From Ectocarpus siliculosus (taxonomy: Eukaryota; Sar; Phaeophyceae; Ectocarpales; Ectocarpaceae), in contig FN648564.1 of assembly GCA_000310025.1 (NCBI GenBank), positions 793,608-835,000 of the forward strand: DNA of 41,393 nucleotides. The letters are read 5' to 3'. The position numbers and the translations under genes are program-made. The notes beneath the pieces were generated by a model that was given only the letters and a program-made list of their open reading frames with translations, was not told the origin of the DNA and did not search any database. Shown piece after piece: positions 1 to 41,393 of the stretch. Within the stretch, counting starts at the first letter, position 1, and each line of letters opens with the position of its first letter.

Positions 1-2762
1 CCCGGTAACGTACGTTGGTCGCGTAGATGTGTCGTTTGGCGGTCAATCATCATTTGGTGATGCACAGGCCCGTCTTTCGAGGCCCTTTATAGGAGGCCCT
101 GACGATGCTGTTGGCGTCCACGTGACGCTTTTGTAGAACCCCAACCAACCCCTCGGCAAGGTCTTGGTCGCGGTGTTGTTGTACGTAAAAGAGTACGCAG
201 CGGATCCACCTTGGGATAGATGCGTGTGTCAGCGGTGTACGAGAATCACCGTTGCCTTTCAGGAGGAATGGACAGTCTCAAGGCCTCCGCTGGTTCGATG
301 GTCCCTGCGAGCTTGGCGTAGAACTAGCGGTTTTGATCAGCAGAGGCGCCTTTGTCGACGCGCGGCTATTTAGGTGCTGGGTAGACGGCTGAGTGGAAGC
401 CGGCCTGACAACGAGACCTATTACAGGGCTCCTCCGGCCTGCGTTCCCTCTGTTTTTTGTCCACGGCAAGAATGCCGCAACTTTTTGCGTTTCTTTCAAA
501 CCCAAAGTCTAGTGCTTCGGTCGGTGTTTTGGAGCGTTCCCTTTATTGTTTTCCTGCTGTTGCCTGTGGGCTGGGTCGTTTGGTTGGGCGGTTGCGCTTG
601 TTTTCGGTGGCATTATTCGGGGTTGTGTTGTTTGAGTCCCGCCTTGCGGGACCCGACATGAGGAGTGCTTTGGCCTAGAAACCCTTTTTGTTTGTAGTTT
701 TTTCTTCTCACACATGTGACATATTTATATTTGGGGATGTGTTTTGTTCCTCATTCTCTGCTGCTATTTTTTCCTCGTGTTCTCCGATTGATTGGGCTGT
801 AACGTCTAATACGATTTTTTTCTTCTTCTTGTCCCGTTGTGTTTCTCTCCCTCTTCTCCGTTCTCTTTTGAAGAAGATGTTTTTTGGGGGGGATCGGTAG
901 GTTTCGTGCACGTCCATCAGTCCATGTTGCGTACTTTATTGGTATTTGTCATGCGGTCTGCGTTGGGTAGACGAGGGGTAGTTTGATATTTTTTAAGACA
1001 GTCGGCTATGGACGCCACGGTAAAGGAGCGTACGACACGACACGAGTGCGAGTCGGCACAGACCGCCCCCGATGCCAGAAGCTGGCACTGGAGGCATCGA
1101 GGGTTCAGTTTTCTCGAAAACTCAGAACCTGAGTGCCAGGACAGGTGGTGCTCGGTTCCTTCCAAGGTGAAATGATGTGGTACGAACGATAACCCACGAG
1201 AGGTCTGAACCCTTTCTCTGCTGCGCGCTGAGCAGCAGCACTACCTTTTGTACTTAAAAGTGGCAACCCGAGCTGCGGCTTGCGTTTGATCAAAGAGACG
1301 CTCGTGATCTTGTAGGCTACCAGCACTTCTCTGCAACACCCGTATTTCAGAACGGGCCATTCCCCCCCGCCGATAAGTGGCCACTACTCTTGCTATAAAT
1401 GTCGCGTGCTGCATGTCATCCCATGTATTCTGGACGCATACAGTATGTCGTCGACTCATCGGCCGGGCTCACACAGCGGGAGGAAGGGCGCACAACAATG
1501 ACTTTGTTTCATTTTTAGTCTGGTGAACCATCCACACAATCTCGTCATTTATGTGGTCCTTGTTTCGACTGGCGACTGGCGAAGATCAACGGCCCCCCTC
1601 TCTGTGTGGCCGAGCAAACGAGTCCTTCTATTGCCCCCCCGGTACAAGCAGTCCCGCTCCCACGCTTCTTCCCCGGCCACCGAAAAGAACAAGTCACACC
1701 GGGCTTCCACTCTTTCTACGTGGTACGGTTATACGCCCATGTCATCCTCCCCTACCAAGAAATGGGACGGGCTGAAGCCGGCGGAATACCTGAGCTGCAC
1801 CACCCACGAGGCCCGATTGGCTCTAGACCACCCGCAAGAAGGAGCACAAACAGCACTATGCCTGTAACATACATCCCCTTTGAGCTCCTCCTGGCGACTG
1901 ACACCGACGATGTCAAAATAGCACCTGGCGGCGGAAAAAGCACTTGCTCCGGGGGGCGCCGCCACATGGAGATAAATATACTCCGTAGGTAAGAACGCGA
2001 GTCTTGATTCTAGTAATGCACAGCACATCCTGGGGCGGTGCACCACGCTTGATGCCCAGCTCCCAGAGGAAGAGGCAACAAGTCTCGAGAAAAGTCATCG
2101 AGGAGGGTCAAAAAGTGGGCCAAGCCACAGGGTTCTGCTATATTGCTATCTAGCCTTCTTCAAAGTACTAAATTTCAAGGTGCAAAGTTGCTGTTGTAAT
2201 GTATCTAGTGTGTAGGCCACGAATACCTGCAACAAAGTTCCTCCAACTCCTCGCGCGATGAGAACTATGCTCCTACAAATAAAAAGGTCCGGGACAAGAT
2301 TTGGGCCCAAAGTCAATGGGTCCGGCAGCCATGAAGACAATCGCCAAAAGGGCCACGCGAGAAGGTACGCACACCATATGGCAAAAGGACGTGGCGGACA
2401 CAAGTACGCGCGAAATTAGTCGACAACAGGACCGTCCTTTCAGCGAGGGTCCCCGGTCTTCGTTTTCCCTACGGGGCAACCCAACATCGACAACACTGGG
2501 TCCCCAAAGGTTCAAGCAATAACCTCAATAAGCATGGCCTGAGCTTCTCCCCCCCCAAAGTCCCGAAGTTGCGGCGCGCTCTGCGTCCAAAAAAAGAAAG
2601 GCTAGCAACCTTCAGCAAGAGGACAGGGGCCAGACCAGGCCGATTACAACTCGACTGCAGACTACAAGATTCATCTGGTTGCCAGGTTGGCTGCCTTGCT
2701 GGCTGGGTCCGTGCAACGTCCCTTTCTCCGACCGCAGAATGAAGGAGGGTGCTCTACCCGCA
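1..2762. other. No gene supported; 3' flank of the minus-strand gene
   Basis: I see only short open frames here, on both strands. None has recognisable motifs, a coding-like composition or flanking splice sites that chain into a model. The right edge lies directly downstream of the stop codon of the minus-strand gene that ends at 2763, so part of this stretch is probably its 3' UTR. An open frame around 1606-1992 on the plus strand was considered but shows nothing protein-like. Confidence 0.5.
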
Positions 2763-5610
2763 CTACGTAGAAAACGGTGTGTCGATCTTCCTCAACGAGC
2801 GAACCATCCCCTTGTTCGCGACTTCCACATACTCCTGAAGCGCGTCCCTTCCCGCCTCCCACGCAGCTTTTGCCGCCTTCATGATCATTTTCGGGGCCGT
2901 TTTCGTGTGTTGGGGAGGCAGGACGGAAAAATCGCGCGAGGCGGACAGTATCAGATGGCGTCGGCCGGGCACATTAGGAGGGCGACCCTGGAATAAACAC
3001 TGTCCGACGTAAAACAAGGTTGAAGTCGAGAGAACTAACGGTCTAATACCGGCACTTATGCCCACGTGGTCGACAGAATCTCCCTCGTACGCACCTGGCC
3101 TTGGCTCTCCCCTTCCTTTAGACTCTTCCCGCTGGCCGCTTTCTCAAGGCTGGCCATAGCTTGCTCCAACTTCTCCTCCTGGGACAACAATGCCCGGAGC
3201 TTGGCTCTGGTAGATAGTGTTGCCATAACAAAGCGTTGTGCATAGTCGAGGGAGGGACGGGGCTATTGCGTTCAACTGTAGAAGAAGTAGGGGCAAGGGG
3301 GGTTGAATAAGTGCGTCCATCATACAAGCAAAAATAAATTGATGAGTCTTGTCTATCCTTCGCATTCTAGGGCCCTAATCCGCGACGACGTTCCAGGTTG
3401 GACGACCGACTGGAGTGAGCCTGAAGAGAGGAAGCCTAACAATGATCTGTATTGGCACACCTACCACATTTGTCCTAAATTCCCCCCTTCTTCGCGCACA
3501 AATCGCAAATATAGGAACACGGGGAGCGAGCGACTGTGGTGCTGCCGTGTGAAAATCGCATTCGCAACACAGCGGTATCCCGTCGGTGGGGATGGGTATA
3601 TATGGCGATAGCAAAACAAGACCATTCCGACTCGCCCGGTCCCCTTGATGCTCATCGACTGCGCCCACACCGAGAGGGGGCTGAAGAGCTCCCTCTGCAT
3701 GCGGCTCGAGGAGGATTGGTACATGGCAGGCCGAGACGAGTCGCTTCTAGCGGTGTTGACAACCTCGAAGTACGCCAGCACCTGTCGAATCATGAATCGG
3801 AACCACATGGTGGTTTGAATATTGGGAACATGAAACAAGCGCAGCGATCTCGGCAAATGACACAGAAAGGAAGGTGTTTCATAGTGCGCGAAACAGCTAC
3901 AATACATCGAAGAATCCAATAAAGACCTAATGGGGAATGTCAAATGATTTAACAACCAGCAGCCGAGAGATATTAGAGAAAGCTGACAGCGTGGGGCGCA
4001 CATCTCAGGCATGTCACAGACTTCGCGGGAAAATATTAGCGCCTCAAAATGGCATTGAAGGTACCGGGATGGTGCTGTGGTGAGCGTGCGATGCAGGGCA
4101 TGAACGCTGGTCTGGAGTGGTGTAACAACACCTCTCCGTGGTGGTATCATATGTTGGAAGAAAAGTTGGAATGCTGGGATACACATAGGAATCGTTCGGC
4201 AACACGAACGCGACCAGGCCAGTGGTCTGAGACAGATAGGTTGCACAAATGTCGTCCGGCTGCACGAAGCAATCCCCCAAAAGAAATCGCGTTAGCGCCA
4301 AGGCAGGCTACACGAGAGCGGCGCAAGTGGGCACGCCCCGAAAACTTATACCTTTGGCCAATCTTCCTCAGCGATGGCCTTCTGAAGGTCTCCCTCGTAC
4401 CACGCCATGGCGTCCTAAAAACGAAAAGGTAGCAACGACGCTGGCGTCGTGATAATAGAAAGACTGCTGTGGAGGTCAACGCCCTGATCCAAACCGTCCA
4501 CATGGGCGTCCCCGTTCACAGGGAAAAGGGAGGACAACACCAGTAGGGGGGGGGCAGGGGGGACACGAACTGCTTGGGGCGTGCGCACCAGGCGCGCGAA
4601 AAACCACCAAACAAGCACAGCAGTATTGCGATACAGGCATCATCGAGCACTCTGTGTGATCCTGTGCCAAGGGTCTAACTGTACAATGTAGTCCAATGCA
4701 GGGAATCCAACAAGCAGCAGTTTCAATCGCTCACAGAGAGTTAATACTGTAGTACTACTAAAGGTAGGTGTCATTCACCCACCAAGATGCGAGGCACGTA
4801 GCGGAAATACGATTTCTTCGTAGCCGCCAAAGCGTTATCTGCGAGCGCTGGGAGGGGGCTTCCGCACGCCCCGGCCAGGGAAAGGACCCCAGCCCCTGCC
4901 GCATAACGCCCCAGCTCCCTCAGAACCTCGCTCCTGCTGCTGCTGCTGCTACTGCTGCTGCTGGTGCTGCTGGCGAGGGGGTCAGAGCGTGGACCATGCT
5001 GAGGCGAGGAAGAGCCAACCGCGCGCATCGTGGTGGTGGTGATGACTGCCGGATGAGCGGACAACGCCAGTATCCATGAAACAACCCCTCCTGAAGAACA
5101 TAGGTCGGGGTCCATGTCACAATCATGTAAGTCAGTGAATTTGCTGACTTCTGAAAAACAACACCTAGCACATAATGCTAACAGGCTACGCACGTTAGGA
5201 GCCGCGTTGGAGCGGATATTCTTGTACACGCCGGACGACCTTCGGTGTGTATCACGGGCTGTCTGTCGTCGGCTAACGCGACTGCTTGCTACAGCTCGTA
5301 GCTAACCAATACCACAGGCACGCAAGCGACTTACGCGGCGGGATATTAGATCACGCCGACGCAGAGTCGAAGCTTTGATAACGTTTGTGAATCTCGCTTT
5401 GATAATGTTTGTGAATCTCTGTGATCATCCCCATTGCTCTAAGGGACGCCGACACACACCGAACTCATGCAGGGTTTGCAGTTTGAACGGGCAACCATCA
5501 TGCTGCGCGCCAGACAGACCTATTGTTGTGCTGTCAACTGCTTGCGCAGACAAACAGCGGCTTTTCAAACCTGGTGCCAGTAGCAAGAGCTTGAGCAAGT
5601 ATCGGGTCAT
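2763..5610 (-). CDS. Predicted plastid thylakoid-lumen protein (about 288 aa, unknown function)
   Basis: Exons read on the minus strand: 5610-5571, 5045-4783, 4414-4352, 3781 to about 3618, 3206-3095 and 2987-2763 (stop TAG). The first exon encodes a short signal peptide (MTRYLLKLLLLAP). The second carries a Ser-rich transit-like stretch, then a hydrophobic segment (AAGAGVLSLAGACGSPLPALA) ending in an Ala-x-Ala type site. This layout suggests passage through the ER, plastid envelope and thylakoid. No twin-arginine pair is seen. The mature part begins near ALAATKKSYFRYVPRI and continues with AMAWYEGDLQKAIAEEDWPK, a helix with MQRELFSPLSVWAQSMS, a coil (LLSQEEKLEQAMASLEKA), and a final helix KAAWEAGRDALQEYVEVANK. 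Phases agree throughout, but the donor near 3618 (TT|GTTTTG) is weak; a small exon could be missing there. The overall pattern resembles an unnamed family of algal lumen proteins, from memory only. Function is unknown. Confidence 0.7.
4934..4973. repeat. CTG/CAG trinucleotide run coding poly-Ser
   Basis: An imperfect run of CTG triplets on the plus strand reads as AGC-type serine codons on the minus strand. It gives about a dozen Ser residues in the transit-peptide region of the thylakoid-lumen gene. It is likely to vary in length without harm, because transit peptides tolerate Ser expansion. Confidence 0.7.
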
Positions 5611-5994
5611 GGTTGCAACGAAGGGCGGAAGTAGCACACGCAACTCCAGGAGGAAGGAGGTGGGGAGTGGGTGGAGGGAGAAGAGAGCAAACTGATCATG
5701 TGCGGTAAAAATGCGGGATGAAAAAATTATGCGGTGCAACGCCCTCCTTGTTGTCGTGTTTGCCGTTCCGAAGCGGCACACAAACCATGCCGGGGGCATG
5801 ATTTGCGCCGCGGTAACTGGCGCGAGGCGCGAGGCTTGAGAGTTGATCGTGCTCTCTCGTTGGACGTGATGACCTGTGGGAGGGGTGGTGTACCCATTGT
5901 GACGTCTTCTACTACGCACCTGCTGCTGTTATAGCAGTCCCTTGTTCGCCATCTCAAGTGTACTGGAAGTTCGATGAAGAGAGAGCAATGAGAG
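5611..5994. promoter_or_regulatory. Short divergent intergenic region, likely bidirectional promoter
   Basis: The start codon of the minus-strand thylakoid-lumen gene (5610) and the plus-strand start at 5995 lie only about 384 bp apart and point away from each other. Both 5' UTRs and any core promoters must fit here unless there are further non-coding first exons. I see no convincing TATA box; assignment rests on gene orientation only. Confidence 0.4.
5974..5991 (+). promoter_or_regulatory. Tiny upstream ORF (MKREQ)
   Basis: A five-codon ORF (ATG at 5974, stop TGA at 5989-5991) ends four bases before the predicted start codon at 5995. The same TGA is also the in-frame stop two codons upstream of that ATG. 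If transcribed, the uORF could dampen translation of the main ORF or force reinitiation. Confidence 0.3.
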
Positions 5995-8900
5995 ATGGGG
6001 AACAAGCACGCCAAGAGGCGCAGCGGCAAGAGCAAGGTTGTAGCAGATAATCAGCGACCGCAGCAGCAGAAGCAAGTTCAGCAGCCACAACCCCTAAACG
6101 AACAGGATAAGGGACAGGCTAAGCCATCCACAGTACAGGAAAAACCTCACAAGGTGTGCACATAAGTTGAGCGCGTTCCGACAGAGAAGTATCTGAAGCC
6201 GTCGTTCATGATGCCGAGGCGAGGCGTCCAGCGGTAGACTATCGTCTCAAGGCACGCAAAGGTGTGGATCTCGCCGACTGTCATATGAGATACGCCCACA
6301 CGAAGTAGTCTGGTGGTCTTTGGTGCTTGCAAGGGTGTAAGCACGATATCTGGGGTCGATATTGTCTCGACAATGATTTATTTTGACTTTGTTTCAGAGC
6401 TGTCAGTCGAAGCCAGCCCTACGCCGGCAGAAGGCGATCGCCTCTGTTGTTCATGATAGAATAAGCTCGCCCTTCAACACTGCACCCCACCCCCTGCTCC
6501 ATTATGTTGGTGCTCGGTGGTACAGGAACTACATGGAGATACTGGGAGCCTCCCCGCTCCCACGGCCGGGGAAGTGGATGGCTGCTCGGCGACTACGGAG
6601 ACCGCAAGAAACGCCAGCGGTGGGCAACGTGTTCCAGACACCCAGTTGAATCCACCCCCCGCTGTCATCAATGAAGCTGCACGGCAGCCGCCTACTATGC
6701 GCGTTCCGACTACTGCTAGGAAGAGTGAAAACAGCAATGAGGCCCCGCCGCCGGTAAATGGGCTACCAACGGAGACTGAGGTACCGGTGGCCACGGGGGC
6801 GAGAAGCATCGATCAGCAGCCGATCACACGTGTGGCAGGAGGAGATGCAACCGATAGCAACTCGCCTAGCACCCATCAACCGCTGCAGTCACGACAGCAA
6901 CACCAACATCAGCAGCACAACGAACCAAAACAAGCCACTTCTGAATCAAACGCTGCAGAAGGCGATGTCAGCAACAACAGTGGCGGACCATCCGGTGCAG
7001 CGTTCGCTGCAACTGCCACGGATGGCTACGTATCGTTTTCCGAGTCTGAGGAATCCGCAAACCTTTCCATTCCTGCTTTCACCACGCTTCCCGAACAGCA
7101 ACGCTCCTCGCGAAGCAACACCTCCCATGAACACGGCAATCGGGGCGTTGTCGCCGATGGGCAAGCAGAGCGGCGGCCATCGGATGAACAAGCCAATGTT
7201 CTTCCCGGCGGTGAAGGTGGTAACAGCAGCAGTGACGACAAATGGGACTTTGGTGAGGACAGCGAGGATGAACCAGAGGCTGATGGTATGGAGGTGGCTG
7301 CAGGCGACGGGAGGGATGGGAGCCGACATAGTGGCCGCAATGCACACCACGAGCCGCAGCAACACCACCACCCAGCGGCTACACCCGTGTCGGCCGTTAG
7401 CGGCCATAATGACGGCAGAAACGATAGTAACGCGGAGGAGAAACAACAGGTCAAAGTGGTTGTCGACAGACTAGGTCGGCGGCAGAACGTCCCCGCGCGG
7501 TAAGTGAAAACTTTCCAAATGTGTGCGTAGACGATGCACGTGCATGTATGTCCATATGGAGAGCGAACAACAGATAGGTCGGGGCCGGCTAGGGAGATAT
7601 GCCTCGCCGCCCTCCGGCACCATGGAGGCGTTCCTTCTCCTAGTCCGTTTAAAGTAGTCAATCGGTTATTGAGAAATATCCTTATATACCAGCAGTACTA
7701 TTTAGTGCTCTCATCTGCATATGCTGATATTGACCATATTACTCTTTTCTAACTCTTTGTGGCGCGGGTATTGCCGACGTTTCCAGAGATCTGTCCTCTT
7801 CATCGTCTGAAGATGAGTTTGACGGCTGGGGTGACGACGACGACAACGATGAAGACGGAGACGAAGAAGAAGGTGAAGACGACACCGACGAGGATATTGA
7901 CGGCAACGTGTACGATTGGACCGTCATGGACACAGGAGGTGAGAGAGAGGACAGAAGCGGACGTGACGGGGAGGGTCACAGCCGAATATCGACATGTAGA
8001 TGGCGAAGGGCAGAGAGGAAATCTACATAAGACTCGACTAGAGAGGGGGAAAGCGCGAGAGATTGGGAACCAGAGGAGAGGCGTAAAGAGCCAGTCAGGA
8101 AGGGCGCTCTAGCACACAATGATTTTAGAGCACCAAACGCCCTCCATCTTACCTAAATGAGACACCGTGTCGATAAGTGTGGCCTGACCATGGAAGCCCC
8201 ACCTCCGTGCAAAATCCTACGTTGTTTGAAGACGGGTCTCTGGACGGTGAGATTGGGGAAATGGACGATCCGCGGAAACCTTCCGACGGATCGGTGGGCG
8301 ACGGCAGCAAGCCAGCATCGTCCACAGCCAAACCGAGGGCGGAGGCAAACCCCTTAGCGAGTAAGCTCGGGCTCGGCGCTAGTGTGCCTCGTGTCGCCAT
8401 GCCTCCGGCGATGACAGCAGCAGCGGCGCACATTCCGCTGCAGCAGGGGCCCGGGCGGGGGCAAGGGCCTGGGCGGGGACAGGGGCGGGGCCCCCATCGA
8501 GGACGAGGGTACAAGACCGTTGCCCCCGGGAGGGGGGGACGACCGCGGTACTCGCCGTTGATGCAGGCAAGCCATCACCGACAACTGTATTGGGAGATTC
8601 CCAACCAAAAACACACCACGTGCGGTTTGTTCGAGTTTTGATCCGCGGAGAACTGTGTTTGTATTTGTAGGAACGAGCTCAGGGCATATGTTGATTGGGT
8701 TGTATCAGCTGTGACGCCGCACACCTCAGTTGGTCTCCGGGACTGACGCCAGTCCCCTATCGTGGGAACGCGTGCCCTCTGACTTGTTTTGAGCCGTAGT
8801 ACTGGTGCGTCTCGTTCATCGTCACGCCATCACCCTCTTCATTTGTTTTTCGGGCACACATCTGAGTGATGTCGCGTGAAAAAAACACTCGTCTTCTTTA

Positions 8901-10220
8901 ATCAGGGCCGACCCCAACACTTCCGCCCGCAAGGATACGCGCCTGCACACCCAAACAAGAGGACGAGCGTAATGCCCGCCCGTGGCAACAGCAACAACAG
9001 CAACAGCCATAGTAACATCGGAGGCGGCGGGCCTGCTGCAGCTGGACTAGTTTCTAAACCTCCTGGAACCGCACCATCTTCTTCGCAGATGGCAGCAGCT
9101 GTCACCAACAACCATCCCAGGCCAGGGCCATCGGCACCCAATGGTGGGAGGGTAGGACCGGGAGCCGGCAGCACGCCTACCGGAACCAGAAACCCCGACA
9201 GTGGCGCGGGAGCACCACCGGGCGCCGGCGCCGTAGCTACGACCCAAGTAGCCACCACCGCAACCACCACCGCCGCTCCGTCTTCGCCCATGATTCCTCG
9301 CGGGGTACGTCACGACATGTCAGGAGGAGGGGCAGGGGCAGGCCGAGGAAGAGGAGGAGACTTTGTCAGGTCATCGTCCGGGATTGCTGGGGGTGAAAGG
9401 GGAGACTACCCCACATCGGCGGCCGCGGCGGGCTACTCAGGAGTTAGACCGGTGACGGCGGCGGCGGCTGCTTCGGCCTCGGCGACGACGGCGTCCGAAG
9501 GTGCATGACTTTGCCGCTCGCACGTAGTGTTTGGGGGTGCGGTTGCGAGTTGTGATGATGTCCTGCACTAGTCTCGAGGGTGCCTGGGGAGGAATGGGGG
9601 TGGGCCTCTCCGTTACGGAACCGGCCTCCTTTAGGTCCAAGTCGTATTCGACCAATCTGATTGCATGTGGTGCTCCTGCAACGCATGGCAGTCTCAACTC
9701 CTCCTACCGACAAGGTCCTCTAGGAAACCTCGACGTCTAAAACAACGTCGAATCAGTTTCCTCGAAGGGCTTAGTCTAACTTTTCTAGGTTCACGGGAGT
9801 TCTCGTACATCCTTCTCTCGAGTGCCCGCGTTGACGCCGAAGGACGACATCGACTCTCGATGGGCACCACACGTGCCCCATGGTTGCGCGGCTCTTTCTG
9901 TCAGCCAGTCAGCGGGTGCAAATAACCCACCACCCTTCTCTCGGCTCAGTCCCCGTACCCTCGTCTCTCGTGTGCTGGCAGGCACTATAGCGAAGGCCGC
10001 CGGGGGATCGGCGAGGCCGGCAAGCGGCAGCCCTGGCGCCTCTACGGCCGGTGCGAACAGGTCGACCCGCAGCGGAGCAGCATCGAGGTCCGGAGAGATG
10101 GCCGCGTCGGTGCCGGCGACGGCGGTGCCTGGGGCTGGGGCGGCGGCTCCCACGGCGTTGCCGAAGGAGAAGGAGGTAAAGTCCTCCACAAGACCTGTGC
10201 TACTCCCCGCTGAGGATTAA
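5995..10220 (+). CDS. Low-complexity acidic and RG-rich protein with possible N-myristoylation start (about 817 aa)
   Basis: Exons: 5995-6153, 6526-7499, 7787-7938, 8232-8566 (or from 8178), 8906-9500 and 9982-10220. All junction phases agree. The start codon has an in-frame stop two codons upstream. The protein begins MGNKHAKRRSGKSK, a Gly2 with a basic patch that fits N-myristoylation. It continues with Gln/Asn/Ser-rich disordered sequence, an acidic block (SSSSSEDEFDGWGDDDDNDE), an RG/GR-rich segment (GPGRGQGPGRGQGRGPHRGR) and Ala/Gly/Pro-rich sequence. The last exon ends KSSTRPVLLPAED. No catalytic domain is visible. The RG-rich part hints at RNA or protein binding (inference). The intron at 8567-8905 appears to be of GC-AG type. 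A good alternative donor, GAG|GTAAAG at 10175/10176 in phase 0, could join this gene to the kinase exon at 10815, making it the N-terminal part of the kinase-PP2C protein. Confidence 0.6.
8567..8905 (+). other. Candidate GC-AG intron
   Basis: The frame upstream (ending ...RYSPLMQ) has no phase-compatible GT donor with a good context, but ATGCAG|GCAAGC at 8566/8567 matches the known GC-AG donor pattern. The acceptor is strong: a pyrimidine tract then TAATCAG before 8906. Joining them keeps phase 0 into a 595-nt open exon. Confidence 0.5.
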
Positions 10221-10419
10221 GAGCATCCACGTATGGTCCAGCATACAGACGCGTGGGATTGTTTTTATGTGTGAAACCATTTCCGGCTGCGGCAAGCAGG
10301 GCAGTCACTCTACTCCTATTTGCAGGAGGAGTGAACCGAATGTGTATGCCTGAGCAGCATTCGCGTCCTGCTGAGGAGACGAGGTTGGGTCGGCGTGGCC
10401 CGTAGACAGCATTCGGCAC

Positions 10420-11425
10420 ATGCATAGCCTTCGTGAGCAAATTGCGCCTCTCCGAAGGTTAAGCCTCCTGAATATTCGAGAGAGTTCAATCGCCGTGAGT
10501 ATTCGCGAAAAGACTAGTGGGTCGCAGCAGGTAGGCCGTAAACAAAGAATGAAGGGGTACGAGCTCGATTTTCCTCGCTGACGCTACCGCCATGTTCTGG
10601 TTCGGATAGCGTCGCGCGTGGCGCCCGGCAAACCAAGGCGTGCTCGCCCACGCAGGCCACAACGTTGACCACTAAATCAACACGTACGTGCGGCACATCG
10701 TCCCGCATCAATCCACATCTGCAAACCCCACGACTATTACATCGTACCCCCCAATACCGTGCGCGGGATGATTCCGGACATGGTTCTGTGTACGAACGGG
10801 TGCACGGGTAGTAGGCGGTGAAGGACACGGCCAACATCACCCGCAAGAAGGCGCAGCTCCCGCAGCAGGAGCAGTTGGAGCACCCCACGCCCGTGGGGGG
10901 CAGCTGGCTCAAGAACCGATACATCGTCAACAACTACATCCTTCTGGAGCCGCTGGGCACGGGCAGCTACGCCGAGGTGGGTGCAACGAGAGTGCTCTGC
11001 GAGAGCACGTGGCTGGTGGCGCAATCGTGCTACATGTATGTGCCTTCGGAGCAGTTTGTCGTAAAATGCTTTTGTTTTGGCGGGCCACGGACTCCTGTGC
11101 TTGATCGCGTGCAGGAACAAACACAAGCCTTTCACGGCATCCCCCTGAGGTAACATGTTGGTGTTGGGTATCGACCCTAGAGCTTTTTAGACGCTTGCGA
11201 GCATGTGTTCATCCGTTAACATGGTGTGTTTGAATCAAGGACACTGCACTGCTCTAGGCTCGTCTTCTACCGCCGGTGAGCGCAAGGTGGCATTCACGCA
11301 CCTTTCTCCGCTGTGATGTATTGGAGGGCCGTGTGTAGAAGGGAGAAGAAAGTCAACCCAGCCATCAAACTCACCCCACTGTCAGAACGTTTGCCCAGGG
11401 CACCGTCACGTCACGCTTATGCTAC

Positions 11426-11491
<66 letters not shown>

Positions 11492-14400
11492 GCCCAAAAA
11501 GAGAATCGAGGCCTGTACCACTCACTCCTTTCTTGCCCCGCTTCTCCTTTCCGCTTGTAAAGGTGCGACTAGCGAAAGAAAAGACGTCCAACACGCTGTA
11601 CGCCGTGAAGATCATGAACAAGGATTTCCTCAAGAAGAGACAGGTCAGAAGAACGACTGAGAAAATAATGAGAGTGAGAAAAATTGGTAGTGCGACGTAG
11701 TCACGTCAGCCAAGAACGTGACCATTCAAACCCGGCACTGTGCAGCCACGCTGCGCATGTGAACAATGCCAGTAGTATCACCGCCGACAAGGACAGCAAC
11801 AGTGGCATTAGCATCAGCAGCAGTTCCAACAGTATCAGCAACAGCAGCAAATAATATGCGATCATCCCGTGGCATCAACGCCAAACATGACCTCCTTCTT
11901 TCAGGTGGGCAAGGAAGAAACCTTCATGGACAGCATCAAGAGGGAGATCGCCATCATGAAGAAGGTCCACCACCCCAACGTCTTGCGGCTGTATGAGGTC
12001 ATGGACGACCCTAAGGTAACACGAACTTGACTGGGGATAAGACCAACGCGCATTTTTTTTGCAATATCTCAACAAGCGAAAGAAACGATTAAACGTACAG
12101 TCTATGGAGCGAAACGAGTGGATAGCGAACGGACCAAAATGATCGACGAAAAAAGTGCACGTGAGCACGGAAGACCGATGTATCTCATGAAACAAAGTAT
12201 CGATGAAATCGAGGAGCGTTTACAGGAAATGTTTAGTTTCACAGCAAGTCTTGGAGGTGTGAGTAGAGGGTAACTTCTGTTTACAACCCGGCCTAACCAG
12301 TGAACGCATATTTCTCGCTGCGTACTTGCCGTTCATCGCCGTGCTCGGTTACGGGGGCGTTTGTGCCCTTTGGGGCCTGCCCGTCCGTGAAAAAAGGTGA
12401 ACAAACTGTACCTGGTGCTCGAGTACTGCAAAAAGGGGGACCTCATGAACATCCTGAACGGCGACACGAGGACGGTTACTTGCGACCCAATGAACGATAC
12501 CGACGTGTGGTACATCATGCGACAGGTAGGAAACCACGCACCCCGCGCGCGCGCAGCGTCGATCGGCGGCGTATGAAGAATGCGCTGGTTTTCGCGCTCA
12601 CCAACACTCGTATGCGAAGACGTCACTGAACCACTGATAGATGAGAACACGCAAGCCCGCGTGTTCTGCCTTCCTTGCCAAATGTTGTACGAATTGCTCG
12701 CACACGCTCTTCTCTCCAAATCTCGGCCGTCTTTCGGTGCGCGTTTTCGTGCAAAAAAACGAAAAAAGCGTTTTCTGCATCTATTGCTCTTTTGTAACGG
12801 AGGCATGCTGCGTTACGTCTTTTCTCGTGTCCTTTTCTTGGCCTTTCTGTCCGTCCGTCCACCTTGCCTGTCCATCTGAACACGATTCTCTCATGACGAG
12901 TACGCTGTTCACATGTCGTTCGATCACACTTCGTGGAAAACCCAAAAAACAACCGCAGATTGTGCACGGACTCAGCTTTCTCCACCTGCAGAACATCGTC
13001 CATGGAGACATCAAGCCCCAGAACTTACTGGTAGGCCTTAGACCCCCCGTTTTCGGAGGCACGGATTGCGTTCATATGCGTTTCAGACTTGCGAAGTGTG
13101 TGCATTTAGCCCTCCCAACCGGCGTGGATATTTTCGGTCCTTGGAAAATTCCGTTCAATTTTTCGACATGAATAACTGATGCAACCAAAGTATAGCCTGA
13201 TGATACGCCAGGTGGATTAGATCACGCTTTTTCAACCCATCAAAGCAGCGTTGATGTGCTCGGTGTTGAACGTGAACGCCGCTCGTCTACATCCCAAACC
13301 TGTTTCTACTTGTTGTTGTTGTCTGCTGTTGTTGACGGTGATGCCGTCATTGTCGTTGTTGTCATAGTTCTGCTTTTGCTGGCTCTTCCAACGCTATGTC
13401 CGTTGTCAAGGCAGCTTCACTATTGATCAACGTGAGGGGTGCGTTTGTATAACAGGTTGGGTCGGACAACGTCGCCAAGATCGCCGATTTTGGCATCAGC
13501 AAGTTCGTGCAGGGATCCAACCAGCGGCTACAGGAGCAGGTGCAATGCGATTTTTTGTATCGGTCAGACGGCCCCGCAACGCGGGAGAAAGCGTGTTGTT
13601 GCTCACGAACTCTTAGCCGTTGTTGGGCCGGGGGAAGCTTGATGCAAGGGGTACACAACATCCACTCGCACGTTCAAGGCCTCACGCAGCAACGCGCTGT
13701 TGCACATGACGAGATTCTACGCAATCGACACGAACAATGCTGCAGCTACAAACTAACCGAAACCTAACGACTACGTACACGTGCAAGGCCGGGACGCCGA
13801 CGTTCATGTCCCCCGAGCTTTGCTGCGGGGAGGGATACTCTGGCCAGCTGGCCGACGTGTGGGCGCTGGGGGCGACCATGTACATGATCCGCTGCGGGAA
13901 GCCACCTTTCATGGCCAACCAGGTGTGTCTGTGTGTAGCGTGTTCCTGGAGCTGTTCGGAGGCAGTAGTCGCCGAGAATACGGCGGCCAACCAAAGCATC
14001 CCGTGTATCTGTGGGGGGAAGTGTCGCCGAATACATATCCTCTTTTCAAACATAACACACGGGCCGCTGATAAGTTGTAGTCCGTTCGTGTGAGGGACCA
14101 GCACGCTGGTGTACCCAGAGAGTTTCCTAGCGCGTTTATGTCAAGGTGTGTCTAATGCGGATGCAAGGAGAATAAAATGCTCCTTGTCCTGACCGACTCG
14201 CGGTGGAATTGTGTTTAGGTGATGGTGCTCTACGAAAAGATCCAGAACGACCCGCTGGACTTTCCTCCGGAGGTGAACATGTCGCCCGGCCTTCGGAGGC
14301 TGCTGAGGGCCATGATGGAGAAGGATCCGGCGAAACGGATCATCCTTGACCAGGTACGCATGCTCTGTATTTTATGTACAGTAGGCCCTGTGCATAGATG

Positions 14401-16335
14401 TGTTGTGGGTCTATGAGCAACATATAACCCGTAAGTCGAACGCATCACGAGCCACAAACTTACGGTTTCGTGTCTCCAATTGCCGTTTCATACAATCCAG
14501 GTGCTTGCAGATCGCTGGCTCCAGCAGGGAGACTACGGCCCCGTTCGCACCACCACGGCGGGCGGTGTCCGCACCAACGTCACCACCGGCACCGCCGCCG
14601 CCGCCCTCAATCCGTCCTCTCACGGCATGCCTCCTGCTGCTTCTCCCAACATCCCGGGAGGCGGCGATACCGGCGGCAACACAACCGGCATCCCTCGGAA
14701 TAGAAACAATATCAGCAGCAATGGCGGCCCCGCGAACGGAGGCGGCGGTGGGGCAGGCCTGGGCTTGCGACCCCCGCCCTCTCTGTCCTTCCTGCCCCTA
14801 ACCGAGCAGGGCTATCGGGCCATCAAGGTCAGCGACGACGAGGTACACAAAAGCATCAATCAGGGCATCACCACGGGCGGGAACTCTGGGCCTGGGTCTG
14901 CTGCCGGAGGTGGCTCGTCACCCGTCAAGCAGCAGAGGTATTTTGTTTTTTTTTTGGCGCGGAAATTTTCAAAGGAAGGATGACAGAGGCGTCGGCAGGG
15001 AGGGGGTGTCGGAGGCAAGCACAACTCGGTAGTTTGTGTTTCTGATCGTGGATTTGGTCCACGTCTGTGAGAGTATTCTCGCCGCACCTCATCGAACGAC
15101 GGCAGGGATTGAGCTGAAGCCAAGTGACCAATAGCACGAGACCGGTAGGTTGGAGCAGCTAGACAAGTCTTTGAGGGGCAGGAGTCTAAATCGATAGGAT
15201 TCGTGGATCATTTCGTGTACGCCCAGCATGGCGTTCTTTGTCGGTTGCCGTCTGTTTTGTTCCATCATTTGCCGTCATTCGCACATAGGCCGCCCTCCGT
15301 ACAACATAAGACGCTAGTTTTACGTCGCTATGGTTCGGGGCTCATTCTGTCAGGAGTACTGACCCCCTAACGACTTTTTTTGCAGCATCATTCTCATGTC
15401 GGGCGATGATGTCTGGTCGTATGTCGCAGAGGTACAACTGCCGCAAACTCTTCGACGCCGCCCATTTTGGAGGAGTCGGCAGCGACGTCAACGACAACCT
15501 CGCCTGCTCTAGCCGGTGGAAGCGAGGGGAACTCCCCTGCTCCGGCCATCTCACCCTCAGGAGGAGCTGGGATTGGAGGAGAACGCCGTGGAGAAGGGGG
15601 TGGAGGCAGAAACAGCGGCGGTAGCAGCGGCAACAGCAGCAGCAGGGGGCACCTCAGCGAGACTGAAGAGGTGGGTGGGTATAGACAACACGGCGGTGTT
15701 CACGTGCCCCCCCGTCCCTCTTCATGGTCGTACGGTTTCTTTCCTCGCCCTTCGCCTCGTTGATAACCGTCTCTCGACTAGAGTATGGTCGATAAAGTCC
15801 TGTGCTCGAAGAGACCACGGAAACGTTCTCCAGTCCAGAAAAGTGTTTCCCTCTCTCGTCCAGAACCGCTGGACCATGCGATGATGTTTGAACAGCCGGT
15901 TCTTCCAAGTGGAAAACCGGTACAGGCGTGCGTATCGAGGTTCGACCCTTACCCTCAGGAGAAACCAAGCAGAGATGAAACCCCAATCTAAGCTGTGACG
16001 AGCTGTTTCGTCGACACCATGTGCTGGGACTTTGCCAGGAAACCCTTGGCGCAAGCCTAGCCTTTAGTTCGGAGACCCTACTGTCTGCAGCTCCGGTCGG
16101 CCCGTCCGGCCGCCCGCCCTCTCCAAAATACATTTTCATGCTGGTGTTTGTGGAAGCGTTTTAAGCCAATCCAGGGATACCCTGGTCTCCCGGCTAAACG
16201 GTTCATGAATGGCAGGGGTCCCCCCTTTCGTTTCAATGGAAGATTTCTCTCACCCCGGACGAGCCACCGCCGCGCGACATTCAGTCTTGACTGTCTTTAC
16301 CGCGCCAGTCATGACACCATTCCAGGCTCCATCTC

Positions 16336-16384
<49 letters not shown>

Positions 16385-16925
16385 GTCTCTGTCTCTCTGT
16401 GTCTCTCTCCGCGTATCTCTCTTTCTCTCTCGAAACCTTTGCGCACACTGTTGCCTCGGGCCAGTCCTGGAAGTTCCGCTCGTTCAAGAAGAAAATAGAA
16501 GAAAACGCCTCCGATCCCAAGTTTCGGGGAGCGGCCATCGCTTCGCCCGCTGGCGAGGCTCGGCCGCGGCAGCCCCCCGCCGCTCAGAACGGTAAGGCGT
16601 GCGCGTGCGTGTGTGCTTCGGTTTCGCCTGGCTCTGATGGGGATGGGCGCGGATGAGCGCGTTGTTTGTGTATGCTTGTATACGCCGTTGCCGGCAGCAC
16701 GAGCACGCAGTGTATTTTCTCCGTTTGTTGTTCTTTGTGGTTTCAATCAGCACGAAGAGAGAATCGATTCCGCAACGACACAACGAATGATCAACAAATG
16801 GAAACACATGGATGGAATGTCACGTGGAGGGCTGTAGGCCTATTAGAGGCACGTGAACATCCTGTAAGATATTTCTCGTCTTGTGAGGGATGCAATCATA
16901 GAAACGATGATCGAGAGAACGCCGA

Positions 16926-17008
<83 letters not shown>

Positions 17009-20000
17009 AGGGAGAGAGAGTGCCAGTGCCGCCATTAGAAAATCGAAATACTGGCATCTACGACTGCCAATCGGCAAAAGGCTTTCAGAAAAAATGCACG
17101 TGCTGGTCGCCCTCCGTACTCTGTAGTACGTACGTCGATCGTCTTTCGTCTCTCCTATTTTTCGTTGTCCGGTCCGGCATCGACATTGGCATCGGTAACG
17201 CCCGTTACCCACTGGCTCTGTTTGAGGCTCAGTACCACCACAGACGTTAAGGTGATCGCAGAAGCGATTTGGACGAATACCCCCCCCGCAAAAAAAATCA
17301 CGGTCGAGATTGTAGCTTGTACTACCTGGCACGATTCCGTATTCTGGTGAGAGAATTGCCGTCTTGATCCCTCCGCCTACTGCCCCGTCTCTTTTTCCAC
17401 GCGCCTTACACTCATTTTTCTCCCCTATTCCCCTCTGACGCCTCCGACTGTTCCTGCATCCCCTGGACAATAACATACACCAACGATGGGCACCTGTCGT
17501 GGCTTAAGGCTCAGCCGGAAGGCCGCCAAACCCCACCACAGAAAAACCCTACCTCTCCTCGACGACGAACACTCCCAAGGCAGCCACAGCAACGGGCGCG
17601 ACACCGTCGCCGCCCTCGTCCTTGCCCCCGCGCTCGGCAGCGGCGTCGCAGCAGCACCAACCACACAAGCAACAGCAACACGCGCGCGGCCAAGAAGTAA
17701 CGGCGCCGGCGCCCTCCGGGGACTCGTTTTTCGACAACACCGACGAAGACGACGACGACGACAGCGACGACTTCTCGTCGGAAGACAACCCGGACACCCT
17801 CTACGATGGCAGCGGCACCGTGTCCGCGGCATCCTCCCGGTCGGCGACGGCCATGTCCCCATCGTCCGGTTCGCGGGCGACGAGCTCGGCGGCGGAAGCC
17901 GGGCGTGGAGAGCCGAGGCCGTCGGTCGGACAGCACAGGGGCGGCGGCAGCAGCAGCAGCGCGCGGGGTCGCGGCAGGGGTGGGGGGGTGGGGGTGCGGG
18001 GCGGTGGCCCGATGCTTCAGCATCAGGCAGGCGGGAGGCGTCCTAGCGCGAAGAGGCGGAGCAGCGAGAAGTTCGACGCAGTGATGGACACGCTCGCGGC
18101 GCAGGTGATTTCTCTAATTTTTTGGTGTTGTCGTTGGTGATGGCCATAGTGATCTCGGTCTGCCGTCGGAAGCTGCAGCTAGCACGTGGTCCCAACTCGG
18201 GCGCATCAACACCCTGCGTACGCGAGAGCAAAACCATGTACTGTACGACAACGCAACGCATCCAAGAAGGTAGACGATCGTATATGGCAGCGGAGTCGAC
18301 GCCAACGACTTGGTGGGTGTGTGTGGCGCCGAATGACGTTGCAATGGGGGGCGGGGCGTGTGTGAGAAGAGGCGACAAGGGACGGCATACGTTGGCGTTG
18401 ATATTTAGTGCGAACAGCCCAATTTGCTTATTGAAAAAATCGGTATCGTGCTACAACTCGGAAGTTAATAAGTACCTGAAATAAACACAGCACGTGAGAA
18501 ACACCGGTGATCAAGCAATGGCCAAAACGACTACATGCAGGGGGGCGTACTCTTATGTTTTGCATGCCTTACCGGTTAGACCATTGGCCACGCGTCCTCG
18601 AGAGGCAGGGTGGGGCTACAGTATCCCTTCTATGCTTACAAGGGGTAGTGTTGTGCCACTCGTCTCTGTTTTGGTTTAACCACGCTCTAAGCTACCTAAT
18701 CTTTCAGCCGCGTTCTCCTTCCTTGACACGCCGGCCGGCCTATGATCGTCCACCTCCACAATTCGTGGGCAGCCGCCGTACAGAGGGGACCGCGGCGTTG
18801 GCGCCGCATCAAGACACGCAGGGCCGGGCGGCACCGGCACCGGCAGCGGCGGCGGCGGCGACGGCGACGACCGGTCACGCACTACAAGTACTTCCGGCAG
18901 CGTCCGCCCTTTGAGAGACTTGAGCCTGCGCGGCGTGAAGGTGCGGTCTTCTGCCAGGGGGCCCGCCGCGACTGGTTCGCCGCCGCCGTCCCAGGCGCCG
19001 GGGGAGAGCCGCTGCAATCCGCGACTTGGCCTAGTGGCGGCGGTCTCGCAGCGGCAGGGGAAGCGGGCGAGCCAGGAGGACAGGGCAACGGTGGCGGCGG
19101 ACCTCGCGACGGCCGTCGCCGGGAAGGTGAGTTGACCAAAACCACTCGCGGCCGTGACGAGAAATATGCCGGCGTGAGACAATAATTAGTTGAACTAGAC
19201 AGCCAAACGGTCGCCTCAAGCTGCACGACGACAGGACATTCAAAAATCATACGAAACCTGAGAGAATTCGTGGAAATGTTTAACGGTTGAATGTCCTTGT
19301 CGTGTTGTAGTCTGAGTGCGGAGCTCAACCCTCAGGCACCCCAACCTCTCCTAAGCGCTCCTCGACTCACCCGTTCGGGGATCGCGCATGGTTGTAATGT
19401 ACATGAAAGGTGTGCGCGCGCGTTCGGCGCCACCAAAAAAGGCCACCCCCCCGCGCCCCTCTAGACAAAAATTGTTGTTTTTCGCGTGCAATATATCCAT
19501 CACCACGAACAAGGTGGACAGGGAGTACCTGTATCAACACTTCGGTCTTTTCGGAGTTTTCGATGGCCACAACGGACAGATGTCCTCGGAAGCGCTCCGC
19601 GCCGGCCTGCACGTTGCCGTGGCCAAGCAACCAACCTTTCACCAGGCCCCCGACAAGGTTTGTAGGCCACGCGCAAGGTTTCTTCTAACGGAAAGGGTGG
19701 AGTGGGACGGGGAGCGGCGTAGTTGTCAGAAAGGAACCCTTGCATCTGCTAAAGATTGGTTTCGGCGAACGGTTCGAAACGGCAGGCAGTGACGGGTTCC
19801 TTTCCATGCAACGCAACGTGCGATGGTCGTGGAGGTGCGCATGCCTCCGTAGGACGTGGTAGACCGAAGGACGATCTCCCTCTGTTGGATGCGGCTATGG
19901 TTTCACCGTGCGCGTCGACGTCTTGGTAGCCATTTGCAGTATCGGTGTCTGGAGCCTGTTCTCGTCTCACTTCAAACCGTTTTTTTCACGCTGCTATGGC

Positions 20001-22411
20001 AGTAAAGGCTGGTGGTCGCGATACTGCCCCCATCCGCGCGGCCGTTATGCCGGAATGTGCTGACGGACGTTTTTAACAACCTCATTGTTTTACAACAGGC
20101 CGTGGTGCAGGCCTTCAACTGCTTCGACAAGGATCTTTGTGCGCGCCAGGAAAAGGTACGTATGTTACGTGTTATGCGTCGGTGACGGGGTGCGTGTTTC
20201 TTCCAGCAGCGTTGGCCGCCTTGGCCGATTGATCAGTTTTACAGGGCTTGTAGTCTTGACGTGTTCGCCTCTGTGTGCAGAGGTGAGTCTGTCCACTGGC
20301 TGACAGATTCGAGAACGTCTGCCACCGGGACGAAAGTCATCGTCCCGAGGAGAAGTCGAAGCTTGGAAGTGTGTGTGTGTTTTTACAACCAACATGAGTT
20401 TTGACAACCATTCACTCCATCCCAAAAACAAATCGCGTTTGTTTCTCAATGGATAGCCAGCCCCCGTTAGTTGTACCAGGACAGCCGAACGTCTCCACAT
20501 CAACTCTGAAAAAGACCACCGACGGCGAAACGGTCGGTATTGCAGGAAGGCGACACGAGCGGGTCGACGGCCCTGGTAGTCGTGTTCGACGGGCGTTCTC
20601 GCTCTATTCTCGTAGCCAACGTCGGGGACTCGCGGTGCGTCGCCAGCTGCGGGGGCGGGGTGGCGGCGCGGCTCTCGAGCGACCACCGCCTGAGCCGCCC
20701 GGACGAGAGGGCACGAGTAGTGGTGAGTGGGGACGAGCCTACGCAACGCGAGGCCGAGAGCTCTCCAAACGGGAACCCCTCCACCCTCGTCGGTCAAACA
20801 AGAAAAAATCGTTTTTGGATGGCTTCTCTCCGTCAGATGCGCAAGAGGAACTTAGAGGGTATCCAACACCCCCCGCGTAGGTTCACCAAGTTGCTCCGTG
20901 GTTATGACCCGGGGTGCACAAAAACGGTGGACTTGCATGCAGGCGGCGCCGTTTCCCTGGAAGCTAACGACAGCTGTCGCGGTCGTCGTAGTAGTATATA
21001 GTAGTATATAGTAGTATTAGTAGTAGTAGGAGTCGTCGTAGTTGCATTAGCGGTGCTTGTTGAGGCAGGCGGTTCTGTCGCAAAAATCGAGATGTTGCGC
21101 TCTTGAATCATCACTCACCAAGCGGGTGAATAACAAAATTCCTGGCTGTGACGCTGTGCACCGGCTCCCTCCCTCGGATCCTAGGCCAGCGGAGGTTTCG
21201 TCACGAACGACCGCATCAACGGGGTGTTGGCCGTTTCGAGGTCGTTTGGCGATGTGCAGCACAAGGTAAGCCTCGAGACGACATGGCCCGAACACTTACC
21301 AGCGGGGTTCGAAGGGCGATGAGGCGGTGTTTGTGAACGCGGACAGCTACGTTCACCGCATTTAGGAAAGCCATGCGAGGAATCTCGCAAAACCTTCCAT
21401 TCACGCGTAAGTCTCCCTTTCAACCGCAGCCGGACCGCTGGCGTCCATCCTTGCACACTCCTGCCAACAAACGTTTTGAAAATCTGATTTCATGTTCACA
21501 CGGCGGTACCTACTCTGTGGTGGGCAACACGTTTTGACGTCGACCTACGCATATCGCAGGGTACCTTCATTCCAAGCTGTGCACGTCGTACAGCCAAAAA
21601 AAATGTATTTTTCGTTGTAGTGGAGATGATGCTGTGCCTTTCGTTGGTGTTGCTTGCTTGTACGTCAACCTCGGTACACGAAGCCATAACCAGAAGATTC
21701 CTTCGGTTGTGTCTTCTGAGAGTTGAAAGCATTACATAGAGTAACGCAACGTTAACCGCGCACACGAACGTGCCCCACAGGAAGGGAAATCGCCAGGGTT
21801 GACCGCTACTCCCGAGCTGAGATCAGAACGCGTGGGTTCCTCCACCTTGCCATCCGGTGGCGGTGGCGGTGGCGGAGGCGGGTCGATGGAGTTCGTGATA
21901 CTCGCCACCGACGGTCTGTGGGATGTCGTCGAAGATCAGGTAACTCAATGTTTTCGTGCTCGTCGTCCCTCAATACGCACACTTTCTTGGATGTGGCGGG
22001 AAAATTTAGGCGTGCGTTTAACTAGGGCTATATTTTGGGCTTAAATTTCCATCTAGAGACGTACCACATCCTGCAGTGCCTCAGGTACAACTGCCGCCGA
22101 ATTATTAAATATCGATTAACCCTTTTCTCGCCTAACAGGAGGCGGTGGACTTCGTTCGGTTGTACCTTTCCGAGAAAAACGGAGATCTGTCCGGAGCCGC
22201 GAGGGAGCTGACCAAGCTGGCGCTAGACCAAGGATCTGTGGACAACGTTAGCGTGGTGCTGGTGTGGTTCGAAGAGAACGGGGACGAAGGAGCACCACAA
22301 GAGCAGCAAGAAGAAAAGCACCAACACCAGCCACAGCGGCAGCGAAGTCATCATCAGCAGCAGCGGTCACATCAACGGCAGCATTCGAAACCGCACGAGG
22401 CACCAGACTGA
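10420..22411 (+). CDS. Fused CaMKK/GRIK-type protein kinase and PP2C phosphatase (about 1207 aa)
   Basis: Predicted exons: 10420-10494, 10815-10976, 11563-11643, 11905-12015, 12397-12525, 12959-13030, 13456-13539, 13788-13922, 14219-14353, 14501-14937, 15430-15670, 16465-16591, 17515-18104, 18773-19126, 19514-19657, 20099-20155, 20546-20722, 21185-21265, 21781-21939 and 22139-22411. They sum to 3624 nt with all phases agreeing. Residues about 26-345 form the kinase and about 346-830 a disordered linker with an acidic block ([18 protein letters not shown]) and a basic end ([13 protein letters not shown]). Residues about 840-1175 form the PP2C domain, followed by a Gln/His-rich tail. No stop is met between the domains, and the first PP2C exon has no ATG of its own before the domain, so two separate genes would need extra exons. 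The start at 10420 ([13 protein letters not shown]) is one option; splicing from the upstream gene at 10175 is another. Weakest joints: the first exon, and acceptors 15430 and 18773. Confidence 0.65.
10815..14560 (+). other. Protein kinase domain, CaMKK/GRIK class (within the fusion gene)
   Basis: Visible motifs in order: VKDT lead-in; Gly loop LGTGSYAEV; catalytic Lys in YAVKIMNK; alpha-C Glu in [19 protein letters not shown]; hinge [13 protein letters not shown]; catalytic loop [21 protein letters not shown]; activation segment [39 protein letters not shown]; and [19 protein letters not shown] with DPAKRI. The stretch from the activation segment ([10 protein letters not shown]) through [14 protein letters not shown] to the DFPPE helix is characteristic of CaMKK and plant GRIK/SnAK kinases, which phosphorylate the activation loop of AMPK/SnRK1-type kinases. 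The catalytic loop has HGD in place of HRD, as in plant GRIK. The Arg-Pro-rich insert of animal CaMKK is not seen. All residues needed for catalysis are present. Confidence 0.9.
11428..11488. repeat. (CT)n microsatellite in kinase intron
   Basis: About 30 uninterrupted CT units lie in the intron between the Gly-loop exon and the exon carrying the catalytic lysine, about 75 bp upstream of the acceptor at 11562. On the sense strand this is a pyrimidine tract, so its length could influence splice-site choice. Confidence 0.95.
16337..16382. repeat. (CTGT)n microsatellite in linker intron
   Basis: About eleven CTGT/GTCT tetranucleotide units, continuing into a degenerate CT-rich tract up to about 16435. 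It lies just upstream of the acceptor (CCAG) for the exon at 16465-16591. Confidence 0.9.
16924..17020. repeat. (GA)n microsatellite in linker intron
   Basis: A long run of GA dinucleotides ending in GGGA units, inside the intron between the exons at 16465-16591 and 17515-18104. It is complementary to the (CT)n tract at 11428-11488 of the same predicted pre-mRNA, so the two could pair. Confidence 0.95.
18773..22411 (+). other. PP2C (PPM) Ser/Thr phosphatase domain (within the fusion gene)
   Basis: The PPM family signatures occur in the right order: [19 protein letters not shown] (first motif with Arg and Glu-Asp); [12 protein letters not shown] (metal-binding Asp and Gly); [13 protein letters not shown] and [53 protein letters not shown] (metal-binding Asp); and [15 protein letters not shown] (Asp-Asn). 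All metal-coordinating and phosphate-binding positions I can recognise are kept, so an active Mn/Mg-dependent phosphatase is predicted. A Ser/Gly insert with nine Gly in a row sits just before the FVILATDG strand. The C-terminal tail is rich in Gln and His. Exons are all phase 0 and follow good acceptors. Confidence 0.92.
20985..21040. repeat. TAG-rich simple repeat in PP2C intron
   Basis: Imperfect GTAGTATATA and TAG trinucleotide units lie in the intron before the exon at 21185-21265. Confidence 0.7.
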
Positions 22412-24174
22412 CAGCCCACTCGATTGAGTTTGAGTTGAGTTTAGGAACTTGTTTCACGGCGATATCTACTATTTATTGCGCGAAGTTCGAGACGACGCGT
22501 TTCCGTAGCGTTTTGAGCATGTGGACTGTTGATACGTTGGCAAGCGGCCGTTTGATCTGCCTGGTAATGGCAGATCGAATACTTGTATGATGCAGTACGC
22601 GAAGAAACTTTCGTGGGGATATCGTATCTCGTCGACTCCGGGCGTAGCGAGGGACAGCGGAACTTGGCGAAGCTCCCGCGCTTGTTCCCACAGACAGCTA
22701 CATATATCGACGGGACGATACCGTGCGATACGAGCAGTGAGCGTGATCTCATGCCGCCAAGCCAGCATCGCAATGCTACAGTATGCCCCTTTTCTTGACG
22801 CAAAGGAAGTGAAACATGCTCAGTAATGCAGATACCTTTGTACACTAGCTTTCCAAGGGAGAACCTGCCACGCGCGCTCTTGCGTGCGTCCGACGACGCG
22901 TTGAAAAAAAACACGTTTAATAACAATCGCTTTGCTCGGTGTCCTTTGGGAGCACGTCAAGTTTCCCCTGTTGCCCGTCGACCAATGGCGTCGTGATCTT
23001 GTTGCTCTTCACGTCCTTTCGGTTGGTGTTCGATTGTCCCGAAAGGGGGATACCGTCGGCCGGTTGTGTCTCCGACCAAATTAGCCAACACCCGTGTGCT
23101 CCCGTGCGTCTGATGCCGCATATACGCCTCTGTCAAACCCGGCGTCAGGCTGGTATGGCAGACACCGACGGAGGGCCTCGTGTCGTTGGTACGGGAATCT
23201 TCGCGAGACGGCTCTGGGCGCTGCACATGCACCGAACAGCCACGGGACACCGCGCCAGCAGTGTCCTCGATATCTCTAGAACACCCGCACGCAAGAGGAG
23301 TGAAAGAAGCAGCCTCATGCTGGCATGCTATATAGTCCGAGCGTATATTCGTAGGCACAACGTCTGCGGAGGCATATGCCGCAGGCGTGGACGTCATCGA
23401 TCACCTGTCCTCGGCGCTAGGCGTAGAAGGGGAATCGGCTGACGGGGCTCAGCTCAGCCAAGAACGCATCTCCCTATAGCTAGCCGCCGCGATGTCCTGA
23501 GGTAGCTATCGGAACGAACGTGACAGGTCGCAGCGGTTTGGTTTTGGGGAGAAGGACGGTACATGCATCACAAGCGCAAGTCCGCTCATGGGTTTCAAAG
23601 ACTGCGGAATGAGGCATTGGTGCACGTAGCTTCGAGTACGGCGGCTCGCCTCTCACCTTGGGATTCACTCAGCGCGTGGGTTTGCAGTCTGTTCTGTCGT
23701 CATAGGTTCTCTGTGTAGGGCTGAGCTAGTTGTACGGTCGATGCAGGAAGCCGCATGTCTTCGCTTCAACTGTAACCCTCTGTCACCCAGCTGGTAGCTG
23801 GCGCATGGTCGATATATCACAAGATCAAAGAGAGAAGAAACAAAAGTGTGGGAGTGAATGAGTGAATTGATGTAGCTCGCGGGAACGCGCTTCAATCCAT
23901 TTTTTTTTTTTTTGCAGCAGCAGCAGCAGAGAACACGGTGTCCACCGTGGGGGTATGCACCAGAGAGGGGAAAGGAGAAGGTCCAGAGCTGGAGGGCCGC
24001 ACCGCTCCGGGTCGAGACAACTGTCTGGGATAAAATGCAAGCACCGGGGTAACTTATACGTTAGCCCGAAAGCCCGCAATAAAAAAAATCTATGAGAAGA
24101 AACAAAAACATCCATGATCCAAATATTTCAGGGCTTTCTTTGTTAAGCTTTTTCATGTCGGTATATTTCCCGCT
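22412..24174. other. No gene supported; 3' UTR and spacer after the fusion gene
   Basis: The stop codon of the PP2C reading frame is at 22409-22411. Several short open frames follow on both strands (for example 22939-23442 plus), but none has motifs or splice sites that build a model. A poly-T run sits near 23900. Part of this is presumably 3' UTR. Confidence 0.5.
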
Positions 24175-24396
24175 TTAACCAGAAACCACGGAACATTACA
24201 GTATTTTTTGGGCGTTAACCGGCCACCACGGCACAGCACAGTAATTCTTGGGCGGTAACTGGCCACCACGGTAAATTCCGTACGGCAATGGTCACCACGG
24301 TAAATTCCGTACGGTAACTGGTCACCACGGTAATTCCGTACGGCAACTGGTCACCAGGGCAATTTTCTTGTACGGTAACCAGCCACCACGGTAATG
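24175..24396. repeat. Tandem repeat of about 30 bp (seven imperfect copies)
   Basis: Units with the core GGTAACTGGTCACCACGG followed by TAATTCCGTACG recur head to tail. The first two copies are longer (about 40 bp) and more diverged; the middle copies are nearly identical. It ends about 55 bp before the first fold-back element. Confidence 0.85.
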
Positions 24397-24450
24397 CACA
24401 GAACCTCAACATGCATACTAACTACTGGTACGAATTGCTCGGAGATTCAT

Positions 24451-25580
24451 CTCCGTGCGTCAAGTTGGGCTTACAACCAAGACAGAGGTTTTGGTTTCGA
24501 AACCAGTCGATCTGCGACTGTCGTAAGTGTCCCAATTGCCGTAGGCGCGAGTGAGTGCCGATCGCAAGTGTAGGCACTCGTAGAATATCATTGTTTGAAT
24601 CAAACCTACCGTGTATAATGGATCTTGCGGTATACTCCGTGCTGATCGTCATGTCGCCCAACTCAAATACCATATTTCCTGTCTCCCCGTTACAACGCTT
24701 TAATGACAGGGTTTCATCCTCATGTGAAGGCAGCTCGATTTGCTCCAGCTGTGACCTGTCGCCCAGGACGACCACACGGCACACGACCGTCGCCGAGCGT
24801 ACCACAATAAATAATCAGTCTCACGAAAGGCGTCACCGCCACCGCCGCCGCCGCCGTCGTGGAGGCTGCCATCATATCTTCGGAGGGGTTCGTTGTACCT
24901 GCCAGAGAGGGGATCATGCAAGCCGTCACCGCCAACCCGGCCGATACCGACCCGACCGATATCTCGAAGAATAATTACTTCGGACCCGCCGGGACGGCCA
25001 CAGAGACGCCGCCCGTGAAGCCCCACCGTCTGAAAAAATGTGGCCGTCCCCGTCGTGCCCGAAGAAATTCGTCGTCGAGGTGTTGGTTGGGTGAATATCG
25101 GCCGGGTTGACGGTGGCGACTTACATGATACCCGCTCTGCCAGCTTTGACGAACCCCTCCGAAGATGTGATGACCGTGTCCACGGCGGTGGTGGCGGTGG
25201 CGGTGGCGGTGACGGCGGCGTCTTTCGTGTAGTCGATGGTCATTGCGGTTGGCTTGGCGATGGGCTTTGGCCGTGTCATCGCCCTGAACGACAGGTCACA
25301 GCTGGAGCGAACCCGGCTGTCGTTGGGTATGATGTCGAGTTTCTCGCACTCAGGAGGAAACCCTGGGAGACACGAGAAAAACGAAAAACATTGGGTGACG
25401 TGACTATCAGCACCAAGGAAGTAGTCTTACGCCATTGCTTAAAGCGATGATTGGCCACTTATTCGGCACTCGCGATCGGCACGTGCACCTGCGTCAAATG
25501 GAATAAACATATCGTCTGTGACTGGCTGGTTTCGAAACCCACCCTCCGTCTTGATTGTATACCCAACCTGACTCACGGAG
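24451..25580. mobile_element. Fold-back element 1: long terminal inverted repeats, no transposase
   Basis: The left end begins CTCCGTGCGTCAAGTTGGGC. The reverse complement of the right end begins CTCCGTGAGTCAGGTTGGGT. The two arms can be aligned over roughly 500 bp each, including shared blocks such as TTTCGAAACCAG, CAGCTGTGACCTGTCG and ATCTTCGGAGGGGTTCGT. They meet near 25020-25080, so almost the whole element is an imperfect palindrome. I see no transposase-like frame. It is probably a non-autonomous DNA element (fold-back or large MITE-like); superfamily not assigned. Open frames inside it are not thought to be genes. Confidence 0.75.
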
Positions 25581-25654
25581 GAAAACCGCCAAGCCATTAT
25601 TTTCGTAGGCACTTGCAGAGACTCGCCTGCCTCTTTGTATAGTATTTTGTGGGA

Positions 25655-26510
25655 TGGACAAGTACAACACCACGCTCACAACCAAGAAAGAGGTTGGGTT
25701 TCGAAACCAGCCGGTCACGGCCGATCTGCTACGGTCGTTAGTGTCCCAATTGCCGCAAGGAGCGAGCGCCGATCGCAAGTGTAGGCACTGGCGGTCAATC
25801 ATAGTTTTCAAATCAATGCGAAATAGACCACGTACTTGGTGCTAATCGTCACGTTGCCCAACTCGTGTTTCCTGTTTTCCCGTTACAATGCTTTAATGAC
25901 AAGGTTTCATGCTGCCCAAGAAGCTCGACATCGTACCCAAGGGTGGCAGCTGGATTTTCCCCAGCTGTAACTTGTCGACCGGGGCGACCACACGACGCAA
26001 AACCGTCGCCGAGCGTACCGCGATGACCATCGGCCTCACGAAAGACGCCGCCGCCGCCTCCGCCTTCGCTGCGAACGCTGTCATCATATCTTCGGAGGGG
26101 TTCGTTGTACCTGCCAGAGAGGGGATCATGCAAACCGTCACCGCTAAACCGGCCGACACTGACCTGACCGATATCTCGAAGAAAAGTTTCGTCGAGGCCG
26201 CCAGGACGGCCTCATTTCCACCGGTGGGGTCTCTGTGCCCGTCCCGGCGGTCCCGAAAAAGTTCTTCTTCAAGACATTGGTCGGGTGAATGTCGGGCGGG
26301 CTACATAGCGGTGGCGACTTCCATGATCCCCGCTCTAGCAGCGTCAACGAGCCCCTCCGGAGATGCGGTGGCAGCGTCTGCGGCGGCAGGGCGGTAGCAG
26401 CGCCTTTCGTGGGGTCGATGGTGCTCGCGGTTTGCTCGGCGACGGACTTGCGCCGTGCGGTCGCCCCGGGCGACAGGTCACAGCTGGAGCAAGTCTTAGA
26501 TGTCGTCCTC
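25655..26510. mobile_element. Fold-back element 2: second copy, right terminus truncated
   Basis: The left arm repeats the sequence of element 1: GGTTTCGAAACCAG, then GTGTCCCAATTGCCG, then GATCGCAAGTGTAGGCACT, and a block at about 26085-26137 nearly identical to 24873-24925. The right arm (about 26290-26500) is again inverted but stops after CAGGTCACAGCTGGAGC, so the outer part of the right terminal repeat is missing. The two copies lie head to tail. Confidence 0.7.
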
Positions 26511-27975
26511 GATCCCCACCGTCGTTGCTGACACGAGCACAAGACTCGCGTGAATGTGGCGGTTAGGGAGGGAAGGAATGTTCGATCATGGGATATGCTC
26601 TCAAGTCTTGAAGTTTGGCCAGGAGCTGATCGGGCTCCGAGTGTGCGTGTTTGAAATTTCCCCTATCTGGTATCCTTGTAAGTATGGTAAGGAGCCATTT
26701 GACGAGGGTCATGAGAGGTTGCACTGAATTGCTTCTGATTTGTGTTTCTTCGTGCATTCGAATGGTGTTGGCGGGCGCTTTAACAACAACGGTTTGGGTT
26801 GGGTTCTACCCACTAGTACCGTCGAGCAGGAGAGCAGTGTTATTCCGAGCGAATCAGAGCGGTTCGGACCGAACCAAATACATGGAGGCCTGCCCTTGTT
26901 GTGATATGGTGGTGTGTTCGCGCCATCGCATGTCTCCGTTTTTCCTGTAACGCCTCTGCGCTGGCGTGATTTGTTGCGCGGTGGCGATGGGATCTCTTCT
27001 CGTTTTGAAGAAACTCCGCAAAATTCGGTTTGCCGCTTCGGGCCCCAGCATGTTTGCTGGTGGGGTAACTGTTGGGTTTCGATGCCAGGGCGAAAAGTTC
27101 TGCTTATTGGGAAAAGAACGTCCACTATGTAACGGTCAAAACCGCGAGAACGTTTGGATGTATTCATCGTGCATCTACGAGAGGGGATTTTCCGAAGAAA
27201 TGCAGGAGATGCTGGAGATCGAAAGCAACCGTATAGAGGCACACCTACAACGACCCATCTGCGGGAACTCAAGGGAAACCAATCGGGTTTCGGCGCAACG
27301 ATATCGCCAACCCTTCGTGCTTCTAACGGGAGAAAATGTTGGTGAGCATGAAAATTTCCTGCATATCTGCCACGCCGAACGCTGATGAGTTGCTTGCCGC
27401 TTTCAAACAGGAAGCAGACAACCTACACATACGCCGGTTCAGAATCCGGGGTCGGGACCTTAGTCGGAGCGTTCCAAGAAAGAAATTTCAAAGGAGGTAC
27501 ATGCAGCACTCACTCAAACATTCTCGATACAATCAGAGCCAAGGGATCCAACGCACGGATATCGAATGCAGGAACACTGTGGGTGTGGGAAACCTTCAAA
27601 AAAATTCTCACCGAATCCGGCCACAATTAAAAGAAAACTCTGACCAATGGTCAAGGGGACCTAAAGGCCTACAATGACTGTCTGTTGAGGTATACTCTAT
27701 CGTTGCTCGTACGCGTGCTGTCAAGCAGCCCTATTCCCGTCTTCCCGGGTGCAACATGGGCCGGGAGAGGTCCTCGGCTCTAAGCGTGGGTGGTCAACGT
27801 CCTTCTCTTACGCTCCCGCGTTTTTTCGATCTAGTCGTGTATTCCATATATTCTGATTGCAGGAAACCCTTCCACTTTCGAGCGCCCCTTCATCTACTCT
27901 TTCGGCCTCGTTAGCGATGTGACGCAGATCAATCACCCTCTAACTGGTCAACCTCATTCTTTATTTTCGCGTTCC
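26511..27975. other. No gene firmly supported; possible decayed coding sequence
   Basis: Open frames of 60-190 codons occur on both strands, for example plus-strand frames between 26966 and 27677. Some have a protein-like composition (one ends WVWETFKKILTESGHN near 27630), but they shift frame against each other and I recognise no domain. They could be remains of a mobile-element gene next to the fold-back elements. That is a guess. Confidence 0.35.
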
Positions 27976-28891
27976 CTAGCCGACCTCTTGCCCACGGCTG
28001 AAGTCTTCCGCCCCAATCGCCGCCCTTTCCCGCCTGGCAAACTCTTCCTCTAGGAAGGCCTCGAGCTCCCGCTCGTCTTCCAGCAATTCGTCCAGGACCT
28101 TTGACGCCTCCGCAGCGTTCGCCATGACTGGCCTCCCCCCGTTCTCTCTCCCACCTTTCCTCCACCTCTTCCACCCCTCTTCCTTTCCAAAACCTGACGG
28201 AGACTGGGCACTGGCCATCTCCAACGGCGGAGCTCCTCTAGCCGTGGCGCTCGTCGTTGTTGCCAGTGGAGCCTGTTTGTCTGCACTGCTGGGGGTGTTG
28301 TAGCGCCCCCCAGAAATGGGAGCGGATGATGCCCAGTATGTGTATGGCTTGGCGCCGGCTGTAGCACTGGCTTTCGGTGACGAGGTCGCCTTTTCGGCCG
28401 GAGGGATGGAGTGACTCCAGGTAGCATCGCCTGCTGCCGTACGGCGTGGATTTTTCATGAACACGATCACAGCGAACGATGGAAACCTCTGATGAACAGG
28501 CTAGGATTTGGCGTAGACTAGGGCATGGTGTCGGATTGGCTCTCGGCACCGTGATCGCTTTCCCTTGTAGAAAAAGTGAAGATATACTTCAGCGGGGGTG
28601 AGTCGTAGTAGTTTGGATTTACAACCATTGCAAATACTGCAGTTTGTGCAGCTTTACGCGGGCGGTGTCAAGAGTTGCTCCATTCTTGTATCATGTACAG
28701 TGTAGAACGGTGTGTTCGTGGAATTTACCTGTTTGTCAGAATGATGAAGTCAGAGTCAACAAAATTTCTAGAGCACGAGCAGAACTTCTGATAGATTTTG
28801 CCAGTTTGTTCGTATACCTTGTCCTCTCTCGAACAGCCCTCCTCCGCGGTGGAGGCCGCTGGTCGCCCAGCGTTGCTGTTGGCGTGGAAAC
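27976..28891 (-). CDS. 3' exons of a minus-strand gene, probably the end of the EF-hand gene
   Basis: Two exons read on the minus strand: 28891-28818 and 28488-27976 (stop). The donor GACAAG|GTATAC and the acceptor TTCATCAG are good and join in phase 0. The encoded end is basic and Ser/Ala-rich, then a helical acidic segment (KVLDELLEDERELEAFLEEE) finishing AEDFSRGQEVG. There is no obvious start exon. A phase-1 donor at 29369 (TACG|GTTACA), just before the TGA at 29352, would link these exons in frame to the EF-hand gene upstream, giving about 1497 aa. Otherwise they are a separate small gene, perhaps starting at ATG 28458. Confidence 0.45.
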
Positions 28892-29351
28892 CTGTGCTCG
28901 TCTTTTCCACCGCGGGGGAGGGTGGTGCGGAGCCCCGCCCGCCCTTCTTTGCCGCTCCTCACAGCAGTTTTATTTCTGCCACCGTAATGGTTACGTTTGT
29001 TCTTGTCGTCGTCGTCCTTGCCGTCTTCCTCTCTTTCCACGGTCTGCATAAAGGATACGAAGGTCCTCCAATCGACCTAAACGGAGGGACGGGGAGATAC
29101 AATTGAAGGGGACAGGGTGAAAGAGCGGCCGGATGGATCAAATAGGGACAGAGGAGGTCGACAAGCAATGTGGATCAAGAAGACTGGAGGTTACCCAAAA
29201 GGCGTTCAAATGCGTCCGAGAGATCTGAGAATGAAGAACAGTAGCCTAGGTTCACAGGACACCTCCACACAATCCCCTCCCCCCCAAACCAAACCTCGAC
29301 TTTAGCAGCCGGAAACCCCTCAACTTTTATCCAAGTCAAATGTACAGCCTA

Positions 29352-32290
29352 TCACGTTTCCGTGTAACCGTAGAATATGAATGCAAGCTCCCTGTTGGAA
29401 ATGACCTCGTTGTCCTCAGGGTTGGCATCATCGCCAAACAGCTGACGAGTGTCGCGAAAGAGCAAAACCGATGCTTGTCCCAGCCAAGCACAGAACAAGT
29501 CTGGTAGTCGAGGTTTACAATCGCCCCGCACCAGAAAAAACACTGGACCTCGCACGCTTGATCATCATCAGTCGCTTTACTTGAAATGAAACGGTAGACA
29601 CATGAATGCGTACATTAGGAGCTATCGTTTTGAAAAGACCCCGCAATCCTCGGGGTCGTCATTGTGCATCATGCTGCTCCTCGAAAAGCGCGAGGTCGTC
29701 CCTCTTCGTTGGAATGACAATGATTCGTGGTTCGTGCTGTGCGCATCTTCGCCTGGTATACCTCATCCTTTTCCAGCCCGAAGCGGTCCATGAGAGCGCC
29801 CGCTTCCCAGCCGTCGACGTGCACTCCCAGCTCTTCCAGAGCCCGGGAGAAGTCGTACCGGCTTAACGTTCCGCCGCTGGCACCACCACCGCGACCGTCA
29901 TCGCCGCCGCTGTAGCTCGCTCTGTTGGCCTGTTTGGAATGAATGGAAGACACCGGTACCCCGTGGAAGATGCATGCGATAGTGGTTCCCATCATCGGGG
30001 GTGAGCATTGGAAGCAGTGCATACCTAACGTGAGGGGACGGGGGAAATTGGTGTGGGGATAATCTACTATAGAAGTTGGGGCAACCCACTTAATTGTCAA
30101 AGTTCGGGACTTGTCGCAGAGAGGGAATGACATCGCTCCGCTTTCACCCGGTTATGACACGGATGTTCCTATTTTGTGCCTTGGCGCTGCGTCCAAACCA
30201 ATATACGCTGCTGGGCCCGTATTAACCACACAGAAAGACCATGTGCTTGGCACGTCTCTCCCCTGAGACAAGCTATCTACCTTGAGAACACGACCCTAGC
30301 TTGCATCTGTTTGCGCCAATCACAGTGGAGCAGCTTTCAACATACTGTACGGAGGCTGCACCAGATGATGTGGCCTACACACAAACCGGTTCACAACAGT
30401 ATGGGTAATTACCTCAGTTGTTGTTTAATTTCTTTTGTTGTTGACAAAAGACGCATAAATATTGTCGTCTTCTCAAACCCCGTCCGATTCCTGCTCAGTA
30501 CCTCCTGGCATCCGTCCGTACTGGTCTACTTGACGCTGATGCCTTTCCCATTCGTGTCTCTATAGAACCCAGCAAGTGAGTCACACACCCTTCTCGAACC
30601 CGGTTCGGCGTTGAGGGAAAAATGGCTTGAATCTATCGTGGGATGAAAATAACATGTGAGGAGACGTAACATTTTTGATGTGTTTCCCTGGGAACGCCTG
30701 TAGTGTGGACTACTACTGTAGAACCACTCCGGAAAGGTTGGTTGGTGGACCGCTGGCCACAATGAACTAGACGCCAGGAGAAACCGCCAAGAGTCTTCAC
30801 GCTTGCTCGCTCTCACCCTCTTTCGAAAAGGGGCCGTTCGGGCGCGGTGTCCGCCACCTATGTCCCCGGCACTCCGCCACTGCTCCAACAGGCGCTTTGT
30901 GTCGATGAACTCCCACAGGATCTCACTGCCTCGGACAAAAAAGAAAAAAAAAAAACAAACATCCGGACAGGGGTCCTGGCGAGGGTTGGAAAAAATCAAG
31001 ACGAGGCATGAAAAAAGATGAACCAGCAGGAGACCCGCCCGGGAAACACGTTTCACCTTGGAAAAGGCCGAGCGGTGAAATGGAGCAAGAAGGGGCACTC
31101 ATAGGGCAATGTCCAGAGGATTGTGTACGCACTGTAGCACGCACGACACCTACGTCAAACCTGCCATTGGAACGTGAGAAACTCGCACCGTTGGCTGTTT
31201 TAGCACATCGGAACGCGCAAAGCGTAGTCTCCTTCGATGTGAGTGGGAACTTCTGGCGTCGTGCAAGAGGATTCACTACAGTACGTCCAGAATCTTCAAA
31301 AGATGAGGATGTCACGGAATGCTACCGCCCCGCTTGCCGTCCCGTGCGTTCGTTCTTTTACTCACCCGCGATCGACCTTGTCCAAGCCGAGGCGCCCTCG
31401 GCGGAAATGCCTGAACAATGCGGTCACCTGAGATAAGCTGAGGTGCGCTCCAACCCTTTTCAGGGCGGCACCCATCTCCGCGAGGGTCAAGCGACCACCT
31501 CCTGCAAACAGGAAGCCGAAATCAAGAGCGTTTTTCGTAGAGTAATAGAGTTGAGAGCGCACTAGCAGGAGACCAACGTCAACAACCAAGCACAACACGC
31601 CGCCTGGAGAACAGAATCGCGCCTGATCGCGTTCAGTAAGAGCATCCATGTAAACAGCACGTGCAAGTAAGAGGCAACATAGCTTCCCACACATGTACAA
31701 ATGGTTGGGGACCGGACGACGGGTGTTTCCTCCGTAACGAAGCAAGAGTAATACGAGGAAGACCTCTCAACCAATGTCCAAGCACTATTGTACGGCGTAC
31801 GCCTGGTGCCGCTCGGTTGAAAATCTACATCGTGGGCGACTCTCGGTTCCATCAACGCCAATGACGTCAAGGGTGATAACCTGTCACTTTCATGGTAGCG
31901 CCCATGTTCGGGGTTACGCTACCTCCGCGCACCCGCCCTTGGATTCGACGTTTCTTGTCTTCGGTCCGGAGGAAATGTATCGGGCTCACTCGTTTACATC
32001 GGAGAATCGAAAAAATTACGTCCGTCGCGTTGACACGTTAGAGTCGGCCTAAGGAAGAGGCACCCACCCGTCATTCTCGTTCAGTACATACCATCAGCGT
32101 CCATGTCTCGGAACGGCTGTGCGAAGTCTGTTCCCTCCTCCAGACAAGCCGCAGCCACCCTCCTGGCGCGACCGAGTGCGGAAAAAGCGGCAACGGCGCT
32201 GACATGTTTCAAGGCCGCTCCATCTACAACGTGTTTGTAGCAAAGCCCGTCGACTCGGCGTTCATTGTCGGCACGCGGGGAAACCCAGGA
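29352..32290 (-). other. EF-hand-like calcium-binding region
   Basis: The clearest EF-hand spans the junction of exons 32290-32092 and 31501-31366: FAQPFRDM then loop DADGGGRLTLAE, with acidic residues at loop positions 1, 3 and 12, Gly at 6 and Leu at 8, followed by helix MGAALKRVG. A last unit has loop NPEDNEVISNRE (Glu at 12, Ile at 8) in exon 29441-29352. Between them are two degenerate units (RHFRRGRLGLDK and GGTLSRYDFSRALEELG) that keep helix patterns but lose acidic loop residues. This looks like two EF-hand pairs, each with one hand likely to bind calcium. Confidence 0.7.
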
Positions 32291-35200
32291 CTGAAGCAGA
32301 CGTAGGGCCGAGAAATGGACGATAAACTAATAAGGGACAGCACAGGTTGATTACGAGCACGCGTTTTTCAGAGCACGGCATGCTCTCCCGGATGAAGTTG
32401 ACCTCCCTTAGGCGCCACTTTTGCCCATTGTTGACAGATCTCGAACACGCTTGGCTCACGGGTAGCCGGTCGACTAGCCTTTCGTGGTTAGAGATCAGGG
32501 AAGGGAACTGCTGAAGCCTTCTCCTGCGTGCGTGGCAATGTAATGGCGTCAACGGCAGACGTATCTTCTTCTGCTCGCGGAAACAGTGGCAGTGGAAACA
32601 TGCGCACAACGTGTTGATATTTGGGATGCGGCGCACACACTCGCCGGTGCGTAGACTCACCGCACTGTTTCTATCGCCACGCCGATCTCTCCCGACCTTT
32701 CGTGTCCGTGACCTCCGCCGGCGCCATCACCAACACCGGCATCATCAATACCGCGATCGCCGCGGCTGTACCGGCGCCCATGTTCGTCCCAGTAGACATC
32801 ATCCAGTACCGCTTCCATGCGCTGCTGGCTCCTTTCGAATTCGTTGCGGCAAGAAATGGATGAAAGGGCCACGACTGGATGCTTCCTGTAGACAATCTGC
32901 AATGTCCTAGGCCGAACGCATAGGTTTCTTCAATCTTGTCCATTCCAACATTTTTTCCTGTCGTTCGGAGATCGTGTCCGTGATCTCTCCGACCTCTGGT
33001 CATTAGGCCTCTCTGTGTCTTGTGGTCTATTACAGCGGGGCTAACAACCGTCCACTTTCACCGCAAACCAGACGACTTTTCCTTCGCGTTATGGCGGTTC
33101 GAAAGGTGTTTCCAGCAGATCCTATTGACGCCTGATGCACACAAGGAGAAACATGCACCACGTAGAGAAACAAGGTGCAGTCTTGTCGGGGGATGAAAAA
33201 TAGCGTCCAGGCTTGCCCAGCACGATCGAACGAAAAGCATTCAGCCCAGTGCTTCTACATCAAAAAGCCATCGCACGCATCTTGGCGCACTTTTTTTGCT
33301 CGGTGGCCTCCGCAGGGGGCACGCTAGGCCCGATGAACGCCCCCTTCTGAGACCGACCTCTCCTCTCTCGGAAGGGCTGCTTGCAGCGAGCCACCTGTTG
33401 CGCCCGTATGCCGAGGAATGCGGAAGACTGCATATTTTTGTTTCTGTGTTCTAGGTCCGAGCGCGCGTCCGTTGTGGTATTGTTGCGTAAAGGCAGGCAC
33501 GATGATCGCAAACCCGGAACCAAACGTGGCGGACGCAAGCACAAACGGGCGATACATGACGCAATAATAACGCACTCCTGCATCGGCAGAAAAAAGCGTA
33601 GCCAAAATCATACTATTCCTGAGCTTGGCGAGAGAAAACCAGTGAGCGAACGAGAAGCCGGTTTTCTGGCACACGCTCAGGGGTCGAACGAAACTACTTA
33701 GTTGCGTCGAAACAGATCAACGTCTGAAAGGGATTGATGTAACTTGGCGTTCTGAAGCCATACTTCACTCGAATACTCGGAGGGAGGGACAAGACTGGCA
33801 TCGGGGGTGACGAATGGACAAAGCTGAGGCAGCACCCACGGGCCGGGTGCGATACTGTTGACCGCTACGGCCGAGGTTCAGGCAGTACCCTGAAGGTCCT
33901 TCCCAGTCCCCCTCCCCCCTCCCATCACTACACAGCACCAACGGCTCGAGCAAAGTTGCAGAACCTTTGTTCTCCTCACGCTGTGAGTTATTCCTGTATC
34001 TCCGAGACGAACCCGCTGCTGCCGCTGCAGACGTCTGCGAAATCGGAGGTTGAGGGAATAGCAATGGCTCTCAGGAAACAACGACACGGCCTCCTCCTTT
34101 CACCCTCGCGCTGCCCTCCCGTCCTCTTGCCCCCCACTGCACCTGGTTGTTCGCCCTGGCCTCAGCGACGCGTCTCTTCTGCTCTTCCTGGCGAACCCTC
34201 TCCGTCACCAGCATGAGGTCTAGCACTCGCTGCGTCGCCGCTCTTGCCCAGGCCCGCTTCTCCGCATCGTCGTCGCCGCCGCCTCTCGACTGTTCTTGTG
34301 GCGATGCGGTGTCGTGTGAAGCGTATGGAACAGACTGCGTGTCAACAAGAAGTAGTCAGGTGTGCCAATATGCGGCAGCAAACGGGCAATTCCATGCAGC
34401 TTCGCCGGTCTGTGCCAGAAGAGTTTTTTCTTGTATCAACTGGTTCTTTTAGATCTTTTTGCGAAGAACAGCTGAACGCGCATCCGGGCAGTAGCTCAAC
34501 ATAATTCCGATGCTCTGACGATTTGGTCGTTACTCCGACCAAGGAAGTTACCCTCAAAAAGACAGCCCGTTCTTGCTAGCAAAACATAAACCCTGTTCTG
34601 ACAACTGGCTAGACGGCAGATGTGGCATTGATAAACGATGGTTCCACGAAAACATTCGTTGGTTGCGCTTACGTCGGCGGTTTTCCATGCCCTTCGTTCG
34701 GCAGCGTTCGCAGCTGCTTCTGCCCTCCGCCGGCCCTCCCTGCATTCGTGGAAGAGGAACGAGTGTGGGGGTGCATCCATATTCCCTGTGAAGCCACTCG
34801 TATCGCAATTATCAACGCGTGGTGTATCAGAACAGCTGCTCACTCTGTCCGAAATAACTTGGAAGGCACAAAAATTATGCCCGTGTTGAGATTCGGTGAG
34901 GGAATTGATTGATCGGATGGCTGACGTCCTGACTGGCTCGGTGACTCACTCTGCTTCCGTGAGCTCCTTTTGGCAGGCTTGGAGGTAGCGGGTAAGTCTC
35001 CACCGGTCGTCGTTCCAACTCTCGGTACCGCTGAAAGCACAATATATTCGAAGTGTTAAAGAGGGCAATGCCACGTGAAATATTTCATTCTATTCACTCG
35101 GACAACTCCAGGAATGCTGTTGACCAAACGTCACGAGAGGTGCTGTTGAAGCAGCCTACGTTTCGTTTTATGTTCGGGTATTCCTCCTCCGCCTCCCTCC

Positions 35201-38200
35201 CGCTCAAGACATTTGTCGTCAGCCTGTCCAACGCGCGCATCACGATCAGGCCTTCACCCGTTTCCAATCTCCCGCTAGCCTCAGTCTAACATATTCCCCC
35301 CCTCCCAGGTCGACTGACTCACCTCAATGACAAACCGGAGGTGCCATCCTTGGTTCCATGTCTACTCTTCCCTCGCGACACGCCCATGGTTGTCTTTGGT
35401 CGTCTACCACCCGAGGCCGTCGGGCTTCTCTTCCATCCTCCCCTCCCCTCGTGCGGAGGCCGCCGCCCCCTGGACGCTCCTGCTCCTCCTCTCAGCGACC
35501 TCTGGTCACCGTGGTTTGTCCCCGACCTCTCAATAGCCCCACCGCCGGACGCCCACAGTCTACTGCTACCGCCACCGCCGCCGTCTGAAGAACGGTGTCT
35601 TCGGTGCCTTGTCCGCTGTTTCTCGGGCTGTGTGTCTGGACTGTTCTGGTCAAAGTGTTGGTCTTCGTCTCGAGCCCACCACTCATCAATGCCGCCTGCG
35701 TCTTCGCCGCGACCGTTGGTCTCTGGGTGCGAAAGTCCAGCAGCTGTGCCGGACAGAGTGTCGTAGAACCTCCCGTACGAAGGAGGTGGTAGGTCCCTTG
35801 CGAAGCGGCTTTTCTCGTCCTCCTCTCCCGCCGCGGACGGCGAGGAGGAGCGGGCTGTTCCTCCTCCCGCCGCTGTGGAGTGGTAGCTCGGGGGAGGCCC
35901 AAGGCTCGCGTCACCGTCGGAAGAGAACGAGGAGGCGTCGCCACTCGATATGACAGAGCCTGACGGCACATGTCTTGTTGCCGCCTCTCGAAAGGATGGC
36001 GTTCTTTGGTGGTCCCCCTCAGGACCGGTCTTCGGTGTTGGTGATGAGCGCTGCGTTGCGGCATAGCGTTTCACAGTCTCTGAGTAGGGCGGGGGCGGGG
36101 TCATTTCTTGGTAAGCCGGCGGGGGCGGACCTGACCCTGATCTTGACGGCCCACGGTCGGTGGATGTGCTTGCTGCTGTCACGTACGATCTGGGGCCTCT
36201 CGACCACGGGTCTGCATCGTCCCACCAATGCCACAGTGGCTCCTCATTCCCTCCTCCCCCACCCATCCCGGCGGATTCCCAGGCGGCGATCGGTGGCGCT
36301 GCTGTCCCGTCGACAACAGCACGAACAGCCGCGTTCGATGGCGAGGAGTCCTCGCCTTGTCCTTCCTTCGCGTCTGCCTGGCCGCCATACTGTTGGCCCC
36401 ACCCTCTCTTGTCACCACCGCCAGATCGGCTGCTGCCACGCCTGGCGGTGCTTCTCACAGGTACACCCTTGGCACCGTCGTGGTTGTTGTCTTCGCCGTC
36501 GTCGGCACCGTTATCCTTTTCGCTCGTGTTGACTTCACGGTTCGATATCTTAAGCGCCCACCTCTTTCCGCTTTCCCCATCATCGTCCAGCTGTTCATCC
36601 TCGTTTGCAGCGCTTGGCTTCCCTCCCTCGACCGCTACCGGGACGATCTCGAGCCTCCGCAGCAGCCAGATCACCAGATGTTCACGTCGTGGTGGACGCC
36701 CGGTGGTTATCCACCTACGCAAGCCTGCATCAGCATCTGCTGATGCATCTGCTGCCGCTGCGCCTGCTGCCGTAGATGATGTCACAGCCACAGTTCTGGC
36801 AGTACCTAATGTTGAACTCGTTGCTTCCTTGCCTGTCGCTCCCGATGGATGTTGGGACGCGCTGCCACCCCCGTCAGCGGGAAACACGGATGAATGGACC
36901 CAGCTGAACCCCCGCACCCCCAAAAAACACAAAAGAGCGAGGGCATCGGTTGCAAACCTCAGCCAAATTACTTTTGTGTCGATTAGGGTTCCATTTCCAT
37001 CGCAATATTACTGCTGTCGGTAAAGGGCGTTTCGTAATACCCAGGGGCGCCTTTGCAAAGAGATCGCGGCGACAGGTAGCCTGGCGTACGCGAACGTTCG
37101 AATACAAAATTTCCAAAGTTACCAGCAAACGCCGGGAAGAGTACTCGCATACATACATTCGTGCACCTATGCAACCGGATGTTAATTGGGCGGTCCACTG
37201 ATTCTGCATATCCCAATTTGTGCACTGCCTTCTTCGCCATTGGTGTAGAATACGAGGGAGATTCCAACGGCTCGACAATAAAAAAATATTTCGCGAATAT
37301 CAAGCTTCGTGCGGATGGATAACGAGCCAAGCTCTGATTGATTTCCATTTTTTTTCTGGCGGCTGTCTTTTTTCTTCACTTGTATCGTCGAGCAGTAGAA
37401 CATACAGATGGGCCTGAAGTAAAAATGTATATCAATGTATGAAGGGTCGAGGTTAATTGGTTTGTTTACATTTGGTGCCGTGTAGCATAGGATACAATGT
37501 AGGAACAGTGCAGGGCCCACACGCCGAGGTGTGGCCTTAACGGGAAAAGCTTGTTCTTTGGGTCGGCGTGAGCCTTTTAATTGCGGGGCCCATCTGTTCT
37601 GCACTACAGACGCCATGTCCATACCTCTCAAGAGCTCCCTTTATCTCTGACTTTCCGAGGGAGAGACTGGCCGTTACGGTAGCTTTGCCGCACTCGTTTG
37701 CCGGGTTGTCTCCTTCCTCGGAGGTTTCAGTTCTCTTTGATGGATGGTGGTTGCTCTCGCTTCCATCAAGCTTGCCATTCCGCTCCGCCGACGACAGAGC
37801 GCTCGCAGCCACGCTCACCGAGACGATCAGCTGGTACGACGGGTGCAATCTTTCGACAACCTGCCAACCCGGTGGGATGAGAAGGGGTACGGTTAAGGTC
37901 TACAGATCGAACCGGAAAAGGGAGCTCCTGGAGCTACTTGAAACGGGACCACCTTCCTGCTAGTGTTGCGTCCATACCTGTCCCCCGTACGACTGTTTGC
38001 TTCACCTGTACGACCGCACCCTTTCTCGTTCCCGACACCAAGACAGTGGCTCCGTCTTCGGGCCCGGAATGATGCAACGTCCGGCCATCGCCATCCTCTG
38101 ACGACCCGATTTCCTCCGTGTTGTCTACCTTGTTATCTCTTCCTCCGTGTCTCTCTGTGCTGTCGTCTTGCACTTTCCCGTCGCCGACCCCTTGCGTGTC

Positions 38201-38821
38201 TTCCTCGCGCGCGCCACCTCCTTGTTTATCGCGCATGCCTTCGCTTTCATACTTCTCCGGTTGGGCTCCCTCCGTGTCATCACATTTGTTGACATCGTTA
38301 TTAATGGGACGATCTACGACGGGGATCACCACCGCATCGTCATCATCTCCCCGGCTCGTCCTGCTCCTGTTCGGGGCCTGTACAGGAGTATCGCTGTCAT
38401 TTCTCAGCTGCTGTGGGATAGAAGAGAGCAGAGCTTCTGCCGGAGGCTTCAACGCCCCCTCTTCTTGGCTCTCAAAACTCTCTTCGTCTTCGCGATCACG
38501 TCCGGACAGCTCGATGCTGCTCATGACACGGTCCGTCGACAATTCGGGAGCGTCGGAGAGCGGTGGCGGGACGACGGCTGTTTCGTCACCCGAGGGTGTC
38601 GAAGTTGTTGCTGGGGCCAGCACCTGCTGCACGGGCCTCTCGACGGCGGCTACTGCCATCGTGGTCGCGCTGTCGAGCATAGCCGACACCGTTTCTGACA
38701 CCGCCGCTGACGCAACCTCTTTCGCCCTTTCGGATGCCACTGAGGTTGCCACCGTCGTCGTGATGTCGGCGCTGTCTAGCTTTTTAGCCGGAGCCGGCTG
38801 GGAAGCCGCCGCCGAGTTCAT
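29352..38821 (-). CDS. Large EF-hand, coiled-coil and PPxY-motif protein (about 1307 aa)
   Basis: Exons read on the minus strand: 38821-38006, 37860-37625, 36903-35323, 35030-34950, 34739-34673, 34334-34143, 32896-32661, 32523-32460, 32290-32092, 31501-31366, 30925-30858, 29919-29762 and 29441-29352. All phases agree and the sum is 3924 nt. Donors such as ATTGAG|GTGAGT (35323) and GTGCG|GTGAGT (32661) are strong. Layout: Ala/Ser-rich and acidic N-terminus (start MNSAAASQPAPAKKLDS); disordered Gly/Ser/Pro region with four PPxY motifs; coiled coil; helical region; EF-hand units at the C-terminus. PPxY motifs usually bind WW domains such as those of Nedd4-type ubiquitin ligases. EF-hands bind calcium. 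The 1.25-kb gap between 34143 and 32896 is phase-compatible but may hide another exon, or may separate two genes. No membrane segment is firmly placed. I do not recognise the family. Confidence 0.55.
34143..35030 (-). other. Coiled-coil region across three small exons
   Basis: Exons 35030-34950, 34739-34673 and 34334-34143 encode charged helical sequence in one frame: RWRLTRYLQACQKELTEAE, then GRRRAEAAANAAERRAWKTAD, then AEKRAWARAATQRVLDLMLV and ERVRQEEQKRRVAEARANNQ. All splice sites have good acceptors with pyrimidine tracts. It probably mediates oligomerisation. Confidence 0.65.
35775..36125 (-). other. Cluster of four PPxY motifs
   Basis: Within the long exon 36903-35323 the minus strand encodes PPPPAYQEM, PPPPYSET, GPPPSYHS and LPPPSYGRFY in about 115 residues of otherwise disordered sequence. 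Repeated PPxY motifs are typical ligands of WW domains. Confidence 0.85.
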
Positions 38822-40866
38822 AGCAGAGCCAAAGAATTCGGGACCTCCGCCATTCTTACCTCTGCAGCCACTGTAACCTCATACCTGAATCGCCGATTTG
38901 ATCGTGGGCGGACGTGTACGGTGTCTTCAGTACGATACAGGAGTTGTGTACGAAGAAGCAGTGCAGTGTACAGTACAGTGTACAGTACTGTAGTACTGTT
39001 TAATTTTCGTTCTACGGACAGCGGTAGCTGCACGCAGATTTTGTCGATAGATCGACGCGTACAACACAGCAGTTACAAGCTAAATTGCACTCTTCTGAGC
39101 GCATGCGACAGCCACACGGCGAACCTGATAATCGCGAGCAGAAATCTTCACATGCGAACCTTTACAAGCGGACAACGACGAAATGATCACTACACTACGT
39201 ACGGCACGGCTGGATCATGTTCCAAGAACATTGATGTTCGATATCGCGACTACGATATGACGACCGAACGTACCAATATTCTGCCCGTCACGAAGCAGTT
39301 GAGCATACACTCCTTCTGCTCGGTAATCTTCGCGATGCACGCGCATCAAGGTATGCGTATACCTGGTACTGCTGTGCGCTTCAACGACAGGCAAAGCAAC
39401 AACGCAGAACAACAGTTAGTCCGTTACTCGACGCGCCGTGGATCATTACCACATCTGTACCCTTCCCCCCCGTACGAAATTTTCAAATTCACATCCCACA
39501 CACGGAGCCCCAGCGGAGCTGTGTACTGCTGTGTTGGTTGTGTTGTCAACACGACGGGAACAACACGCTGCATTACCATCTCCAGAGTTTGTGATGGGGT
39601 CTGGCGAAGATTGTCCTGTTCTTTCGAGGTATGTGCGATGCGCGTGCTTGCCCATCTCCTTTCGCTGCTCTACACACTGTCCACATCCTTGCCCGCCGCC
39701 TTTGGCTGTCCTTGAAGATCCTTACCCACCCGTGTTGCACCGCACCCGTGTATCTCCCACCCGATGCTCCTATTTAGCGGACCTGCCCGCAAGAGGCCTC
39801 GGCCGCTGGAGGAAGCAGTGGAGACTGGTGACGGAGTGGCTCTCAAGTTTTCCGATTCGTTTGCGTCGGACAACCAGAACTTGGTCTTGTTACAGGTGCT
39901 GTTTCTTTTGTGTTTCGTTGTCTACTGCTGAAAGGAGACCAAGTCAAACATGTCTCCGGGGCGGAGTTACTTGCGCACATAGGAAATAGAGTATGCTTGT
40001 GATTGGTAAGCATAAGGGACAACAAACACCGTACCTTTATCGTTTCCCTAGGGTCAAGCTACTGTACCCCCTAGCTTGTACTCCTTATGTACACTGTGGT
40101 GAACTAGAAATCTCCAAATCAGACTCCCCAGCAGCGACGTTCAGGACGAAGGAGAGTACGCATGACCTAGCCCGCTCCCACTCGACCCTTTAAGGCCAGT
40201 TCAGACGGCATGCTTCTACAGTATCCGTGTCCCCCTACTACATAGGGCCGGGGGTGATCACCCTGGTGTATGTCGTAGGGTCAAGTCTTAAGCGATTCAG
40301 TATGTACACGGCCTTCACTATGGGTGCGTTTGCGAGGGAGTGTGTTCTATCATAGACTCATACCGTGCATGTGTTTGTGCCAAGCATACGTACCTGGCAA
40401 TGCTCGGTATTCGTACTGACGCTGAAAAACACCTTTAATTCACCACGAAGAAGGAATGACGCGCGCATGCTACAATGGTGAGAGACCATGAAGCATGGGC
40501 GAGCTAATCCGATCGCCGAAAACACCCGCGTTGCCTTCGGCGTGTCGACATTCTCCGGGAAGCAGTGGCGCTTGTCTACAACCAACCTACACATGTCCAC
40601 CAAACGCAAGATGCTCTGGTCTATGCCTCCGAAGAGCAGTAAAAGACGCCCCCAGAAAGGCCGGGCATTGTAGTCGTCCAGCCTGGCGAGTCCGCACGTA
40701 GCACCAAAGGTGTTGTCGATGCTTACCGCAAGCAACACACCCATGGCGAACATCCGCCGTTGACCGTCAAACCCACTCTACACCGGTGCGCTTCTCTCAC
40801 ACCGTCCCGCCGCGCCTCCCCCCCGGTGTTGTGTGCGTTGCCGCCGGTGATCTCGTGTAATCTCAG

Positions 40867-40916
40867 GTGCCGGAGTCGCTGCTGAACGAAATCGGGGAGG
40901 ACGCGGACAAAGGCCT
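40867..40916 (+). CDS. Candidate short exon of a plus-strand gene
   Basis: A 50-nt stretch lies between a good acceptor (GTGTAATCTCAG) and a perfect donor (GTGAGT). It reads VPESLLNEIGEDADKGL and leaves phase 2. The peptide looks like a real acidic helix, but I found no neighbouring exon to join it to inside the window; the rest may lie beyond the right edge. Confidence 0.25.
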
Positions 40917-41370
40917 GTGAGTTGTACCTCCCCCGTGTTGTGCGAAAGCGCGTTACAGTAGCGAAGACAGTTAGAGAGCCAGACGGAAAAGCCAAAAGAG
41001 ACTAGACGCAGACCTTGTGTGCATAGGTTGCCAGTCGTCCCCAACTTGCACAGCTTCCAGGACAGCGCTATGCAAGACTGCTGCTTACAGATCTGATTTT
41101 TCGTCTTTCTGGTTCGGTGTGGTTCGCTGGGCTCCTCGAATCTAAACACGTCAGCTTTGTGTGGGCTGTTTGTTTTCGCTTGGAAGCAAAAGCGTCACAG
41201 CTGGCAGTCCGCTTTTCTTTTTCATCTCGCATCACCCCTCGATGGCACCGTGCTCTCATGAGCCCACCCCCCATACGCTTGCTGTTCATGCGTAACAAAC
41301 AGCTGCACAAACCCCCAACCCCTCCCACAAGGTCAATGGTCTAACTACTTCGGCATGCACGACTATGAGT

Positions 41371-41385
41371 CCCCCCCCCCCCCCC
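41371..41385. repeat. Poly-C tract at window end
   Basis: Fifteen consecutive C followed by TCCCTCCC at the right edge. Such tracts often stop assembly, so the window or contig may end here for technical reasons. Confidence 0.9.
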
Positions 41386-41393
41386 TCCCTCCC

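Follow-up and report, generated by a model that had tools for sequence, protein, structure and literature searches.

The gene examined here lies on the forward strand at positions 5995-22411 of the window, i.e. the whole analysed stretch of 41,393 nucleotides of the Ectocarpus siliculosus genome, and comprises 25 exons, with one GC-AG intron, for a predicted protein of 1987 aa. The features of the locus are as follows.

5995-6153, + strand: exon 1; start MGNKHAKRR..., N-myristoylation consensus (tblastn with P0001; gene model)
6526-7499, + strand: exon 2; N-terminal low-complexity region (tblastn with P0001; gene model)
7787-7938, + strand: exon 3; acidic stretch plus the conserved motif VYDW (NVYDWTVMDT, residue 419; P0001, gene model)
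8232-8566, + strand: exon 4; G/R-rich low-complexity region, GC-AG donor at 8567 (frame, P0117 junction)
8906-9500, + strand: exon 5; low-complexity region (tblastn with P0001; gene model)
9982-10175, + strand: exon 6; low-complexity region ending in LPKEKE, the exon that actually precedes the kinase exon (P0001, P0117 junction)
10420-10494, + strand: first exon of the first-pass annotation, outside the gene model (used by no retrieved protein)
10815-10976, + strand: exon 7; AVKDTAN..., start of the kinase domain, glycine-rich loop GTGSYAEV
11563-11643, + strand: exon 8; kinase, VAIK-type lysine (YAVKIM)
11905-12015, + strand: exon 9; kinase, helix C glutamate
12397-12525, + strand: exon 10; kinase, hinge region
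12959-13030, + strand: exon 11; kinase, catalytic loop HGDIKPQN (non-RD)
13456-13539, + strand: exon 12; kinase, DFG
13788-13922, + strand: exon 13; kinase, with a 10-residue motif
14219-14353, + strand: exon 14; kinase C-lobe
14501-14937, + strand: exon 15; end of the kinase, then linker with a 12-residue family motif
15430-15670, + strand: exon 16; low-complexity linker ending in SETEE
16465-16591, + strand: exon 17; completes a 14-residue linker motif
17509-18104, + strand: exon 18; linker, acidic stretch, 11-residue end
18105-18772, + strand: intron 18; the joint in question, 668 bp, phase 0
18773-19126, + strand: exon 19; PPYRG..., start of PP2C (11-residue motif)
19514-19657, + strand: exon 20; PP2C, DGHNG metal site
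20099-20155, + strand: exon 21; PP2C
20546-20722, + strand: exon 22; PP2C, SGSTA and VGDSR
21185-21265, + strand: exon 23; PP2C
21781-21939, + strand: exon 24; PP2C, metal site
22139-22411, + strand: exon 25; PP2C, SVDNVSVV metal site, Q/H-rich tail and stop

The 25-exon frame is open and aligns end to end with P0001 of Ectocarpus fasciculatus (82.6% identity). The 20 exons proposed in the first-pass annotation splice to a single open frame (1209 codons and a stop), and exons 10815-22411 join in frame; the first exon and start of that model (10420-10494) were wrong. Tracing P0001 upstream of the kinase exons led to the ATG at 5995, and exon 9982-10175 is used by both P0001 and P0117 (junction LPKEKE/[AV]VKDTAN), whereas no 6-residue word of exon 10420-10494 is shared by any of the 175 retrieved proteins; the latter exon was therefore replaced by the former. 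P0003 and P0004 carry a different sequence upstream of the kinase exon, likewise unlike exon 10420-10494. No near copy of the kinase was seen in the genome of E. siliculosus itself, since matches outside the window reach at most 49% identity (47 matching places in total).

Exon 17509-18104 ends with ...MDTLAAQ at a phase-0 donor, and exon 18773-19126 opens in phase 0; upstream of 18773 the frame is closed by a TGA at 18743, and no in-frame ATG precedes the PP2C domain within the exon. The joint is no product of chance: it is crossed by the end-to-end alignment with P0001, and also by the models of Ectocarpus sp. 8 (P0002) and Scytosiphon (P0004). A 12-residue linker motif, which is cut by intron 18 in the window, has two forms; 75 of the 82 fused proteins carry one or the other, and the remaining seven (7/82) carry neither; oomycete members carry this junction motif in the form LDELLLTTL. 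Kinase, linker and PP2C were found in one polypeptide in E. fasciculatus, Scytosiphon, Triparma, Pelagomonas, the diatom Leptocylindrus and oomycetes, some of them from transcriptomes (P0054 and P0061, MMETSP; P0103, MMETSP0321, Leptocylindrus danicus). The single kinase-linker-PP2C frame that had been proposed for this locus is upheld by the open frame, the phase-0 joint, the TGA at 18743 and the fused relatives. These relatives, several of them translated from transcript assemblies, contradict the opposing case, in which every homologue would be split into two genes.

A kinase gene ending near 18104 and an adjacent PP2C gene starting near 18773, falsely joined by exon chaining, would agree with the length of intron 18, with the stop that is soon met when reading beyond 18104, and with the kinase-only records in the databases (e.g. 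P0125, P0127, P0128). This arrangement is nevertheless highly improbable and was rejected: joined relatives occur across several stramenopile groups, transcript assemblies included, the conserved junction motif straddles intron 18, the PP2C lacks an in-frame ATG ahead of its domain, and the trees of the two domains are congruent (see below). A separate gene family of kinase-only relatives is less likely, since P0127, P0128 and P0169 end inside the linker with residues that their relatives do not share and look like models running into introns; separate kinase-only isoforms may exist. The CaMKK-type kinase and the PP2C are thus predicted to be one protein, with the fusion real by homology and the joint in E. 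siliculosus resting on its homologues.

Among solved structures, the best sequence matches of the kinase are CaMKK2 (205 bits) and CaMKK1 (192 bits), followed by MELK as the next family (156 bits), and in a Foldseek search with the kinase half of the relative P0005 CaMKK2/1 were also nearest by fold. The earlier label 'CaMKK-type' is therefore supported for the catalytic domain; this support does not extend to calmodulin dependence. The CaMKK/GRIK-type catalytic residues (K, E, D, DFG) are all present in the window; the HGD and DFG aspartates are kept in all 82 fused proteins and the VAIK lysine in all 78 with a letter at that site, so that the kinase is apparently an active Ser/Thr kinase, as judged from these residues. 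The likeness to CaMKK1/CaMKK2 and to plant GRIK/SnAK kinases lies in the catalytic domain (for GRIK, without direct sequence comparison), whereas the window kinase is fused to a PP2C and has HGD in place of HRD, a non-RD form found in 82/82. It also lacks an extra segment after the N-lobe lysine, with 11 residues between aligned pieces against 28 in CaMKK2 (2zv2), and is about 17 residues shorter there; this segment we take to be the RP insert. As to a calmodulin-binding segment after the kinase, a segment of the P. infestans relative, searched against PDB chains, matched no CaMKK peptide; all 10 hits were to unrelated proteins, RecA among them.

The PP2C domain (PF00481) was detected above cut-off in P0001 and also on the window exons, and both Pfam domains are complete in P0001; together with the catalytic residues kept in the window, this bears out the completeness that had been asserted for both domains. 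Among the fused proteins, the ED pair is kept in 80/80, the DGH aspartate in 81/81 (G and H of this motif are each changed in one of 81), the DN aspartate in 76/76 and the DGLWD aspartate in all but one of 76. The domain is apparently an active phosphatase. Its closest solved relatives are ABI1, PPM1A/B and TAP38, with which it has PF00481 and the metal-site motifs in common, and from which it differs by its fusion C-terminal to a kinase.

A set of 148 retrieved proteins plus the window contained 82 fused CaMKK-type proteins, the window included, which has the kinase, junction motif and PP2C of this stramenopile family in that order and in one frame. For 47 fused proteins, the tree of the kinase is congruent with that of the PP2C (r 0.82; none of 999 permutations as high), and the two are also congruent within each of three groups (r 0.685, 17 rows; 0.842, 16 rows; 0.965, 14 rows; 0/999 each). 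Six outgroup proteins of the cNMP-kinase-PP2C type are split from the 47 rows in the kinase tree (SH-aLRT 100), and the same six with five further PP2C rows in the PP2C tree (SH-aLRT 93); Leptocylindrus stands with the Triparma group in the former, but forms an isolated long branch in the latter. The kinase-PP2C pairing is common to oomycetes and several algal groups, which points to an old enzyme, and we infer that a single fusion event most likely preceded the split of oomycetes and photosynthetic stramenopiles, with inheritance since then. One group-B paralogue filed under E. fasciculatus (P0062) could be a contaminant contig. Over the examined stretches, short kinase pieces were matched at no more than 58% over 36 residues, and the other matches were cNMP-type loci and two unrelated kinases at 28-35%.

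Kinase-PP2C proteins are already a known kind, as had been stated of PP2C fused to other kinase types. VTC3 of land plants and algae also carries a Ser/Thr kinase and a PP2C in one protein, and is reported to be a chloroplast protein affecting ascorbate (PMC12675267); the window was set beside VTC3 by description alone, and no match was recognisable as VTC3 by name among the 120 of 381 matches listed. The cNMP-kinase-PP2C proteins of plants, oomycetes and seemingly E. siliculosus likewise have both domains in one protein, but differ by cyclic-nucleotide-binding domains and a different kinase; PF00027 is absent from the relatives P0001, P0003, P0005 and P0009 and present in P0017 (Pfam). In the kinome table of P. 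infestans, PP2C is recorded on four kinases, of the groups AGC, CAMK and OTHER (PMC3019232). The suggestion that a CaMKK-PP2C fusion was undescribed holds in part: no description of the family was found in the openly licensed literature (subscription papers lay mostly outside this scope), but oomycete members with kinase, junction motif and PP2C are already in the databases, named for the kinase only, as 'CAMKK/CAMKK-META protein kinase' or 'GRIK2'.

The N-terminus of the window protein matches the consensus for myristoylation. Of the 60 fused proteins that have a long N-terminus, 40 share this match and 20 do not, and it is seen in none of 16 PP2C-only control proteins; several oomycete members start with MGC..SK. 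The protein is thus probably membrane-anchored by N-terminal acylation. The linker holds three conserved short motifs, of which VSxDE presumably resembles CaMKK2. In the AlphaFold model of P0005, 430 of 839 residues have pLDDT of at least 90, nearly all in the two domains, and there is no confident contact between kinase and PP2C; with pLDDT below 50 for the linker and for kinase part 261-277, and a pTM of 0.50, the model gives no packing that couples the domains.

To our knowledge, kinases and their opposing phosphatases are nearly always separate proteins. The single protein of about 1987 residues would carry a putative myristoylated N-terminus, a long low-complexity region with the VYDW motif, the CaMKK-type non-RD kinase, a flexible linker and the PP2C. 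At a membrane, the kinase would write and the phosphatase would erase the activation-loop phosphate on a client common to both, for which an AMPK/SnRK1-type kinase is the most plausible candidate, and the balance would be set by signals that act on the linker or on the N-terminus. We hold this lipid-anchored writer-and-eraser to have about an even chance of being right. The fuller proposal, of an ancient, lipid-anchored bifunctional protein of stramenopiles whose CaMKK/GRIK-type kinase and PP2C act on the same AMPK/SnRK1 residue with the linker deciding the winner, is put forward tentatively.

Alternatively, the phosphatase might act mainly on the attached kinase, the linker or neighbouring copies, as a built-in brake or timer, and not on the client of the kinase. 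The linker is long, has abundant Ser/Thr and acidic stretches and is predicted to be flexible, and tethering would favour action in cis; against this, the kinase is non-RD throughout, and non-RD kinases often do without activation-loop phosphorylation. Even with the autophosphorylation of Arabidopsis SnAK kinases (PMC4033248), such a brake seems unlikely, if worth keeping in view. Kinase and phosphatase could also have different clients and be joined only for co-placement at the membrane, as the P0005 model without domain contact, the acylation consensus in 40/60 and the distinct short motifs YDW, VSxDE, EExxR and MDTL, which suggest several partners, would allow; the congruent trees, and the joint retention of both sets of catalytic residues in almost all 82 proteins, fit a shared task better, and we regard separate clients as rather unlikely. 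Catalytic decay occurs in a related architecture, namely in two P. infestans proteins of phosphatase, cNMP-binding and kinase domains with inactive kinases (PMC3019232); one or both domains might accordingly serve as binding modules, dead in practice, which is improbable given that almost every member retains its catalytic residues.

For the favoured writer-and-eraser, one polypeptide with both active sites kept across a large eukaryotic group would permit a direct test of the balance between writing and erasing, and the predicted lipid anchor gives it a checkable location. CaMKK-beta and SnAK/GRIK phosphorylate the AMPK/SnRK1 T-loop, and PP2Cs can dephosphorylate it, in animals and plants (PMC4033248). 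Since these classes turn AMPK/SnRK1 on and off there, the fused protein is a clear candidate for such control in brown algae, pelagophytes, bolidophytes, some diatoms and oomycetes, and the earlier suggestion of a switch that both adds a phosphate to an AMPK/SnRK1-type kinase and takes it off again is plausible by analogy. In this genome, no usable match to AMPK alpha was obtained with T-loop patterns or with the adenylate-sensor family, the latter search matching no control either; a C-terminal domain of AMPK beta was found there.

By homology, the predicted CaMKK-type kinase and PP2C domains belong to a single protein, as the first-pass annotation had proposed. The joint has the form described there: the linker exon (17509-18104) closes with MDTLAAQ at a phase-0 boundary, the first PP2C exon (18773-19126) starts in phase 0 with no ATG ahead of the PP2C domain, and the frame 5' of 18773 is closed by a TGA at 18743. 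Relatives were found by a search with residues 500-1209 and by a profile search. The former matched an Ectocarpus fasciculatus protein (1931 aa; 83% identity over 100% of the query), as well as a Scytosiphon promiscuus protein of incomplete length, one protein from EukProt and a fragment from Ectocarpus sp. 8. The profile, built from five distant relatives, matched 381 proteins at E<=1e-20; the 120 matches listed include two-domain proteins of Triparma, Octactis, Pelagomonas and Leptocylindrus danicus (transcriptome-derived), and of the oomycetes Phytophthora, Nothophytophthora, Pythium, Aphanomyces, Saprolegnia, Achlya and Thraustotheca.

The window and 148 retrieved proteins were scanned with kinase and PP2C profiles made in this analysis. 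Both domains scored above 100 bits in 101 proteins, 82 of which had a CaMKK-type kinase above 300 bits (window included in each count; 27 proteins retrieved later are outside both). A conserved junction motif lies between the two domains in 75 of these 82 fused proteins (FDxVMDTLaxQP and similar in ochrophytes, LDELLLTTL in oomycetes), the others being P0104, P0111 and five Pelagomonas-like proteins; in the window this motif is interrupted by the questioned intron (18105-18772). Some of the matches listed are without PP2C, and those inspected stop in the linker or at an apparent intron; separate kinase-only isoforms are therefore possible but unproven. Three kinase-only models, the oomycete records P0127 and P0169 and the oomycete-like P0128, end just past the acidic linker or past the junction motif. 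These models were probably read into an intron, and PP2C halves may thus have been missed in some annotations.

For the history of the two domains, a quick tree was computed for each from 47 of the 82 proteins with outgroups (short or weak rows were removed, as were 25 rows picked by hand, most of them near-duplicates; support by SH-aLRT alone; several long branches). Both trees recover the brown algae and the oomycetes, one group each around Triparma, Pelagomonas and Octactis, and a further ochrophyte group, B, with 16 rows; branching order among the groups is mostly unresolved in both. Leptocylindrus is the one discordant row, placed in the Triparma group by the kinase and on a lone long branch by the PP2C. 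Kinase and PP2C path lengths are correlated over the 47 rows (r 0.82) and within group A (0.685; 17 rows), group B (0.842; 16 rows) and oomycetes (0.965; 14 rows); in no case did any of 999 permutations reach the observed value. The simplest reading is one fusion that predated the oomycete-ochrophyte split, with duplication afterwards. A second CaMKK-PP2C protein under a brown-alga name, P0062 (857 aa, partial; recorded as E. fasciculatus), belongs to group B. No clear counterpart of it turned up in those parts of the window's genome that were examined, so P0062 is possibly a paralogue, or else comes from a contaminant contig.

Across the 82 proteins, the HGD and DFG aspartates of the kinase are invariant, as are the G, T, P and E positions tested in [10 protein letters not shown]; the kinase lysine is kept in 78/78 proteins with a letter at that position. 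The HGD glycine is also invariant, so the kinases are classed as non-RD. In the PP2C domain the ED pair (80/80), the DGH aspartate (81/81), glycine and histidine (80/81 each), the DGLWD aspartate (75/76) and the DN aspartate (76/76) are retained. Retention over so long a time suggests that both active sites are in use.

The gene is predicted to be longer than first annotated. The 20-exon chain proposed earlier (10420..22411) has an open frame of 3630 nt with a single, terminal stop; its first exon (10420-10494) is unsupported, shares no 6-residue word with any of 175 retrieved proteins, and was dropped. Mapping of P0001, the E. fasciculatus relative, back onto the window placed six exons 5' of the kinase:

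5995-6153, forward strand, upstream exon 1
6526-7499, forward strand, upstream exon 2
7787-7938, forward strand, upstream exon 3
8232-8566, forward strand, upstream exon 4, followed by a GC donor
8906-9500, forward strand, upstream exon 5
9982-10175, forward strand, upstream exon 6

The complete model comprises 25 exons and 1987 aa, with 82.6% identity to P0001 in an end-to-end alignment (kinase 98.9%, PP2C 94.8%). Intron 4, with its donor at 8567, is a predicted GC-AG intron, and the retrieved protein P0117 has a matching junction. Repeat runs (CT, CTGT-type, GA) lie within introns 7, 16 and 17, at 11428-11487, 16339-16382 and 16930-17001.

N-termini were compared in 60 fused proteins, window included, with an M start and at least 150 residues ahead of the kinase. 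A myristoylation consensus stands at the start of 40, and of 0/16 PP2C-only matches; nine of the 40 start with MGC..SK, a double-acylation pattern, the named ones being from Phytophthora. A [YHN]DW motif precedes the kinase in 33/60 (200 shuffles: mean 0.7, maximum 4). VYDW (HDW in oomycetes) sits in otherwise low-complexity N-termini, and is carried in the window by exon 7787-7938. The linker has two further short motifs, VSxDEI..SI and EE...R...F.KK. In an AlphaFold model of the retrieved protein P0005 (60 rows; pTM 0.50), pLDDT is >=90 at 430/839 residues and the linker is mostly of low confidence; it is most likely a flexible tether.

The closest solved kinases by sequence are CaMKK2 and CaMKK1, with the next family well behind. 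Foldseek matched the kinase half of the P0005 model to CaMKK2/1, and the other half to PPM1B, TAP38 and ABI1-type phosphatases. The CaMKK2 segment after the N-lobe lysine is absent from the window's kinase, and no calmodulin-binding segment could be demonstrated when a segment of the P. infestans relative was compared with PDB chains; we withhold the label calmodulin-dependent and term the kinase CaMKK-type by its catalytic domain, an assignment by best solved matches, the domain trees holding no CaMKK or GRIK sequence.

The activation loop of AMPK/SnRK1 is described as phosphorylated by CaMKK-beta and GRIK/SnAK kinases, and PP2Cs as able to strip this phosphate in animals and plants (PMC4033248). 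The union of one member from each opposing class in one polypeptide, probably bound to a membrane, suggests, from what is known of these families, a two-way switch that would act on a common client, with AMPK/SnRK1 as first candidate. An AMPK beta domain is present in this genome; AMPK alpha was not found in it by the means tried. Rival explanations are a self-limiting kinase, in place of a shared client, and two separate jobs for kinase and PP2C at one place.

Kinase-PP2C proteins are already known as a kind: VTC3 of land plants and algae (PMC12675267), phosphatase-cNMP-kinase proteins of plants and oomycetes (PMC3019232), and five kinase-PPM proteins of P. sojae, reported as single transcripts, with the kinase accompanied by a CAP domain according to the text (PMC10925823). 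The description of the P. sojae proteins does not make evident whether any has a kinase of the CaMKK type. Oomycete members of the CaMKK-PP2C family bear the database name CAMKK/CAMKK-META. No paper that describes the CaMKK-PP2C fusion as a family was recognised by title and start of abstract in one open-licence library. Two further loci of the same genome, G000:C13:3009963-3022171 (-) and G000:C479:910839-938012 (-), each have pieces of cyclic-nucleotide-binding, kinase and PP2C domains that follow one another in this order along a single strand. Both match cNMP-kinase-PP2C proteins best, and the alga thus appears to have two kinds of kinase-PP2C protein.
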